Shown here in pieces: positions 1-64,000 of a stretch of 64,000 nucleotides of DNA. The notes beneath the pieces were generated by a model. That model did not search any database, had not been told where the DNA came from, and worked only from the letters and a program-made list of their open reading frames with translations. Origin of the DNA: Brevibacterium paucivorans (GTDB lineage: Bacteria > Actinomycetota > Actinomycetes > Actinomycetales > Brevibacteriaceae); assembly GCF_016907735.1 (NCBI RefSeq), contig NZ_JAFBCP010000001.1, positions 620,001-684,000 of the forward strand. Direction: 5' to 3'. A program made the position numbers and the translations under genes. The first letter of the stretch is position 1, and each line of letters starts with the position of its first letter.

Positions 1-167
1 TCCCGTGGGGTGGGTGTAGGTGTGACCGTGCCCGAGGTGGTTGCGGGTGAGTCGCTGTTTGGCACGGTGATCCGCGCGGTGGGTGCCGAGGGGGTTCTGT
101 CCTGGGGGATTGTTCTTCCAGCCCGGTGACCAAATGTGGGTGGCCCTCCCGTTTGGCCCTGGCTCAT
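1..167 (-). CDS. N-terminal fragment of the next gene in the tubulin-like/VWA operon (runs off the left edge)
   Basis: An ATG at 165-167 (minus strand) overlaps the TGA stop of the upstream 655-aa gene as ATGA, and the frame stays open to the window edge, giving 55 codons. The readable protein begins MSQGQTGGPPTFGH and is rich in Pro, Thr, Ser and Gly (for example TPTPTPR near the edge), so the visible part looks disordered. No domain can be named from it. The translational coupling argues that this is a sixth member of the operon. The product and length are unknown because the 3' end lies outside the window. Confidence 0.7.
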   Translation of the reverse strand, partial: MSQGQTGGPPTFGHRAGRTIPQDRTPSAPTARITVPNSDSPATTSGTVTPTPTPR

Positions 168-2131
168 TGCCAGTTCCCCTGCTGGTATTGCTGTTGTTGG
201 GGTGGCATGGGTTGTTGTTGCATTCCTTGCTGTTGGTAGAAGAAGTTCAACCACTCCGCTGGTTGCAGGCGAACAACAGCTGGGTCCAGGAGGGCGTACC
301 GTTTCATGTCCTCGGTGCGCATGTCGAGGAATGCACGGATGAAACCGTTGGGCTGTGGAACCGGGAACGTGTACACAGCGCCGTCGGGGTTCTCAAAAGT
401 CGAGTACAGCGCGTGTGGTCGCACGCTACGTCGTGGTTCATCGGCTGCGGGTGACACGCGGGTGAGAAGGACCCTGGACCCGTCGTCGGGGTGCAGTGGC
501 AAACGGGTGGGGTTGTGGACAACACACATGCTGACCTGTTCACGCAGATCACTTGCGACTGCTTTGACGTAGAGTTGTCCGTCCAAACCGCCAGCCTGGT
601 TGAGGTTCATCGCGAACTCGTACTGCAGCTTGACCAGGGGGTTGGAATCCAAACGAGTGGGCTTGGACAAGATGTCCCGTCCCCCGCTGAAAAGCCCGGC
701 AACCAGGTAGTAGGTGGAACCACCTCGGTCGTCTTCTCCTGGGAGCGATACCCCACCTTGGTCGCGGTACTTAGATTCGTCGATCTGCACAACAGGCGAG
801 CCGCTGAGCGCGGATTGCGCGTCACCGTCAATGTGTGTGCGGTACACGCGCACGGTGTCAGCACCCGAGGGCCACGCGAAGCTGATGATTTTGCGTCCAA
901 TGCGCTCCGTAAACTTAGCTTCCGTGACGGGACGGACCCGCTGACCGTGGATTGTGGTGCCCACGCGCACCTTGTCCCCGTCGAATACCACGGGGGTGAA
1001 GTATGCGCGGGTCCACTGTTCTGGCCATGGAACGCTGAACATGGAGGATGTGCCATCGTCGCCCTTGTGGACCGGCATTGCGAGCCGGGCGTCATCGGGG
1101 AGGAACCCTCGGTCATTGAGATACGACGCCGTGAGTTCTGTTTCCTGGTCGAGCCCGGACACCGGCGGTTTTTCAGTTCGGTAGATTTCTACACGACCGT
1201 GAAGCGGGGTCGACCACTTGAGGTCGAACTCGGGGCTTCGGCGGCCCTCGTTTTCATCAGGTTCGTGAAGAACAAATTCCAGGTCGGTCACCGGTTGCAG
1301 TCGAATGGGAATCGACATGGTGAACTCGGTGGGGTCTGACGCGTAACCGTCGTGCGACACCGAAACGAACTGGTAAATGTACGTTTCGCCTGGGATACCT
1401 TGGCCGTCGGTGAACCCTTGCGTGTTGGGTTTTGTTCCTGCCACGCGGTATTCGGGACCGGCAACGCCCGTGGTCTTGACCTTGGCGGGGACACGGTAGA
1501 CGTGGACGCTTGAAATTCCTTCCAGCGAGTCCCACTTCCCCACCACGTACTGTTCGTCCAAGCGAATGTTGGCGTTTTGAATTCCGTGAGTAATACGGCG
1601 GGCGGAGTGAAGCACCGGCTGCACGGTCTGCGCTTCTTCCACGGTTGGGGCTTCGTACCGCCACACCTGGTAATACCGGACGGCGTGACGTGGCCTACCG
1701 GTATCGATGGCCGAAGTGCCTTGAGTCACGACGACTTCTTCGGCCATGTCCGGTGAGTGAGGCTCACCTGCGTCCTGTGCCACCACACGGTACACGCACG
1801 GAGTTTCGCTGGGCTTCCACTCCAGGTGAACACCGTCGTCCTGAGCTTTCGCCTTCATGGTCAACGGCGTGGGTTGCTGGCCAAAGTTAAATGGCGCAAA
1901 CCGGATCCCGTGCAGCTGCTGAGGTTCCTCAGGGGCATCGTTTGGCTGTTCGACGTCCTGGTTTTGCGCACCCTGGGGTTGAGCGTCCTGGGGTTGGCCA
2001 CCCTGAGGCTGGACGTACGGGGCAGGTGGCTCCCAGGCTGGCTCCTGGGTTTCGTTCCCCGCCCGAGGTGGTGGAACGTCGATCCGTGGCTCTGGGATTT
2101 CGAACGGATCGTTGAAGTCGAAGGACGACAT
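164..2131 (-). CDS. 655-aa protein with Gln/Pro-rich ends and FN3-like repeats, tubulin-like/VWA operon
   Basis: No known function is recognised. Residues 1-90 are disordered and Pro/Gln-rich, with a short repeat of the type QPQGGQPQDAQPQGA. From about 100 onward a pattern of a hydrophobic-x-Trp strand followed by VYR/IYR recurs at about 103-116, 196-213, 303-318 and 417-431, which suggests four fibronectin-III-like beta sandwiches. The last 25 residues are almost all Gln, Pro and Met. There is no signal peptide and no membrane helix, so it is probably cytoplasmic. The ATG shares one base with the upstream stop (TAATG), so translation is coupled to the 899-aa gene. An NDPF motif sits near the N-terminus. 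It may be a scaffold or adaptor of the complex; that role is inferred only from context. Confidence 0.8.
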   Translation of the reverse strand: MSSFDFNDPFEIPEPRIDVPPPRAGNETQEPAWEPPAPYVQPQGGQPQDAQPQGAQNQDVEQPNDAPEEPQQLHGIRFAPFNFGQQPTPLTMKAKAQDDGVHLEWKPSETPCVYRVVAQDAGEPHSPDMAEEVVVTQGTSAIDTGRPRHAVRYYQVWRYEAPTVEEAQTVQPVLHSARRITHGIQNANIRLDEQYVVGKWDSLEGISSVHVYRVPAKVKTTGVAGPEYRVAGTKPNTQGFTDGQGIPGETYIYQFVSVSHDGYASDPTEFTMSIPIRLQPVTDLEFVLHEPDENEGRRSPEFDLKWSTPLHGRVEIYRTEKPPVSGLDQETELTASYLNDRGFLPDDARLAMPVHKGDDGTSSMFSVPWPEQWTRAYFTPVVFDGDKVRVGTTIHGQRVRPVTEAKFTERIGRKIISFAWPSGADTVRVYRTHIDGDAQSALSGSPVVQIDESKYRDQGGVSLPGEDDRGGSTYYLVAGLFSGGRDILSKPTRLDSNPLVKLQYEFAMNLNQAGGLDGQLYVKAVASDLREQVSMCVVHNPTRLPLHPDDGSRVLLTRVSPAADEPRRSVRPHALYSTFENPDGAVYTFPVPQPNGFIRAFLDMRTEDMKRYALLDPAVVRLQPAEWLNFFYQQQGMQQQPMPPQQQQYQQGNWQ

Positions 2132-4830
2132 TAGATAGCGTCACCTCCGAACGGGTTGTTCCACGTCGAAGGCTGCTCGTTCTGCGAGGGTTGCGCGTTT
2201 TGGGCGGGTTCAGAAACCGACCATTCCGAATTGCCCCAGTTCACATCACCGCTGTAGCTCTGTGCGAACTCCAGATCGTCAGGCGTGAGGTCACCCGTGA
2301 TTTGGGTGTGCACCAATACTTCTCCGAAACCAGCAGGCTGTTTGCGCACACTGTTAGCAATGACTGCGTGCTTGTCGTACCCCACGGCGTTCGCGGTGAG
2401 AAGTTCGTCGTCCAAGGTTTCGCGGATTTCTTGGTGGTCTTCCAGACCAACAGTTCCACGGAAGTCGTCCAGACTTTGGCTGGTGTGTTCGCCACTGATA
2501 TGGATTTGGCTGAGCAGAGCACGTCGCGTTGGTTCCATCCCAGGGTGGTCCAGACTGTTGCGCATCTGTTCCCAATAGCCAGCTTCCAGAGCCGGGTCTA
2601 CCCCGTTGTTCCGCAAAGACAGCGCCAGCACGGTGAGAACTGAGTCGTCGGCTGTGGACTGTTCAGCGAACAGAGAGTGCATGTCCGCACTCAACGGGAA
2701 GTTGTTGATTCCAGCCCGCTGGAGGCTCACATTGAGGAAGTTTCGGAATTGCTCTGACGTCCAACCCGTGTAGAACACCTCGGTCCGTAGCATGCGAGCG
2801 GTCTCTTCCACCTGAGCGTAATCGACCACGTACTCTGCGCTCCCCATGCTGATGGGGAGATCGTCAAAGCGGCGCTGTTCGCCACGCACCAGTTGCTTGC
2901 GGGAACCAAACGGCCGGTGGACAAACGCCCCCACAATATCTGCCCAACGCAAGTACTGGGAGTAGGCCTCACCGAGGCGCGTGAACTCAGAGATAGTCGC
3001 TTTGAGATTGCGGACGTCAATCTCTTGGTCTTCCCTGTCCTTCTTTCTGCGGTGGATCACTTGGAAAATATCGGTTTGGGTTCGCATGAACAGGCCAAAA
3101 GCACCTGCCAGACTTCCCACCAGGCTGATTCCAAACACTGTCCAGGCAAGCCACCACGGCGCCCAGTCCATACCGGCAAGGAAGAACATAAGAACGGTCA
3201 GCGCGGACAAATAGCCAAAAAGTTGCCTCAACTTCGCACTGAGAATGCGGTGTGCTTCAGCGAGCAGATGTTCTGAGTCGTCTTCTTCGTCAGTGTTGCG
3301 CCCCAGGTTCTTCATCCGCTCAGCGATTTCTTGGCGACGCGCTTCGAAGTTACTCGAAATAGCTTCACCAATCCGGCTGACAAATGACCTCCGGCTACGG
3401 TCGTACCAGTCAGTCATGTCGTTGAGCTGAGCGTCAGCGTCAGGTGTCTGCATGTCAGGGTCCTGCGCGACCGTCTTGATCTGCCGACCCACTTCCTGGG
3501 CGTGTACAAGGTCGGCTGGCTGAACACTCATCGCACCCAGGCGACCTGCGACGGAACCTTTAAGCGTGAAGATGTCCTCAGGGTCAGGCGCGACAACGGC
3601 GGGGTCACGCACGATTGTCGGCTGCGGAGTACGCGGTGGCAGGTCGCGGTCATGCGTTCCGTAGTCAAGAAGCGTAAGCGAGCTATACACCATGGATCGC
3701 CACACACCCGACATGTCGATGTTGTGGCGGTCGACCCCCAGCGCACCTTCAATGCGCTGGGCTGCGTTCATCGACTCTTGCCACCCTACTGGGCGACCGC
3801 TTGCGTCGATACCGCCAACAACGACGTTGTACTCTGAGGCACGGTCACCAAACACCAGCCCGTGAACGGTCTGCGCAACTGCGGCTTTTGTGGAGTCGAC
3901 GAGTCCGGATGCTAAAGCACCGGGCGTTCCCTTGATCGCGTTACCCAAGAACGCCCCGAACATTTTGAGCGCTTCACCCGCGGAAATCGGTTTGGGTTCA
4001 GGCGCCACGTACTGTTCGCGGTTAGGTGTCACCAGGTAACCGTGTTTTGCCCAGAAGTCTTGCAGTGCCTGATCGACAACGACACCGTCGTCTTCGAAGT
4101 ACCGTGACGGAGCACCCTGGTGGTTAGGCAGCGGGTACCCTGAAGCTGTTTCAAAAGCCTTGTCGCGCAGCGCGTCTTCAACGGCCGTGCCATCCAGGCG
4201 CCGGAAGAACGAACGTACTAAACGACCTCGGTACCCTTGGTAGGCAGGTTGCAGATCATCGACAGTTCCGTTCGGAACCGAATCCCACATACCCGCCAAC
4301 GGGGCGACCTGCGATGCCAAGAAAGCACACACCTCGGCGATATTTGCCGAGTTGACCGGCCGGGAACCCACCCGGGGGCCCTTCGAGTCCGACGGGCTCA
4401 ACACGACGTCAATCCAACCGTTGGAATCCGGCAACTCCACCTTGTTGGAGGTGTGTTCGGTGGCGAATACCGCGCGGATCGCCGAAACGTGCGCAGCCCC
4501 GAAATCCTGGGTGATGACATCGCGGACGAACGAACCCACCTGACCGGTCTTTGCCAAGCGTTCAGCGTCTTGTTCGGTACCCGTCACGGCTCCCAAGACC
4601 AGCACGCCAATGCGGGAGTACTGGACCTGACCGGACAAATAGCGCACGTCAACCGGCTTGAGCGCCCCTTGAGACACCAGTTGCGCGTTGAGATTGCGCC
4701 CCAGATCCTGAGCCTCAACGGGAATCCAAATGAAGTCGGAAACAAGACCGCTCACTTGCCAGTCACGTAACGTTTCACGCACACCAATGAGGTGCGCAGG
4801 CGCCACGATAAGACTCAGATTCGTGTCCAT
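2131..4830 (-). CDS. 899-aa protein with two central membrane helices, tubulin-like/VWA operon
   Basis: No family is recognised with certainty. The N-terminal 400 residues look like a soluble alpha/beta domain and are followed by a charged linker. Two membrane helices lie at about 539-553 and 560-582, so both large soluble parts should face the same side. The segment after the helices is very basic (HRRKKDRE), consistent with a cytoplasmic location, and the C-terminus ends in a short tail containing WNNPFGG. Start and stop codons overlap with both neighbours as TAATG, so the protein is made together with the tubulin-like GTPase. It is a plausible membrane anchor or partner for that GTPase; this is inference from gene order and topology. 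Confidence 0.8.
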   Translation of the reverse strand: MDTNLSLIVAPAHLIGVRETLRDWQVSGLVSDFIWIPVEAQDLGRNLNAQLVSQGALKPVDVRYLSGQVQYSRIGVLVLGAVTGTEQDAERLAKTGQVGSFVRDVITQDFGAAHVSAIRAVFATEHTSNKVELPDSNGWIDVVLSPSDSKGPRVGSRPVNSANIAEVCAFLASQVAPLAGMWDSVPNGTVDDLQPAYQGYRGRLVRSFFRRLDGTAVEDALRDKAFETASGYPLPNHQGAPSRYFEDDGVVVDQALQDFWAKHGYLVTPNREQYVAPEPKPISAGEALKMFGAFLGNAIKGTPGALASGLVDSTKAAVAQTVHGLVFGDRASEYNVVVGGIDASGRPVGWQESMNAAQRIEGALGVDRHNIDMSGVWRSMVYSSLTLLDYGTHDRDLPPRTPQPTIVRDPAVVAPDPEDIFTLKGSVAGRLGAMSVQPADLVHAQEVGRQIKTVAQDPDMQTPDADAQLNDMTDWYDRSRRSFVSRIGEAISSNFEARRQEIAERMKNLGRNTDEEDDSEHLLAEAHRILSAKLRQLFGYLSALTVLMFFLAGMDWAPWWLAWTVFGISLVGSLAGAFGLFMRTQTDIFQVIHRRKKDREDQEIDVRNLKATISEFTRLGEAYSQYLRWADIVGAFVHRPFGSRKQLVRGEQRRFDDLPISMGSAEYVVDYAQVEETARMLRTEVFYTGWTSEQFRNFLNVSLQRAGINNFPLSADMHSLFAEQSTADDSVLTVLALSLRNNGVDPALEAGYWEQMRNSLDHPGMEPTRRALLSQIHISGEHTSQSLDDFRGTVGLEDHQEIRETLDDELLTANAVGYDKHAVIANSVRKQPAGFGEVLVHTQITGDLTPDDLEFAQSYSGDVNWGNSEWSVSEPAQNAQPSQNEQPSTWNNPFGGDAI

Positions 4831-7800
4831 TAAAAGGCTCCAAATCCTTCAGGTAGATCGTTTGCGAAGCCGCCTCCGCCGCCGTTGCTTTCGGCGTCGG
4901 TCTTGGCTTCGTCGAGGAGTGTCATGAGTTCTTCGGTCACCTGCACGATGTCGGGCACAAGGTCGCAGAAGATCGGGGTTGCCGATCCCTGCGCACGTGA
5001 GTCAACCCGCACGCTGGCAGTCGACTTGTTCGCTGACGTGTCGAGCTTGCTTGCCGCGAACGTGTGGACGGTTTCGAGGAACTGGCGGGCGTTGGTGTAA
5101 CGCCCTTCGAGGTCTTCAGCGTCAGCACGTGACGGTTCGCCTGACGGGGTCTTACCGGTAGACAACCAGTCAGTGAGGAAGTCCCGGGCCGCGACAATCT
5201 GCAGACCTGAAGCTGGTTCTTCTTCACTGCCGTCATAAATGGAACGCAGGGTCTGGTACGGGATGAGCGAACCCAGCACCGGAGTTTGGTGAGCGTTCGC
5301 GATCGCCAACAGGAACGATTCCAGAACCGCAGGCAACCAGTCGAACGTCTCCCCCACGAATTCTGACGGTGGAGTGAGAAGCGGGTTGGGGAAATCGATC
5401 CACTGCTGGTTTTCCGCACGGAACACACGTACCGGACGGCCCAAGTTGCGGCGGTCTGGGATCTGCAGTTGTCCCGTCAGCTGTGCCACGTACCAACCGG
5501 CGATCATGGCGCGACGTTCCAGGTCGCTCATCGGCAGTGATGCAGGCAGTGGGCGTGCGCGTCGGAATGTCCAGAAGTCGCGACGCTGGCCAGCCGAGGT
5601 CAGGCGTGACCACCGGTCGGAGACCGGCTGAAGCACGCCGTCGAATGCGATGGGGCTCAGGTTTCCAAAGGATCCGAAGATGTCGACGTGGGTAATACCG
5701 GCCGCCGTCTGGCCCTGCGAAACGACCTTTTCAAGAATATCGACCGTCTGAGTGTCGACCGACTGCTGCGAGGTCAGGACTTCAGTCAGTGCGTCGACCA
5801 GGTCCGGGGCCGCACCGAACGGAACGGACGAGAACTTGTACTGATAACGGACCGCTGACGAGTGGACGCTTGCAACCACATCTGGGTGGACGCTTGCCAG
5901 TGGAAGTGCGCGCGTGAGTGTCTTGCGGAACTTGTCGGCAACGTCCTTTTTACGCTGGTCGATTTCGTGCGGAGCCGCACCGTCGTTACCCAGAATGTAG
6001 TCTTCGAGCGACAAAGCGCAGTAGTGTTCAAACGCTTCGTTACGGCGGTTGACGAACTGCAGTGCACGGTGGCGCAGTTCGTTCGCCTTCACGTGCAAGG
6101 TGTAACGTCCCGAGGTGGGTGTAATGGTGCGTGATTCCTGGCTACGTGGGTCGAACTTGTAGAAGGTGGGGCGCCAGTCGGAGTTGACCTCCAAGAGGCC
6201 ACCAGGTGCGCGGGAACCTTCTGCTGCTGGCCACTGTCCCGAGATGACGTGAGCCGCACCCTTTTGGCGGGCTGCGTCCCAACCGTTGTCGCCTTCGATG
6301 GTGGCTGGCAGGTGGCTGTTGTAGAGGTTCTGGAAGTCTTCGGCTGCCGTGATGAGGACTTCGTTGTGAGCCGTGGAGAAGCGTTCTGGAACGCGCTGGT
6401 CTTGGTCAGATGGCCATGCGGAGTACACGTCAGTTTCCACGTTTGCCAAACCGACCGTGCGGCTTGTTTCGCTCACGACCAGGTCAAGTGCTTGGATGGA
6501 CTCATCGATGGTCTTCAGCAGTGGCTGGATGAAGTCACGCGGAGCTTCGCTCAGAACGGAGGCGAAGATCTGGCTGGCTTCAATGAAGCACCCGTTGAGC
6601 AGACCCACGTGTAGGTCGTTGATGACCTGACGTTCAAACTGGTCACCCTGAACCATGTTTCCGCGCACTGCCGAAACCGACGCGGCAACCTGCTGGCTTG
6701 GGCGCATAATGTCAGGTGCTTGGTTTGCCCCCAAGTTGGAGCATGCCGCGGTGAGTTCGTGCTGGAGGAAGGACTTCATCTTCTCCATGAGCCCGCGGGC
6801 ATATGGCAGACCGTAGTCAGAAATCGCGTCTTCGAGCGAGGCGAGGAAAGCGCCCTGGAAGTTCAGCATCCAGTCAAACGTGGTGCGGACAACCGTCTGT
6901 GAAGCAAACTGGCGGAAGTGCGAGTGAGCGCTGCGCAGGTACGTCTCCAAGCTGGCCAACCAGTTAGGCCCCGACTGGCCCTGCGCACGTGGCATCTGCG
7001 AACCGGCCTGCTGTTCGACGAACTGACGCAAAGCCGAGTCCAGTTGCTGACCGCCGGCTGCTCCACGGATCCACGTCGCTAACTGGTTGATGTCACGAAC
7101 CTGCATTTCATTAGGCAGGCCCACGCGGTTCAGGAAGGTGTCCCACTGGGAGTCGATCAAACGGTTGAGCTGTTGTTGCGCACCCGCGCTCGAGCCTTCC
7201 TGCAAGTGCCCTTCACGCAGACGATCCACGGACGTGCGAGCCAAACGCTGCGAAGCGTAGTGACGGTACCGGTCACGGCCCAAGTTCAGCGAACCGAACC
7301 CGAACGTACCCCATGACAGACGCTCACCGGCTTCAACACCCCACCCCAGGTAGCTGCGGTTAGGTGAGAGCCCATCCTTGTTTGTCAGGTCGTACTGACG
7401 GAACGAAGACGAAGCCGAACCCGACACCATGAGGGCTGCGAGACCTCGGGCCAAACCACGGTAGACACCCTGCTGGGTTCCATCACCGAACGTGGTGCGG
7501 TCCAGCCCCTGGTACTTACCAACTGGGAACACGCGGGCAAACGACGGTCCGCCGGAGCGGTCGATGTGCTGGCCAAGTGCCTCCAGAATGCGCACGTCGT
7601 GCTCTTCCGAGGACACCGACTGAGCCGACACGATCTCACCCAACATACCCAGGGCGTTTGGTCGCACACCCTCGAGGCGGTCGGGGAAAATGTCGGAGGT
7701 GTACATGTACACACACGTGTCGTTGACCGAAACACCCTGCACCTGGCCCAGCAGGCGGCACACGTCAAGGGCCATCGACGCACCGGCACCACCGGCCATC

Positions 7801-8342
7801 GACGACACGACCAAAACCATTGGGGAGCCCTCCGGGTCAAACCCGCCGGAACCGGGGATGGCGCGGGCCGCCTCGGCCATTTCCGAATTTGCCTCCGTGG
7901 TCTTCATGCGGTTCACCGCACGTTGCAGACCCTGGAACACATCAGGGGCACGGTTCAGGGTGATCACACGGCCCACACCGCGCATCTGGCCAGCACCGTT
8001 CTTCAACGGAGTGGTTACCGCGGCGGGCTTGCGAGGCGCCCACGTCACAAACTGATCCAGGTCACCGGACTGCTGCAGCTTCTGGCTCACCGCCGAGTCA
8101 AGAACAGAGTAAGACCCAGACGAAGGCGCGGTTCCGATGTATGTACCGCCCTGGTCGCGTACGTTCCCCACACCCTTGACGTCCGTGTCGGGGACGGTTG
8201 GAACGTCGACGTGTACGAACTGCCAGCCTTCAGGCAGTTTCGAGATGCCGTGTGGCATGAGCTCAGACCGGAGCTGGTCCATCATGCGTGCCAGTGTTTC
8301 ACCACCGGATCCACCACAACCGACGACGAGGAACTTGTACAT
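4830..8342 (-). CDS. Tubulin/FtsZ-superfamily (tubulin-like) GTPase, 1170 aa
   Basis: The N-terminus MYKFLVVGCGGSGG (glycine loop at 8-14) and the motif SSMAGGAGAS at about 180-189 match the first nucleotide loop and the tubulin signature loop (GGTGSG in FtsZ/tubulin). The following region DRLEGVRPNALGML also fits the bacterial tubulin-like family (Pfam Tubulin_2). At 1170 residues it is far longer than FtsZ or TubZ, with some 800 residues of uncharacterised C-terminal sequence. No membrane helix is evident. A GAAAGG ribosome site lies about 7 nt before the ATG. The upstream neighbour is the VWA protein (28-nt gap) and the downstream gene overlaps by one base. Comparative genomics has linked such tubulin homologues to VWA proteins and membrane remodelling, but the polymer, the cargo and the phenotype are not known here. 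Confidence 0.85.
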   Translation of the reverse strand: MYKFLVVGCGGSGGETLARMMDQLRSELMPHGISKLPEGWQFVHVDVPTVPDTDVKGVGNVRDQGGTYIGTAPSSGSYSVLDSAVSQKLQQSGDLDQFVTWAPRKPAAVTTPLKNGAGQMRGVGRVITLNRAPDVFQGLQRAVNRMKTTEANSEMAEAARAIPGSGGFDPEGSPMVLVVSSMAGGAGASMALDVCRLLGQVQGVSVNDTCVYMYTSDIFPDRLEGVRPNALGMLGEIVSAQSVSSEEHDVRILEALGQHIDRSGGPSFARVFPVGKYQGLDRTTFGDGTQQGVYRGLARGLAALMVSGSASSSFRQYDLTNKDGLSPNRSYLGWGVEAGERLSWGTFGFGSLNLGRDRYRHYASQRLARTSVDRLREGHLQEGSSAGAQQQLNRLIDSQWDTFLNRVGLPNEMQVRDINQLATWIRGAAGGQQLDSALRQFVEQQAGSQMPRAQGQSGPNWLASLETYLRSAHSHFRQFASQTVVRTTFDWMLNFQGAFLASLEDAISDYGLPYARGLMEKMKSFLQHELTAACSNLGANQAPDIMRPSQQVAASVSAVRGNMVQGDQFERQVINDLHVGLLNGCFIEASQIFASVLSEAPRDFIQPLLKTIDESIQALDLVVSETSRTVGLANVETDVYSAWPSDQDQRVPERFSTAHNEVLITAAEDFQNLYNSHLPATIEGDNGWDAARQKGAAHVISGQWPAAEGSRAPGGLLEVNSDWRPTFYKFDPRSQESRTITPTSGRYTLHVKANELRHRALQFVNRRNEAFEHYCALSLEDYILGNDGAAPHEIDQRKKDVADKFRKTLTRALPLASVHPDVVASVHSSAVRYQYKFSSVPFGAAPDLVDALTEVLTSQQSVDTQTVDILEKVVSQGQTAAGITHVDIFGSFGNLSPIAFDGVLQPVSDRWSRLTSAGQRRDFWTFRRARPLPASLPMSDLERRAMIAGWYVAQLTGQLQIPDRRNLGRPVRVFRAENQQWIDFPNPLLTPPSEFVGETFDWLPAVLESFLLAIANAHQTPVLGSLIPYQTLRSIYDGSEEEPASGLQIVAARDFLTDWLSTGKTPSGEPSRADAEDLEGRYTNARQFLETVHTFAASKLDTSANKSTASVRVDSRAQGSATPIFCDLVPDIVQVTEELMTLLDEAKTDAESNGGGGGFANDLPEGFGAF

Positions 8343-8370
8343 GATCTATACCTTTCGAGGGGTGAGTCGC

Positions 8371-11300
8371 CTACTGGCCAAAACTAAAAGGGTTCTGCCC
8401 TGGCTGTCCAGGACCGGACTGACCTGGCCCGGATTGCCCGGGGCCGTTCTGGAATGGATTGTTTGGAGGTTGTCCAGGGGCTCCCGGTCCCGAGGTGCCA
8501 GGCCCGTTTCCCGGTCCGCCACCTGGTCCGGGGAAGGCTGGCCCGCTTCCAGGGCCACCGGGGTTGTTGCCCGGATTTCCGCTTGGGCCTGCACCTGGGC
8601 CACTTGGGCCTGCGCCTGGTCCGGGGAATCCGGGACCCGACGGTGGTCCAGCAGGGGGCTGGCCGCCAGGCCCGGCTGGCGGCTGGTTACCAGGCCCGGC
8701 AGGGGGCTGCCCTTGCGGGGCAGCGCCCGGGCTGGCCGATCCTGGCCCACCGAACGGACTGGACGGAGCTTGTGAAGGTGCGCCCGCCTCGGTGAAGGGG
8801 TTGGCCTGCGGCTCAGACGGACCGCCGAACGGCGAGTCGTGCCCAGCAGGGGCTTGCGCACCCGTGGACGGCAGACGGTCGATGAGATCGCCAGCTTCAC
8901 GTGCGATTTCGTCTTCCATCTTTTCACGTTGCTTCACGTCGATGTTTCCGGCGAGCAGCACAAGGATTTCGGCTTGGTCGTCGCGCATACCTTCGCCACG
9001 CATGACCAACCAGTGGTTGTGAACCGCTAAAGGCAGTCGCGCTGGGCGACGTGCAGGGTCGTGCTTGGACACGCTCATTGGCACATCAGCGACCACGTAT
9101 CCCTGACCCAGAGGTGATCCGCCCATCTTTGTCTTCAGCGTGATCCCTGCGGCATCGATCTGGCGGGAGCCACCCGAGTCGATCATGACGGTATTGCGCA
9201 TATCGCCCTGTTCGAACGCGAAACGTGAACCGTCACGCGTCACTCCAGAGGACGTCTTTTCAATCTGTGCGCGAACCGCGACCAGTGGCTGCGACGGGAT
9301 CTTCGCACCCCACCACTTGACGATGTAAAGAATCAGTAGCGGGATTCCCGGCCCCAGCAACAAAGCGATGATGAGGGTCGTAACGAAGTTGAGCGTGTTG
9401 AGAGGCTTGACGGCACTCGCGGTGAACTCAACTTTGGTTTTCACCGGTTCGCCCTGGCCGTTTTCAGACGAGGATACGACCACGAACGTTCCGTTGATCG
9501 CACCGTTGCCCTGCTGGTCGGAGGCCAGCTTCAGACCCAGATCCTCACCGGCTTTCACACAGTTGTCCTTGCTCGAAGCGTCGGAGGACACCTGCACCTT
9601 GTCTAGCCCTTGAGGCGAGGCAACCACCTCGGTGGAGTCCGGTTCTACCCACGCGCAACCTTTTCCGCCCAGCTTCAGAACCGAATCGAGGTCGATCTTG
9701 CCTTTAGCTTCCCCAAAGTCCACTTTGGTAGGCACGGTTGGGTAGTCCAGTGGCGGTTGCACCGTCACTGGGAGGGCCACAGTAGCGGGGCTCAGCTTGG
9801 TACCTTTGACTTCTTTTCCGTCAGAGTCTTTCGCCGAGGCGGTCGTCAGTTCCAGCGACAGGTTGAGGGTCCCGCCACCGGTAGGTGCATTGCCGAGGTC
9901 CCAGTCGGTTGGCTTGGTGATGTCACCAAATGAGCTGGTGTCGGTCAGCGTGGTTTGTTTTCCGGCGGAGTCGGTGAACGACGCGGTGAATTTACCTGTG
10001 CTGGTGATGGAGTCCACGGGCACGTCGTTACCTTCGCGGTCGTGCAGAGCGAAGGTGACGTCTTTCAGGGTGGATCCGGCGCGCACGTCAGCTTTGTCTT
10101 TATCGGGCCACGCGGGAACGATTCCCGGAGTGATGTGGAGGTTTGATTTGGACTTCGCTTGTGAGTCTGCGCCTTCGTCGGTAATAAACGCCAGGCGCCA
10201 CACACCTACCCACGGGCCTTTGTCGCCGATCTTGCCCTTCGACGTTCCGTCGAGTCGGAAACTGAGGCTCTTGCCGGTTTCCCACGAGTACGTGAGCGGT
10301 ACGCCAGAGACTTCCTTCTTTTCGTTCTTTGCGTCCTTTTTCAGGTCGACGATTTTTCCGTCGGGACCTTGGATCGCAGCCCGGAGACCGTCGGCTGTTG
10401 CGGTGGCAAAACCATCAACGTCTTGTGTGGTGTTGTCCAGGACGAACGTGTGGGCTTCGTTCTGGCAGAAGTCTTTGACACATACACCGTGGTCGTTGGT
10501 GACGGGCTTTTGCCCCAGGCCAGAGATCGAGTCGAATGCGATGAGCAAACTGTCGATGTCGGATGCGAGGTAGAACTCGCCGGGAACGGGGTCGGTGAGG
10601 TCACCACATGATTTGCCGCCGCTGTCTTTACCGGTTGCGATTGACCGCATGAGGTCGAATTCTTTTCCGTCTTTCGACCCTAGCCCCACACCGAACATAG
10701 CCACGCGAGAGCTTCGTAGCTGGTCGGCTAGACCACCGGAGCGGCAGATATCTTCACGCGCCTTTTCTTCGACCTTCTTGGTACCGTCTTCGGTTTTCAG
10801 GCTGATGTCTGGCGCGAATGGTTTGGTTTCTCCGTACTTGTTGGCCATGTTGCCTTTGCGAACTTCGTAGTCGAGTTCACCGTCGGAGAACCAGATGATC
10901 GCCTGGCAGCTCTTTGCGTCGCTTCCGCGGTCGTGGGCGCGCTTGGAGAGTTGTTTGCGCGCTTCGTCCATTGCCGTCCAGTAGTCGGTGTCAATACCGC
11001 TGGTCCGGTTGGACAGGTCGTTGATGGCACCGCGGAGGTTGTCGACGTCGCCGTCGTTCTTGACTTCTTGCCAGTCACGCACGGTGGAGTATTCGTGGCC
11101 GAAACCGCTGACGGCAACCGAGAGGTTGCCCGATTTAGTCAGCTTCGACATGCGCGAAACCAGGTGCAGCCCGGAGGTCACACGCGCGTTGTTAGGGTCG
11201 CTGTCGACCAGGCTCCCGGATTCGTCCACCAGAATAAGAACGTCGATGTTGCCACCTGCGGCGGCGCAGGCTGAGAACTGTTCTGGGAGCGGTTTTGAAC

Positions 11301-11472
11301 TGCCGAGGTCGCTCCCCCCTGATTTCTGTGAGTCACCGCTGTCCTGTGACGGCTCCTCGCTTGGTTGGGCGTGAACGGGGGTGGACAGACCCGCAAGACT
11401 CTGCGCTAGAAGAATGAATACGGCTACGAAGCCGATGAGAAGTTTGCTTGCGTGCGAACGAACGTTTTTCAC
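8371..11472 (-). CDS. Secreted, membrane-anchored VWA-domain protein with collagen-like Gly-Pro tail
   Basis: Starting at the GTG that overlaps the previous stop (GTGA, with GGGTGGGA just upstream) gives 1033 aa with an N-terminal signal peptide ending near VHA-Q. An ATG 15 nt further upstream is possible but has no ribosome site. A von Willebrand A domain follows, with the metal-site motif DESGS at about 83-87. Extracellular beta-rich sequence then runs to one membrane helix at about 691-722. Inside, after a charged domain, the last 150 residues are a Gly/Pro/Gln low-complexity tail with repeated PPAGPG and SGPGQ units and the motifs ANPF, NNPF and QNPF. This topology puts the adhesive VWA domain outside and the tail inside, next to the tubulin-like GTPase encoded 28 nt downstream. 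Ligand unknown. Confidence 0.88.
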   Translation of the reverse strand: MKNVRSHASKLLIGFVAVFILLAQSLAGLSTPVHAQPSEEPSQDSGDSQKSGGSDLGSSKPLPEQFSACAAAGGNIDVLILVDESGSLVDSDPNNARVTSGLHLVSRMSKLTKSGNLSVAVSGFGHEYSTVRDWQEVKNDGDVDNLRGAINDLSNRTSGIDTDYWTAMDEARKQLSKRAHDRGSDAKSCQAIIWFSDGELDYEVRKGNMANKYGETKPFAPDISLKTEDGTKKVEEKAREDICRSGGLADQLRSSRVAMFGVGLGSKDGKEFDLMRSIATGKDSGGKSCGDLTDPVPGEFYLASDIDSLLIAFDSISGLGQKPVTNDHGVCVKDFCQNEAHTFVLDNTTQDVDGFATATADGLRAAIQGPDGKIVDLKKDAKNEKKEVSGVPLTYSWETGKSLSFRLDGTSKGKIGDKGPWVGVWRLAFITDEGADSQAKSKSNLHITPGIVPAWPDKDKADVRAGSTLKDVTFALHDREGNDVPVDSITSTGKFTASFTDSAGKQTTLTDTSSFGDITKPTDWDLGNAPTGGGTLNLSLELTTASAKDSDGKEVKGTKLSPATVALPVTVQPPLDYPTVPTKVDFGEAKGKIDLDSVLKLGGKGCAWVEPDSTEVVASPQGLDKVQVSSDASSKDNCVKAGEDLGLKLASDQQGNGAINGTFVVVSSSENGQGEPVKTKVEFTASAVKPLNTLNFVTTLIIALLLGPGIPLLILYIVKWWGAKIPSQPLVAVRAQIEKTSSGVTRDGSRFAFEQGDMRNTVMIDSGGSRQIDAAGITLKTKMGGSPLGQGYVVADVPMSVSKHDPARRPARLPLAVHNHWLVMRGEGMRDDQAEILVLLAGNIDVKQREKMEDEIAREAGDLIDRLPSTGAQAPAGHDSPFGGPSEPQANPFTEAGAPSQAPSSPFGGPGSASPGAAPQGQPPAGPGNQPPAGPGGQPPAGPPSGPGFPGPGAGPSGPGAGPSGNPGNNPGGPGSGPAFPGPGGGPGNGPGTSGPGAPGQPPNNPFQNGPGQSGPGQSGPGQPGQNPFSFGQ

Positions 11473-12032
11473 AGGTGTCCCACCCATAGTGCGGTCAGAA
11501 TTGCGGTCACGATCACGGCGATCAACGTCAGGATCGCGGCCACCCAGTACAGGGTTGTTGCTGCTGGGCGCGAGGCGTACATCCCACCGGCTCGCCTGCG
11601 GACGTCAGTGGTGGTGAAGTTTCCTAGCATGAGGATCGCAACTGGCCCGGCGATGAGCCATCCGATGATGCCTGTGAAGCCCCACGGCAAAACCGCGATG
11701 ATAATTCCCAGGACCGCGCATCCAAGAACAATGAAGAGGATGTGCATGGGTGGCCCTGCAACCGTGAGATCACCGGAACTGGTTTCTGGCGCAAACGGAG
11801 CGTTCGGGGCTTGCTGGGCGCCCGGCTGATGCGAAGGATCTTGGGATTCGAAAGGGTTGGACGCTTGAGGCGCGTGACCCTGTTGTGGTGCTTGAGGTGA
11901 CGCGCCATGTTGCGGTGACGCACCCGGTTGGGGTGCCATGCCCGGCTGCTGTGCAGCTGGACCCCCTGGCTGGTTCGCAGGTGAGCTACCAAAGGGGTTG
12001 CCACCTGACCCTGATCCAAACGGCACCGACAC
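11469..12032 (-). CDS. Small membrane protein with disordered Pro/Gln-rich N-terminus, first gene of the tubulin-like/VWA operon
   Basis: 187 aa from a GTG start preceded by AAAGGGGG. The first 95 residues are rich in Pro, Gln, Gly and Ser and carry the motifs GGNPFGSS and SNPFESQ. The remainder has three hydrophobic helices: two between about 97 and 137 and one near 158-183, separated by a basic loop (DVRRRAGG). No family is recognised. It is the promoter-proximal gene, and its stop overlaps the start of the VWA gene, so the two are co-translated. It shares NPF motifs with the VWA and 899-aa proteins, which suggests that it belongs to the same membrane complex. Confidence 0.8.
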   Translation of the reverse strand: MSVPFGSGSGGNPFGSSPANQPGGPAAQQPGMAPQPGASPQHGASPQAPQQGHAPQASNPFESQDPSHQPGAQQAPNAPFAPETSSGDLTVAGPPMHILFIVLGCAVLGIIIAVLPWGFTGIIGWLIAGPVAILMLGNFTTTDVRRRAGGMYASRPAATTLYWVAAILTLIAVIVTAILTALWVGHL

Positions 12033-12145
12033 CGTGGCCCCCTTTCACACCTCGTGCTCGAAATCACACGTTCTCATTCTGCCAGAGCACGAACTCTTCA
12101 ACCATAACAACGTTGAGAACCACGCAATGTCACAACTTTTGTTTT

Positions 12146-12161
12146 GTATCAGATCTGATAC
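12146..12161. promoter_or_regulatory. 16-bp perfect palindrome, candidate operator upstream of the tubulin-like/VWA operon
   Basis: The sequence GTATCAGATCTGATAC is a perfect inverted repeat, located 114 bp before the first GTG of the operon and between it and the oligopeptide importer terminator hairpin. Its size and symmetry fit a dimeric repressor site (GntR-like sites look similar). No regulator gene lies next to it, so the cognate protein is unknown. Confidence 0.4.
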
Positions 12162-12176
12162 TACGGCCTACGCGAG

Positions 12177-12212
12177 GCCGTTCCTTGTCATTCTTACACG
12201 ACAAGGAACGGC
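12177..12212 (-). terminator. Hairpin after the oligopeptide importer operon
   Basis: A perfect 13-bp stem (12177-12189 with 12200-12212) and a 10-nt loop begin about 9 nt beyond the stop codon of the importer ATPase gene. It lacks a clear T-run on the minus strand, so termination may be incomplete, allowing some read-through into the next operon. Confidence 0.55.
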
Positions 12213-12221
12213 AAAATAGTT

Positions 12222-13880
12222 TCAGCTTGCTTCTTCGATTCCGAGTTCATTTCCGGGAATCGACGCGAGCAGTTTGCGCGTATATGGGTGGCGCGGGTTG
12301 GTGAACACTTCTTCCGAGCTTGCGGCTTCGACCAGTTCCCCGTCCTTCATCACGCACACATAGTCAGAGATGAGCCTGACAACCGCGAGGTCGTGCGAGA
12401 TAAAGAGGTACGACAAGCCCAGTTCTTCCTGCAGTTTCTTCAGCAGGGTCAGGATCTGGTCTTGGACCAGCACGTCGAGTGCGCTCACGGGTTCGTCGCA
12501 CACGATGAGGTCTGGGTTAAGCGCAAGTGCGCGAGCGATCGAAATGCGTTGCCGTTGCCCACCCGAGAGCTCGGCCGGGTACCTGCGGTAAAAGTGCTGT
12601 GGAAGCGCCACTTGTTCCATAAGTTCAAGAACGCGTTTGCGTCGCTCTGTGGCATTCCCCCGCTTGTAGGCAGCCAGTGGTTCCTCGATGATCCTTCCCA
12701 CCGTGAACATAGGATTCAACGATGAATAGGGATCCTGGAATACTGCTTGCACACGTTGCCGGAAGTCTCTGAGGTCTTTGCCTTTGAGCGTCAGAACGTC
12801 TTTTCCGTCAAACGTGATGGAACCGCCCGTGGGCTCGATGAGTTTCAGCAACATGCGAGCCGTAGTCGTTTTCCCGGAACCGGACTCCCCCACGATCGAC
12901 ACGGTTTTTCCTCGTGGAATCTCCAAGCTCACGTTCTTCGCAGCGTAGAAATCGTCATGTCCACGCACTGGGTACACCTTTGTGAGGCCAGATACTTCTA
13001 CGAGAGGTTTCTCTTCTGGCTCTTGGGTGGCGGTGTCCTCCGTCTTGTGCTCGTGAGCGATCAGACGAGTGGCAGCAACCGACGGGGCCGCGTTGACGAG
13101 CGACTGGGTGTACGGGTGTTGCGGGTCCTCCAAAAGCTGGCGAGCCGACCCAGTTTCCACGACCTTTCCTCGGTGCATGACCACCAAGTTCTGGGCGCGT
13201 TCGGCTGCGAGCCCCAGGTCGTGTGTGATGAGGAGGACTGACGTTCCCAGCTCGGCCGTCATCGAGTCGATCTGGTCAAGGATGACCTGCTGAACTGTGA
13301 CGTCCAACGCCGAGGTGGGCTCATCTGCGATGAGAAGTTTGGGTTTGCATGCCAAGGCAATCGCGATGAGGGCACGCTGTCGAAGTCCGCCCGAAAGTTC
13401 GTGCGGGTATTGTTTTGAGCGTCGCTCGGGTTCCGGGATACCGGCCCGAGTCATCACCTCAATGACCTGATCCTTGACCGTGTCTTTCGTTGCCAACTTG
13501 TGTGTGAGGAGGGTTTCGGAAATCTGGGTTCCGATTCGCGACACCGGGTTGAGGTTACTCATGGGGTCCTGTGGCACCAGCCCGATCTGACGACCTCGGA
13601 TGCCACGCATTTTTGGTTCCGGAAGCCCAACAAGCTCTTGGCTGTCAAACAGAATGGAACCAGAGGTCACTTGTCCGCTACCGGGTAGCAGACCAATAGT
13701 CGCCATTGCGGTTGTGGATTTACCGGATCCTGACTCCCCCACTATTGCAAGGGTTCCACCGGCAGGCAGTTCCATGCTGGCGCCTTCTACGGCCTGTACT
13801 TTGCCGTGCATTGTGGTGAACGAGACTTCGAGGTCCCGAATCGTTAGGAGGTTCGTTGTGTTTTCTGGGGTCTGAGTCAT
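12222..13880 (-). CDS. Oligopeptide/dipeptide ABC importer, fused double ATPase subunit (DppD-DppF type)
   Basis: 552 aa with two complete ABC nucleotide-binding domains. The first has Walker A GESGSGKST near residue 48, signature LSGGLRQRA and Walker B LLIADEP. The second has Walker A GESGSGKTT near 328, signature LSGGQRQR and Walker B LIVCDEP. Such fusions of DppD and DppF are common in Actinobacteria. It powers import of peptides (or another ligand such as nickel) through the two permeases encoded immediately upstream; the gap to the upstream permease gene is 4 nt. The ligand cannot be read from the ATPase. It is the last gene of a four-gene importer operon. Confidence 0.93.
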   Translation of the reverse strand: MTQTPENTTNLLTIRDLEVSFTTMHGKVQAVEGASMELPAGGTLAIVGESGSGKSTTAMATIGLLPGSGQVTSGSILFDSQELVGLPEPKMRGIRGRQIGLVPQDPMSNLNPVSRIGTQISETLLTHKLATKDTVKDQVIEVMTRAGIPEPERRSKQYPHELSGGLRQRALIAIALACKPKLLIADEPTSALDVTVQQVILDQIDSMTAELGTSVLLITHDLGLAAERAQNLVVMHRGKVVETGSARQLLEDPQHPYTQSLVNAAPSVAATRLIAHEHKTEDTATQEPEEKPLVEVSGLTKVYPVRGHDDFYAAKNVSLEIPRGKTVSIVGESGSGKTTTARMLLKLIEPTGGSITFDGKDVLTLKGKDLRDFRQRVQAVFQDPYSSLNPMFTVGRIIEEPLAAYKRGNATERRKRVLELMEQVALPQHFYRRYPAELSGGQRQRISIARALALNPDLIVCDEPVSALDVLVQDQILTLLKKLQEELGLSYLFISHDLAVVRLISDYVCVMKDGELVEAASSEEVFTNPRHPYTRKLLASIPGNELGIEEAS

Positions 13881-13884
13881 GGTG

Positions 13885-14883
13885 TCACCTTGCCCGTGAT
13901 TTAGGGTCGAGAGCTTCGCGGAGCGATTCGCCCATAAGGGTGAAGCCCAAAGCGGTCAGAGCGATGCAAGCACCGGGGAGGAATGCGAGCCACGGCGCGG
14001 TTCCCAGTTCGGACTGCGCATAGGTCAGCATGCGTCCCCATTCGGCTGTTTCTGGACGTCCACCACCAAGCCCCAGGAACGACAGCGCAGCTGCGTCAAT
14101 CACGGCGGTCGCAAGCGTCAAAGTCGCCTGCACGATCACCGGCCCCAACGAGTTGGGGAGAATGTGACTCATGGTGATGGTGCCTCGGCTAAGCCCCAGC
14201 GTCTGCGCGGCCAGCACGTAGTCTTGGCCTTTCTGCGTAAGCATGGATGAGCGCAGAAGGCGAGCGAAAATGGGGACCTGCGAAACACCAATCGCGATCA
14301 TGACCGCGTACGGAGTCTGTCCCAAAATAGCTGCGATCGAAACTGCGAGCAGAAGGTTAGGAACTGACAGCAAGATGTCGACGATTCGCATGACCAGGCC
14401 GTCTACCCACCCGCCGAAGGTGCCTGCAAGCAAGCCCAAGAGCATTCCGCCCAGCAGACCCAGCGCAGTCGATACGACACCGATGACAAGTGATGCTTGC
14501 GCACCCCAAATGAGCTTGGAGAGGACGTCTCCACCAAAGCGGTCGAGTCCTAATGGGAATTGCGACAGTTCACCGGGCCCTGGAATGTGGCTGGGGGTAA
14601 TTTCGCGTGCTCCGGGGACCGAGGTGCCCGGATGTGGCGCGAGAAGAGGCGCCAAAATGCTGATCAGAATGAACAGCGCTACGATCACGAAACCCGTAAT
14701 GGCCGCGGGGTTCTTGCGGAGTCGCAAGAACGCATCTTTCCACACCGACGTACCTTTTTGGTCCATGGTGGGTTCCGATGTCTTTTGCGTCAGTCCCGCC
14801 TGAACCTGTTCGGGGCTTCCCGGAAGATTTTCGGCGTTGTCGGAAGTGGCGCCGCTTGGGTTTGGAGGAAGATTCATTGTCAT
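13885..14883 (-). CDS. Oligopeptide ABC importer permease (DppC type)
   Basis: 332 aa. It has an N-terminal cytoplasmic extension of about 45 residues, then a first membrane helix (FVIVALFILISILAPLL), a large periplasmic loop and five further helices. The binding-protein-dependent transport EAA loop is visible as the segment around AQTLGLSRGTITMSHILPN. This is the normal architecture of DppC/OppC. The ATG overlaps the stop of the dppB-like gene as ATGA. It forms the membrane pore together with the DppB-type protein. Confidence 0.93.
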   Translation of the reverse strand: MTMNLPPNPSGATSDNAENLPGSPEQVQAGLTQKTSEPTMDQKGTSVWKDAFLRLRKNPAAITGFVIVALFILISILAPLLAPHPGTSVPGAREITPSHIPGPGELSQFPLGLDRFGGDVLSKLIWGAQASLVIGVVSTALGLLGGMLLGLLAGTFGGWVDGLVMRIVDILLSVPNLLLAVSIAAILGQTPYAVMIAIGVSQVPIFARLLRSSMLTQKGQDYVLAAQTLGLSRGTITMSHILPNSLGPVIVQATLTLATAVIDAAALSFLGLGGGRPETAEWGRMLTYAQSELGTAPWLAFLPGACIALTALGFTLMGESLREALDPKSRAR

Positions 14884-15884
14884 GACACACGCACCCTCGG
14901 GTCGATGAGTCCGTATGAAACGTCAACGACCAGGTTGATGATCGAATAGATCAGGGCAATAAAGATGATGAAGCCTTGCAAAACGGGGAAGTCAAGATTG
15001 AAAATCGCACCCCATAGGAACGATCCGATCCCGTTGAACGCAAACACAGTTTCGGTAAGAACAGCACCGGAAATCAGCAATCCAAGTTGCAGACCCATTG
15101 TGGTGATTACGGGAAGCATCGAGTTCCGGATCACGAACCTGCTTCGGATCAGGCGAGGCGCCAGACCCTTCGCTTGTGCCGTGCGAACGTAGTCCGCGTT
15201 CTGTACTTCAAGAACAGCTGCGCGCGTGATGCGCGCGATGATCGCCAGCGGGATTGTTCCGAGGGCCACACCCGGAAGGATGAGGTGGAGGAACGCGTCC
15301 CAAGCGGCGTCGTACTCACCCGTGCTAATGCCGTCCCAGATGTAGAAGTTGGTGTAGTGCGTGGCGTCAATACGCGGGTCTTGCCGACCGTCTGTGGGCA
15401 GCCATCCCAGTTCGACTGCAAAAACCCATTTGAGGAGGAACGCCAAGAAGAACACGGGGATCACTACGCCAAAGAGCGAGAAGAGAACGGCTAGGTGATC
15501 TTGCCACTTGCCCACGTTGCGCGCTGCCCAATACCCCAGCGGAATTCCGACTGCTACTGCGAAGATAATCGCGAAAATTGACAGTTCTAATGTCGCTGGA
15601 AAGCGAGCTGCAAACTCTTCAAGAACAGGCCTGTTTGTGAGGATTGACCGGCCAAAGTCACCGGTCAAAATCTTCCCCATGTACGTGAAGTACTGCTCTA
15701 GGAGGGGGCGGTCGAAGCCGTATGCCTTGTTCACAGCCGCAATGGCCTCGGGCGTGGCTTTGTCACCCAACAGTGCGGTTGCCGGGCCACCTGGCAGAGC
15801 GCGCACCCACAAGAACAGAAGAATTGAGAGCCCAAAAAGCGTAGGGATAAGCAACAACAGCCGCTTGCCTATAAGTCGAAGCAC
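14880..15884 (-). CDS. Oligopeptide ABC importer permease (DppB type)
   Basis: 334 aa. The N-terminus (LIGKRLLLLIPTLFGLSILL) is the classic DppB/OppB first helix, followed by a large external loop and five more helices. The EAA-type loop is near VRTAQAKGLAPRLIRSRF. It is the second gene of the importer operon, separated from the binding-protein gene by 122 nt that contain two hairpins, and coupled by ATGA to the next permease. Confidence 0.93.
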   Translation of the reverse strand: MLRLIGKRLLLLIPTLFGLSILLFLWVRALPGGPATALLGDKATPEAIAAVNKAYGFDRPLLEQYFTYMGKILTGDFGRSILTNRPVLEEFAARFPATLELSIFAIIFAVAVGIPLGYWAARNVGKWQDHLAVLFSLFGVVIPVFFLAFLLKWVFAVELGWLPTDGRQDPRIDATHYTNFYIWDGISTGEYDAAWDAFLHLILPGVALGTIPLAIIARITRAAVLEVQNADYVRTAQAKGLAPRLIRSRFVIRNSMLPVITTMGLQLGLLISGAVLTETVFAFNGIGSFLWGAIFNLDFPVLQGFIIFIALIYSIINLVVDVSYGLIDPRVRVS

Positions 15885-15931
15885 GGGCAGATGCCTTTCA
15901 GTTGTAAGTCAGCGTCACAAAGACCGGCCCA

Positions 15932-15996
15932 AAGGGGTGGAGCGGAGCCGCTCCACCCCTTCAGGTGAGGTGTCAGACCAACGTGGCGGACACCTC
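15932..15996 (-). promoter_or_regulatory. Two tandem hairpins between binding-protein and permease genes
   Basis: A 14-bp stem with a very short loop (15932-15961) and an 8-bp stem (15967-15974 with 15989-15996) lie in the gap after the substrate-binding gene. Neither has a long T-run. Such elements usually reduce transcription or protect the upstream mRNA, so that more binding protein than permease is made. Confidence 0.5.
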
Positions 15997-16006
15997 GGGC
16001 GCGGTC

Positions 16007-17665
16007 TTATTTAGACAGCTTGATCTCGTTGAAGACTTCGTCGTTGACTGGCGAGACCGGGAAGTCCTCCACGCGTTCTGAGAACGCGAGCGATGGAGCA
16101 GGGTGCGCCAAAGGCACAGCCGGTGCGTACTCAGCAACCTTCTTGTTGATGTCTTCGTACAGTGGGGTCTGTTTCTCCAGCTTGGGTTCCTGACGGGCTT
16201 CTGACAGCGCCTTGAAGAGTTCTTGGTTGTCGAAACCGAACTCTGGCTTCTTGGTCCCGAAGAACACACCTACGAAGTTGTCGGTGTCGTTGTAGTCACC
16301 GGTCCAGCCCAAGAGGTGGATTCCGTGGTCCTTGCCACCCTGAACGCGGTCAAGGTAGTCAGGCGACCATTTCTCAGGCACGGCCTTGGTCTTGATGCCC
16401 ACCTGTTCAAGCTGACCGGAAATGTTGGAGAACACCTGTTCAGGGGTAGGCATGTAGGGGCGAGAAACACCGGTTGGGTAGTTAAAGTCGATGGTGAAAC
16501 CGTTTTCGTAGCCGGCTTCTTTCAGAAGCTGCTTCGCCTTCTCTTGGTCGTATTCGTACTTCTCGACATCTTCGGTGTAACCATTCACGCTGTCAGGGAT
16601 GAAGGTGACGGCAGGCTTGGTTCCTTCAGGCAGTGTCTGCTTGATGAGGGCGTCCTTGTCGATTGCGTGGCTGATCGCCTGACGGACCTTGACGTCCTGG
16701 AGTTCCTTGACCTCCTGGTTGAAGCCCAAATACAAGATGGTGAACGGGTCGCGGTTCATCACGTTGAAGCCTGCGTCAGACAGTGGCTTCACGTCACCGG
16801 GTGCAACCAGGTCGTAACCGTCAATTTCGCCTGCTTCCAGGGACTGCTTGCGAGCTACAGGGTCGTCGATGACACGGAACGTGATCTGGTTGATCTGACC
16901 TTTTTCGCCCCAGTAGTCGTCGTTGAACTTCAGTTTGATTTCCTGGCCGGGGTTCCATTCTTCGAACTTGAATGGGCCAGTTCCGGTTGGGTGTTCGCGG
17001 GCGTACTCGCTCATTTCTGGAGCTTCAGCGCTTCCGCCGATCTTGTCAGCGTTGTACTTTTCCATGGCTTCGGGCGACTGCATGGAGAACGCTGGGAGTG
17101 ACAGAGCAGCAACGAATCCAGCGAATGGCTGTGCAAGGTTGACCTTTGCGGTCTTTTCGTCGCTGGCTTCGCAAGACTTGTATACGGCGTCTTCTGGCTT
17201 GTCTTTGAAGCCTCGGAAGAGTTTGCCGTAGTAGTACGCAACCGCTTCGGACTGCTGGATGCCTGTGAAGTTGTACCAGCGTTCGAAGTTGGCGCAGACT
17301 GCTTCAGCGTTGAAGTCGGTCCCGTCGTGGAACTTCACGCCTTCCTTCAGGTGGAAGGTGTAGGTCAGGCCGTCTTCGCTGGTGTCCCACGATTCAGCCA
17401 AGAGCGGTGCTGGATCGGCTGTTCCGGGCTTAGTTCCCACCAGCCCTTCCATGATTTGGCGGCTGACACGGAATGATTCACCGTCGCTTGCAAATGCGGG
17501 GTCAAGCGTTTTGGGGTCGGATGACGCGGCGAAGATAAAGTGCCCGTCGACGTCTCCTCCGCCACCTTCGCCACGTTGCGACTTGGCACATCCAGTTACG
17601 GCTAAAGCCATTGAGGCGACAACGGCAACAGCGCCGAACGCCTTCTTTTTCCATGCAGACCGCAT
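16007..17665 (-). CDS. Oligopeptide-type ABC importer substrate-binding lipoprotein
   Basis: 552 aa. It has a lipoprotein signal with basic N-region, hydrophobic core and lipobox VTGC (Cys at about 26), followed by a family-5 solute-binding fold (motifs ASDPKTLDPAF and FHLKEGVKFHDGTDF). Length and motifs fit DppA/OppA. The ATG has a strong GGAGGAAGC ribosome site. It is the first gene of the importer operon; the promoter should lie in the 100 bp upstream. The ligand is probably peptides, but related proteins bind nickel or sugars. Confidence 0.92.
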   Translation of the reverse strand: MRSAWKKKAFGAVAVVASMALAVTGCAKSQRGEGGGGDVDGHFIFAASSDPKTLDPAFASDGESFRVSRQIMEGLVGTKPGTADPAPLLAESWDTSEDGLTYTFHLKEGVKFHDGTDFNAEAVCANFERWYNFTGIQQSEAVAYYYGKLFRGFKDKPEDAVYKSCEASDEKTAKVNLAQPFAGFVAALSLPAFSMQSPEAMEKYNADKIGGSAEAPEMSEYAREHPTGTGPFKFEEWNPGQEIKLKFNDDYWGEKGQINQITFRVIDDPVARKQSLEAGEIDGYDLVAPGDVKPLSDAGFNVMNRDPFTILYLGFNQEVKELQDVKVRQAISHAIDKDALIKQTLPEGTKPAVTFIPDSVNGYTEDVEKYEYDQEKAKQLLKEAGYENGFTIDFNYPTGVSRPYMPTPEQVFSNISGQLEQVGIKTKAVPEKWSPDYLDRVQGGKDHGIHLLGWTGDYNDTDNFVGVFFGTKKPEFGFDNQELFKALSEARQEPKLEKQTPLYEDINKKVAEYAPAVPLAHPAPSLAFSERVEDFPVSPVNDEVFNEIKLSK

Positions 17666-18091
17666 GCTTCCTCCAGTGTGTTATGGATCACGTAATGCTT
17701 CACTATAGCGCCACCTGTGAGTCACCTCACAACTTTGGGGCAGTGACACGAAAGGCGCGTTCAAATTGTTATCTTTGCCACTTTTCGTCACATGAGGCCT
17801 GGTGAGAGGGGTGCGTGATGAGGGGGCACGTAGGGCTTAGGGGCACGTCGCTTCGGTTGAGTGTCGATAGTCTTGTCGCTTATTGCCAGTCGGTGAGCTT
17901 CTCGATCTCGATTGGCGTATATACACCGCAACACTGTTGCCCTATCGCGCATTTCGAAAACTACTAAAAAGTGAGCCAACGAAAGTGACACGTCTTCGCT
18001 TTCACGAACAGTTTGATCACACTATTGCGCCCGCCACCTCAGCCAGGAAAGCAACAGGAATAGGTGCGACCACCTCGGGCCCGGAAGTGCA
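17666..18091. other. Non-coding stretch upstream of the oligopeptide importer
   Basis: No convincing gene is seen: the few open frames lack ribosome sites, family resemblance and usual codon bias. The right part should contain nothing essential for ssrA, which ends further right. The left part must hold the promoter of the importer operon. One copy of the CACCTCGG octamer lies at 18071-18078. Confidence 0.5.
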
Positions 18092-18126
18092 TTTGGCTAC
18101 ACTCCAATCCGTAGAGTGTAGCCAAA
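18092..18126. repeat. Long hairpin A near the ssrA 3' end
   Basis: A perfect 13-bp inverted repeat, TTTGGCTACACTC with its complement, and a 9-nt loop. The arm is related to that of hairpin B 49 bp further on (TTTGG-x-TACACTC in both). It is not next to a coding stop, so it is not an obvious terminator. Confidence 0.7.
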
Positions 18127-18174
18127 CAGCCATCAAACACCCTCATTTAGTGACCTAGCCACTATTTCGCCGAC

Positions 18175-18221
18175 TTTTGGATACACTCGAGCCCCAGAAT
18201 CGAACTCGAGTGTATCCAAAA
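18175..18221. repeat. Long hairpin B near the ssrA 3' end
   Basis: A perfect 17-bp inverted repeat (arms 18175-18191 and 18205-18221) with a 13-nt loop. The arm TTTTGGATACACTCGAG resembles that of hairpin A. On the minus strand the loop contains GTTCGATTC, which looks like a tRNA T-loop. There is no T-run on either side. Confidence 0.75.
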
Positions 18222-18248
18222 GGCACGCAACATCAACGCCCCAAACAC

Positions 18249-18289
18249 AAAAAGTCTCGGGACATCGACTGAACGATGTCCCGAGACTT
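18249..18289 (-). terminator. Rho-independent terminator of ssrA
   Basis: A perfect 16-bp stem (18252-18267 with 18274-18289) with a 6-nt loop ends in TTTTT on the minus strand. It begins 6 nt beyond the tmRNA CCA end. Confidence 0.92.
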
Positions 18290-18294
18290 CACAT

Positions 18295-18680
18295 TGGTGG
18301 AGATGGCGGGAATTGAACCCGCGTCCGTCGGCAAATTGTCGATTCTTCTCCGGGCGCAGTACGTGTAAATGTGTCTTAGGTCCTGGGTAGCGCACGAACA
18401 CACTATCCCAACGAACGGAGTTGAGTAAGAGTCCCACTCACACCCCCAACATGTGTGAGCAGCAGTGGCTTTCTAAACGACGCCAGGATCTAGAGGGAAA
18501 GCACCTCTAGGCTGACGGAGTCGCAGCTCGCGGATTAAGGCCTAAATTAGGCGGCGAGGGCAAACTCGGTGCGGTTGTTAGATTTAGCACCTATTTTTTA
18601 CAGACAGCATCACGAGTTGAGTCTGCATTCTCGGCCCGCTTCTCCCGACGCAATGTCCAACGTCGAAACCGATCATCCCC
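18295..18680 (-). ncRNA. ssrA: Transfer-messenger RNA (tmRNA)
   Basis: About 386 nt. The 5' end GGGGATGATCGGTTTCGAC and the 3' end with T-arm GGGTTCAATTCCC and CATCTCCACCA form the tRNA-Ala-like domain; a 7-bp acceptor stem pairs with one G-U. The CCA is encoded. The tag reading frame (18547-18588) gives AKSNNRTEFALAA followed by TAA, with the ALAA end that marks the peptide for proteolysis. Several pseudoknot-like stems fill the rest. tmRNA with SmpB rescues stalled ribosomes. Here smpB lies 4.6 kb upstream, separated by a catabolic gene cluster, whereas the two are usually close neighbours. Confidence 0.97.
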
Positions 18681-18720
18681 TTATGCAATTGCCAAACACC
18701 CCGCACAAAGCGGGACTTTC

Positions 18721-18727
18721 TATTTTA
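18721..18727 (-). promoter_or_regulatory. Possible -10 element of ssrA
   Basis: TAAAAT on the minus strand lies about 42 bp before the mature tmRNA 5' end. The -35 side is weak. A small hairpin (CCCGC, loop, GCGGG) lies between it and the RNA, so a short 5' leader would have to be removed. Position is a guess by eye. Confidence 0.3.
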
Positions 18728-18801
18728 ACAAAACCACTGGGAAAACACAGCCCGGGAACCCAATAGGACCCCTGAACCCATAGTGAAGTTTTCTAGTAGC
18801 G

Positions 18802-19019
18802 CTATACACAACACCGGCAACACACGCAATATTCCACAGCTTCATCCACACTGTGGATAAACTTTCCACACTTTGTCACAAGACAAGCGTTGTCGCAGGT
18901 CAGAGGCTATGGATAAATCGCGAGCTCATACATTCCACATTGTGAAAGGGTGCGTCATTCCGTGATATCCCCAGCTTTTCCACACGTGTGAATAATCACA
19001 GGAACAAGCGTTATCCACA
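18802..19019. promoter_or_regulatory. Cluster of DnaA-box-like 9-mers in an AT-rich intergenic region
   Basis: Two perfect TTATCCACA boxes (18852-18860 on minus, 19011-19019 on plus) and one TTATTCACA (18987-18995, minus) are present. One-mismatch boxes lie at 18802-18810, 18842-18850, 18908-18916 and 18976-18984. No gene is seen in 18681-19043. No dnaA, dnaN or other origin gene is nearby, so this is more likely a DnaA titration/reactivation or regulatory region than oriC, but an origin-like role is not excluded. Confidence 0.6.
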
Positions 19020-19043
19020 ACCATGACAGCAAAGGAATCCCCG

Positions 19044-19787
19044 CTAGCTTGCGACACTCCACGCCTCAGATATCTGCCTAGCGGCGGATACGAGCATCTC
19101 ACCATACCGCTCCATCGCCTTTTCATCCATGCGAACCTTCGGCCCTGACACAGACACCGCACCAACAGGAGAGCCCGTAACTCCAAGAAGAGGGCACCCC
19201 ACTGAGCAAATTCCTTCATTGAGACCTTGATCATTGATCGCAAACCCCCGACGCTTAACCTCATTGATGGCATCGTCGAGAGCACTGGCCCCGTCAATTG
19301 TATTCTGAGTTACTTTTCGAAATGCACCTTCTGCATACTCGCGAATTACCGCTTCATGACTGGCACTAAGGTAGGCGACCCCGGAAGCGCACGTATGCAT
19401 TTCGCTCATTCCGCCAACCGGCAAAAACGCGCGCAATGGATGAGAAGTATCAACACGCTCAATCAACAGCATGGACCTCCCCCTGGGGACAGAGAGGTGA
19501 ATCGTCTCCGTTGTATCAAGTTGAAGTTTGTTTAAAAAAGGAAGTGCCACCTCACGAAGGTTCTGCCCTCCTTTTTCCTGCGCGAAGATCTCACCAACTC
19601 GACTCGAGATCTCCCACGCGCCATCCGAGTTTTTAATCCAGCCAGCGTCCTCAAGTGTCAGTAGATATCTCTGCACCGAACTTTTAGGCATTGCAGCTCG
19701 GCGGGCAAGCTCTGAGAGGCCTACGTTTTGAGCATCTGCAATCAGCTCGAGCAATCGCGTCGCACAAACCACACTATTGATTGTCAT
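19044..19787 (-). CDS. IclR-family transcriptional regulator
   Basis: 247 aa from the ATG at 19787. A longer frame reaches 19904 but would run into the divergent transporter start. The N-terminus (residues 1-60) is a winged helix (LSELARRAAMPKSSVQRYLLTLEDAGWI), and the C-terminal two-thirds is the IclR effector domain with GVAYLSAS and the late segment GSPVGAVSVSGP. IclR proteins bind small aromatic or carboxylic effectors and control divergent catabolic operons. It is divergent from the carboxylate carrier and CoA genes, which it most likely regulates through the 95-bp gap. Base use is more AT-rich than in flanking genes. Confidence 0.9.
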   Translation of the reverse strand: MTINSVVCATRLLELIADAQNVGLSELARRAAMPKSSVQRYLLTLEDAGWIKNSDGAWEISSRVGEIFAQEKGGQNLREVALPFLNKLQLDTTETIHLSVPRGRSMLLIERVDTSHPLRAFLPVGGMSEMHTCASGVAYLSASHEAVIREYAEGAFRKVTQNTIDGASALDDAINEVKRRGFAINDQGLNEGICSVGCPLLGVTGSPVGAVSVSGPKVRMDEKAMERYGEMLVSAARQISEAWSVAS

Positions 19788-19882
19788 ACCCTCTTGACTC
19801 CAGACTCCTCCAGGAATAATCTGAGCGCGGTCCACATCGTACACCACCGGTCCACTCGTTGGACCAGAAGAAAGAAGAAACA

Positions 19883-21202
19883 ATGGCGTTTCAAATAACT
19901 GCACTTGCGATCTTCGCTGGAGTATTTGCGATTTGTTCCATTCGCAAGGTTCACATTGGAATCTTCATGTTCCCCATCGCTTGCGGAGTGGGCATGTGGC
20001 TTGCACACCTTCCGCTTGATGATGTGGTTGCAGGATTTCCGCTAGACATTCTTGTGTTGCTTGTAGGAGTAACCTATTTCTTTGCTATTGCTCAAGTAAA
20101 CGGCACTATTGAGGGCCTAATCAATATCGTGATTTCGAAAGTCGGTTCTCATCCGGCAGCTCTCCCGGTAGCTTTCTTTTGCATTGCTGCTGTCGTGTCA
20201 TCCATGGGTTCCCCTTTGGCTTCCTTAGTCCTTGCACCAATTGCACTGCCAATGGCAAAGCGGTTTGCAATTGACCCTATGCTCATGGCCGTGGCTCTCG
20301 GTTGCGGTGGCGCCAGCGGTTCATTCGCCCCCACTTCCTTGTTCGGCATCGTTACCTACGGAACAGCGAAACAGGCTGACATCCCAATTAGCCCGTTTGC
20401 CCCGCTACTCGTCTCCCTCGGTATGAACCTGGTTCTCTTCATTGGTGCGTACTTCGTATTCGGCGGTCGAACGCTCATCTCAGGCTCACGTTCGTCTGAC
20501 ATGCGAGCGTCGGTTGGTTCGATGGAAGTCCAACAGTCACCAACCTCGGGGCCTTTGACCACAGCTTCAGCCGAAAAAGTGAAATTGACCGGAATGCAAT
20601 GGCTCACTTGTGCCTGCATCCTTATTCTTGGCCTCGGAGTAATCGCACTAACCGTATCGCGCCTTGGTGCAAATCTTGGCGTTCTCGCTTTCGCATTCGG
20701 AGCTTTTCTCACCTTCATTGACCCAGATTCTGGGAAAGCCGCGATTCCAAAGATCGACTGGTCCACAGTCCTTCTCGTCGGAGGCATCATCACATTCGTC
20801 GAGGTTCTTCAAACGATGGGTGCCGTCGATCTCCTCGGAGACGGCGCTAGTAAAATCGGCTCTACAATTTTGGCAGCTTTCATCATCTGCTTTATTGGTG
20901 GATTGGTGTCAGCGTTTGCCTCGACTACGGGAATCCTCGCCGCGCTTGTGCCACTCGCACTTCCCTTAGTGGCCACTGGTGAAGTCTCCGGCTGGGCACT
21001 CATCTGCTCTCTCGCTGTCTGCTCTTCAATCGTCGACCTCTCTCCGTTCTCCACTGTGGGCGCAACCTTCGTCGCGATGACGGAGGAAAGTCAGAAGGAA
21101 CGTGTCACACGTCTTCTCATCCGCTGGGGTTTGACGATGGTGATTGTCGGCCCTGTTGTACTCGTCGGTCTACTTGTATTGCCTGCCAGCCTCTTATCGT
21201 AA
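19883..21202 (+). CDS. MatC-like dicarboxylate/carboxylate carrier
   Basis: 439 aa from the ATG at 19883, preceded by the purine-rich GAAGAAAGAAGAAA; a TTG start 24 nt upstream is less likely. About 11-12 hydrophobic helices are visible. The N-terminal segment (FPLDILVLLVGVTYFFAIAQ) matches the MatC N-terminal domain of malonate/dicarboxylate carriers in the SLC13-like ion transporter group. It probably brings in the acid that the CoA-transferase (9 nt downstream) activates. The substrate is not identifiable: malonate, another dicarboxylate or a monocarboxylate are all possible. Confidence 0.85.
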   Translation: MAFQITALAIFAGVFAICSIRKVHIGIFMFPIACGVGMWLAHLPLDDVVAGFPLDILVLLVGVTYFFAIAQVNGTIEGLINIVISKVGSHPAALPVAFFCIAAVVSSMGSPLASLVLAPIALPMAKRFAIDPMLMAVALGCGGASGSFAPTSLFGIVTYGTAKQADIPISPFAPLLVSLGMNLVLFIGAYFVFGGRTLISGSRSSDMRASVGSMEVQQSPTSGPLTTASAEKVKLTGMQWLTCACILILGLGVIALTVSRLGANLGVLAFAFGAFLTFIDPDSGKAAIPKIDWSTVLLVGGIITFVEVLQTMGAVDLLGDGASKIGSTILAAFIICFIGGLVSAFASTTGILAALVPLALPLVATGEVSGWALICSLAVCSSIVDLSPFSTVGATFVAMTEESQKERVTRLLIRWGLTMVIVGPVVLVGLLVLPASLLS

Positions 21203-21211
21203 GGAAACTCC

Positions 21212-22432
21212 ATGAACGCATATAAACCCTTGACCGGAACTCGAATCATCGATCTAACACGGGCTCTGGCCGGACCTTTTTGCACAGCTTTGCTTGCAGA
21301 CCTCGGCGCTGAAGTGATCAAAGTCGAGCCAATCGGCACCGGTGATGCAACTCGCCTATGGCCACCATATGAAGACACGAACTCTTTATATTTCGAGTCA
21401 ACAAATCGAAATAAGAGGTCTGTCTGCCTTGATCTAAGAAGCGACCAGGGAAAAGAAGTCCTCGTGAGTCTGATCGGTGAAGCCGATGTCCTTGTGGAGA
21501 ATTTTCGCCCAGGCGTACTGGCAAAGATGGGGCTCGATTCTGAAAAGCTCAAACAGGCATATCCGAACTTGGTGATTCAATCAATTTCAGGGTTCGGCAA
21601 CACCGGGCCACTCAAGAACTATGGAGGTCTGGACCAAATAGCGCAGGCTATGTCCGGCATCATGTCTGTGACTGGACCAGATGCTGAGCACACATACCGA
21701 GTGGGACTTCCTATTGTAGATATTCTCACGGGCACCTTCGCCGCCGTAAGCATCGCGGCAGCACTAGCCGGCCGAAACGAACACCAAAAAGGTGTTCACA
21801 TGGCCACCTCGCTCCTTGAGTCGGCGGTAGCAGTATCTGTGTTCCAGGGACAACAAGCTCTGAGTCTGGGACACGAACCTAAGCCACAAGGCAATGACCA
21901 CCCGGTGATCGTGCCCTACGGACAGTACCAAACCGAAGATGACAAGATCATTATTGCTATTGCGAAAAATCAGCACTGGCTTGACCTCTGTGAAATTTTG
22001 GGCCGACCCGATCTTCCCAAGAAACCTGAGTATTTAGATCCCACTTCCAGAGCGAAGAATCGCGAAAAGCTTCGCGTGGAAATGGAGGCCGCACTCATTC
22101 AACATCCAGCTAGCCATTGGGTCGATCGGATCCGCAACGCTGGCATTCCATGTGGTCCTGTTTACGGGTACAGAAAGGTGTTCTCAGACCCGCAGGTTCA
22201 AGCTTTGGAAATGGTTCAGACATTGCACCGTAGCGATGGCACCAAGATCCCCTTGGTGAGAGGGCCGTTCAACATCGATGGACAACCGACACGGGTGTCG
22301 TCGGCACCCCCTGCACTAGGCGAAGGCACTGAAGAAATTCTGGCACAATTCGGCTTCACCAAACCAGCCGTCGAAGATCTTATTTCCAATGGCATCGCAC
22401 AAACTCAAGAGCAAGGAAAATCGAGTGACTGA
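21212..22432 (+). CDS. Class III (CaiB/BaiF family) CoA-transferase
   Basis: 406 aa, the usual family length. It starts with the typical LTGTRIIDLTRALAGPFC block, then the CoA-binding segment LADLGAEVIKVEP and VLVENFRPGVL. The catalytic aspartate is probably in VGLPIVDILTG near residue 170. It moves CoA from an acyl-CoA donor to a free carboxylic acid. It lies between the carrier and the enoyl-CoA hydratase, so it should activate the imported acid. Donor and acceptor are not readable from the sequence. Confidence 0.92.
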   Translation: MNAYKPLTGTRIIDLTRALAGPFCTALLADLGAEVIKVEPIGTGDATRLWPPYEDTNSLYFESTNRNKRSVCLDLRSDQGKEVLVSLIGEADVLVENFRPGVLAKMGLDSEKLKQAYPNLVIQSISGFGNTGPLKNYGGLDQIAQAMSGIMSVTGPDAEHTYRVGLPIVDILTGTFAAVSIAAALAGRNEHQKGVHMATSLLESAVAVSVFQGQQALSLGHEPKPQGNDHPVIVPYGQYQTEDDKIIIAIAKNQHWLDLCEILGRPDLPKKPEYLDPTSRAKNREKLRVEMEAALIQHPASHWVDRIRNAGIPCGPVYGYRKVFSDPQVQALEMVQTLHRSDGTKIPLVRGPFNIDGQPTRVSSAPPALGEGTEEILAQFGFTKPAVEDLISNGIAQTQEQGKSSD

Positions 22433-23231
22433 TAAAGGCCAGATCCTATACTCCGTCGACAACGGCATGGCAACGATCACCATCCGTAACCCCGCCAAGC
22501 GAAACGCGATCTCCGCCAGCATGTGGAAGCAAATACCAACTCTCATGTCTCGTGCGGTCGCCGATGAAACAGTCAAACTTGTGGTTTTCAGTGGCTCGGA
22601 CGGGAATTTCTCCGCAGGCGCAGACATTGCAGAGCTCACCAGTATCGCTGGATCAAACCGTGAGGATACAAAAACCGCCGCACAAACAAGTGATGACTTG
22701 ACAAGTCAAGCTGAGAAAGCAGTTGCCGAATGCCCCAAACTGACCATCGCACTTATCGAAGGTATATGTTTCGGAGGGGGGCTTGAACTAGCGATCGCCT
22801 GCGACCTTCGAATAGCCAGCGCAACTGCACGCTTCTGCATTCCAGCCGCAAACATAGGTCTTGTTTATCCGTTCACTGCGATCAAACGACTTATGTCGAT
22901 CGTTGGCCCAGCTCAAGCAAAGTTCCTTCTTTGCACCGCCAGCACGCTTGACTCGGAAGATGCAAACCAGATCGGTCTAGTAAACCGAGTCTTACCTGAA
23001 GAACAGTTCGAAACAAAGACCAGCGAATTCATCGGTGGCCTCATATCTAAATCGCAGTACTCAATAACCGCTTCAATCGCGATTATCAACACTCAAATTG
23101 AATGTCGAGAGCAGGCAGAGACAGTCGCAACTGCTTGGGAAACGGATGACCGAGCACGAGAGGATCTCGAAATAGGAATTCGTAGCTTCCTTAAAAAAGA
23201 GCGACCAGCCTTTACGTGGGCTTTAGAGTGA
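22425..23231 (+). CDS. Enoyl-CoA hydratase/isomerase family protein
   Basis: 268 aa from the GTG at 22425, which has AAGGA 7 nt upstream and overlaps the CoA-transferase end by 8 nt; an in-frame ATG at 22389 lies deep inside that gene. The crotonase fold is clear: NPAKRNAIS, the oxyanion-hole segment NFSAGADIAEL, and IEGICFGGGLELAIACDLRIAS. The glutamate in GGGLELA sits where hydratase acids occur, and the second acid is less certain. It probably hydrates or isomerises the acyl-CoA made by the transferase. A terminator follows. Confidence 0.9.
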   Translation: MTDKGQILYSVDNGMATITIRNPAKRNAISASMWKQIPTLMSRAVADETVKLVVFSGSDGNFSAGADIAELTSIAGSNREDTKTAAQTSDDLTSQAEKAVAECPKLTIALIEGICFGGGLELAIACDLRIASATARFCIPAANIGLVYPFTAIKRLMSIVGPAQAKFLLCTASTLDSEDANQIGLVNRVLPEEQFETKTSEFIGGLISKSQYSITASIAIINTQIECREQAETVATAWETDDRAREDLEIGIRSFLKKERPAFTWALE

Positions 23232-23263
23232 AGAAAGCTCTCGAGCGCCATAGGTGACATTAA

Positions 23264-23305
23264 TGGGGATGACAACGTCTGAAAGTTGTCATCCCCACTA
23301 TTTTT
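23264..23305 (+). terminator. Terminator between the CoA gene cluster and smpB
   Basis: A 13-bp stem (23264-23276 with 23285-23297) with an 8-nt loop is followed on the plus strand by CTATTTTTGCGTTTTT. It ends the plus-strand cluster and may also help to end smpB transcription from the other side. Confidence 0.85.
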
Positions 23306-23311
23306 GCGTTT

Positions 23312-23782
23312 TTACATATTCCGGCGGAGGGACATCGCACGCTGCGCCTCGCGCTGATCCTGCTTCTCACGCAGAGTCTGTCGCTTGTCCCAGTCCTTCT
23401 TACCTCGGGCCACAGCGATCTCCACCTTCACACGCGAGCCATCGAAGTACAGCTCCAACGGAACCAGAGTCCTACCCGACTCCTTCAGCTTGTGTGAAAT
23501 CTTCAGAATCTCGGCCTTGTGCAGAAGCAGCTTCCGCTTCCTGCGCGCAGAGTGATTCGTCCACGAGCCCTGCAAATACTCAGGAATGTAAACGTTTTCC
23601 AACCACGCTTCACCCTGGAAAATCAGGGCGAACCCGTCCGTGAGCGAAGCTCGCCCCTCACGCAACGACTTCACCTCAGTACCCGTGAGAACAAGACCAG
23701 CCTCATACGTGTCTTCAATGTGGTAGTCGTGACGTGCCTTGCGGTTCTTCGCAATCGTCTTCTTACCGGTTTCTTTTGCCAC
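23312..23782 (-). CDS. smpB: SsrA-binding protein SmpB
   Basis: 156 aa from a GTG. It has the SmpB core: [22 protein letters not shown], then [12 protein letters not shown] and LVPLELYF, and the basic C-terminal tail [14 protein letters not shown] that enters the ribosomal decoding site. It brings tmRNA to stalled ribosomes. It follows prfB with a gap of only 72 nt. In many Actinobacteria ftsE and ftsX stand between prfB and smpB; here they are missing. Confidence 0.97.
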
Positions 23783-23854
23783 GCGCCAGCCCTCCTCTCA
23801 CATTCCTTGCAGGCACAAGATGAATATCTTACCAGCGCCCGCACCAGGTGAGAC

Positions 23855-24985
23855 TCACGGCTGGTTGGCTGCCGCCTCGGCCGCCTTCTCTTCTTCCTTA
23901 CGCCAGCGGATACCAGCCTCTAAGAAGCCGTCAATATCCCCGTCAAACACCGCCTGCGGATTATTCACTTCATAACCCGTACGCAAGTCCTTCACCATCT
24001 GATACGGGTGCGTGACATACGACCGCATCTGGTCGCCCCAGCTGGCCTTAATGTCACCAGCCAGGTCCTTCTTCTGCGCTTCTTCCTCTTCTCGCTTCAG
24101 CTGCAACAGGCGCGACTGCAGAACGCGCATCGCGGCGGCGCGGTTCTGGATCTGGGACTTCTCGTTCTGCATCGACACGACAACTCCGGTTGGGATGTGC
24201 GTAATACGCACCGCCGAGTCCGTCGTGTTCACCGACTGACCACCGGGCCCCGAGGACCGGAACACGTCAATGCGGAGGTCGTTTTCGTCGATATCGATGT
24301 GGTCAGTCTGCTCGATCAGAGGGACCACTTCAACAGCGGCAAAGGATGTCTGGCGGCGCCCCTGGTTATCGAAGGGCGAAATGCGAACAAGCCGGTGCGT
24401 TCCCGCTTCAACCGACAGCGTCCCATACGCATACGGCGCGTTCACCTGGATGGTCGCCGACTTTACGCCCGCGCCTTCCGCATACGACGTGTCCAGCTCT
24501 TCAACCTTGTAGCCACGGTTTTCAGCCCAGCGGATGTACATGCGAATGAGCATCTGCGCCCAGTCAGTCGCGTCGTCACCACCGGCACCCGATCGAACCG
24601 TAATCACAGCCGAACGCTCATCGAACTCGCCAGACAGAAGTGTCGAGATCTCCAGCGCGGCCAGCTCAGATTTGAGTTTCTGGACTTCCGAGGCCGCCTC
24701 TTTCAAAGCGTCTTCGTCGCCTTCGTCCTCACCCATCGACACCAAAAGCTCAACATCTTCAATGCGTTGGTCGAACTTCTGAAGCTTCTCCAACGTGCCC
24801 TGCTTGTGGCTGAGTTTAGAAGTGATGGCTTGCGCAACATCGGGGTCGTCCCACAGGTCTGGAGCGGCGGCGGCCTCGGTGAGCTCCGCAACTTCAGACT
24901 TCAGCTGTTCAACGTCAGACACTTCACGAATCGAGGCAAACGTTTGTTGCAGTGAAGCGATCTCGCTAGGAAAGTCAATGGCCAT
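23855..24985 (-). CDS. prfB: Peptide chain release factor 2
   Basis: 376 aa, normal length. It contains the GGQ peptidyl-hydrolysis motif in [18 protein letters not shown] and the class I release factor core. It terminates translation at UGA and UAA. The frame is continuous: the programmed +1 frameshift near codon 25 found in many bacteria is absent, so autoregulation by frameshifting is not possible. It is directly upstream of smpB, and both serve translation termination. Confidence 0.97.
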
Positions 24986-25100
24986 AGTGCTTCTACTCTA
25001 CTTCACCCCACCCCACGCGATTCCACTCGCCCAACCACGCCACAAACACAACCCAGCGCCCACTTCGCGTCACGACTTCATGGCACAGCCCCGCAAAAAG

Positions 25101-25109
25101 TTATCCACA
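25101..25109 (+). promoter_or_regulatory. Single perfect DnaA-box 9-mer upstream of the Tad locus
   Basis: TTATCCACA in the 200-bp gap between the divergent prfB and tadA-like genes. A lone 9-mer can occur by chance; it is noted because two other clusters of this motif occur in intergenic regions of the window. Confidence 0.35.
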
Positions 25110-25186
25110 GATTTTGTTGAGGCTATTCCCATTCAGCGCCCAGCGGGCTAAATTGTTGAGCACCCGTACATCCGGTTGGAGACATC

Positions 25187-26413
25187 ATGGACGCTGTCGA
25201 CATCATCACTTCGGAAGTGCGTGACCGAATTCGCGCAACTGGAATAGATCCCCGAATAGATACCGCCGCTTCACGCGACGTCATCAAAGCTGTCATCGCT
25301 GACTACGACGAACGCACACTGAAGGGAAACCTCCCCGTGCTGTCGGACCCAGACGAAGCGTTTAAAAGCATTCTCGACGACGTTGCGGGTTTCGGAACCT
25401 TGCAGAAGTACCTCGACGACCCAGACGTTGAAGAGATCTGGATCAACGGGCCACAAGGTGTTTTCATCAGCCGGCGAGGCGTTTCCGAACTCACCACCAC
25501 CATCCTCACCGAAACAGACATCTACGACCTCATCGAACGAATGCTTCGCACAACTGGGCGACGCGTAGACCTGTCCAGCCCATTTGTTGATGCCAGCCTG
25601 CCTGACGGTTCACGCCTCCACGTGGTCCTCCCCGACATCACGCGCAAGTACCCCAGCGTCAACATCCGCAAGTTCATTTCTCGCACACGGTCTCTCAGAG
25701 ACCTGGTAGAAAACGGTACCGTCACCCCAGCCGCTGCCGAGTTCCTCGACGCAGCCGTGATCGCCGGCGCCAACATCATCGTTTCTGGCGCAACCCAGGC
25801 GGGTAAGACCACCATGCTCAACGCTCTAGCTGGTTCGATTCCTGCCCGCGAGCGCGTTATCACGTGCGAAGAAGTGTTCGAACTGTCCCTGCCAACCCGA
25901 GACTGGGTTGCGCTTCAGTGTCGCCAGCCCTCGCTTGAGGGTGCCGGCGAGGTGACCTTGCGCAAACTGGTGAAGGAAGCGCTCCGCATGCGCCCTTCCC
26001 GAATCATTGTGGGCGAGGTTCGTGAAGCCGAAAGTTTCGACCTCCTCGTCGCCGCCAACAGTGGGCTCCCCGCCCTGGGCACCTTGCATGCAAACTCGGC
26101 GCGCGCCGCGGTCACCAAGATGTGTACCCTCCCGCTTCTCGCAGGCCCCAACATTGGTTCGGCCTTCGTGACCCCCACGGTCGCAACGTGCATTGACTTA
26201 ATTGTCCACGTCAAACTCGACCCGTCAGGCACCCGCCGGGTCGACGAAATCGCCGCCATCCCCGGCGGAATCGAAAACAACACAGTCGAACTCGAAACCG
26301 TTTTCCACACGTCCAATCGCGGGACGTTAGTTCGCGGCACAGGGTTTACCCACCTCGGCGAACGCTTTGCCCGGGTTGGCAAAGACATCCACCACATCCT
26401 GGAGGCGGCATGA
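25187..26413 (+). CDS. tadA: Tad/Flp pilus assembly ATPase (CpaF/TadA)
   Basis: 408 aa. It is a VirB11-like secretion ATPase: N-domain with DDPDVEEIWINGP, Walker A GATQAGKTT, the Asp box region ERVITCEEVFEL, Walker B RPSRIIVGEVRE and the His box LGTLHANSARAA. It drives assembly of Flp/Tad pili at the membrane. GGAG lies 7 nt before the ATG. It heads a seven-gene run. The CpaE/TadZ-like (Ssd) gene that usually precedes it in Actinobacteria is absent; prfB lies there instead. Confidence 0.94.
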   Translation: MDAVDIITSEVRDRIRATGIDPRIDTAASRDVIKAVIADYDERTLKGNLPVLSDPDEAFKSILDDVAGFGTLQKYLDDPDVEEIWINGPQGVFISRRGVSELTTTILTETDIYDLIERMLRTTGRRVDLSSPFVDASLPDGSRLHVVLPDITRKYPSVNIRKFISRTRSLRDLVENGTVTPAAAEFLDAAVIAGANIIVSGATQAGKTTMLNALAGSIPARERVITCEEVFELSLPTRDWVALQCRQPSLEGAGEVTLRKLVKEALRMRPSRIIVGEVREAESFDLLVAANSGLPALGTLHANSARAAVTKMCTLPLLAGPNIGSAFVTPTVATCIDLIVHVKLDPSGTRRVDEIAAIPGGIENNTVELETVFHTSNRGTLVRGTGFTHLGERFARVGKDIHHILEAA

Positions 26414-27282
26414 CCACGTCGTTGACGGGTGCACTGTGTGGCCTCACTCTGGGGGCTGGCCTGTTCTGCTTATGGTGGTCCATGTGGGAGACGCCTGCCC
26501 AGAAGAAATCCCCTCCAGCTTTTATCCTGCGCACGCGCGATCAGCTTCGGGCCGCTGGCCTCCACCGGGTAAGTCCCGCGCAACTGTTCACGGTGTGCGT
26601 GGGGTGCGGGCTGGTGGTTGCCATGGTGACATACGTGTTTTCGCCCGCGTTGCCCATTGCCGTGTGTTTTGGTTTTTTCGCAACGGTCGCGCCGTATCAG
26701 ATCGTGAAGTTCCGGGCACGTAAAACGTCGGTATCCCGCCGCACTTTGTGGCCGGAAGCAATCGACCACTTAAGTTCCGGGGTGCGTGCGGGGCTTTCCC
26801 TGCCCGAGGCGGTATGCGGATTGAGTGCCCGCGGTCCGGTTGCGTTGCGGCCCCTGTTCGAGGTCTTCGCCCGTGAGTACCGCGCCACGGGTTCGTTTAG
26901 TGTGGCCCTCAACCGGTTTAAGGAGTCGGCTGCTGATCCCGTTGCTGACCGCATGGTGGCGGCGTTACGTATCACGCGCGAAGTGGGTGGCACGGACTTG
27001 GGTGCCATGCTCAAAACGCTCAGCCAGTTCCTGCGAGAGGATGCTCGCACGCGGGCTGAACTGACCGCACGCCAATCGTGGACCGTGACGGGAGCCAAGC
27101 TGGGTGTGGCCGCACCGTGGGTGGTGCTGGGACTTCTTGCCACCCGCCCGGAAACCGCCGACGCATATAACACCGCCCAAGGCACCATTCTGCTGGTGGT
27201 GGGTTTGGTCATTTCGCTGTGTGCCTACAGCGTCATGAAGCGGATCGGCCGATTGCCTGAAGAAGCACGGGTTTTGCGATGA
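26410..27282 (+). CDS. tadB: Tad pilus inner-membrane platform protein TadB
   Basis: 290 aa. A type II secretion F domain is preceded by two membrane helices and followed by two at the C-terminus. Conserved elements are LSSGVRAGLSLPEAV and DPVADRMVAALRITREVGG. It forms the membrane platform with TadC for the CpaF ATPase. Start and stop overlap the neighbours as ATGA on both sides. Confidence 0.9.
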   Translation: MTTSLTGALCGLTLGAGLFCLWWSMWETPAQKKSPPAFILRTRDQLRAAGLHRVSPAQLFTVCVGCGLVVAMVTYVFSPALPIAVCFGFFATVAPYQIVKFRARKTSVSRRTLWPEAIDHLSSGVRAGLSLPEAVCGLSARGPVALRPLFEVFAREYRATGSFSVALNRFKESAADPVADRMVAALRITREVGGTDLGAMLKTLSQFLREDARTRAELTARQSWTVTGAKLGVAAPWVVLGLLATRPETADAYNTAQGTILLVVGLVISLCAYSVMKRIGRLPEEARVLR

Positions 27283-28217
27283 TGACGCTGGATCACCCGC
27301 TTGTCATTGGATCACTCGGCCTGTCGGTAGGGCTGTCCCTGACGTTCCTTGTGCTGTCCTTACCCGTGATGCGTCGCCCACGCTTAGAGGACCGCATTGG
27401 CCCCTACCTGCGCACGACGCAAGCGGCGGAGGAAAAGTACCACCTCACCGCCCCTACCGAGACTGGGTTTGGTGGTTTGGCCCGTCATTACTTCACCCGT
27501 GCTCTCCACTGGCTAAACTCCCGCATGACCACCGACGCGTCCGTCACTCTTCGCTTGTCAAAACTGGGGCCGACTCACACGATCGACAGTTTCCGAGCCC
27601 GCCAGGTTCTGCTCATCATTGCCGGTTTAGTGGCAGGCGCGCTCATGAGCACAGTGATCAGTTTGGCTCGCGGGTTCAACCCGCTGGTGTGTGTTGTTCT
27701 GATCGTTCTCAGCGGAGTGTGTGGCCATTTTCTTAACGACTGGCTCCTCACTCAGGCCGTCAAGAAACGTGAAGAGCGCATTCTGGCGGAGTTTCCCACC
27801 ATTGCTGAGCTGCTTGCGCTGTCCATAACCGCTGGTGAGGGCACGGTTGACGCACTGAACCGCGTGTGCCAAACCGCTAAGGGTGAGCTCAGCGACGAAT
27901 TGCGAATCGCTTTGGCTCAGGCACGCACCGGCACATCCTTAGTCGAAGCACTTGATGCGATGGCACGTCGCACCAATATCCAGAGCCTCATCCAGTTCGT
28001 CGACGGGCTGGCCATCGCATTGTCGCGTGGCACGCCCCTGTCTGAAGTGTTACGCGCTCAAGCTGCCGATGTTCGAGAGGAGGGTCGTCGCAAACTCATG
28101 GAGCTTTCGGGCAAGAAAGAAGTAGGGATGCTTGTCCCTGTAGTGCTTTTTGTCCTTCCTATTACTGTCCTGTTCGCTGTGTATCCATCGTTGGCCGTTC
28201 TCAATGTAGGTCTTTAG
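27279..28217 (+). CDS. tadC: Tad pilus inner-membrane platform protein TadC
   Basis: 312 aa. A second type II secretion F domain is seen (LLALSITAGEGTVDALNRV, and MARRTNIQSLIQFVDGLAIALSRGTPL), with two membrane helices before it and one at the end. It partners TadB. The start overlaps the TadB stop (ATGA). Confidence 0.9.
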   Translation: MMTLDHPLVIGSLGLSVGLSLTFLVLSLPVMRRPRLEDRIGPYLRTTQAAEEKYHLTAPTETGFGGLARHYFTRALHWLNSRMTTDASVTLRLSKLGPTHTIDSFRARQVLLIIAGLVAGALMSTVISLARGFNPLVCVVLIVLSGVCGHFLNDWLLTQAVKKREERILAEFPTIAELLALSITAGEGTVDALNRVCQTAKGELSDELRIALAQARTGTSLVEALDAMARRTNIQSLIQFVDGLAIALSRGTPLSEVLRAQAADVREEGRRKLMELSGKKEVGMLVPVVLFVLPITVLFAVYPSLAVLNVGL

Positions 28218-28231
28218 CTCAAGGAGGAGCT

Positions 28232-28459
28232 GTGTTTGTTCGCTTCTACACGTTTATGTCCACCCTTCTACTCGCGTTTACTCCCCGTCCCCGCCCCCGA
28301 GGTGCCCGTTACCGACGCTCAGACCGCGGCGATGTGCCCGGTTGGGTGTTGATTACGGTCATGACAGCGGCATTAGTGGTCGCCCTGTGGGCGCTGGCCG
28401 GCGAAGCGTTTACGAATTTCTTCAATGATTCGATGAACAAGGTGCGCAACGCAGGGTAG
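28232..28459 (+). CDS. Small Flp-pilin-like protein of the Tad locus
   Basis: 75 aa from a GTG with a very strong AAGGAGGAG ribosome site, as expected for an abundant product. After a basic N-terminus it has RGDVPGWVLITVMTAALVVALWALAG, a single long helix of pilin type, with a Gly-Asp junction where a prepilin peptidase could cut. The usual Glu at position +5 after the cut is not present. It is probably the pilus subunit or a pilin-like factor; the position after tadC fits this. Confidence 0.7.
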   Translation: MFVRFYTFMSTLLLAFTPRPRPRGARYRRSDRGDVPGWVLITVMTAALVVALWALAGEAFTNFFNDSMNKVRNAG

Positions 28460-28481
28460 TTCCCGGCCGGGTAGTTCCCTC

Positions 28482-28871
28482 ATGTGTCTGAAGTCGGATC
28501 GTGGTTCGGCTGTAGCCGAGTTTGTGTTTGTCGCGGCTCTTCTGTCGTTAGTGTTCGCAGGTGTGTTGCAAGTGTGCCTAACTATTCACGTGCGCAACAC
28601 TGTCACAGATGCTGCCGTGGCTGGCGCCCGCGTACTTGCGATGGGTGACGGCAACGCTGACGACGCACGCGACGTGACCCGAACTCTGATTGTGAGTTCC
28701 CTAGGCGAACGCTACGCGGGCCCAATCAACGTGGGCTACGACAGTTTTCATGGCGATGACGTAGCCGTCGTCGAGGTAACAACTGCCGTGCCTGTGATTG
28801 GAATGTGGGGACCCACCGGCCTCATGACCAGACAGGGACGCGCGTTCGTTGAACCTGTGTATGAACCCTAA
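28482..28871 (+). CDS. TadE-like pseudopilin
   Basis: 129 aa. It has a short basic leader, then DRGSAVAEFVFVAALLSLVFAGVLQ, the TadE helix with the conserved Ser-Ala-x-x-Glu-Phe motif. A hydrophilic C-domain follows with NTVTDAAVAGARV. TadE-family proteins are minor pilins needed for Flp pilus assembly. The ribosome site is weak. Confidence 0.85.
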   Translation: MCLKSDRGSAVAEFVFVAALLSLVFAGVLQVCLTIHVRNTVTDAAVAGARVLAMGDGNADDARDVTRTLIVSSLGERYAGPINVGYDSFHGDDVAVVEVTTAVPVIGMWGPTGLMTRQGRAFVEPVYEP

Positions 28872-28890
28872 GCAGCAAGGAACAGTGCGC

Positions 28891-29379
28891 ATGATTGGCG
28901 TGACGAAACGGTTCAAGGCCCTGTGCGTCAACAGGGCCGACTCTGGCACTGCAGCTATTGAGTTCATATTTGCTTCGGTAGTGCTCTTGGTGCCTGTCGT
29001 ATATATCGTCATGGCAATCAGTGTTCTCCAGGCAGGCACATACGCCACGCAAGCCATCGCGATCGATGCGGCCCGTTACGCTTCCAGGCACCCCGACACT
29101 GCACATACGCGCGCCAACGCCACCGCGTCCCTGCACCTGGATGATTTTGGGCTCAACGGAACTCCCCACCACGTGAAGTTTTCCTGTTCAGAGAAGTGCA
29201 ACACCCCAGGTTCAACGGTCACGGCTCATGTGGAAACTCGGGTGGCTCTTCCTGGGATTCCGTTCGTCTTCAACAGTGAAACAGCCGGGCGCATCACGGT
29301 TACCGCTTCGCACACCGACATCGTCGCACCCACAGGAGGTCATCATGAGATCACGCATAGCATCGTCGGCGCACCGTGA
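28891..29379 (+). CDS. TadE/TadF-like minor pilin
   Basis: 162 aa from the ATG at 28891 with AAGGA about 10 nt upstream; a GTG at 28885 or an ATG at 28861 inside the previous gene are alternatives. The helix is preceded by ADSGTAAIEFIFASVVLLVPVV, carrying the same small-x-x-Glu-Phe signature as TadE. The C-domain has two Cys (SCSEKC) that may form a disulfide outside the cell. It is probably a minor pilin. Confidence 0.8.
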   Translation: MIGVTKRFKALCVNRADSGTAAIEFIFASVVLLVPVVYIVMAISVLQAGTYATQAIAIDAARYASRHPDTAHTRANATASLHLDDFGLNGTPHHVKFSCSEKCNTPGSTVTAHVETRVALPGIPFVFNSETAGRITVTASHTDIVAPTGGHHEITHSIVGAP

Positions 29380-29782
29380 GTCTGGTTCGGTCACGCCCCT
29401 TGCCGTTGGGTTCTGCGTCATCGTCCTTGCCTTGGTCACCGTCATTACCATCATCACCGACTACTACATGGCACACCGCAAGCTGTACGCGATTGCCGAT
29501 TCAGCTGCCCTTGCAGCTGTGGAAAGCTACCAGCCAGTGCCCGGAGGCAAACCCACGTTCGTTTTCGACGCCCACGGAATCGAGAAGAAAGCGAACCAGC
29601 ATGTGGCTCGTATCAGTCCCCCGTCTAACCTCGCACGCATTCGAGTAAGCGCACATATTGCAGATTCGCGCAACGTTCACGTCACTGCGCATGCCCGCTA
29701 CAAACCCATCCTGATCTCGCCTTTTGTTCCAAAAGGCATCGAACTGACCTCAACGACAAAAGCCCGGGGCGCCCTTCGGTAG
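29345..29782 (+). CDS. Tad-locus secreted/TadG-like protein
   Basis: 145 aa from the ATG at 29345, set by an AGGAGGT ribosome site 6 nt before it; the open frame extends further upstream but has no initiation site. It overlaps the previous gene by 35 nt. One N-terminal helix (GFCVIVLALVTVITIITDYY) is followed by ALAAVESY, which resembles the short actinobacterial 'secretion/helicase neighbourhood TadE-like' proteins. The rest is an exported domain. It is the last gene of the Tad run. Confidence 0.75.
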   Translation: MRSRIASSAHRESGSVTPLAVGFCVIVLALVTVITIITDYYMAHRKLYAIADSAALAAVESYQPVPGGKPTFVFDAHGIEKKANQHVARISPPSNLARIRVSAHIADSRNVHVTAHARYKPILISPFVPKGIELTSTTKARGALR

Positions 29783-29877
29783 CCGTCTCCCACCTCGGCC
29801 GCTACTTCTTCCAGCAACGCCCCCTCCACCACCGCGCACTTTTGCCCACAAGCCCTGCGACTACCTGCCACTCACGA

Positions 29878-29902
29878 TGTGGACAAAACCCGGTTATCCA
29901 CA
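29878..29902. promoter_or_regulatory. Inverted pair of DnaA-box 9-mers upstream of the FtsK/EssC-like gene
   Basis: TGTGGACAA (29878-29886, complement TTGTCCACA) and TTATCCACA (29894-29902) face each other 7 bp apart, 44 bp before the next start codon. Both are perfect actinobacterial or E. coli DnaA boxes. They could place the downstream gene under DnaA control. Confidence 0.5.
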
Positions 29903-29945
29903 CCCCGCAACCAGGGTCTGGAACCACGGCCCGTGACCGTACATC

Positions 29946-32900
29946 ATGGCGAACATGTACAGCACGATCGTTCATGTTGTGCAGGGTGACTCCCTGTCAT
30001 CCCTGCACGTCGAAGCACCGGGGTACGCCACGGCTGTCGACGTGTTGACTGCGCTCATGACCAATCGTGGCATCGAGACGCCCAGCGCCTTCACCGTGCG
30101 CAATTTCGCCCGCGCTGCTCCCACGCCAAACGAACAGTGGTTCGAATGGTGTACGCGAAGCCCGGTCACAGTGATTGAACATGCGACCGGCCTCACCTGT
30201 CACGCCGTGCCCGAGGTCGAACAAAAGTCGGTCTCTGTGCTGGCCGGCCCTGACTCCGGGTTTTGCGTCCCGTGGACACACCCCGACTTCACCGTGGGCA
30301 GATCACCTGAAGCGGCCCTTCAACTGTTCGATCCGCATATGAGCCGCGCCCCTGCCCCCGTCACCCCAGCCCCAGCAGCCGCACTCACCACGCACGGTGC
30401 CACCCACCTCGGGACAAACGACCCACGCGACCGCACCACCCCGCCGGAACCGCTCACCTGGCCAACCGCCCCACGAGTCACCGCCCCGCACGCGCCACAC
30501 ATGGCGCACTACGCGATCCCGATTGTGCTGGGCGTGGTGCTCATGCTCGTCACCCACATGTGGTGGTTCTTGCTGTTCAGCGTTGCCGGCCCCGTGAGCG
30601 CCGGGGTGACGTGGTGGAGCAGTCGGCGCCGGTATGCCCGCGACCTCGCCCACGCGCTGCACGAGTTTTCGCGGGCGATCGAGCAGTTCGAATCAGATAT
30701 CCACACCAACCGCGCCCGGGCCGCACGCGCTGAGAACCAACGTCCGTTCTCGCTGTCCAGAATCCCTGTGGGTGTTGGGACGTGTTGCGTGGGAGCCACG
30801 GTGAAGGCGCCTCCGGACTACGAACCGCCGTTTGACCGCGTGGCCGCCCGCGTCACCGTCCCTGGGATCACCCGCGACGGTCACACGCACCTGGTGTCCA
30901 ACAACCAGATTGTCACGGTAGATCTGGAACGTACTGAACTTGTGGTGTGTGGTGAGTCCGCTCCCGAGGTCGCCCGCGGAATCATCGTCATGCTCCGTGC
31001 GTACGGCGCGGCTGTGGTTTTTGACCCACCTCCAGATGGGCCGGAGTTCCTGCGGGTGGGGACGCCCACCTCGGGGCCGGTCATAAACGTCACCTGGGGT
31101 GACACCATCCGGTTCACCCCCGCCGAGGTGGCCGACACCTGGATTGTGGACTGCCCGGATTCGGTGACGGCCAGCATCCATTGCCCACCGCCGGTAGGGG
31201 CCGGCCCGATGCCAGGTTCGCTCGCTCCCAGGTGTATGCCCGCGCACAGGTTTGTGCGGGTGCTGGGTGAGATTTCGGGAACTGGGCCCGTCGCGTTGGA
31301 GTCCATGAGTATCGCAGAACTGACCCGCGCCGTATCCGTCGATCCGCGTGGCGCCGTCCCGATTGGGGTGAGCGAGAAGGGTGCCGTGTTTCTTGACCTG
31401 TTTGCCCACGGGCCGCACGCGCTTGTTGCGGGGACAACAGGCAGTGGGAAGTCGGTGTTTTTAAGCGCGTGGATTCAGTCGTTGGCCACTGTGCTCACGC
31501 CTGAAGAGGTCCGGTTTGTTCTGGTTGATTTCAAGGGTGGGGCTGCGTTTGCGCCCTTGCAAGACCTGCCGCACACCGACACGGTTGTCTCAAACCTGGA
31601 TACATTCCTAGGGCTACGGGCGCTGAGGTACATTCTGGCGGAAGTCACACGCCGCGAAGAACTGTTCGCACGTGCCGGAGTGAGCGATCTGGCCACATAT
31701 AACGAAAACAACGCACCACTCCCCCGGATCGTCACGGTCATCGATGAGTTTCAAGCCCTAGTCCATCAGATCCCGGAAAGCGTGGAGATCCTGGAACAGC
31801 TCACAGCCTTAGGGCGGTCCCTGGGGATCCACGCGGTACTGGCCACCCAACGGCCGTCCGGGGTAGTGACGGCGCGTATGAAGTCGAACATTGCGGTGCG
31901 CGTGTGCCTGCGTGTGAGGGACGCACAGGACTCAAACGACGTCATCGACTCCCCCGACGCCGCCCTCCTAGACGCGAGCGCACCCGGCCTGGGACTCATC
32001 TCGACCCCGCACGGGCTCACTTTGTTCCGGTCGGCGCACACGGGCACACCGGAACCGGCCGTCATACGTTGGCGCCCGGCCGACACTGCGGACGCGTCAG
32101 AAACGGAAGCGCCACTTGAGGGGTACGAAACCGGCTCGTCTCAAGTGCCAAGCCCGGGCTCCGCCGATGACACACACCCCCAACCGCACACCATCGTCCC
32201 ACCCCCACTGCCACGCACCTTCGACGGAACAGCCAGCGCGGTTTTTGACACCTCGGCGGGACTTACCCCGTGGTCCTACCAGCCAGACCGGGACGGGGCG
32301 GTGCTCATCAGCGGAGGGCCGAGGTGCGGAAAAACCCACGCTCTCCACGTACTGGCCGGCCACGCGAGTGACACGCACGTGGTGGTGGGGTTCGGACGGG
32401 CGGGAACGTCCATGCCCGCAGCCCATGTGTACGCGAACACGGAGTGGATGCACGAAGCCGCACTGAGCCTGCTGGAGTCACTTCCCAGTTCACACCCCGT
32501 GTTTGTTGCGGTGGACGACTCGGACGACCTGTTCTCCCCCACGCACCGCGCCAGGCTGGACTTAGTGCTGGCACATAGACCGTTTGCCCTGGTGACAGGC
32601 CGGCGTGGGGTGGCTTCAGCAGTGGCGACGCGAGCTTCAACCCGTCTGACGTTCCCACCGGCCGTGGCTGAAGACGCTGTTTTCTATGGCGTGAAGCCCG
32701 CCCGGTTTGCGGGTATGAAGGACCCCGGCCGAGGTCTCCTGTCCTCCCCGTCGATCGCAGCTTCTGACGGGGTCGACGCACAGATCTCCACCAACGTCCC
32801 GTTTGTCGACCAGCCAGTTCCTGATGTGGGTATTCCCGATGTGGGTACCGGAATCTTGGTCGGGGCGAGCCCTCTGGGCAATGCGGTGTACTGGGATCCG

Positions 32901-33269
32901 GCGACGGGGCCCGTCCTCAACGTGTTAGGCCCAGAACACGCAACCGCACCGCTTCTTGGCGGTTTATCCGAGCATTTGCCAGTTGGCACGGTCGTGGTTC
33001 CGCGAGCGCATGAAGATTCCTGGCAGTTTGGATCGCTCACGGTGGTTGCTGCGCCTCTTGATCACATGCCTGGGTTTGGCTCGCCACTTGCGCAGGCTCG
33101 CAACCGCGGCCCCATGCTGATTGTTGGAGCGCGTTCACCACAGGAGCTGGGGCACGTAGCTCGCGACCTTCCGTTCATTCCACCGCACGACTCATGCGCG
33201 TGGTTCGTCCACGCGAATGTGCGCGTACCCGTCCACATCCCACCCTCCAGTAGAAAACCGAACGATTGA
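29946..33269 (+). CDS. EssC/EccC-like FtsK-SpoIIIE ATPase with FHA-like N-terminus
   Basis: 1107 aa. An FHA-like segment (FTVGRSPEAALQLFDPHMSR) lies at about 115-134 and two membrane helices at about 188-225. The first FtsK domain has Walker A AGTTGSGKSVF near 495 and Walker B IVTVIDEF near 597. A second, degenerate ATPase follows with SGGPRCGKTH near 787. This order matches type VII secretion ATPases of the EssC/EccC type. No WXG100 substrate or other ESX component is in the window, so it is an orphan here. The start (ATG at 29946 or 29955) has no clear ribosome site. It may serve type VII-like export or DNA/protein pumping; substrate unknown. Confidence 0.82.
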   Translation: MANMYSTIVHVVQGDSLSSLHVEAPGYATAVDVLTALMTNRGIETPSAFTVRNFARAAPTPNEQWFEWCTRSPVTVIEHATGLTCHAVPEVEQKSVSVLAGPDSGFCVPWTHPDFTVGRSPEAALQLFDPHMSRAPAPVTPAPAAALTTHGATHLGTNDPRDRTTPPEPLTWPTAPRVTAPHAPHMAHYAIPIVLGVVLMLVTHMWWFLLFSVAGPVSAGVTWWSSRRRYARDLAHALHEFSRAIEQFESDIHTNRARAARAENQRPFSLSRIPVGVGTCCVGATVKAPPDYEPPFDRVAARVTVPGITRDGHTHLVSNNQIVTVDLERTELVVCGESAPEVARGIIVMLRAYGAAVVFDPPPDGPEFLRVGTPTSGPVINVTWGDTIRFTPAEVADTWIVDCPDSVTASIHCPPPVGAGPMPGSLAPRCMPAHRFVRVLGEISGTGPVALESMSIAELTRAVSVDPRGAVPIGVSEKGAVFLDLFAHGPHALVAGTTGSGKSVFLSAWIQSLATVLTPEEVRFVLVDFKGGAAFAPLQDLPHTDTVVSNLDTFLGLRALRYILAEVTRREELFARAGVSDLATYNENNAPLPRIVTVIDEFQALVHQIPESVEILEQLTALGRSLGIHAVLATQRPSGVVTARMKSNIAVRVCLRVRDAQDSNDVIDSPDAALLDASAPGLGLISTPHGLTLFRSAHTGTPEPAVIRWRPADTADASETEAPLEGYETGSSQVPSPGSADDTHPQPHTIVPPPLPRTFDGTASAVFDTSAGLTPWSYQPDRDGAVLISGGPRCGKTHALHVLAGHASDTHVVVGFGRAGTSMPAAHVYANTEWMHEAALSLLESLPSSHPVFVAVDDSDDLFSPTHRARLDLVLAHRPFALVTGRRGVASAVATRASTRLTFPPAVAEDAVFYGVKPARFAGMKDPGRGLLSSPSIAASDGVDAQISTNVPFVDQPVPDVGIPDVGTGILVGASPLGNAVYWDPATGPVLNVLGPEHATAPLLGGLSEHLPVGTVVVPRAHEDSWQFGSLTVVAAPLDHMPGFGSPLAQARNRGPMLIVGARSPQELGHVARDLPFIPPHDSCAWFVHANVRVPVHIPPSSRKPND

Positions 33270-33318
33270 TCGGGCATGATGTAGCGTGACGCACGTTACG
33301 AATCCAACGGAGGATCAG

Positions 33319-35340
33319 ATGACCACTCGTGAAAAGCTGTGGCAGCCCAGTGAAGAACGTATCCGCCAATCCCCCATGTATAAGTATCAGCAGTGGCTGG
33401 CTGACAAAAAGGGAGTTCACACCACCGGGTTCGCCGAACTTCACCAGTGGTCAGTCGACAACCTCGACGACTTTTGGGAAAGCATCTGGGAGTACTTCGA
33501 CGTCGTCGGTACCCGTGGCGACGGGCCCGTACGCACGGGTGACTCAATCGAAAAAACCACATGGTTCCCCGGCGCCAGCGTGAACTATGCGCAAAACCTG
33601 CTACGTCACGTCCACACCATGCCAGACCGCGAAGCCGTGGTTGCCCTCCACGAATCCGACCCACGCGAAAGCTACACGTGGAAAGAACTCAACGGAAAAG
33701 TTGGCGCACTGGCCGCAGCACTGCGTGACATGGGCGTTCGCCCCGGTGACCGCGTGGCCGCCGTACTCCCCAACATTGCTGAAACCATCATCGCACTGCT
33801 TGCCTCGGCCACCGTGGGTGCCGTGTGGTCGGTGGTCAACACCGACTTTGGCGAAAGCGGGATCGCTGACCGCTTTGCCCAGATTGAGCCCAAAGTCCTT
33901 CTCACGGTTGACGGGTTCGACTTCAACGGCACATACCGGAACATGCTCCCCCAGATCGAATCCACACTCAGCGTACTCCCCTCGGTAAAGCACCACATCC
34001 TCATCGACCGTCACCGCGACTCCCACCCAGACACGTACACAGACCTCCCCGGACAGGAAAGCACGGGCACTACCACCTCGGTCACGCATCACCGCTTTTC
34101 CGAACTCACCGCCACCCCACAAGACCCCGTATACGAACCCGTCGAGTTCTCCCACCCGCTGTGGATCCTGTACTCCTCGGGCACAACGGGTAAGCCCAAA
34201 GGAATTGTGCACGGGCACGGCGGAATCGTTCTGGACGTGTACAAGATGGTTGGCCTGCACAACGGGTCGGACGAAAACACCCGCTTGTACTTCGCAGTGG
34301 CCACCACGTGGATGGTGTGGAACCTCATGGTGAACGTGCTGGCCGTGGGCTCCACCACCATCACGTACGACGGTTCCCCAGCCTACCCGTCGCCCGCTCG
34401 CCTTTTCGACATTGCGGAAAGCGAAAACGTCACCCAGATCGGAACCGGGGCCGCGCTTTTGTCGCTCATCGAAAAGGCCGGCATCAACCCGTCGGAAAGC
34501 TACAAGTTGCCTCACCTGGAACACATCATGTCCACCGGGTCCACTCTTCCCGGTTCCACGTGGAGGTGGGCATATGAGCAGGTCAAACACGATTTCCAGC
34601 TGGGTTCCAGCTCGGGTGGAACGGACATTTGTTCGGGCATCCTGGGTGCCAACCCATTCGACCCTGTGTACGTCAACGAACTCCAGGGCAAGGTGCTGGG
34701 CGTTGATGCGCACGCGTTTAACGCACAGGGCGAATCCGTGATCGGCGAGGTAGGTGAGCTCGTGTTCACGCAGCCACTGCCCAACATGCCGGTCATGTTC
34801 TGGACCGACCCGGACGGCAGCAAATACCACGACGCCTATTTCGCGGACTTCCCCGGCGTGTGGCGCCACGGCGACTGGGCCACCCAGTTGCCGGAAGGCC
34901 CGTGGATCATTCACGGCCGTTCCGACTCCACCATCAACCGAGGCGGTATCCGTATGGGCTCGGCTGATATTTGCGACGTCGTTGACCAGGTTCCCGGGGT
35001 TGCCACCTCTATGGTGATTGGCGCCGAGGTGGGAGACGGCGACTATTACATGCCACTTTTCGTGGTTCCGGCTCGCGGGTACACGCTCGATGAGGATCTC
35101 AAGAGCGCAATTGTTGAGGCGATCCGCACCAAGATTTCGCCCCGGTATGTGCCCGATGAGCTCATTGAAGCTCCTGCGGTTCCGCGCACGCGTACCGGCA
35201 AGCTCATGGAAGTTCCCATTAAGAAAATCTTCCAGGGAGCAGACCCCAGCACAATTAACCGCACCGCCGCCGAGGACGTTGCCACCGTGGACTGGTATGT
35301 GGACTTTGCGCGCCAGCGGGTGCAGACAAACCGCGACTAG
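33319..35340 (+). CDS. Acetoacetyl-CoA synthetase
   Basis: 673 aa from the ATG at 33319 with GGAGG 6 nt upstream; a GTG at 33286 is less likely. It is an adenylate-forming enzyme with the phosphate loop YSSGTTGKPKGIVHG, the later motif GVWRHGDWA, and a C-terminal lysine region RTRTGKLMEVPIK. The N-terminal block WFPGASVNYAQNLLR is typical of acetoacetyl-CoA synthetases. It activates acetoacetate with ATP and CoA for lipid or energy use. The stop codon shares CTAG with the convergent neighbour. Confidence 0.9.
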   Translation: MTTREKLWQPSEERIRQSPMYKYQQWLADKKGVHTTGFAELHQWSVDNLDDFWESIWEYFDVVGTRGDGPVRTGDSIEKTTWFPGASVNYAQNLLRHVHTMPDREAVVALHESDPRESYTWKELNGKVGALAAALRDMGVRPGDRVAAVLPNIAETIIALLASATVGAVWSVVNTDFGESGIADRFAQIEPKVLLTVDGFDFNGTYRNMLPQIESTLSVLPSVKHHILIDRHRDSHPDTYTDLPGQESTGTTTSVTHHRFSELTATPQDPVYEPVEFSHPLWILYSSGTTGKPKGIVHGHGGIVLDVYKMVGLHNGSDENTRLYFAVATTWMVWNLMVNVLAVGSTTITYDGSPAYPSPARLFDIAESENVTQIGTGAALLSLIEKAGINPSESYKLPHLEHIMSTGSTLPGSTWRWAYEQVKHDFQLGSSSGGTDICSGILGANPFDPVYVNELQGKVLGVDAHAFNAQGESVIGEVGELVFTQPLPNMPVMFWTDPDGSKYHDAYFADFPGVWRHGDWATQLPEGPWIIHGRSDSTINRGGIRMGSADICDVVDQVPGVATSMVIGAEVGDGDYYMPLFVVPARGYTLDEDLKSAIVEAIRTKISPRYVPDELIEAPAVPRTRTGKLMEVPIKKIFQGADPSTINRTAAEDVATVDWYVDFARQRVQTNRD

Positions 35341-36317
35341 GCGTTGAGCGGCGCGCCTCCCAGCGTGGCGTACTCGTAAAGCACGTGTGCTTTGCCCGCC
35401 TGCACCAGGCCATCGATGAGTTCGGTGAGCACCGGCATTTCGCTGGTCACTTCCACCACAACATCGGTGTCCGTGGACAGTCGGGCAATGAGTGCTCCCG
35501 CATCACCGAGTGCGGCTTGGTACTCTGCCGCATCTCGTTCCGGGCGTGGTTCAACGGCATCAGCCATGACACCCACGGTGAGCTCAGTGGCCTCGGACGT
35601 GTCTTGCGTGGTGTCGCCTTCGGCGCTCTGTTCTGGCGGGTACGACACGGCGAATGCGCTCACCTGCCCGTCGCGTTTGAACATGGCCGCTCCGTGTGCG
35701 CCGGTCGCCTCCGACAGGAACCGCCGGTTGAACTCGCCCACCGTCATGGACGCAGCTGGGTCGGCCCGGTTGACTCCGGTGTACCACTGCAAAAACGCGC
35801 GCGTCAGCTCTACCGAACCGGTGGCGGTGACAGCAAAGTCGTCTAAGCGGTCGGCCCCCAAACCACCTAATGCCAGGGTCTCAACACGCACGATCCGGGT
35901 TCGGAACAGCTCCCTGTCACCGTCCGCGCTACGCGCAGCCACGCCTGAGCTATCCGCGTCCCCTACACCCACTCGGGTACGCAGCGGAAGCCCTTCAAGA
36001 ACCGTCCCGGCAACAGCGTGACTGAGCTTTTCACGCAACTGGGAGGACACCTCGGCGGCCTCTTCACTGTCTAATTCGTGGGCTACCTCAGTGTGAAACC
36101 ACGCCCGCTGCGGGTGCGCCGGCGACTGCGCGCACACCGCGACACCCACAAGCACGCCGGCGGCCACCTCGGCGACAACCGTGCGCGTCACCGGCGCCGA
36201 GTCCGAATCTTCGCGCACAAGCGAACGCAACATGTGGTGCGCGGGGTCGTTGGGGTCGCTCAAAATGTTGTTGAGCGCCAGATCATCACCTGGAGCAAAA
36301 GGGCGGATTGTAACCAT
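35337..36317 (-). CDS. GNAT-like acetyltransferase family protein (uncertain)
   Basis: 326 aa. The N-terminus MVTIRPFAPGDDLALNNIL is typical of GNAT N-acetyltransferases, and a second weaker half contains GAHGAAMFKRDGQVSAFAV. The acetyl-CoA loop is not clear, so catalysis is uncertain. Substrate unknown. It is convergent with the acetoacetyl-CoA synthetase gene (4-bp overlap) and divergent from the purine nucleoside phosphorylase gene. Confidence 0.6.
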   Translation of the reverse strand: MVTIRPFAPGDDLALNNILSDPNDPAHHMLRSLVREDSDSAPVTRTVVAEVAAGVLVGVAVCAQSPAHPQRAWFHTEVAHELDSEEAAEVSSQLREKLSHAVAGTVLEGLPLRTRVGVGDADSSGVAARSADGDRELFRTRIVRVETLALGGLGADRLDDFAVTATGSVELTRAFLQWYTGVNRADPAASMTVGEFNRRFLSEATGAHGAAMFKRDGQVSAFAVSYPPEQSAEGDTTQDTSEATELTVGVMADAVEPRPERDAAEYQAALGDAGALIARLSTDTDVVVEVTSEMPVLTELIDGLVQAGKAHVLYEYATLGGAPLNA

Positions 36318-36392
36318 GCCTAAATCCTAACGTGGCAGGTTTTTGCGAAGATCACATGAAAACACCACCCGTTTTCGTCTAGTGTCACTGGT

Positions 36393-37214
36393 ATGAGCAC
36401 GAACGACTCACCGCTTGAAAGCGCACAGCACGCTGCACAGGTTCTCAACGACGCAGCCGGAATCGACAGCCACGACATCGCCCTTGTACTGGGCTCGGGA
36501 TGGGGGTCAGCAGCACAGTTGCTGGGCGACCCCGTAGCCTCCACACCGGCAGATCAGGTACCCGGCTTCCACACCTCACAGGTGTCCGGCCACCCCGGAA
36601 CCCTCACCACCATCAAAGTGGACACGCAGGCGGGCCCCAAACACGCTCTTGTCCTTGGAGCTCGCACCCACTTCTACGAAGGCAAGGGTGTGCGCGCGGT
36701 AGCCCACGGGGTGCGCACAGCTGCGGCCGCGGGAGCCAAAACCATCATTTTGACCAACGGGTGCGGATCCACGCACACGGACTTCGCGCCGGGAACTCCC
36801 GTTCTCATCTCCGACCACCTCAACCTCACCGCCGCCAGCCCGCTGGAAGGCGCCACGTTCGTGGATCTCACCGACCTGTACTCATCGCGGTTGCGCGCTG
36901 TCGCCAAAGAGATCGACCCCACGCTTAACGAAGGCGTGTACGCACAGTTCCGTGGCCCACACTACGAAACCCCCGCCGAAGTTCGCATGGCTCGCACCAT
37001 GGGCGCTGACCTGGTGGGAATGTCCACGGCCCTGGAAGCCATCGCTGCGCGCGAAGCAGGCATGGAAATCCTGGGGATTTCCCTGGTGACAAACTTTGGT
37101 GCCGGTGTTTCTGAACAACCACTCAACCACGCCGAGGTGTTAGAGGCTGGGCAGCAGGCCGGCCCCCGGATCTCGCAGTTGTTGGCTGACATTGTTCGTC
37201 GAATCCTGAAGTGA
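36393..37214 (+). CDS. punA: Purine nucleoside phosphorylase
   Basis: 273 aa, the length of trimeric (PunA/PNP) enzymes. Motifs are LVLGSGWGSAAQLLG (phosphate site), GARTHFYEGKG, ILTNGCGSTHTDF, QFRGPHYETPAEVRMARTMGADLVGMS and SLVTNFGAG. It splits inosine, guanosine and their deoxy forms with phosphate into base and (deoxy)ribose 1-phosphate. Its stop lies 7 nt before the phosphosugar mutase start, and nucleoside import and deo genes are found 2-10 kb away on the other strand. Confidence 0.95.
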   Translation: MSTNDSPLESAQHAAQVLNDAAGIDSHDIALVLGSGWGSAAQLLGDPVASTPADQVPGFHTSQVSGHPGTLTTIKVDTQAGPKHALVLGARTHFYEGKGVRAVAHGVRTAAAAGAKTIILTNGCGSTHTDFAPGTPVLISDHLNLTAASPLEGATFVDLTDLYSSRLRAVAKEIDPTLNEGVYAQFRGPHYETPAEVRMARTMGADLVGMSTALEAIAAREAGMEILGISLVTNFGAGVSEQPLNHAEVLEAGQQAGPRISQLLADIVRRILK

Positions 37215-37221
37215 GGGAATC

Positions 37222-39030
37222 ATGAGTGTGGACTTTGATGCCGTACGCGCGTGGATCGCAGATGACCCGGACCCAGAGACCCGGAAACAGCTGACTGACC
37301 TGGTCGAGGCGACGCAGGAGCCGGGTGAAGAGTCGGCCCGGGCACTCGATGATTTGGCCGACCGCTTTTCTGGCATGCTGCAGTTTGGGACCGCGGGTCT
37401 GCGCGGCGAGCTAGGCGGTGGCCCCAACCGGATGAACCGTGCCGTGGTGATCCGGGCGGCAGCCGGGCTCACCGCGTTTCTGCGTGACACCGTGGGGGAC
37501 AATTTCACCGTGGTAATCGGGTGTGATGCCCGGTACGGTTCAGAGGATTTCGCCCGCGACACCGCAACCGTTGTCACCGCCGCCGGTGGCCGTGCGCTCA
37601 TGCTCCCGGCCCGCAAGCCCACGCCGGTTCTCGCGTTTGCCGTCAACCACCTCGACGCCGACGCTGGCGTGATGGTCACGGCCAGCCACAACCCACCTCG
37701 GGACAATGGGTACAAGGTGTACTTGGGGGCCCGCCCGCAGGCCGCCGTGTACCTTGCTGACACCGTTTCGCAGGCCAGTGCCGCTCACGCCACTGCGGGG
37801 GCACCGGGAATGGCGTTCGCCGGAATTGGGGCAGCAAGTGAGGACGTTGCTCACGAACGCGCCACGCACGGCGCAGGAGCACAGATCGTTGTGCCGTTTG
37901 ATTCGCAAATCGCGTCACACATCGCCCGTGTTGAGAGCGTCGCGGATGTTCCTCGCGCAGAGTCCGGGTGGGAAAGCGTCGACGTCACCAAGGAGTACCT
38001 GGCCAGCATCGCCGCGGTCAGGTCGCGTTTGGGTGTGTCGGACGCGCCTGCCGACCTGCGGATTGTCCACACGGCGATGCACGGCGTGGGCAATGACACC
38101 ACGCTGGCAGCACTTGAACAGGCCGGGTTCACACGCGTGACGCCGGTCGAGGCACAGGCTCAGCCCGACCCGAACTTCCCCACTGTCACATTCCCTAACC
38201 CGGAAGAACCCGGGGCCCTTGACCTGGCGTTTGAAACGGCAAAAGACGTAAACGCACAGTTGGTCATCGCAAACGACCCCGACGCCGACCGCGTGTCGAT
38301 CGCCGTTCCAATCCCGGACTCCCACGGCGCCTTCCGCCAGCTGACCGGCGATGAAGTTGGTTTGCTCCTGGGCGATTTCATCGCGTCACGGACCCCAGGG
38401 ACGGTAGCCAACTCGATCGTGTCGTCACGAGCATTGGCCCAGGCCGCGGACTTCCACGGGGTCCCTCACCGCACCACGCTGACCGGTTTCAAGTGGATCT
38501 CCCGTGGCACCGACCTGGTATTCGGGTACGAAGAGGCTCTGGGCTACAGCGTGGACCCTCAGGTTGTGCGCGATAAGGACGGCGTGTCGGCCGCGGTTGT
38601 GATCGCTCACCTTGTTGCCGAACTCCACGCGCAAGGGCGCACGGTTGACGACGAGCTGAAGCGCATTCGTGTGCGTGACGGTATTTTCCTCACCGCCCCG
38701 TACACGATCCGCGTCACCAACCTGAAGCACATTGACAAGATGTTGGACCGGCTTGCGTCGGCACCTCCCACTGATTTGGGTGGGTCTGCCGTGACCGAGG
38801 TCGTTGACCTGTCGCAAGGCTCGGAGTCCCTTCCGGGTACTCCCGGTTTTGCTCTCTTGACGGAGTCTGGCGACCGCGTAGTGATCCGCCCGTCGGGAAC
38901 AGAGCCCAAGCTCAAGTGCTATCTGGAAGCCGTTGAAACGGCTGATGAGAGCACGTACCCGCAGGCTCTTGCAGAAGCCCGCGCCAAATTGGACCGTATT
39001 ACTGCAGACCTCGCTGAGTTCCTGCAGTAA
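37222..39030 (+). CDS. Phosphosugar mutase (PGM2/ManB-like, possible phosphopentomutase)
   Basis: 602 aa. The alpha-D-phosphohexomutase fold is clear: the phosphoserine loop VTASHNPPRDNGYK, the metal loop DPDADRVS, the sugar loop GYEEALGYSV and the C-terminal phosphate loop RPSGTEPKLKCY. GAGGGAATC lies before the ATG. The length fits PGM2-type enzymes, some of which act on pentose 1-phosphates. Next to punA it would convert (deoxy)ribose 1-phosphate to the 5-phosphate, feeding DeoC. That substrate is inferred from context. Confidence 0.9.
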   Translation: MSVDFDAVRAWIADDPDPETRKQLTDLVEATQEPGEESARALDDLADRFSGMLQFGTAGLRGELGGGPNRMNRAVVIRAAAGLTAFLRDTVGDNFTVVIGCDARYGSEDFARDTATVVTAAGGRALMLPARKPTPVLAFAVNHLDADAGVMVTASHNPPRDNGYKVYLGARPQAAVYLADTVSQASAAHATAGAPGMAFAGIGAASEDVAHERATHGAGAQIVVPFDSQIASHIARVESVADVPRAESGWESVDVTKEYLASIAAVRSRLGVSDAPADLRIVHTAMHGVGNDTTLAALEQAGFTRVTPVEAQAQPDPNFPTVTFPNPEEPGALDLAFETAKDVNAQLVIANDPDADRVSIAVPIPDSHGAFRQLTGDEVGLLLGDFIASRTPGTVANSIVSSRALAQAADFHGVPHRTTLTGFKWISRGTDLVFGYEEALGYSVDPQVVRDKDGVSAAVVIAHLVAELHAQGRTVDDELKRIRVRDGIFLTAPYTIRVTNLKHIDKMLDRLASAPPTDLGGSAVTEVVDLSQGSESLPGTPGFALLTESGDRVVIRPSGTEPKLKCYLEAVETADESTYPQALAEARAKLDRITADLAEFLQ

Positions 39031-39041
39031 TACGTGCGTGT

Positions 39042-39155
39042 TTATGCCGTGAAACCGTCGAGCACGGCAGCACTTCCTGACAGGCCCAGGCGCGACGCCC
39101 CAGCCTCGATCATGGACTGTGCTGCCTGTGCGTCACGGATCCCACCGGAAGCCTT
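39042..39155 (-). repeat. 114-bp direct repeat, extra copy of the deoC 3' end
   Basis: Identical over 114 bp to 39680-39793. It encodes the last 37 residues of DeoC in frame with an unrelated upstream 27-residue extension that begins with a fortuitous ATG at 39236. It is not preceded by a promoter or ribosome site, so it is a truncated pseudo-end and not a functional gene. Confidence 0.92.
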
Positions 39156-39372
39156 GACGCGCCGTTGGTTTACCGTACAATCGTGCATATCACTTAACGC
39201 ACACCGCGGTGCAAGGTATGAGTGATCTGCATGCACTTTTCATGCAATAGCAAGAGCGTCGCTCATTAAGTCCGTAGAAAAGGGCAAAGAAAATAAGAAC
39301 CTAGATAAAAATCACACCTACGGGTTTGCCCCAGACCATCGCACAAGCTTGCAACCCGAAGTGAGGAAGCCT
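39156..39372. other. AT-rich insert segment between deoC-end repeats, no gene seen
   Basis: This stretch is more AT-rich than the flanks. No ORF in it has a ribosome site or family resemblance. It must hold the promoter of the small membrane protein gene on its right. Confidence 0.45.
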
Positions 39373-39588
39373 ATGCCGCGAAAAATCATCACAAACACTG
39401 TTTTGGGCGCTACATTCGCAATAAGCTTGGCAATATTTGTTGCATGCGGAACTATTACAGGAATGTCTCGCGACGCAAACATATACGGCTCACCAGCGGA
39501 GCTATTGTTTCCTTGGAGTGGTCTACTTACCCTTCTTTTCGGTGGCCTTTGGATTGTTTATGTGATCGTCTCCCTGCGACGGCCCTGA
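39373..39588 (+). CDS. Small two-helix membrane protein in the insert
   Basis: 71 aa from the ATG at 39373 with GAGGAAG just before it. Two hydrophobic helices (TVLGATFAISLAIFVACG and LLTLLFGGLWIVYVIVSL) flank a short polar loop. No family is recognised. It is the only plausible gene between the two deoC-end repeats, which suggests that it came in with the insert. The function is unknown. Confidence 0.6.
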   Translation: MPRKIITNTVLGATFAISLAIFVACGTITGMSRDANIYGSPAELLFPWSGLLTLLFGGLWIVYVIVSLRRP

Positions 39589-39602
39589 CTAGATACCTTT
39601 GC

Positions 39603-39663
39603 AAGAAAAACAAGGGCGTTGTTTAGGTGACCTCCCTGCCAGGGGCACCAAAACAGCGCCCTT
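39603..39663 (-). terminator. Terminator at the end of the deo operon
   Basis: A 13-bp stem with one G-U pair (39612-39624 with 39651-39663) encloses a second small stem. On the minus strand it is followed by TTGTTTTTCTT, so it ends the nucleoside operon. It may also stop the small plus-strand gene. Confidence 0.85.
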
Positions 39664-39679
39664 AAACCGTTCACGGTGC

Positions 39680-39793
39680 TTATGCCGTGAAACCGTCGAG
39701 CACGGCAGCACTTCCTGACAGGCCCAGGCGCGACGCCCCAGCCTCGATCATGGACTGTGCTGCCTGTGCGTCACGGATCCCACCGGAAGCCTT
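39680..39793 (-). repeat. 114-bp direct repeat, native position at the end of intact deoC
   Basis: The C-terminal 37 codons and stop of the complete deoC gene, identical to 39042-39155. The two copies lie 638 bp apart in the same orientation and flank the AT-rich insert. Confidence 0.92.
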
Positions 39794-40393
39794 CACACCC
39801 AGAGCATCGCCCACAGTTGAACGCATCAGCTTGACAGCGTGAGCACTTGCACCACCGGCCGGGTGGAACCCAGTCGATGTCTTCACGTAGTGGGCTCCTG
39901 CACGCACAGCAGCCTCGCACGCGCCCACGATCTGCTCGTCACTCAAAGCTGCTGACTCAATAATCACCTTGACGATTGCAGCGTCTTCAGTCGCTGACTC
40001 CGGGCCGGTCGCAACCGGAAGGCCTAAGTCCTTTGCCGCTTCGGCAACGGCAGTCACTACCCCGTTGATGTCAGCTTCGACCCCGGCGAAGTCTCCCGCG
40101 ATTGCCTGCCCCACGTTGATCACCATGTCGATCTCACGGGCGCCGTCACGCACAGCCTTGGCCGCCTCGGCAGCCTTAATCTGTGGCTTGACCGCACCGG
40201 ATGGGAAACCAACAACCGTGGCCACCACCAGGTCACCGGTGTCAGCGAGCGGGAGCGCGGAAGGCGACACGCACACAGCCTTCACACCCAGTTCCTTACC
40301 GGCCTCAACCAGCGCTGCGAAGTCCTCAGGAGTTGATTCAGGCTTGAGAAGCGTGTGATCGATCATCTGTGCAACATCAGTGCGGGTGGTCAT
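39680..40393 (-). CDS. deoC: Deoxyribose-phosphate aldolase
   Basis: 237 aa. The Schiff-base lysine is in [14 protein letters not shown], and [14 protein letters not shown] and [11 protein letters not shown] are typical of DeoC. It cleaves 2-deoxyribose 5-phosphate to acetaldehyde and glyceraldehyde 3-phosphate. It is the last gene of the minus-strand nucleoside operon, 15 nt after deoA. The last 37 codons are duplicated 638 bp away, yet the gene itself is complete. Confidence 0.96.
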
Positions 40394-40408
40394 TGGGGGT
40401 CCTTTCGG

Positions 40409-41689
40409 TTAGGAAACTCGGTCCAAAATAACAGTGCGAGGCGTAGCCTGCTGGCCAATGCTCCACGCGCCTTCAAGCGATTCGAGCGCACGTTCAAAAC
40501 GCTGCGGTTCGTCCGTGTGCAACGTCATCAGGGGCTGGCCAGCGGTCACGGTGTCGCCAGGTTTGGCGTGCAACTCAATACCGGCACCGGCCTGCACTGG
40601 GTCCTCCTTGCGTGCGCGCCCAGCACCCAGGCGCCACGACGCAACGCCCACGCTCAGCGCGTCAAGGGTCGTCACAACACCCGATTCTTCAGCCGTCACC
40701 GTGTGGGTTTCTTTTGCGGTTGGCAGGCTCGCATGCGGGTCGCCACCCTGACGTTCAATCATGCGGTTCCACATGTCCATTGCCCGGCCGTCGTTGAGCG
40801 CGGCCTCGACATCCACCTCGGTCTTGCCAACCAGCGCGAGCATCTCACGTGCCAGCTCAACCGTCAGCTCAACAACGTCAGCCGGGCCTCCGCCGGCCAA
40901 CACCTCGACAGACTCCCGGACTTCCAGCGCGTTGCCAACCGTGAGCCCAAGCGGGGTTGACATGTCGGTAATCAACGCCGAGGTCTCAACACCTGCGTTC
41001 TTCCCCAACTCCACCATGGTGCGGGCAAGGGCAGTTGCCTGTTCAACGTCCTTCATGAACGCCCCCGAACCGGCCTTCACATCCAACACGAGCGCCTGGG
41101 TGCCTTCAGCGATCTTCTTGCTCATGATTGACGACGCGATGAGCGGAATGCAGTCGACGATCCCGGTGATGTCGCGCAACGCATAGAGCTTCTTGTCCGC
41201 AGGAGCAAGGCCGGTTCCAGCAGCACAGATCACTGGGCCAATGTCCTCAAGCTGGCTCATGAGTTCGTCGTTGCTCAAGTTGGCGCGCCAACCTGGGATC
41301 GACTCCAGCTTGTCCAGCGTGCCACCGGTGTGCCCCAGTCCACGGCCAGACAGCTGCGGAACGGCCACGTCAAAGACTGCAACCAAGGGGGCCAGTGGCA
41401 AAGTGATCTTGTCCCCCACTCCCCCTGTTGAGTGTTTGTCCGAGGTGGGTTTCGACAAGCTCGAAAAGTCCATCCGCTCGCCGGACTCAATCATCGCGTG
41501 CGTCCACTGGGCGATTTCGCGTGGGCTCATTCCGTTGAGGAAGATTGCCATTCCCAACGACGACATCTGCTCATCGGCAACAACACCGCGCGTGTAGGCG
41601 TCGATGACCCATGCGATCTGTTCGTCGCTGAGTTCTTCACGATCACGCTTTGTGCGAATCACATCGACGGCGTCAAATGGTTCGATCAT
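40409..41689 (-). CDS. deoA: Thymidine/pyrimidine-nucleoside phosphorylase
   Basis: 426 aa. It contains the family signature SDKHSTGGVGDK, with LSGRGLGHTGGTLDKLESIPG and VDVKAGSGAFM following. It splits thymidine, deoxyuridine or uridine with phosphate. Its start is one base past the cdd stop on the minus strand, so the two genes are coupled. It works after Cdd, which makes uridine and deoxyuridine. Confidence 0.96.
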   Translation of the reverse strand: MIEPFDAVDVIRTKRDREELSDEQIAWVIDAYTRGVVADEQMSSLGMAIFLNGMSPREIAQWTHAMIESGERMDFSSLSKPTSDKHSTGGVGDKITLPLAPLVAVFDVAVPQLSGRGLGHTGGTLDKLESIPGWRANLSNDELMSQLEDIGPVICAAGTGLAPADKKLYALRDITGIVDCIPLIASSIMSKKIAEGTQALVLDVKAGSGAFMKDVEQATALARTMVELGKNAGVETSALITDMSTPLGLTVGNALEVRESVEVLAGGGPADVVELTVELAREMLALVGKTEVDVEAALNDGRAMDMWNRMIERQGGDPHASLPTAKETHTVTAEESGVVTTLDALSVGVASWRLGAGRARKEDPVQAGAGIELHAKPGDTVTAGQPLMTLHTDEPQRFERALESLEGAWSIGQQATPRTVILDRVS

Positions 41690-41690
41690 G

Positions 41691-42074
41691 TCAGCTCCTT
41701 AAGTGGTCGGGTCCAAAAGCTTCCGGGAGGACCTGGGAAAGTGGTGCGATCCCAGACGGCATGTCCAGAAGAAGATCTGGCCCACCGTGTTCGTACAGCA
41801 GTTGACGGCACCGGCCACACGGCACCAGTTTGTTGCCGTGTTTATCAACGCACGCGAAGGCGACTAACCGGCCACCTCCCGTCCGGTGAAGCTCCGAAAC
41901 AAGGCCGCATTCGGCACACAGGCCTAACCCGTAGGACGCGTTTTCAACGTTGCACCCCACGATGATTCGCCCGTCGTCAACGAGAGCGGCCACGCCAACG
42001 GGGTATTTCGAATACGGGACATACGCGTTTTCCATCACGGCACGCGCGCGCTCACGCAAAACGTCCCAATCCAT
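41691..42074 (-). CDS. cdd: Cytidine deaminase
   Basis: 127 aa, typical of the small tetrameric enzyme. The zinc site is visible as CAECG (Cys-Ala-Glu with the catalytic Glu) and PCGRCRQ. NVENASYGLGLC is the conserved approach to the site. It deaminates cytidine and deoxycytidine to uridine and deoxyuridine. It lies between the nucleoside permease gene and deoA in the same operon. Confidence 0.96.
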   Translation of the reverse strand: MDWDVLRERARAVMENAYVPYSKYPVGVAALVDDGRIIVGCNVENASYGLGLCAECGLVSELHRTGGGRLVAFACVDKHGNKLVPCGRCRQLLYEHGGPDLLLDMPSGIAPLSQVLPEAFGPDHLRS

Positions 42075-42085
42075 TCTGACCTCTT

Positions 42086-43363
42086 TTACTGCTTGGAGTA
42101 CGAGATACCTTCTGCCGCCGGTGGGCGAACCTGCCCCACGAACCCTGCAACCGCGAAGATCGTCACAATGTACGGCAACATAAACAGAAGGTCCTGCGGA
42201 ATAGGTGCCCCGATCGCGGAAAGCGAGTTACCCAGGTTCTTGGTAAACCCAAACAGAATCGCTGCGAACAGCGCTCCAAATGGGTTCCACTTGCCCAAGA
42301 TCATTGCCGCCAAAGCGATGTATCCCTGACCGGCTGTCATTTCTTTACCGAAAGCCAGACCTGAGCCGATCGTAAAGAACGCACCACCAAGTCCTGCGAT
42401 CGCACCGGCGAAGATCGTGTTCAGAACACGTCCACGGTTGACGTTGATGCCCACCGTGTCGGCAGCTCGTGGGTGCTCACCGATTGCGCGCATCCGCAAG
42501 CCCCACTTGGAACGGAACACGGCCACGTGCAAGACAATCACGACCACGTACATGAGCTACACCAAGATGTTCTGTTTGAAGAACACTGGACCAATCACGG
42601 GAATCTCGCTCAGCAGCGGGATCGGCAGAGCAGGCAGCGCCTGACGGGAGTTCCACAGTTCCTGGTTCTGTGTGAGAAGCGTCGAGAACAAGAAGTTTGT
42701 CAGCCCCACGACGAGCACGTTGAGAACAACACCAATAATGATCTGGTTGACCCAGTACTTCACAGCGAAGAACACCAGAATTGAACCCACGATGGCTCCT
42801 GCCAGTGGCGCTGCAATCAGGCCCACGTATGGGTTCTTGGCAACACTCGCAACGACTGCCGCGAGGAACGCACCAGCCAACAGCTGGCCTTCAATCGCGA
42901 TGTTAATAATGCCGGACCGCTCGCCAACCAGACCACACATGGCACCAAAGATCAGCGGAACGGACAACGCCAGACCACCGGCCAACAACGAGGTCGTGGC
43001 GATGACACCTCGGCCAGCACCGGCCCACGTCAGGAACGCGAACACAAACAAGACTCCGAACACAAGCGGGAGCCATACTCCCACCTCGGCACGGGAACGC
43101 GTCGCCCACAAACTAAACCCGGCAAGCGCCAAGAGAATGACACCCACCACGATCGCGGTGACCTTCGAAGCGACAACCAAATCTGGGATGGAGAGGAACG
43201 CGTCGGGGGCAGTAAACGCGAACGTCGTCTGTGCATCGCCAGGCGCACCTAACCCGAATGCTGCAAACGCGATGACAGCTAGAACACCGTAGACAATGGG
43301 GTACTTCCACTCGACGGGCTGCAGAGCTGTAGGCATTTGGGATTCCTTAGTCAGGGTGTTCAT
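42086..43363 (-). pseudogene. Nucleoside ABC importer permease 2 (NupQ-like), interrupted by an in-frame amber codon
   Basis: The two frames 42557-43363 and 42086-42553 are the same frame, separated only by a TAG at 42557-42559. The junction reads FKQNILV, stop, LMYVVVIVLH. Restoring one sense codon (TAC or TAT, Tyr, would be a one-base change) gives 425 aa, the normal length of BMP-type nucleoside permeases, with helices continuing across the break. The N-part ends after the gene's middle helices; the C-part has the conserved RAIGEHPRAADTVGI loop. The gene is probably non-functional unless the stop is a sequencing error, is suppressed, or the C-part restarts at the ATG 2 codons later. It overlaps permease 1 as ATGA. 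Confidence 0.85.
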
Positions 43364-44568
43364 GCAGCCTCCTTAGCAACGGGCGCTGGCAATCGGAAGA
43401 TCGCGCGGACCAACGGCGGTGCTGCAATGAGGAGCACGATCGTCGACTGCACAACCAAAACGATGTCAATAGGTGTACCGGTCTGTGCCTGCATGAGGTA
43501 TCCACCGGACTTCAAAGCACCAAACAGCAAACCGGCAAAGAACGTACCCAGCGGACGGGACCGTCCCAACAGTGCCACCGTGATCGCGTCGAACCCGATC
43601 TGGCCGGCGACACCACCGGTAATCTTCATTTCCGTTCCAAGCACGTGTGCGGCTCCACCCAATCCGGCGAGCGCACCAGCGAGCGCCATCACCAGAATGG
43701 TGACGCGCTGAACGGAGATACCCGCTGTGCGTGAAGCGTCAGGGTTGGATCCCACTGCACGGAACTCAAAACCAATCGTCGAGCGTTCTAGAATCCACCA
43801 CACGAGCACGGTGGCGGCGATCGCGATCAGGAAACCGAAGTGCAGACGGAACGGAGCTGGAAGGAGCGGGAACAGGGCCGCTGAACTGTGGATCTCCGTA
43901 GTGATGGGGTTAGCGGACCCGGTTTGTCTAAACCAGGACTGCTTGAGTAAGTACGACAAGAGGAACCCGGCGATCGAGTTCAGCATAATGGTCACGATCA
44001 CTTCGTTGGCACCCGTGCGCGCCTTGAGCACACCGGCGATTCCTGCCCACACGGCGCCCGCTAAGGTTCCTGCCACCAGGGCAACCAGCAAGTGTATCCC
44101 GGGAGGAAGGTCAATCGCGTAACCAACAAAACCAGCGACAATCGCCCCCAGAAGCACCTGACCTTGACCACCGATGTTGAACAGGCCAGACCTGAAAGCC
44201 AACGCAATCCCCAGCCCGGTGAAAATGAGTGGAGTAGACAGCACAAGTGATTCGGTAAACGGGCGGATCATGCGGGTCACCGAGTTAGCTTGCCAGTCAA
44301 AGACCGCTCCACGGAATAGCGCCACATACGCTTCCGTGATTGACGTCCACGCGTAGTACAGAAGGTCAGTTGGGCGGGCGAAAAAATATCCCGCAGCCTT
44401 CTGGACGTCCGGGTTTGCGAACGCGATCAGGAATGCCCCGAAGATAAGTGCAAGAACGATAGACAGAACCGATACACCGAAAGTCCCCGTCACGATTTGA
44501 CGCAGAACCGACGGTGACTGCGGACGAGCGTCCGTTTCTGTATTCTTCTCTTTCACGGGCGCGCTCAT
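43360..44568 (-). CDS. Nucleoside ABC importer permease 1 (NupP-like)
   Basis: 402 aa with a cytoplasmic N-terminus and about 8-10 membrane helices. It has the branched-chain-type permease motif GSNPDASRTAGISV followed by LVMALAGALAGLGGA. It forms the pore with the second permease (which carries an amber codon) for nucleoside uptake. Its ATG overlaps the ATPase stop as ATGA. Confidence 0.93.
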   Translation of the reverse strand: MSAPVKEKNTETDARPQSPSVLRQIVTGTFGVSVLSIVLALIFGAFLIAFANPDVQKAAGYFFARPTDLLYYAWTSITEAYVALFRGAVFDWQANSVTRMIRPFTESLVLSTPLIFTGLGIALAFRSGLFNIGGQGQVLLGAIVAGFVGYAIDLPPGIHLLVALVAGTLAGAVWAGIAGVLKARTGANEVIVTIMLNSIAGFLLSYLLKQSWFRQTGSANPITTEIHSSAALFPLLPAPFRLHFGFLIAIAATVLVWWILERSTIGFEFRAVGSNPDASRTAGISVQRVTILVMALAGALAGLGGAAHVLGTEMKITGGVAGQIGFDAITVALLGRSRPLGTFFAGLLFGALKSGGYLMQAQTGTPIDIVLVVQSTIVLLIAAPPLVRAIFRLPAPVAKEAA

Positions 44569-46139
44569 ACGATGTCCTCCTGCGCTGCCTCACTGACTTG
44601 GGTTACTGCTGTTCCGTCAGCAACGCGAGCCATAGCTTCTTCTTCCGATGCTCCGGCCATCATGAGGCCCAACGCATCACGAGGAGTGTCTGCAGGGACA
44701 ATCCCTACGATGCTTCCTCGGTACATGACCGCCACGCGGTCGGCAAGGTTTCGTACTTCGTCGAGTTCCGTGGAGACGATGATGCAGGGGGTACCTGCGT
44801 CACGTTCGGCAATAATACGTTTGTGAACGAACTCGATCGACCCAACGTCGAGACCACGAGTGGGCTGTGAAGCAATCAAGAGTTTGAGCTCACGTCCCAG
44901 TTCGCGCGACAGAACCACTTTCTGCTGGTTACCACCAGACAGAGTGGAAATCGGGTCGTCAATTGTTCCGAGCCGAATGTCGAACTCCTCGACCTTCTTC
45001 GCGGCTTCGTCCCTAATGACCTGTGGCTTCAGCGCGAGCCCTTGTGAATACGGAGGGCGGTTGTACCAGTCGAGAATCATGTTTTCTCGAATGGAGAAGT
45101 CTTTGATCATGCCGTCTGTGGACCGGTCTTCTGGAACGTATCCGATCCCTGCGTCCAGACGGTGTTTCACCGACGTGCCAACGAGCTCGTTTCCACCGAG
45201 CGTAATGGAGCCCTGCACTGGAGTTCGAAGGCCAATAATCGTTTCAGTCAGTTCGGTCTGACCGTTGCCCTGCACACCGGCAATTGCGAGCACCTCACCG
45301 GCGCGTACTTCAAAAGAAATGTCTTTAACCGCTGGGAAGCCTGACTTGTCAAGCACTGTGAGATCGTTCACGGCGAACTTCACGTCACCTGGTTGTGCAT
45401 CTTGTTTGTCGGTCGTGAGGCTGACATCGCGCCCAACCATCAAACCAGCGAGTTCAGACTCGGTCGATTCGGGTGAAGCCGTACCAACAACTTTTCCGCG
45501 ACGAATCACCGTGATGGCGTCAGCGACCGCGCGAACTTCGCGTAGTTTGTGGGTAATGAACACAATCGATGTGCCCTGGTCCTTGAGCTGACGCATGATC
45601 TCGATAAGCTCATCAGTTTCTTGTGGTGTGAGAACCGCGGTGGGCTCATCCAAAATCAAGACTTGAGCGTCACGGGACAGCGCTTTGATGATCTCTACTC
45701 GTTGCTGCGCTCCCACTGACAGGTCACCGATAACGGCGTCCGGGTCAATATCGAACCCGAACCGTTCGGAGATTTCGCGCACCTTGGAACGAGCCTCATC
45801 GAGGTTAAGAAGCCCCAAGGACTTGGTGGGCTCATAACCCAGAGCAACCGACTCAGCAACCGTGAAAACGGGAATGAGCATGAAGTGCTGGTGCACCATT
45901 CCGATACCAGCCGCGACAGCGTCGCCGGGGCCAGTGAACTTTACGGGTTTCCCATCAAGAAGGATCGATCCTTCTGTGGGTTCATACAGCCCGTACAAGA
46001 CGTTCATAAGCGTGGATTTACCCGCACCATTTTCACCAAGCAGAGCGTGAATCTCGCCAGGTTTGAGGGTGAGGTCAATCGAGTCGTTAGCCGTAAACGA
46101 CCCGAATCGCTTAGTAATTCCTTGTAATTCAAGTTGCAC
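44565..46139 (-). CDS. Nucleoside ABC importer double ATPase (NupO/BMP type)
   Basis: 524 aa with two ABC domains. The first is canonical, with Walker A GENGAGKST, signature LSVGAQQRVEI and Walker B LILDEP. The second has a degenerate loop GVQGNGQTEL in place of Walker A and LSGGNQQKVVLSREL as signature. This layout is typical of ATPases that serve BMP-family lipoproteins and ribose-type importers. It energises nucleoside import. It lies between the lipoprotein and permease genes. Confidence 0.93.
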   Translation of the reverse strand: MQLELQGITKRFGSFTANDSIDLTLKPGEIHALLGENGAGKSTLMNVLYGLYEPTEGSILLDGKPVKFTGPGDAVAAGIGMVHQHFMLIPVFTVAESVALGYEPTKSLGLLNLDEARSKVREISERFGFDIDPDAVIGDLSVGAQQRVEIIKALSRDAQVLILDEPTAVLTPQETDELIEIMRQLKDQGTSIVFITHKLREVRAVADAITVIRRGKVVGTASPESTESELAGLMVGRDVSLTTDKQDAQPGDVKFAVNDLTVLDKSGFPAVKDISFEVRAGEVLAIAGVQGNGQTELTETIIGLRTPVQGSITLGGNELVGTSVKHRLDAGIGYVPEDRSTDGMIKDFSIRENMILDWYNRPPYSQGLALKPQVIRDEAAKKVEEFDIRLGTIDDPISTLSGGNQQKVVLSRELGRELKLLIASQPTRGLDVGSIEFVHKRIIAERDAGTPCIIVSTELDEVRNLADRVAVMYRGSIVGIVPADTPRDALGLMMAGASEEEAMARVADGTAVTQVSEAAQEDIV

Positions 46140-46167
46140 GGTGTCTCCTCACAGGGCTCGAGCACAA

Positions 46168-46204
46168 CGATACCCGGGCCGGAACAGTTCCGGGCCGGGT
46201 ATCG
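46168..46204 (-). promoter_or_regulatory. Hairpin between lipoprotein and ATPase genes
   Basis: A 10-bp outer stem (46168-46177 with 46195-46204) and an inner stem interrupted by one G-G mismatch. It lies in the 73-nt gap and has no T-run. It probably lowers downstream transcription or stabilises the lipoprotein mRNA. Confidence 0.55.
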
Positions 46205-46212
46205 CTATGGAA

Positions 46213-47304
46213 TTACTTGGTAGGTGCGTTCGGCGTTTCGACCTTGATCTTGCCGTCGATGATGTCCTGCTTGAGGCTGTCAACCTTCGACTTCAGTTCA
46301 TCGTCGATCTTGCTTTCGAAGTCGTGGTAAGGAGCAAGTCCCACACCGTCGTTCTCCAGCGTTCCAACGTATGGCTCAGCCGAGAACTTGTCGTCCTTGG
46401 ATTCCACAGTGGTGTCGTACACAGCATTCGAGATCTGCTTGACCACCGATGTCAGAACGCGGTCCTTGTAGTCGGGAATCGCTTCGTATCCGTCAGCATC
46501 AACCCAAATCAGGCTAGCCTTGTCGTTCTTAGCAACTGCAGCAGCTGCACCCAGTCCCACAGGACCAGCGACTGGCATGACGATGTCGGCACCCTGTGAC
46601 AGGAACTGTTCAGTCAGAGCCTGGCCCTGGGACTGGTTGTCGAAGTCACCGGAGAATGAACCCTTCTGAGCTTCCTTATCCCAACCCAGGAGCTTGACAT
46701 CTTTACCGTTGTCTTCGTTGTACTGCTTCACACCGTCGGCAAAACCGTCCATGAAGATAGCAACGGAAGGAATCTGCATTCCACCAAACGTTGCAACTTT
46801 TCCGGTCTCGGTGGTTCCAGCTGCAAGGTAACCCGCGAGGAAAGCGGCTTCGGCAGTGTTAAAGAGAAGTGGCTTGCCGTTCTCAACTTCAACGGGGGTT
46901 CCGTCAGCTTCTGAGAAGGTCGAGTCGATCAGCGCGTAGTGAACGTCAGTGTTCTGCTTTGCAGAGTCAGTGAGGACGCCAGCGAGGTTGAAGCCAACAC
47001 CGTAGATGAGGTTGCACCCCTGCTGCACCATGTTGTCGACGTTCTGGACGTAGTCGGAGTCGTCCTTGGACTCTGCTTCACCCTTCTGCAGGCCGAATTC
47101 TTCAACTGCGCGGTCGAAACCGTCCTTGGAGGATTCGTTGAAGGAACGGTCGTCCCAACCACCGGCGTCGGATACGATGCAGGACTTGAAGTCTGAGGAC
47201 TTCTTGTCGCCTCCCGCTTCGTCAGGAGCCTGGCCACAAGCGGAAACTGCTAGTGCGGTGATAACTGAAATAGCGGTAATGGGAGCAAGAAACTTGCGCT
47301 TCAC
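46213..47304 (-). CDS. BMP-family nucleoside-binding lipoprotein
   Basis: 363 aa from the GTG at 47304, which has AGGAGA just upstream; a GTG 24 nt earlier lies before this ribosome site. It has a lipoprotein signal with lipobox VSAC, then the BMP fold with SDAGGWDDRSFNESSKDG, LIYGVGFNLAGVL and GADIVMPVAGPVGLGA. Such proteins bind nucleosides outside the membrane and hand them to the ABC permeases. It is the first gene of the nucleoside operon and is divergent from a MarR regulator. Confidence 0.94.
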   Translation of the reverse strand: MKRKFLAPITAISVITALAVSACGQAPDEAGGDKKSSDFKSCIVSDAGGWDDRSFNESSKDGFDRAVEEFGLQKGEAESKDDSDYVQNVDNMVQQGCNLIYGVGFNLAGVLTDSAKQNTDVHYALIDSTFSEADGTPVEVENGKPLLFNTAEAAFLAGYLAAGTTETGKVATFGGMQIPSVAIFMDGFADGVKQYNEDNGKDVKLLGWDKEAQKGSFSGDFDNQSQGQALTEQFLSQGADIVMPVAGPVGLGAAAAVAKNDKASLIWVDADGYEAIPDYKDRVLTSVVKQISNAVYDTTVESKDDKFSAEPYVGTLENDGVGLAPYHDFESKIDDELKSKVDSLKQDIIDGKIKVETPNAPTK

Positions 47305-47480
47305 CTTTTCTCCTAAACACTTGGGCACACTTCAAACCTTTTAACCACAAGAGGGCTACCAGCGGAGGCCACGTGCCACATTGGCGCAACTGGCAAAATT
47401 TGTAACTTCTCCAATAATAGCGGATTCACCGAAAAGACACACCGCGTTCACATACACTTCAAAATGAGACAAACATGCCA

Positions 47481-47490
47481 CCTGATCAGG
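47481..47490. promoter_or_regulatory. Palindrome CCTGATCAGG between the nucleoside operon and the marR gene
   Basis: A 10-bp perfect palindrome 20 bp before the MarR start codon and 177 bp before the lipoprotein start, so it could be the MarR operator. It is short and could be chance. Confidence 0.3.
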
Positions 47491-47509
47491 CATTGTCTAT
47501 CATTGCAGT

Positions 47510-48019
47510 ATGTTGCCTGATTCCCTGAATGAACTATTTGATATGACGGGGTCCGACGAATTCCCTTCACCAGGCACCAACGATGACGAACTCGCCGGAC
47601 TTACGCATGCTCTGATTCGCCAGAGCACAATTTTACGCCTCGTAGGCTCACGCTTCGCGCGCGACAATGACATGAACCACGTCGACTTCTACGTTCTTAT
47701 GTCAGTAATGACCGCAAGCGATCAAGACATCACTGTCACGCCGGGGTACATTTCTGAACACCTGTCGCTTTCTGCGTCGACCTTGACGTCGATCCTTGAA
47801 CGGCTGTCAGACCGTGGCCTCATTGTGCGTGACCGCGATGCCGCAGATAAGCGTCGCATCGTCTTGTACTACACGGAGGACGCCGCCCGCCTCGCGGTCG
47901 AATTTTACCGTCGCTTGGGTCGCACACTCGAACCTATGGCTCAGGCTCACCGCGACGAGTTGAGCGAGATGACAAACACCTTCAACCGCGTCGCGCAAAC
48001 CCTCTGCAAGAACGTGTAG
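47510..48019 (+). CDS. MarR-family transcriptional regulator
   Basis: 169 aa. The winged-helix core is clear (ISEHLSLSASTLTSILERLSDRGLIVRDRDAADKRR), with the dimerising helices around it. MarR proteins bind palindromes near their own promoter. It is divergent from the nucleoside operon, which it may control through the gap 47305-47509. Neither the ligand nor the operator is proven. The ribosome site is weak. Confidence 0.9.
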   Translation: MLPDSLNELFDMTGSDEFPSPGTNDDELAGLTHALIRQSTILRLVGSRFARDNDMNHVDFYVLMSVMTASDQDITVTPGYISEHLSLSASTLTSILERLSDRGLIVRDRDAADKRRIVLYYTEDAARLAVEFYRRLGRTLEPMAQAHRDELSEMTNTFNRVAQTLCKNV

Positions 48020-48054
48020 AAACACAACAGGACCAAAACAACCGGATAGGAACA

Positions 48055-48085
48055 TGCCTCGGGTGGAACCAAACCACCCGAGGCA
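48055..48085. terminator. Bidirectional hairpin between convergent marR and ABC-F genes
   Basis: A 12-bp perfect stem (48055-48066 with 48074-48085) with a 7-nt loop. T-runs are lacking on both sides, so termination efficiency is uncertain. Confidence 0.6.
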
Positions 48086-48090
48086 CGTCT

Positions 48091-49887
48091 CTACTCCAAC
48101 CGCTCCGACAGTTCGAGCCACTGCAGTTCCAGCTCGTCCTTTTCTTCGAGCAGTTCATTGCGTGATGCAGACAGCTGTGCCAGGCCCTCGAAGTCAGACT
48201 GGTCGTGCCCTGCGATTGTGTCATCCAGTCGCGCAACTTCACTGTCGATCCTCTCAAGCTTGCGCGTCACGGCCTGCACTTCCTTGGTGATTCTCCGGTG
48301 TTCCGCGGAACTTAGACCGTTTGAGTTCTCAGCGGGTTTGGTGGGCGTTTGTGTCCGCCGAGGTGCTGCATCCTCCCCCTGTTGCAGGGCAAAGTACTCA
48401 TCGACTCCGCCGGGCAGGTGCCGAACGTGTCCATTGAGCACTGCGTACTGGTGGTCGGTGACGCGTTCCGTGAAGTAGCGGTCGTGCGAAATGACGATGA
48501 GCGTGCCCGGCCACTGGTCAAGCAGGTCCTCCATGGCGGCGAGCATGTCGGTGTCCATGTCGTTCGTGGGCTCGTCGAGAATCAAAACGTTCGGCTCATC
48601 CATGAGGACGATGAACAGCTGGAGCCTGCGCTTCTGACCACCTGAAAGGTCTTTCACACGCGACTTGAGAACGCCTCCCAGCCCCAGCTTCTCAAGGAGC
48701 TGACTGGGCGTCAGTTCTCCTTGCACGGTCTGCACTTCGCGTTTGCGCCCCACGATTTCGCGCACGAAGTCGTCTTGGACATCGTCAAGTTCTCGTAACT
48801 GCTGGTCAAGAAGGGCCACGCGCACGGTCTTGCCCCTCTTCACCCTGCCCGAGGCGGGTTCAACTCGCCCTGTTAAGAGGCCCACCAGCGTGGATTTGCC
48901 GGCACCGTTGGCGCCCAGGATGCCGATACGGTCGCCAGGCCCCACGATCCAGTCGGTGGGTTCGATGACTGTGCGAACGACCTCGGGATTGTCATCTGTG
49001 GCGAACGCAGCCGAGGCGCCCACCATTTCAAAAACATCTTTACCCAGCCGTGACGTAGCCATGGACACGAGTTCAACCGTGTCGCGCACAGGAGGCTCAC
49101 CTGCGATCAACGCGTTCGCCGCGTCAATTCGGAACTTTGGTTTGGAGGTGCGGGCGGGGGCACCTCGGCGAAGCCACGCGAGTTCTTTTCGCATCAAGTT
49201 TTGGCGCTTAGCTTCTTCCGCCTGCGCCTGCCGGTCACGTTCAACCCGCTGCAAAACATACGCCGCGTAGCCGCCGTCGTAGGCGTCGACTGTGGCGTCG
49301 TGGACTTCCCACGTGCGGGTCGTTACTTCGTCGAGGAACCACCTGTCGTGGGTGACGGTCAAGAACGCGCCCTGCCCGGCAGGCCACCGCTTCTTTACGT
49401 GTTCCGCCAACCACCGCACACCCGTCATGTCTAAGTGGTTGGTGGGCTCGTCCAAAATGAGCACGTCCCACGGTTGAGCCAGAAGCGCTGCAAGAGCCAC
49501 CCTGCGTCGCTGTCCCCCAGACAGGCTATGAGTGGGAGTATCGAGCGGAAGGTCACCCAAAAGCCCGTGAATCACATCGCGTTTCTCGGCGTCCGAGGCC
49601 CATTCGTGGTCGGGAACGTCGCCTACCACCGCGTGGCGCACCGTGGCAGACTCCCCCAAATCGTCACTTTGACGCAAGTACCCAATCCGGGTGCCACCTC
49701 GGGAAGTCACCCGGCCGGAGTCCGGCGGTAAGTCAGAAGACAAAATCCGAATGAGCGTGGACTTCCCGTCGCCGTTGCGCCCTACGATCCCAATGCGGTC
49801 CCCCGCAGACACCCCAACGGTCACGTCGTCAAGAACGACCCGATTGGGGTAGGACAAACTGATCGATTCAGCGCCTAACAGGTGCAC
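48091..49887 (-). CDS. ABC-F family ATPase (Uup-like)
   Basis: 598 aa from the GTG at 49887, which has AAGGGA 6 nt upstream; a GTG at 49926 lacks a ribosome site. It has two ABC domains without membrane helices: first Walker A GRNGDGKST, signature LSGGQRRR; second Walker A GANGAGKST, signature LSGGQKRR. A linker rich in Arg and Gln lies between them. The C-terminal coiled coil (RKLERIDSEVARLDD) is typical of Uup-type proteins. ABC-F proteins act on ribosomes, some giving antibiotic protection and others resolving stalled states; which applies here is unknown. Confidence 0.9.
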   Translation of the reverse strand: MHLLGAESISLSYPNRVVLDDVTVGVSAGDRIGIVGRNGDGKSTLIRILSSDLPPDSGRVTSRGGTRIGYLRQSDDLGESATVRHAVVGDVPDHEWASDAEKRDVIHGLLGDLPLDTPTHSLSGGQRRRVALAALLAQPWDVLILDEPTNHLDMTGVRWLAEHVKKRWPAGQGAFLTVTHDRWFLDEVTTRTWEVHDATVDAYDGGYAAYVLQRVERDRQAQAEEAKRQNLMRKELAWLRRGAPARTSKPKFRIDAANALIAGEPPVRDTVELVSMATSRLGKDVFEMVGASAAFATDDNPEVVRTVIEPTDWIVGPGDRIGILGANGAGKSTLVGLLTGRVEPASGRVKRGKTVRVALLDQQLRELDDVQDDFVREIVGRKREVQTVQGELTPSQLLEKLGLGGVLKSRVKDLSGGQKRRLQLFIVLMDEPNVLILDEPTNDMDTDMLAAMEDLLDQWPGTLIVISHDRYFTERVTDHQYAVLNGHVRHLPGGVDEYFALQQGEDAAPRRTQTPTKPAENSNGLSSAEHRRITKEVQAVTRKLERIDSEVARLDDTIAGHDQSDFEGLAQLSASRNELLEEKDELELQWLELSERLE

Positions 49888-49967
49888 GCACGGTCCCTTC
49901 GTTTCTGAGTTGGCCTTGTCTAACACGATAGTCTGAGAAGAAGCTCCCCGGCTCCCAGCGAGGAAAA

Positions 49968-52052
49968 ATGAACAACGACCGTACGAAACGCAACGCTTCT
50001 CACGACGAATCCGCAGCTTCTGGAGAGCCCGAAATCGACATCCGTATGGGCCCCAAACTCCAGGAGCAACAAGAGAAAGTCGCGCGCAAGAAAAAGGTCC
50101 GTAAAGAGCGCACCAAGAAGGCCAAGCGCTTTATTGAGGAGATCGAATACCCTCACGGCATCCACCCCGCGTTAGTCCCCGGCGTTTCGATTGAGGATCA
50201 GCTAGTTCGCTACCGGGTGGACAAGGGCATCCTGGTGATTGTCGGTTTGCTCATTGTGGGGTTCGTTGCGTGGGGTATCGCAGCACCTGAGCAGGTCTTG
50301 AACGTGTCCTCGGCAGCGTTGCAGTGGGTGATGGGCAACCTAGGGTGGATCTTCAACGGCCTGGCGATCGTTTTGGTGATCTTCCTTCTGTGTATCGCGT
50401 TTTCGCGTTACGGCCGTATCCCGCTGGGGCTTGACGGTGAAAAGCCGGAGTTTTCTACCGGGTCGTGGGCGGCCATGTTGTTCGCCGCTGGGATCGGTAT
50501 CGCGATCATTTTCTTTGGCCCGTATGAGCCCCTCCAGTACTTTTTGGATCCTCGCCCTGGCGCGTATGACCCGGCCACGGTGGAAGCGATCAAGGGCGCC
50601 ATGGCTCAGGCGGCCCTGCACTGGGGTGTCAACGCTTGGGCAATATATGCGATTGTGGGCCTCACGGTTGCTTATATGTCCTTCCGCCGAGGTCGTCTCC
50701 CCTTGATGAGTTCCGTTTTGGAACCGCTGTTTGGCAAGAAGAGTGACTCGTTGGGTGGCCGTATTATTGATTCGCTCGCGATCGTTGCGACGCTGTTTGG
50801 AACCGCGTCGAGTCTGGGGCTGGGGTCGCTTCAGATTGCGCGCGGGGCCCAGATTGTCACCGGCTGGAACACAACCGGGAACACGGTGGCCATCGTCATC
50901 ATTATGGTTTTGACGATTGGCACGATCCTGTCCGCTGTTTCCGGTGTGACGAAGGGAATTCGTCGTCTCTCCAACATCAACATGGTGATGGCTGTGGGGC
51001 TGGCTTTCTTCTTCTTTGTTGCCGGACCAACCGTGTTCTTGGTGAACATCATTCCGGGTGTCGTTGTCGACTACTTTGCCACCGCTCCCGAGGCGCTCTC
51101 GGCTACCATGGCCGACTCGCCTGAGATGCAGGAGTTCTTGTCAACGTGGACCACGTTCTATTGGGCCTGGTGGGTGAGCTGGTCACCGTTTGTAGGTGTG
51201 TTTACCGCCAAAATCTCCCGGGGTCGCACGATTCGCCAGTTCGTATTGGGCGTTCTGTTCATCCCGTCGTCGATCATTATTCTGGCGTTCACCATTTTGG
51301 GTGGAACCGCAATCTACTTGCAGCACACACAGCAGGCTATTGCCCCCGACGGCACGATTGAGTCCCTGCCGAAACCTGAGAACATTTTCTTCACTGTGCT
51401 CGACTACCTGCCGGGCGCGGCTCTCATCGCACCCATTGTCATGGTGATGTTGGCTATTTTCTTCATCACCACCGCCGATTCCGCTTCCCTAGTGAATGCA
51501 CAGCTCACCCAGGGTGGAAACCCTAAACCCAACCGTTTGATCACCGCGTTTTGGGCGCTGTGTATGGCCGGTATTGCTGTCGTCATGCTACTTGTGGGCG
51601 GCGAAAGCGCATTGACCGGTTTGCAAAACTTCATCACGGTGACCGCTTTGCCGTTCACATTCGTCATTGTCCTCATGTGCGTGGGGCTGGTGAAAGACTT
51701 GCGAAACGATCCACAAACACTACGGGCCAACTACACGCAGCAAGCGCTGAAATCCATGGTGCGACGCGGTATTGAGAAGCATGGTGACGATTTCGCTATT
51801 TCGATCGAACCCACTTCGAGCACGTCCAAGTACGCGGCCGGAGCCACATTCGATTCCAAGGCCGAGGACCTGACGGCCTGGTATCAACGGACCGACGAAG
51901 ACGGTAACCCTGTCAACTACGACTACTCGACGGGCGAGTACTTAGACGACAACGGCGACCCCATTGAGATGGACTCATCTGAGGAGTCCGCGTATTCTCA
52001 GCCTTCTCAACCTCCTCAGTCTTCTCAGCCCACCGACGAGGACAAGTCGTAG
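49968..52052 (+). CDS. BCCT-family osmolyte (betaine/choline-type) transporter
   Basis: 694 aa with about 12 membrane helices. Family motifs are the glycine-rich segment AAMLFAAGIGIAIIFFG, the WSPFVG motif after the seventh helix, and FIPSSIIILAF. Before the first helix there is a long basic cytoplasmic tail (KKVRKERTKKAKR), and after the last one an acidic, Ser/Pro/Gln-rich tail. Such tails often sense osmotic stress in BCCT proteins. It imports betaine, choline or carnitine with sodium or proton. GAGG precedes the ATG. Confidence 0.92.
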   Translation: MNNDRTKRNASHDESAASGEPEIDIRMGPKLQEQQEKVARKKKVRKERTKKAKRFIEEIEYPHGIHPALVPGVSIEDQLVRYRVDKGILVIVGLLIVGFVAWGIAAPEQVLNVSSAALQWVMGNLGWIFNGLAIVLVIFLLCIAFSRYGRIPLGLDGEKPEFSTGSWAAMLFAAGIGIAIIFFGPYEPLQYFLDPRPGAYDPATVEAIKGAMAQAALHWGVNAWAIYAIVGLTVAYMSFRRGRLPLMSSVLEPLFGKKSDSLGGRIIDSLAIVATLFGTASSLGLGSLQIARGAQIVTGWNTTGNTVAIVIIMVLTIGTILSAVSGVTKGIRRLSNINMVMAVGLAFFFFVAGPTVFLVNIIPGVVVDYFATAPEALSATMADSPEMQEFLSTWTTFYWAWWVSWSPFVGVFTAKISRGRTIRQFVLGVLFIPSSIIILAFTILGGTAIYLQHTQQAIAPDGTIESLPKPENIFFTVLDYLPGAALIAPIVMVMLAIFFITTADSASLVNAQLTQGGNPKPNRLITAFWALCMAGIAVVMLLVGGESALTGLQNFITVTALPFTFVIVLMCVGLVKDLRNDPQTLRANYTQQALKSMVRRGIEKHGDDFAISIEPTSSTSKYAAGATFDSKAEDLTAWYQRTDEDGNPVNYDYSTGEYLDDNGDPIEMDSSEESAYSQPSQPPQSSQPTDEDKS

Positions 52053-52105
52053 CGCATTTCGCTAGTGCGACATAGAATAGTGGTTATCTGAGCGAAAGGA
52101 TGACT

Positions 52106-52462
52106 GTGGCACGGATCCGCGAATGGGGTGAACTGGAATCCCAAATCATGAATTTCTTGTGGGACTCCCCTGCACCTTTGGGTGCCCGCGACATTCAGCG
52201 TCTGTTTGTTGACCACACTCCTGCGTACTCCACCGTGATGACCACGCTTACACGCCTGGAGAAGAAGGGGCACGTCAAACGTGGCGGCCCTTCCCCTCGC
52301 AAGACCAAGTTTGAAGCTGTTCGCACTAACGAAGAACAGACTGTGGACGACATGGTGAGCGTGTTAGACCAAGCGAATGACCGCGAAGCCGCTCTTCTGG
52401 CGTTCGCCGGGAACCTGGACAGTCGCGACCTTGAGCTTCTGCGTTCGGCGTTCACGAAGTAA
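52106..52462 (+). CDS. BlaI/MecI-family repressor
   Basis: 118 aa from the GTG at 52106 with AAAGGA 7 nt upstream; the ATG at 52100 is too close to that site. It has a winged helix (LGARDIQRLF, TVMTTLTRLEKKGHVKR) and a C-terminal dimerisation helix, as in BlaI. It normally represses a sensor peptidase and a resistance or stress target. It lies 5 nt before the M56-like peptidase gene, the standard BlaI-BlaR pairing, but no beta-lactamase or PBP gene is next to it. Confidence 0.9.
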   Translation: MARIREWGELESQIMNFLWDSPAPLGARDIQRLFVDHTPAYSTVMTTLTRLEKKGHVKRGGPSPRKTKFEAVRTNEEQTVDDMVSVLDQANDREAALLAFAGNLDSRDLELLRSAFTK

Positions 52463-52467
52463 GGTCA

Positions 52468-53286
52468 GTGCTCGCTAGCGCAATCACGTGTATCGCCCTC
52501 GCGTGTGTCACGGGCGTACTGATCCCCATAGTCATGCGCACCCGCATTCAGTTGCGGTTTCCTTCCCTGTCGTTGCATGTCCAGCTGGGGTTCACGGTCA
52601 TGGGCGTGTGGTGTGTGTTCGCGGCTGCTATTTCCCTTGTTGCGTCCATGTTGCCTGCCCTCACCTCCACAATTCCTTTCGCCGGACTGTGGGTATTTAT
52701 CTTGGCAACCCTGCTGACGATTGCAGCTGTGGGGTTCTGGGTCATGGCAACCGCCCCCGTGACCAAAGATGTGCGTGAGGTGATCGCAACCCTCAACACA
52801 CATGTGGTGGCCCAAGAAGACCGCCCGGGGTTCACGCTCACCACCGTGGAACACACGTACCCTGCCGCCTTGTCGACTCCCCCAACAGGTGGCCACCCGG
52901 GGACCATCATGGTGACAACGGGACTACAAGACGCGTTGACAGCTGGGCAACTTCAAGCCGTGCTGGCTCACGAATACGCCCACGTGACACAGCGCCACGG
53001 CAAAATCCTCTCAATCCTCACAACTCTGGACCAGATGTTGCACGTTTTTGCGCCACTCAAACGTTCGGCAACGCTCCTGGTGGAACTGGCAGCTGACGAC
53101 ATCGCGGCGAAACAAGCGGGGCCGGCAGAACTCGCCAACGCGCTGGCCGTCATGGCAAAAGCAACAGGTGATGAAACCATGTTCCTGCGGGCGGAGCGGC
53201 TCACCACCAAGAAGTGGCCACGCGAGCACTGGCGCACGATCCCCGAACCGATCAGGGTCGAACGGTTCGGTTCCACGCAGCACTAA
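52468..53286 (+). CDS. M56 (BlaR1-like) membrane metallopeptidase
   Basis: 272 aa. About three membrane helices lie in the first 95 residues. The zinc-binding motif LAHEYAHVTQRHG follows near residue 170, and the later segment ELAADDIAAKQAG carries the third ligand region. It fits the peptidase part of BlaR1/MecR1 without a penicillin-binding sensor domain, which is common in Actinobacteria. It is coupled with the BlaI-type repressor and may cleave it. Its stop overlaps that of convergent ispE. Confidence 0.85.
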   Translation: MLASAITCIALACVTGVLIPIVMRTRIQLRFPSLSLHVQLGFTVMGVWCVFAAAISLVASMLPALTSTIPFAGLWVFILATLLTIAAVGFWVMATAPVTKDVREVIATLNTHVVAQEDRPGFTLTTVEHTYPAALSTPPTGGHPGTIMVTTGLQDALTAGQLQAVLAHEYAHVTQRHGKILSILTTLDQMLHVFAPLKRSATLLVELAADDIAAKQAGPAELANALAVMAKATGDETMFLRAERLTTKKWPREHWRTIPEPIRVERFGSTQH

Positions 53287-54263
53287 CCAGGTGTGACAAT
53301 GTGGGCACCGCACGCCGGGCCCGTCGCACGGACCACGTGCTTCACAGACTCACTAGCTTCCAACAGAACAGTGAGATCCAGCGCGTGAGTCGCACCTTCG
53401 ACCAAGAATCCCACCGTGGGCCCAGAGCCGGACATCAACGCCGCCAAGGCGCCTGCCTGCCGCCCGGTGTCGACGACCTCGGCGATGGCAGGCAACAACC
53501 CAAACGCAGCGGGTTCCATATCGTTGTGCACAACCTGTGCCAACGCGTGCGCGTCCCCCGATCCGACCGCCTGCAACACATCCGCCAGCTGCGTCTGCAC
53601 GTCACCGGCGTGCGGCGCCTTGCCGCTGTCACGCAGGTCGTCCAAGGCGTGGTAGACCACGGGGGTGGAAAGTTCGTCGACCGAGGTGGCAAGCACCCAA
53701 GTGAACTCGCCGGAGCTTAAGATGGGGCTGAGTTCATCGCCTCGGCCGGTTCCCACAGCGAAGCCGCCGCGCAGAGCAAACGGGACGTCGGCGCCAAGTT
53801 CAGCACCCACGGTGCGCAGAAGATCTGGGTCGTTGATGCCCGCGAGTTTCGCATAGGCGACAAGGGCGGCAGCCGCGTCGGCCGAACCCCCACCCATGCC
53901 ACCTGCAACGGGAACGTTCTTTTCGATTTCGACCTCGACGGGAACGTGTACGCCAGTTTGGGCAGCCAAGCGGTTGATCGCGGACACCGCCAAGTTCGAG
54001 TGATCCAGCGGTATCGCCGTCGAACCGAACCGGCCCTTGAGCGTCACTGCGTGAACTGGGCTGAGACCCGGGTACGTATCGTTTCCGGAGATGTTGCGCA
54101 CCACGGTGTCAGGCTGATCGAAGCACGGGCGTAGCGTAACCTCTTCATACATGTCGAGGGCTTGAAAAACGGTGACAAGTTCGTGGTATCCGTCATCCAT
54201 GCGGTCGCCCACGTGGAGGAACACGTTGATTTTCCCGGGCGCTCGCGCGGTCACCGCTGTCAT
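53283..54263 (-). CDS. ispE: 4-diphosphocytidyl-2-C-methyl-D-erythritol kinase
   Basis: 326 aa from the ATG at 54263, which overlaps the rsmA stop as ATGA; a longer frame reaches into rsmA. GHMP kinase motifs are present: ARAPGKINVFLHV, the ATP loop PVAGGMGGGSADAAAA and the C-terminal MSGSGPTVG. It phosphorylates CDP-methylerythritol in the MEP isoprenoid pathway. Its location after rsmA is conserved in Actinobacteria. Confidence 0.96.
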   Translation of the reverse strand: MTAVTARAPGKINVFLHVGDRMDDGYHELVTVFQALDMYEEVTLRPCFDQPDTVVRNISGNDTYPGLSPVHAVTLKGRFGSTAIPLDHSNLAVSAINRLAAQTGVHVPVEVEIEKNVPVAGGMGGGSADAAAALVAYAKLAGINDPDLLRTVGAELGADVPFALRGGFAVGTGRGDELSPILSSGEFTWVLATSVDELSTPVVYHALDDLRDSGKAPHAGDVQTQLADVLQAVGSGDAHALAQVVHNDMEPAAFGLLPAIAEVVDTGRQAGALAALMSGSGPTVGFLVEGATHALDLTVLLEASESVKHVVRATGPACGAHIVTPG

Positions 54264-55168
54264 ACTTGGGCCTCCCCGCCTGTGGTGGGCACGTACTGTG
54301 GGGCGGCGTCTGGCGTGCCGTTCTCGCGCGCACGCCACGTGCGTGCAATCGTGATGAACGCGTCGATGTCCAGGGCTTCACCACGAGTCTTGGGATCGAC
54401 ACCCGCGTCCACCAGCACCTGTTCAGAATCCGCACCTGACCCCACAAGGCCGGCGAGCGCCTGCCTGAGCGTCTTACGGCGCTGGGCAAACGCCGCGTTG
54501 ACCACATCAAACGTGGCCCTTCGCAGTTCCTCATCACCGTATGGTTGCGCGTGCTTCACAATCCGCACCAGCCCGGAACCAACGTTGGGGGCCGGCCAAA
54601 AGACGTTCTTCCCAATGTCCGACCCGCGAGTCACAGCCCCGTACCACTTGGCTTTCACGCTGGGCGCCCCGTACACCCGCGAACCTGGGGTGGCAGCCAG
54701 ACGGTCTGCCACCTCGGCCTGGACCATCACCAACACCGAGGTCAGCGACGGGAACGTTTCCAGGAAGTGCATGAGCACCGGAACAGCCACGTTGTACGGC
54801 AAGTTCGCTACCAGGGCGGTGGGGGTGGTGGGGAGTTCGGTGACGTGAAGGGCGTCGTCGTTGATGAGAGTGAGCGGGTGGGTGTCCGGGGCGTGTTCGT
54901 CGATGGTGCGCGGAAGCCGAGAGGCCAGCAGCGTGTCGATCTCGACGGCAGTGACAGGGTGGCCTGCTTCCAGCAGCCCCAACGTGAGCGAGCCTAATCC
55001 CGGGCCAATTTCCACGACCTGCTCGCCGGGGGTGAGCTGTGCTTCTTCCACGATCATGCGCACCGTGTTGGGGTCGATCACGAAGTTTTGACCACGCGTT
55101 TTCGTGGGGCGCAGCCCCAGTTCATGTGCAATCTCGCGAACAGTACGCGCGGTCAGTAGTGTGCTCAC
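54260..55168 (-). CDS. rsmA: 16S rRNA dimethyladenosine transferase
   Basis: 302 aa from a GTG. The SAM motif VVEIGPGLGSLTLGLLE, the motif VANLPYNVAVPVL (NLPY catalytic region) and the leading block RPTKTRGQNFVID identify KsgA/RsmA. It dimethylates two adenines at the 3' end of 16S rRNA. It is coupled to ispE by ATGA. Confidence 0.97.
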   Translation of the reverse strand: MSTLLTARTVREIAHELGLRPTKTRGQNFVIDPNTVRMIVEEAQLTPGEQVVEIGPGLGSLTLGLLEAGHPVTAVEIDTLLASRLPRTIDEHAPDTHPLTLINDDALHVTELPTTPTALVANLPYNVAVPVLMHFLETFPSLTSVLVMVQAEVADRLAATPGSRVYGAPSVKAKWYGAVTRGSDIGKNVFWPAPNVGSGLVRIVKHAQPYGDEELRRATFDVVNAAFAQRRKTLRQALAGLVGSGADSEQVLVDAGVDPKTRGEALDIDAFITIARTWRARENGTPDAAPQYVPTTGGEAQV

Positions 55169-55201
55169 GTCTCCACCCTATACGCCAGTTACGATAGTGA
55201 A

Positions 55202-56416
55202 ATGGATCCCAGCACTTTGAAACAACTTCTTGACGTTTCGGCTTTAAAGATTCTGGATTCACTCGATTACGACCGTTCGCGTGAGTTGCAGCTGAATAAG
55301 CAGTTGAGGGCGCAGGGTTTGAGCCCTGAACTCACGGCGGCGATCCTCACGCAGGCTCAGTTGCGCATCGAGGCCGAGGACAAGTTTGGTCCGTTTGCGT
55401 CACACATGTTGTTTACCCGCGACGGGTTGGCACAGGCCACGCGGCTTCCCGTTGCTGCCCACCACGCGGCGCGCATGCGTCAGGCTGGGGTCACCTCGGT
55501 TGTTGATTTGGGGTGCGGGGTTGGTGCGGATGCGCTGGCTTTCGCGGGCACGGATGTGCAGGTGCGCGCCGTTGAGATTGATGAGGTGACCGCTGCGATC
55601 GCGGCGTTCAATATGCGTGAGTTCCCCACCGCCGAGGTGATCCACGGTGCCGCGGAGGACCAGGACCTGGCGGGGTTTGATGCGCTGTGGTGCGACCCTG
55701 CCCGCAGGTCGGGTTCGCACCGGGATGGGCAGGCGCGCAGGCTCAGTGATCCGGAGTCGTTTTCGCCTTCCCTGTCGTGGGTGGTTGAGAAGGCCGCCGA
55801 GGTGCGAGCGGCTGGCGTGAAGATGGGACCGGCGTTGGATCATGCGCTCGTGCCGGACGGGTGGGAAGCCCAGTGGGTTTCGCACAACGGCGATGTCGTT
55901 GAAGTGGGCCTGTACGCTGGCGACGCGTGTCAACGGGCGGGGCGTTCCGCTCTTCTCATGGGCGATGGGCCCGGAACACTCACGGTGCACGAGTCCGAGG
56001 TGCCCGAAGCGGACGAACCCGGGATTGGTGAGCTGGGCGAGTATCTGTTTGAACCTGACGGTGCCCTGGTACGTGCCGGGCTCGTCACTGCCCTCTGTGA
56101 CCCTCTAGGTGTGTGGCGGATTTCGCCCAAGATTGCATACCTGACGGGCGACGCTCTTGTGACCGGGATTGCTCAGCGCGCGGTGTCGCAGTACCGGATT
56201 GTGGATGTGTTGCCTGCGGGTATCAAGGCGTTGCGTCAAGCTTTGATGGCCCGCAACATTGGCAAGGTCATTATTAAGAAACGTGGAATGGATATTGTTC
56301 CTGAGAAGGTGCGTCGTCAGCTGAAGCTCACCCAGGGCACTGAGTCAGCGACCTTGGTTTTCACCCGTGTGGGCGAAAAGCACGTGGTGCTGTTAACGCA
56401 GCCCGTGACGCTGTAA
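55202..56416 (+). CDS. Class I SAM methyltransferase with THUMP-like domain
   Basis: 404 aa. The SAM motif VVDLGCGVGADALAFA is near residue 100, with acidic motif VRAVEIDE and a WCDPARR motif near 180. The C-terminal part resembles the THUMP-like RNA-binding domain found in a family of uncharacterised actinobacterial methyltransferases. It is probably an RNA-modifying enzyme; the target is unknown. It is divergent from rsmA. Confidence 0.85.
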   Translation: MDPSTLKQLLDVSALKILDSLDYDRSRELQLNKQLRAQGLSPELTAAILTQAQLRIEAEDKFGPFASHMLFTRDGLAQATRLPVAAHHAARMRQAGVTSVVDLGCGVGADALAFAGTDVQVRAVEIDEVTAAIAAFNMREFPTAEVIHGAAEDQDLAGFDALWCDPARRSGSHRDGQARRLSDPESFSPSLSWVVEKAAEVRAAGVKMGPALDHALVPDGWEAQWVSHNGDVVEVGLYAGDACQRAGRSALLMGDGPGTLTVHESEVPEADEPGIGELGEYLFEPDGALVRAGLVTALCDPLGVWRISPKIAYLTGDALVTGIAQRAVSQYRIVDVLPAGIKALRQALMARNIGKVIIKKRGMDIVPEKVRRQLKLTQGTESATLVFTRVGEKHVVLLTQPVTL

Positions 56417-56444
56417 CCAGCCTGCTCCCCGTAGCGCCGCGGAC

Positions 56445-56459
56445 GGGCGCCGGGCGCCC
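56445..56459. terminator. Short hairpin between convergent methyltransferase and GH3 genes
   Basis: GGGCGC-CGG-GCGCCC, a 6-bp GC stem with 3-nt loop in the 51-bp convergent gap. No T-run. Confidence 0.4.
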
Positions 56460-56467
56460 AGCCACCG

Positions 56468-58069
56468 CTACTTTCCGCACTGAGGCGACTTACCGCGAAC
56501 CTTCACGGGAACTTGCGCCTTCGCCTCAAGTGCGCCTGCCATGTATTTGGCCGCGGCATCCATCGCGTACTCATTACCGGAATAGGTGGCGATGACGGTG
56601 TGGGCCTTGGCTCGGTCCACGTTCCACGGCCCACCGATTCCCACAACGTACTCTGCCCCGCTTGCTGCCTTCTGTCCCACGCTCACGGTGGGACCGTTAC
56701 CAACAGATACGCCATTGTTCTTGAACGCTTCTGTCAGTCGCTTGACCGCCACCTGGTCGTCGCCAACAACACGGGCCTGCTTCAGTGGCTTAGCCACTTT
56801 GCACTCACCGCTCACTACCGAAAGGGACTCTTCCGCATACGCGCGCAACGCGTCCTCAGGCTTGGGGGCACTCCCCTTGGCGGTCTCAGCGCTGCGCTTG
56901 TGCCACAGGCTCAGTGACACCACTCGGGTTGCCGCCTCCGTCAACCGTTTACGTGGCAGGTCGCCGCTCTTCACCGCCTTCACGATGCTCGCGTGAGCAT
57001 GCTCGATGTCGTTAGGCATAAGCGCCAGGTCAGCACCCGCCTTAATCGCCGTGAGTGCCGCGTCCTTTTGCGTGATCGCACCCATGTTCAGCGCATCGGT
57101 CACTGCCACATGCTCAAAGCCAACGTCTTTACGCAGAGCTTCGTACACCTCGGGGTTGAGGTCAGCAGGGAGCTTTTCATTCCCGGGCAACGCAATGTGG
57201 CCAACCATGACCAACGGAGCTCCCACCTCGGCGGCTTTTCTAAACGGTTCAAACTCCGTTTTGCTCAGCGCTTTAAGCGACTTCTTGGACACCGGCAGGG
57301 ATTCGTGCGAATCGACCGTGAGTGAACCGTGGCCCGGAAAGTGTTTGGCGGCCGAACCAATCCCAGCCTTGCTATACCCGTTCACTGCGGCCGCGACCGT
57401 GTCGCTCACCGAGCCAGGTTTGTCGCCGGCAGACCGCACGTTGATTGCGGGGTCTTTCGCGCCCACGGTGACATCGGCGACAGGGGCGAAGTCGATCGAA
57501 AAACCGGCGTCGCGCAGTTCCGCACCTTGCGCGTGGGTCGCGTTGGTGACTGTGTCCTTGTTGCGCACGGCCCCACCGGCCATGAGTGGCGGGAACGGCA
57601 TGGTTGCCGAACGTACGCGGGCAACGGGGCCACCTTCCTGGTCGACCGAGGTCAGAACCGGCCAGTCGCGGTCTTTGCCGCCTTCCTTTATGGCCGAGGT
57701 GGTCGCCTTGAGGTCTTTCAACGTGGCATTTTCGCCCAGGTTGTATGTCATGACGATACTGCCGGAAAGGTGCAAGCGTTTGATGGTGTCCGCGGCGACC
57801 TTCGGATCCGTCCCGTGGTACGTCATCATCAAAACAGATCCGGCGAGTTCTTCGTCCGACATCTGTTCGACGATCTTTTTTGCTTCCGCGGTGTCCTCTT
57901 TGCTGATTCCTTCAACCGGCGCCGGGCCCTGGGGCTGTGGCGCGCTGGAAGCGGTTTCGGACTTCTCGGCTTTCTGCGCGGGGTCTGACGTGTGCGTGGG
58001 GGTCCCTTGGGATCCTCCACAACCGGTCAATAACAGAGCACAGATTCCTGCGGTAATTAAACGACGCAT
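56468..58069 (-). CDS. Glycoside hydrolase family 3 lipoprotein (NagZ-like)
   Basis: 533 aa with a lipoprotein signal and lipobox LTGC. The GH3 catalytic domain has SVDQEGGPVARV, the conserved KHFPGHGSLTVDSHESLP with the general acid-base His, and VTDALNMGAIT with the nucleophile Asp. The C-terminal 170 residues form a second domain. It probably removes beta-N-acetylglucosamine from cell-wall fragments outside the membrane. The signal peptide makes it an extracellular form, unlike cytoplasmic NagZ of E. coli. Confidence 0.92.
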   Translation of the reverse strand: MRRLITAGICALLLTGCGGSQGTPTHTSDPAQKAEKSETASSAPQPQGPAPVEGISKEDTAEAKKIVEQMSDEELAGSVLMMTYHGTDPKVAADTIKRLHLSGSIVMTYNLGENATLKDLKATTSAIKEGGKDRDWPVLTSVDQEGGPVARVRSATMPFPPLMAGGAVRNKDTVTNATHAQGAELRDAGFSIDFAPVADVTVGAKDPAINVRSAGDKPGSVSDTVAAAVNGYSKAGIGSAAKHFPGHGSLTVDSHESLPVSKKSLKALSKTEFEPFRKAAEVGAPLVMVGHIALPGNEKLPADLNPEVYEALRKDVGFEHVAVTDALNMGAITQKDAALTAIKAGADLALMPNDIEHAHASIVKAVKSGDLPRKRLTEAATRVVSLSLWHKRSAETAKGSAPKPEDALRAYAEESLSVVSGECKVAKPLKQARVVGDDQVAVKRLTEAFKNNGVSVGNGPTVSVGQKAASGAEYVVGIGGPWNVDRAKAHTVIATYSGNEYAMDAAAKYMAGALEAKAQVPVKVRGKSPQCGK

Positions 58070-58123
58070 GAGCCCAAGTTTAGCTAGGCTGTAATGTGCA
58101 ATTGCTAAACGAGAGGCGACTCA

Positions 58124-58984
58124 ATGACGCAGTACGTGATCGACGTGGATCAACTTCACCCGCTTCTGGGGACACCCCGTGTTCGGATCCTGGATGTGCG
58201 GTGGACCTTGGACCAACCCAACGGTTACCCGGACTATCTGGAAAACCACATTCCCGGAGCCACGTACGTATCACTGGACGAACAGCTATCCAGTCATCGC
58301 CCCGATCAACCGCACCTGGGCCGCCACCCGCTTCCCAGCGTTGAGGAGTTTCAGCAGACTCTGCGGTGCTTGAGTGTTGACGAAAAGTCCACCGTTGTCA
58401 TCTATGACGACGCTTCGTCACTTGCGGCAGCCCGTGCGTGGTGGCTGTTTGTGTGGGCGGGGCTCACGGACGTTCGCGTACTCAACGGCGGCCTGGCCGC
58501 GTGGAAGGAAGCCGGTTACGAACTGGAACACGGCCCAGACACCAACGAACGCGTGCCGTCGTCATACGACGTCACCCCATCCCTTCCCACTACCGATGCA
58601 GCAGGGGCAGCTGAACTCGCCCGCACCGGCATCCTCATCGACTCCCGCGCCACCGAACGCTACCGCGGGGACAACGAACCCATGGACCCCAAGGCAGGCC
58701 ACATTCCCGGATCTATCAACCGGCCCACAACCCTCAACACTCCTGACGGGCGGTGGCTCTCGGAGGACGATCTACGGAAGGCGTGGAACGACCTCGGCGT
58801 GCTTGACGAAACGGGCAAGGCTACCGCGGACGTGGGGGTTTACTGCGGGTCTGGTGTCACAGCGTGTCACAATGCGTTGAGCCTCATGAGCGTGGGTGTG
58901 ACCCCGGTTTTGTACGGTCCTTCCTGGTCAGGGTGGTCATCGGACGATTCAAACCCCGTTGCGACAGGCGACCCAGCGAGCTAG
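58124..58984 (+). CDS. Sulfurtransferase (thiosulfate/3-mercaptopyruvate type)
   Basis: 286 aa with two rhodanese domains. The first starts with VRILDVRWTL; the second has ILIDSRATERYRG and the active-site loop CGSGVTACHN, with Cys as the persulfide carrier. The loop sequence CGSGVTA is typical of mercaptopyruvate or thiosulfate sulfurtransferases; the exact donor is uncertain. The start follows AGAGGCG. It is divergent from the GH3 gene. Confidence 0.92.
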   Translation: MTQYVIDVDQLHPLLGTPRVRILDVRWTLDQPNGYPDYLENHIPGATYVSLDEQLSSHRPDQPHLGRHPLPSVEEFQQTLRCLSVDEKSTVVIYDDASSLAAARAWWLFVWAGLTDVRVLNGGLAAWKEAGYELEHGPDTNERVPSSYDVTPSLPTTDAAGAAELARTGILIDSRATERYRGDNEPMDPKAGHIPGSINRPTTLNTPDGRWLSEDDLRKAWNDLGVLDETGKATADVGVYCGSGVTACHNALSLMSVGVTPVLYGPSWSGWSSDDSNPVATGDPAS

Positions 58985-59026
58985 CTCACACCGCACGCGC
59001 GTGGGCTACGCACTAGGATTGCCATC

Positions 59027-60178
59027 ATGGTTGATTTTGCGCAGTCCCCCCGTTCGACCTTGGGGATCGAATGGGAGCTAGCCCTGGTTGACAAGACGAA
59101 TTTGGACTTGGTGCCCCGTGCCGGGGAGGTCCTGAACCTTGTTGCTGATGCTGGTCTCGATTCGTGCATTGTGGGCGAAATGCTCACGAACACGGTTGAG
59201 GTTGTTACCGGAGTGCATGAGCGCGTGTCTGACGCAGTTACGGACCTCAAGGATTCTGTTGCGCAGCTTCGCGAAATCACCAACCCGCTGGGGCTGGACC
59301 TGATGAGTGCGGGAACTCACCCGTTTGCGCACTGGCGCGAACAACAGGTGACCGACAAGGAGCGTTACGCGGAACTCATCAACCGCACGCAGTGGTGGGG
59401 CCACCACATGCTCATTTACGGGGTTCACACGCACGTGGGAGTCGATAAGCGCGAATACGTGTTGCCCATTATGAACGCACTCATGTGCTACGTGCCGCAT
59501 CTGCAAGCGGTGAGTGCGTCCAGCCCGTTTTGGGAAGACACGGACACCAGTTACGCGTCCAACCGCGCCATGTTGTTCCAGCAGTTGCCCACCGCTGGGT
59601 TGCCGTACCCGTTTACCGAATGGCGCGAGTACGACAAGTACGTACGCGACATGCTCAAGACCGGCGTGATTGACCAGATCAATGAGATCCGGTGGGATAT
59701 CCGGCCTGCTCCTAAGTGGGGAACCATTGAAGTGCGGGTGTGTGACGGGATGCCTACCATCGCCGAGGTCGCCGCAGTGACCGCGTTCGTCCAGTGTCTA
59801 GTGCACCACTTCTGCGATCGTTTGGACCGCGGGTTGAGTTTGCCCACCATGCCACAGTGGTTCCATGTGGAGAACAAGTGGCGTGCCGCGCGTTACGGGA
59901 TGGACGCAATCATCATTGAAAACGAGCTGGGGCGTGAGCGCCTGGTGAAGCACGTGATTGCCGACGAGGTGGAGTTCTTGACCCCGATTGCTCGTGAGCT
60001 TGGGTGCGAGGATGAGCTTCTGGGCATGTTGGAGTTCGCGCGCATTGGCGCGTCGTATGAGCGCCAGCGAGCCGTCTACGAAAACACGGGCGACATGTTC
60101 CAAGTGGCCAAGCTTTTGGTTGACGAGTTCAAGTCCACGCGACCTTCTGAGGTCACCCCAGGGACTGGCGCGCAGTAG
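59027..60178 (+). CDS. ybdK: YbdK-type glutamate-cysteine ligase (carboxylate-amine ligase)
   Basis: 383 aa. Motifs are LGIEWELALVD, the glutamate-binding GTHPFAHWREQ, YGVHTHVGVDKREYVLP and the metal site EVRVCDGMPT. The family (GCS2) forms gamma-glutamyl bonds; in Actinobacteria members can supply gamma-glutamylcysteine or have other roles. It lies alone between the sulfurtransferase gene and the Nudix gene. Its exact amine substrate is uncertain. Confidence 0.88.
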   Translation: MVDFAQSPRSTLGIEWELALVDKTNLDLVPRAGEVLNLVADAGLDSCIVGEMLTNTVEVVTGVHERVSDAVTDLKDSVAQLREITNPLGLDLMSAGTHPFAHWREQQVTDKERYAELINRTQWWGHHMLIYGVHTHVGVDKREYVLPIMNALMCYVPHLQAVSASSPFWEDTDTSYASNRAMLFQQLPTAGLPYPFTEWREYDKYVRDMLKTGVIDQINEIRWDIRPAPKWGTIEVRVCDGMPTIAEVAAVTAFVQCLVHHFCDRLDRGLSLPTMPQWFHVENKWRAARYGMDAIIIENELGRERLVKHVIADEVEFLTPIARELGCEDELLGMLEFARIGASYERQRAVYENTGDMFQVAKLLVDEFKSTRPSEVTPGTGAQ

Positions 60179-60345
60179 GTTACTGATTCGCGAAGTTGGT
60201 TCACCCACCACAAGTGAGCTGTTTTGGAGTGATGTGTTGGGTAATGCGTCGATTTTGGCCCGAAAACGTGAACAAAACGAACAAAAAGGGCAGTTAGTCA
60301 ACACCCCTTTCGAGAGGTGTTGGGTAAACGGGTCACGCCCCCAAG

Positions 60346-60819
60346 TCACCCCAGGGCCTTACGCAGAGTAGGCCAGGCCTTCGCGAACTCAGGGTGCAAA
60401 GGGTAGCTCTCAACCTGGTCCACGGGAACCCACGCGAGTTCCTCACTTTCGGGGTCACTGATGCTTTCTTCCAGTCGCTCCAGAGCCCGGCAGATCACCG
60501 TGGTATACGTCCAACCGCTCTTGTCGACCGTGTACTCGTCAATGATCTCAATGTCGTGGCCGTCAAGAGCCGGCACGCCTGCTTCTTCGTGGCTCTCGCG
60601 AATCGCCGCCACAATGTCGCTTTCGCCCTTGTGCTTGGCTCCTCCCGGAATGCCCCACGTCCCTCCGTGAGCTGACCACGCAACCCTGTGCTGGAGCAAA
60701 ACGCCCCGCTCCGGGTCATGAATGAGCAAACCAGCAGCTCCGAACAGTCCCCAGAAACGACCCTGGGGAGTTTCACACCAACCATCACCAGACACGAACG
60801 AGACATGCGGGTCAGACAT
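60346..60819 (-). CDS. Nudix hydrolase
   Basis: 157 aa. A full Nudix box is present: [20 protein letters not shown] continuing to AGV (Gly-x5-Glu-x7-Arg-Glu-x2-Glu-Glu-x-Gly). Nudix enzymes hydrolyse nucleoside diphosphates linked to another moiety; this one cannot be assigned. Its ATG overlaps the tsaD end by 8 nt, so it is the last gene of the t6A operon. Confidence 0.93.
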
Positions 60820-61876
60820 AGACGTGGTCGACCTCCAATGAGCTTGTCACTCCGAACGAAAAGTCAGACGGCGGCAGTCCACGGCTCAGAACCTCGGCCC
60901 CCAACGCAGCCACCATGGCACCGTTATCCGTACACAGTGCGAACGGAGGAATCCGCAACGTCACTCCAGCCTGCGCACAGTCCTGCTCAAGGCGAGCGCG
61001 CAACCGCCCATTCGCCGCAACTCCCCCACCTACAAGCAGGTGAGGAATGTTGAAGTCTTCACACGCCAAAAGTGCTTTCTTCACCAATACGTCAACAATC
61101 GCTTCTTCGAAGCTAGCCGCGACATCCGCAACGCTGGCATCCGGTGTTTGAGTGACATACCGCAGGGCCGCGGTCTTCAAACCAGAAAAAGAAAACGAAT
61201 AGCGACGCTCCGGGTCACGCATATCTTTTGCAGACGTCAGGCCACGAGGAAATGTAACCGCGTGCGGATCCCCTGCAACCCCGTCAGTAAAAACACCGGC
61301 AGCAGCACGAGAGATATTCGGCCCACCTGGATAGTCCAAACCCAACAGACGTGCCGTCTTATCGAAGGCTTCACCAGCCGCATCGTCAATCGTTGCGCCC
61401 ACCAGTTCCACCCCGTCGACAATGTCGGTGATGGTGAGGATTTCAGTGTGCCCACCAGATACCAATAACGCCACGGTGGGCAGTGTGAGCCCCGGCGAAT
61501 CGGGGGCCACCATATCGACGGCCACGTGCGCCGCCAAGTGGTTCACCCCGTACAGTGGCAGGCCCGTAGCAGCAGCCAATCCTTTGGCCGCAGACACTCC
61601 CACCATGAGCGCCCCGCTCAGCCCCGGCCCGGCCGTTACCGCTATCCCGTCGAGGTCCTGCAAGGTCACCCCCGCGTCGTCCAGTGCTGCCTGCACAGTA
61701 GGGCCAATAGCGTTGATGTGCGCGCGGGAGGCCACCTCGGGAACCACTCCCCCGTAACGCACGTGTTCGTCCATGGACGACGCAACAGTGTTCGTCAGCA
61801 GGGTGCGACCTCGCACGATCCCCACACCGGTTTCATCGCACGAACTTTCAATCCCTAACACCAACGGTTCGGTCAC
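60812..61876 (-). CDS. tsaD: tRNA N6-threonylcarbamoyladenosine transferase TsaD
   Basis: 354 aa from a GTG that overlaps the SRPBCC-gene stop. Motifs are [11 protein letters not shown], the metal His pair in [10 protein letters not shown], and the later [14 protein letters not shown]. TsaD with TsaB and TsaE transfers threonylcarbamoyl to A37 of ANN-decoding tRNAs. Length and motifs are normal. Confidence 0.97.
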
Positions 61877-62349
61877 AGGTCCTCCACCGCGAGGTTCGTG
61901 TACATTCGCGCTTGGGAATCTTCGTCGATGTCCACGTTCTTCACACCCAGCTCAGTAAGCAAGGCGCGCAGGTGCGTGTCCCACACCGGCCCAAGCTCGG
62001 GAACCGCATGCGTCGCTTCCTCATACGTGGCAAACGTATGGGTTACCGTAATGCGGGTTGAATCGGGCTTTTCGCCACTGACACTCAAGCCCACTCGCCC
62101 AAAAGGAAGTTCCAACAAGAAAAACCGCTGATCTTCGCACCCAATGATTTCTCCGGTGAGCTTTTCACCGTCGAAGTCGAACGTCAGGATGTCCGCGTCA
62201 CGGCTCCACGGAGCAAACCAGTGAGTCGCTTGTTGGGGGTCCGTCACGTAGTTCCACACGGTTGCACGGTCCACGGGGGCGTCTGCGCTGATCACCAAGT
62301 CACAGCCGTCTTCCCATTCAGTGAGTGTGGCCTCAATGTCCATACTCAC
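61873..62349 (-). CDS. SRPBCC/START-like protein within the t6A operon
   Basis: 158 aa from a GTG (an ATG two codons later is possible). It starts with [19 protein letters not shown], then [18 protein letters not shown], the helix-grip fold pattern of Aha1/polyketide-cyclase-like ligand-binding proteins. No catalytic residues can be named. It is joined by GTGA overlaps to rimI and to tsaD, so it is co-translated with them. This gene is not usual at this spot. Confidence 0.75.
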
Positions 62350-62762
62350 AGGCTACTACGCATGATGAGGGCGTCTGCGCCCGCATAGTAGCCGGCCCGC
62401 CGGTTTATCTCTTCAAACCCGCGCGAAGCGTATAAGAATATGGCGCGTTCGTTGTCGTCACGCACGTCCAGATACAAGGCTTCAACTCCTGCTTCGCGCG
62501 CAGCGTCCATGGCGACATCCAAGAGCCGACTGCCGACACCTCGGCGGTCACTGGCCAGCGTCAGAATGTCACCTTGGGGGCCGGAAACTGAGAGCCCCAC
62601 ATACCCCAGAACCTGGCCACCGTCGCGCTCGACCCAAAACCGGTTACCCGGGACGGCCATTTGCGACCAAAAGAACTCCACAGTCCAGGCCTGGCTTCCA
62701 AAACTCTTCTCATCCAGGACAGCCACGGGGGCGATGTCCATCCACCGCATGCGTTCGATCAT
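62346..62762 (-). CDS. rimI: Ribosomal-protein-alanine N-acetyltransferase (RimI-like)
   Basis: 139 aa from the ATG at 62762, overlapping the tsaB stop as ATGA; the open frame is longer but runs into tsaB. The GNAT core is visible: LASDRRGVGSRLLDVAM (acetyl-CoA loop) and LDVRDDNERAIFLYASRGF. RimI acetylates the N-terminus of ribosomal protein bS18 in E. coli. The position between tsaB and tsaD is typical. Confidence 0.93.
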   Translation of the reverse strand: MIERMRWMDIAPVAVLDEKSFGSQAWTVEFFWSQMAVPGNRFWVERDGGQVLGYVGLSVSGPQGDILTLASDRRGVGSRLLDVAMDAAREAGVEALYLDVRDDNERAIFLYASRGFEEINRRAGYYAGADALIMRSSL

Positions 62763-63400
62763 TGCCGGGGCTGGGCGTCCGGTTCGCGCAAGTACAGCGG
62801 CGAGGTGTCGAGAAGCGCCCCAAGTTCCTCCAGGTTGCCTGGTTCCAGCTGGGCGCACAGGCCGAGGTCGCCGGCCGTGGGTTCGGTGAATTCGTCTTCC
62901 GTACGTGCTAGGTTCCCCAGGGTTTCCGCGTAGAGCGCAAAACCTCGCCCAATCCGGGTGGCCGCCGGCGTGAGGCCGGCCGGGAGGACCACGCGCGGTC
63001 CGTCGATCACGGTCACGGTTGACCCCAAATGGTAAGTGGTTGCGTACACCTCTTTGCGGCGGGCGTCGGTGGCGACCGTGACGTCGCCGGTGATTCCGTG
63101 GGCTGCCGCGCGGAACGCTAACGCGTCGTGGCTGCGCACACCATAGATGGGAATACCCAAACCAAGCGCGTATCCGATCCCGGTGGCGATCCCAGCGCGC
63201 AAGCCGGTGAAGGGCCCGGGCCCCACGCCCACGATCACCCGCTGCGGCTTCACGTCTTGGGTGATTTCGCGGATTGCGGGGCCTACGAATTCGGCGTGTT
63301 TGCGGGCGCTGAACGTGGTGCGCTGGGCGCGTACTTCCCCGTTTGAGTCCACCAGCGCCACGCTCGCCGCCGCCGAGGTGTCAATCGCCAGAGTGATCAC
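62759..63400 (-). CDS. tsaB: t6A biosynthesis protein TsaB
   Basis: 213 aa from the GTG at 63400, overlapping the tsaE stop (GTGA), with AGGAGG 4 nt upstream; the longer open frame is out of place. Motifs are TLAIDTSAAASVAL, VGVGPGPFTGLRAGIATG and YPHD-like late segments. It forms the complex with TsaD and TsaE. Confidence 0.94.
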   Translation of the reverse strand: MITLAIDTSAAASVALVDSNGEVRAQRTTFSARKHAEFVGPAIREITQDVKPQRVIVGVGPGPFTGLRAGIATGIGYALGLGIPIYGVRSHDALAFRAAAHGITGDVTVATDARRKEVYATTYHLGSTVTVIDGPRVVLPAGLTPAATRIGRGFALYAETLGNLARTEDEFTEPTAGDLGLCAQLEPGNLEELGALLDTSPLYLREPDAQPRQ

Positions 63401-63882
63401 AGCGCCTCCTGGCATGCGGTTGTCAGCTGTTCGACACGGCCTTCCCACCGTGGGCCGTGCGCGCCCAGCGTGTAGGTGCGGGCTTCGGATTCGGGGTCGG
63501 GTTCGGGCCTGTCGATGAAGATGTCCAAGTACGAATCGCTCAGCTGTTCCGCCTTGCCCCGGCCCCATTCGATGATGGTGACCATGTCGTCAAGTTCAGA
63601 GTCGAGGTCCAGGTCGTCCAGCTCCATCGCGTCTTCTAAACGATACGCGTCGACGTGGACAAGCCCCGGCCCGTCGCCCACCGCTTGGTGTTCACGAGCA
63701 ATGACGAACGTGGGCGAGGTGATCCGGCCACGCACGTTGAGCTCCTTCCCGATCATCTGGGTAAGCGTCGTTTTCCCGGCACCCAGGTTCCCGGTCAGCA
63801 GAATCACGTCCCCAGCCTGCACATGGGCGGCCAGCACGCGGGCAAAAATGGCTGTCTGTTCCACGGACGACGTGCGGATCAC
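63397..63882 (-). CDS. tsaE: t6A biosynthesis ATPase TsaE
   Basis: 161 aa from the GTG at 63880-63882, with AGGAG 5 nt upstream and a GTGA overlap with the alr stop. It has Walker A LLTGNLGAGKTT and the TsaE signature RGRITSPTFVI, then HVDAYRL and IIEWGRG. It drives the TsaBD complex with ATP. Confidence 0.96.
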   Translation of the reverse strand: MIRTSSVEQTAIFARVLAAHVQAGDVILLTGNLGAGKTTLTQMIGKELNVRGRITSPTFVIAREHQAVGDGPGLVHVDAYRLEDAMELDDLDLDSELDDMVTIIEWGRGKAEQLSDSYLDIFIDRPEPDPESEARTYTLGAHGPRWEGRVEQLTTACQEAL

Positions 63883-64000
63883 GTGTGCTCCTGTTCTACG
63901 CGCGGCACGCGAGCTCCCAAGCGAGTGACGATGTCGTAGTTGATGGTGCCCGCCCACTGCGCCCATTCGTCGACGTGCGGGCCACCGTTGCCCCAGACCA
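63879..64000 (-). CDS. alr: Alanine racemase, C-terminal end (gene continues beyond the right edge)
   Basis: The last 40 codons are readable: NGGPHVDEWAQWAGTINYDI then VTRLGARVPR. GTINYDIVTRLG is the conserved C-terminal motif of alanine racemases. The enzyme makes D-alanine for peptidoglycan. The stop overlaps the tsaE GTG as GTGA. The N-terminal part, with the PLP lysine, is outside the window. Confidence 0.92.
   Translation of the reverse strand, partial: VWGNGGPHVDEWAQWAGTINYDIVTRLGARVPRVEQEHT

Follow-up and report, generated by a model that had tools for sequence, protein, structure and literature searches.

Organization of the operon

Nine genes on the minus strand were found to form one operon that begins within the window (the whole 64,000-bp stretch of Brevibacterium paucivorans DNA analysed here) and runs about 5.8 kb past its edge. 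The genes listed in the initial annotation were all found in place on this strand. Five of its six genes are whole, whereas of the sixth, which encodes a 962-aa GAP1 protein, the window contains just the first 167 bases; the remainder of this gene and three further genes lie past the window. The features were as follows:

11469..12032, minus strand: TM187, first gene of the operon, 187 aa; disordered N-terminal tail with two NPF motifs, three predicted transmembrane helices
8371..11487, minus strand: VWA1038; signal-peptide-like N-terminus, predicted extracellular MIDAS vWA domain, beta-rich region, predicted transmembrane helix at 705-723
11212..11226, minus strand: MIDAS DxSxS motif of the vWA domain, residues 88-92 (alignment)
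4830..8342, minus strand: TUB1170; GTPase-type Tubulin_2/FtsZl1 protein, long C-terminal region (PF13809 match, alignments)
8301..8321, minus strand: T1-loop-like GxGGxGG, TUB1170 residues 8-14 (alignment)
7776..7796, minus strand: T4-loop-like AGGAGAS, TUB1170 residues 183-189 (alignment)
4833..4856, minus strand: last eight TUB1170 codons (LPEGFGAF), twin-tail position; weak match to the G899 tail
2131..4830, minus strand: G899; N-terminal alpha/beta region, long helices around a membrane hairpin, C-terminal NPFG (low-confidence model)
3085..3225, minus strand: predicted membrane hairpin of G899, residues 536-582 (hydropathy)
2134..2157, minus strand: last eight G899 codons (NPFGGDAI), partner tail (tail comparison)
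164..2131, minus strand: FN655; FN3-like repeats, Pro/Gln-rich N-terminus (family profile against fibronectin entries)
1..167, minus strand: 5′ end of the GAP1-N2/GAP1-M gene (whole gene G000:C1:617279-620167), 962 aa (Pfam matches)

Downstream of GAP1 the order was a 328-aa cytosolic vWA-like protein (P328), a DO-GTPase2 protein and a membrane protein, with the operon ending at G000:C1:614236. The TUB/G899 and G899/FN3 junctions are TAATG and the FN3/GAP1 and GAP1/P328 junctions ATGA; TM187 and VWA share 19 bases, and 28 bases lie between VWA and TUB.

Over residues 5-372, TUB1170 showed a strong match to Tubulin_2 (PF13809, E = 1.3e-40; score 140 bits, cut-off 27), and the GxGGxGG at 8-14 and GGAGAS at 184-189 were present, which bears out its initial placement in the tubulin/FtsZ superfamily. 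In an alignment of 28 Tubulin_2 sequences, G8, G10, G11 and G13 of the T1-like loop, A183, G184, G185 and G187 of the T4-like loop and the T3-like residues (GAGQ) were all invariant. The two best matches of the N-terminal profile among 177635 PDB sequences were TubZ entries (4xcq, E = 0.14; 3v3t, E = 0.41), and hhalign against actinobacterial FtsZ gave a probability of 1.4%. The AlphaFold2 models of TUB1170 and G899 both had a mean pLDDT near 41 (TUB1170, 41.5), too low for meaningful fold searches with either. The T6-H7 elements are reported to be unrecognisable in the FtsZl1 family (PMC2875224), so that TUB1170 need not polymerise. All 18 genomes tested (13 carriers and 5 non-carriers of the operon) also had a match to the ordinary Tubulin/FtsZ family (PF00091).

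The membrane topologies given in the initial annotation were likewise reproduced. Three helices were predicted by hydropathy in TM187, two in G899 (536-554 and 564-582) and one in VWA1038 (705-723), which has a hydrophobic N-terminus and a VWA_2 domain (Pfam, E = 4.9e-8). Both the MIDAS residues of VWA1038 (D88, S90, S92, T167, D202) and its cysteines at 74, 194, 248 and 294 were invariant in 9/9 sequences, and its predicted cytosolic tail is Pro/Gly-rich with five [NDS]PF motifs. G899 had no Pfam or NCBIfam match, and none of its PDB profile matches was better than E = 0.85.

FN655, called FN3-like at first, had no Pfam match; its family profile, however, gave six PDB matches (E = 0.07-0.51), five to fibronectin entries and one to a receptor phosphatase, so that an FN3 identity is plausible but not proven. 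The GAP1 protein matched GAP1-N2 (E = 1e-16) and GAP1-M (E = 9e-6), and a DO-GTPase2 domain (E = 2.9e-10) was found in the downstream gene, where two CxxC pairs were seen by eye; in such systems the DO-GTPase is expected to carry N-terminal zinc ribbons. No HRDC domain was found by Pfam in FN655 (E<=0.01), four relatives (E<=0.05) or five FN3 proteins of a second genus (E<=0.01).

Distribution and gene order

Tubulin_2 and GAP1-N2 were carried by identical sets of genomes in both genera studied, 5/57 in the first and 45/151 in the second. Gene order was identical in 20/20 operons fetched from the second genus. Profiles recognised seven genes in every one of them, TM187 and VWA1038 included, whereas the 328-aa gene had a profile match in 12 operons and was assigned by its position in the other 8. 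By sequence, the eight genes from TM187 to the DO-GTPase gene are passed on together in two genera, and since tubulin and GAP1 occur in exactly the same genomes of these genera, we argue that the entire set forms one machine in them. Homologues scattered without linkage, which the initial annotation had named as evidence against its proposal, were not what was seen in these genera. The wider Tubulin_2 family nevertheless occurs in other genomic settings too: in a class-level sample only 5/28 Tubulin_2 genomes had GAP1-N2 nearby.

Twin tails of the tubulin-like protein and G899

In the second genus, TUB and G899 were found to share a C-terminal peptide of about eight residues that varies between species together in both proteins, which are not alike outside it. 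The mean tail score of cognate pairs was 19.9 compared to 1.1 for non-cognate pairs in the discovery set (n = 20; 0/5000 shuffles), and 18.1 compared to 0.5 in the hold-out set (n = 18; 0/20000 shuffles), in which several tails are nearly copies of discovery tails or of other hold-out tails. The remaining 27 protein pairs of the operon scored -2.25 or lower, and the likeness stopped at position -8. The pattern DLD[DE]TF-stop occurred exactly twice per genome in eight genomes, at the ends of TUB and G899 (reversed control, 0). The window's own twin tail is weak, with a score of 7, above the 95th but below the 99th percentile of the background. Scores were negative at L026, L156, L162, L164 and L167 and zero at L155, and no twin tail was found at L208, L209 or L212.

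Cognate tails were compared with those of the nearest relative's G899. Below 55% identity the cognate tail was better in 14/22 cases (3 ties, 5 worse), below 70% in 17/31 (1 tie) and below 90% in 15/35 (5 ties). Much of the tail signal is therefore shared ancestry. The G899 tail tracked the TUB core (partial r 0.55 in the discovery and 0.26 in the hold-out set) and not its own G899 core (-0.11 and 0.05).

As far as literature searches show, the twin tail is new; the word "tail" occurs 0 times in the part of the FtsZl1 article consulted (PMC2875224). We infer that the shared tail is a docking peptide tying a tubulin polymer to the membrane. That G899 copies and co-evolves with the tubulin C-terminal peptide, so that the anchor poses as the next subunit or both proteins compete for one reader, is proposed tentatively, as somewhat short of probable. 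If true, prokaryotic tubulins would have a species-private tethering code, held by selection on about eight residues of two non-homologous proteins.

It is also possible, though less likely than not, that the tail is a C-terminal address read not by the tubulin core but by a third component (DO-GTPase, FN3, GAP1, or a PDZ-like or AAA+ protein encoded elsewhere) that collects or removes both proteins. The acidic character of the tails (43/46 and 44/46) and their usually hydrophobic or aromatic last residue (44/46 and 41/46) would suit C-terminal readers, and distances of DO-GTPase (partial r 0.42) and FN3 (0.33) also track the G899 tail; the TUB core nevertheless tracks it best, and neither the cytosolic vWA protein (-0.02) nor GAP1 (-0.18) tracks it. 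TUB is a slow-evolving phylogenetic marker, and DO-GTPase and FN3 track the tail too, so that the correlations do not single out one reader.

An origin of the likeness in the next gene's ribosome-binding site or in DNA copying is very improbable and was largely refuted: although in the window each of the two genes runs into the start codon of the following one and Shine-Dalgarno-like bases occur in both tails, the 15 operons without such a 4-mer in either tail had the highest mean score (23.4), same-codon use was as expected by chance (83/171 = 0.485 against 0.472), the tails at L141, where 20 bases separate the G899 gene from the FN3 gene as called, still scored 34, and the non-cognate shuffles were under the same constraint.

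Interpretation and comparison with known systems

The initial proposal of a membrane/cytoskeletal complex joining a tubulin-superfamily protein to a membrane vWA protein is backed by the sequence analysis, but the complex is not undescribed. FtsZl1 operons with vWA genes were printed in 2010 (PMC2875224), where the tubulin/vWA linkage that the annotation attributed to Makarova and Koonin is indeed present, and an actinobacterial combination of tubulin, FNIII, membrane vWA, GAP1 and DO-GTPase followed in 2020 (PMC7159879). Judged by its sequences, the operon is a member of these published FtsZl1 and GAP1-N2/DO-GTPase "tubulin theme" systems.

On balance we favour the reading that it encodes one membrane-bound machine of this kind, including the switch, docking tail and remodelling proposed here. 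The DO-GTPase/GAP1 pair would act as a switch over GTP-dependent assembly of the tubulin-like protein at the inner membrane face, and the vWA ectodomain would sense a ligand or the state of the envelope. With the tubulin C-terminal peptide as docking tail and the same tail on G899, one reader could serve both, most likely the tubulin core itself; by analogy, G899 may mimic the TubZ/PhuZ-style packing of a tail on the neighbouring subunit and so tether the filament to the membrane. The result would more likely be local membrane or envelope remodelling than cell killing, because gene content is fixed and no effector domain was found in the scanned proteins. The twin tails hint at how the tubulin-like protein and G899 may be joined.

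A less probable reading, still to be taken seriously, is the anti-phage (biological conflict) system proposed for GAP1-N2/DO-GTPase systems by Kaur et al. (PMC7159879), in which FN3 and vWA would sense an invader, GTPase and GAP1 would set a threshold and tubulin would be a containment or suicide superstructure. It draws on the Pfam family placement, on the published argument that GAP1-N2 systems are strongly linked with a multicellular habit (PMC7159879), on the patchy presence among genomes and on TerD-like genes after two related operons (E = 4e-11 for one and 2e-4 for the other, which does not reach Pfam's cut-off). However, carriers in the second genus have genomes of 2.0-3.5 Mb, and fixed gene order in such small genomes calls the multicellularity-linked reading into question. 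Among the nine operon proteins PADLOC gave no convincing family (best, LeoBC at E = 0.003 for G899 and BrxB at E = 0.03 for GAP1). Such systems are said to carry variable effectors, whereas no effector domain was found in the operon, nine relatives and ten GAP1 or FN3 proteins of the second genus (five of each, each from 5/20 operons, with no extra domain by Pfam); outside that scan, the genes after the DO-GTPase gene do vary among the 20 operons.

The adhesion device of the initial annotation, an external vWA receptor pulling on an internal filament, is unlikely. The extracellular MIDAS vWA domain, its conserved cysteines and the cytosolic tail would fit it, as would the best PDB match of the VWA1038 profile, the adhesive protein TRAP (E = 0.009); yet Pfam found no adhesin domain other than vWA in the operon proteins, and FN655 has no helix predicted by hydropathy and therefore looks cytosolic rather than like an external adhesin.

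Compared to known systems, the membrane-bound machine favoured here is close to the FtsZl1 operons, whose tubulin is of the same protein family and which likewise have a signal-peptide vWA protein, a GTPase and many membrane proteins, with an ordinary FtsZ also present (PMC2875224, in part, where a reviewer gives C. glutamicum cgR_2627 as an example of such a vWA protein). In print since 2010, FtsZl1 tubulins returned no biochemistry in literature searches. The tubulin theme of Kaur et al. similarly comprises one tubulin whose C-terminal region is helical, an FN3 protein (FN3-like here), a membrane vWA protein that is beta-rich in part, GAP1-N2 and DO-GTPase (PMC7159879, in part). It differs in that one FN3 protein is fused to HRDC, a fusion that was not seen here and that is described as a feature of actinobacterial systems and not of the defining core; in that G899, the 328-aa vWA-like protein and the terminal membrane proteins are not named in the parts consulted; and in that genomes of 2.0-3.5 Mb are among the carriers here.

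TubZ and PhuZ also have a glycine-rich T4 region, and their flexible, functional C-terminal tail engages the adjacent subunit as well as partners; in TubZ the tail touches the next subunit, and the final eight residues matter (PMC3678025 and PMC5322520, in part). Sequence homology to them is not clear (best E = 0.14), and they serve plasmid or phage DNA transport. We know of no membrane partner of TubZ or PhuZ that carries a copy of the tail. The tubulin-like polymer of FtsZ is attached to the membrane by way of a conserved C-terminal peptide, which is bound by the membrane anchor; here, in contrast, the membrane protein G899 itself bears a copy of the peptide.

The operon and its proteins

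The initial annotation described five complete genes and a sixth, cut gene at the start of the window (C1:620001-684000 of the 2.41-Mb Brevibacterium chromosome), and all were located at the coordinates it gave, on the minus strand. They encode a three-helix membrane protein (TM187), a vWA protein (VWA), the 1170-aa tubulin-like protein (TUB), a membrane-hairpin protein (G899), an FN3-like protein (FN3) and, when the cut gene was read past the window edge, a 962-aa GAP1 protein (GAP1-N2, E 1e-16; GAP1-M, E 9e-6). The next genes encode a 328-aa protein (P328), a DO-GTPase2 (E 2.9e-10) and, last, a multi-helix membrane protein, giving nine genes in total; the operon end faces an agmatinase-like gene, as judged by eye. 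The nearest named record for TUB was the tubulin-like protein of B. mcbrellneri ATCC 49030 (97% identity). BLAST made it seem that the vWA ectodomain had been exchanged between the window and B. mcbrellneri; with the two proteins 90% identical, this was an artefact.

Beyond the far end of the operon, about 1.2 kb away and separated from it by one gene, is a distinct MoxR-DUF58-vWA-vWA-TPR cluster detected by Pfam (L006 4920-10076 = G000:C1:607921-613077 in the source genome), which we take to be of the aerotolerance type. An opp transporter gene was unusable as an anchor for empty sites, 28 of 57 genomes being matched at E<=1e-150 with only two above 56% identity. Upstream of the opp genes was found:
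18295-18680, tmRNA gene, tag AKSNNRTEFALAA

TUB matched Tubulin_2 with an E-value of 1.3e-40. An alignment of 28 Tubulin_2 N-termini showed invariant glycines at the presumed T1-like and T4-like loops and an invariant GAGQ at what is presumably the T3 place. When a profile of these N-termini was compared with 177635 PDB sequences, TubZ entries ranked as the top two (E 0.14 and 0.41), which is only a hint of kinship with TubZ. The 13 carrier and 5 non-carrier genomes tested (18 in total) all matched PF00091; these matches were taken as ordinary FtsZ present alongside TUB, which therefore does not replace it. Structure models from four sequences failed, and fold searches on those models were discarded. 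The MIDAS residues of the vWA protein (D88, S90, S92, T167, D202) and four cysteines were kept in 9/9 sequences. P328 keeps a D-x-[ST]-x-[ST] motif in 19 of 21 aligned sequences, those of loci L148 and L150 differing, and is regarded as another vWA protein, this one cytosolic, a putative assignment to which no Pfam model or PDB sequence lent support. For G899, with its predicted membrane hairpin, no match was found in Pfam or NCBIfam, PADLOC gave one weak match (LeoBC, E 0.003), and a profile search of PDB gave nothing better than E 0.85.

Co-occurrence and gene order

Tubulin_2 was present in 5 of 57 Brevibacterium genomes and in 45 of 151 sampled genomes of a second genus (that of genome G431), and in both genera GAP1-N2 was found in exactly those genomes. 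The five Brevibacterium tubulins formed one clade (support 100/100), a tree fitting one gain; the comparison tree of FtsZ, with untrimmed ends, gave little resolution within Brevibacterium. Among the 45 carriers of the second genus, 41 had the two domains on a single contig at a distance of about 8-9 kb, and G472, G494, G561 and G578, whose assemblies are fragmented, had them on separate contigs. Twenty of the 45 operons were fetched whole, and all 20 showed the order TM187-VWA-TUB-G899-FN3-GAP1-P328-DO-GTPase. Seven of the genes were matched by profile in 20/20 operons and P328 in 12, the remaining eight having a similar-sized gene at that position; no profile match to the ninth gene of the window operon was found among the 20. 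Besides, a GroEL-like reading frame was seen by eye after the operon in loci L132-L134 and L138, suggesting a fixed chromosomal site in the second genus.

The control genome, C. glutamicum, matched both Tubulin_2 and GAP1-N2. In a sample of 394 genomes across the class, Tubulin_2 was detected in 28 and GAP1-N2 in 50. Among the rows listed, 12 genomes had both families, near each other in five (G000, G235, G334, G420 and G431) and far apart or on other contigs in seven. Genomes of the large-genome or streptomycete type (families f24-f26) mostly had just one of the two domains; G205 and G438 had GAP1-N2 and lacked Tubulin_2. Thus, the pairing of tubulin and GAP1 does not hold across the class. 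In G235, the Brevibacterium multi-helix protein is replaced: the ninth gene there (L026 203-1243) encodes DUF4190 and a PknH-like extracellular domain (E 1e-25), and the N-terminal tail of its product has PF motifs.

None of 94 pattern matches in viral contigs was a relative. Among plasmids, two Rhodococcus records matched the window protein and one Nonomuraea record matched the large-genome-type protein. The 1.39-Mb plasmid of Rhodococcus sp. JS3073 carries a relative (locus L212) in which tubulin and G899 genes were identified, and an R. opacus plasmid record also matched.

Like C-terminal tails of TUB and G899

An [NDS]PF motif occurs nine times in cytosolic tails of the window proteins, compared with 0.8 expected from eight shuffled tails. 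These disordered cytosolic tails, all encoded on the minus strand, are:
2134-2160, G899, [NDS]PF motifs
8374-8895, VWA, [NDS]PF motifs
11748-12032, TM187, [NDS]PF motifs

The motifs were found mainly in Brevibacterium and G235 and were weak or absent in many relatives. This check showed that TUB and G899 have C-terminal residues that are alike within a genome and different between genomes. The idea was stated before scoring, and the last eight residues were scored as an ungapped BLOSUM62 sum. In the discovery set of 20 operons, cognate pairs (from the same operon) had a mean of 19.9 compared to 1.1 for non-cognate pairs, reached in 0/5000 shuffles, and none of the 27 remaining pairings of operon proteins scored above -2.25. 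A hold-out of 18 further operons, some with tails nearly copies of discovery tails, gave 18.1 compared to 0.5 (0/20000 shuffles). These were 18 of 24 previously unexamined carriers, the others, left out, being those with a cut or split assembly (G472, G494, G540, G561 and G578) and, with no reason given, G519. Eight other operons, comprising the window, three more from Brevibacterium and four loci from two other families (G431 included), gave 7.3 compared to -3.4 (95/20000), and a set thinned to 22 sequences below 55% identity gave 13.4 compared to -2.9 (0/20000). Over all 46 pairs, L008 being excluded since its contig stops within G899, 35 were above the 95th, 27 above the 99th and 24 above the 99.9th percentile of background. 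Scores were weak in Brevibacterium (window 7, L007 7, L009 2, L024 2), zero in L155 and negative in L026, L156, L162, L164 and L167.

Compared with the G899 of the nearest relative, the cognate tail had 14 wins, 3 ties and 5 losses below 55% identity (n=22), 17 wins and 1 tie below 70% (n=31), and 15 wins and 5 ties below 90% (n=35); with this limited win rate, much of the likeness is due to joint inheritance. The likeness breaks off sharply at residue -8. Copying of the tail DNA was rejected, since identical residues share the same codon in 83/171 cases (0.485), close to the 0.472 predicted by codon usage. Shaping by a ribosome-binding site, conceivable since the start codon of the following gene can lie within the end of TUB as well as of G899, was set aside too, the 15 operons without a Shine-Dalgarno-like 4-mer in either tail scoring highest (mean 23.4); in L141, G899 stops 20 bases ahead of the next gene as called and the tail scores 34. 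Each of eight genomes with tails of the DLD[DE]TF type contained exactly two copies of the back-translated tail and stop, and none of the reversed control. Spacing and sequence of the two sites agree with the ends of TUB and G899, and therefore no third protein there has the exact tail.

Four distant vWA-tubulin loci (L030-L033), from genomes that gave no GAP1-N2 match in the class sample, were also compared. The best same-strand tail matches to TUB were REFL/REFL in L030, DTGV/DSGI in L032 and TGIL/TGIL in L033, in proteins recognised by a larger G899 profile (E 5e-38, 3e-21 and 2e-14, respectively). That of L032 had matched G899 weakly by BLAST earlier, and in L033 the G899 gene is split, with the tail on the half matching the hairpin region. 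In L031 the G899 part was the second-best match and is doubtful. Nine further loci from other families (L204-L212) were fetched, irrespective of GAP1, to test tail pairing. G899 was the best match in L204, L206, L207 and L210 (from a close relative of L030, tubulin 93% identical), tied in L205 and not best in L208, L209 and L212; L211 was cut off. Eighteen loci of the large-genome type (L034, L035, L186-L201) showed no G899 match at E<=10 and mostly no like tail, the best neighbours (L034, L035, L198) having p 0.001-0.005. Together, these loci show that the tail pair accompanies G899 and is not universal.

Candidate tail readers and function

With the G899 core held constant, the G899 tail tracked the TUB core (partial matrix correlation 0.55, 0/2000; hold-out 0.26, 6/2000), compared to -0.11 (hold-out 0.05) for its own core with TUB held constant. 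It also tracked DO-GTPase (0.42) and FN3 (0.33), and in partial matrix correlations did not track vWA, GAP1, TM187 or P328, and P328 was thus rejected as reader. Since slow evolution makes a protein a better clock, these correlations rank candidate readers and do not name one. The C-terminal tail of TubZ and PhuZ is described as packing along the next subunit, and a TubZ lacking its last eight residues formed an altered filament (PMC3678025, PMC5322520). By analogy, TUB may use its own tail in this way, and G899 would imitate that tail and so hold the filament at the membrane.

Two readings have been published: PMC2875224 proposes membrane remodelling, and PMC7159879 a conflict (anti-phage) system. 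From sequence comparisons we lean towards an envelope or membrane machine, because gene order is fixed in 20/20 operons, carriers of the second genus include genomes of 2.0-3.5 Mb, PADLOC gave no convincing match for this operon, and no effector domain was found in the proteins scanned (this operon, nine relatives and, from the 20 operons of the second genus, five GAP1 and five FN3 proteins). A conflict system, the less likely reading, is favoured by the patchy presence, by the association of GAP1-N2 with multicellular organisms (PMC7159879) and by TerD-like genes downstream of the DO-GTPase gene in two operons, both from one family (L028 1688-2260, E 4e-11; L029 17986-18531, E 2e-4).

Listings of open-licence literature gave no experimental work on the FtsZl1 tubulin family, which does not imply its absence from print, and term searches of the text of PMC2875224 and PMC7159879 found no mention of like tails. 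The nine-gene system itself is a member of known families, namely FtsZl1 (PMC2875224) and the GAP1-N2/DO-GTPase 'tubulin theme' (PMC7159879).
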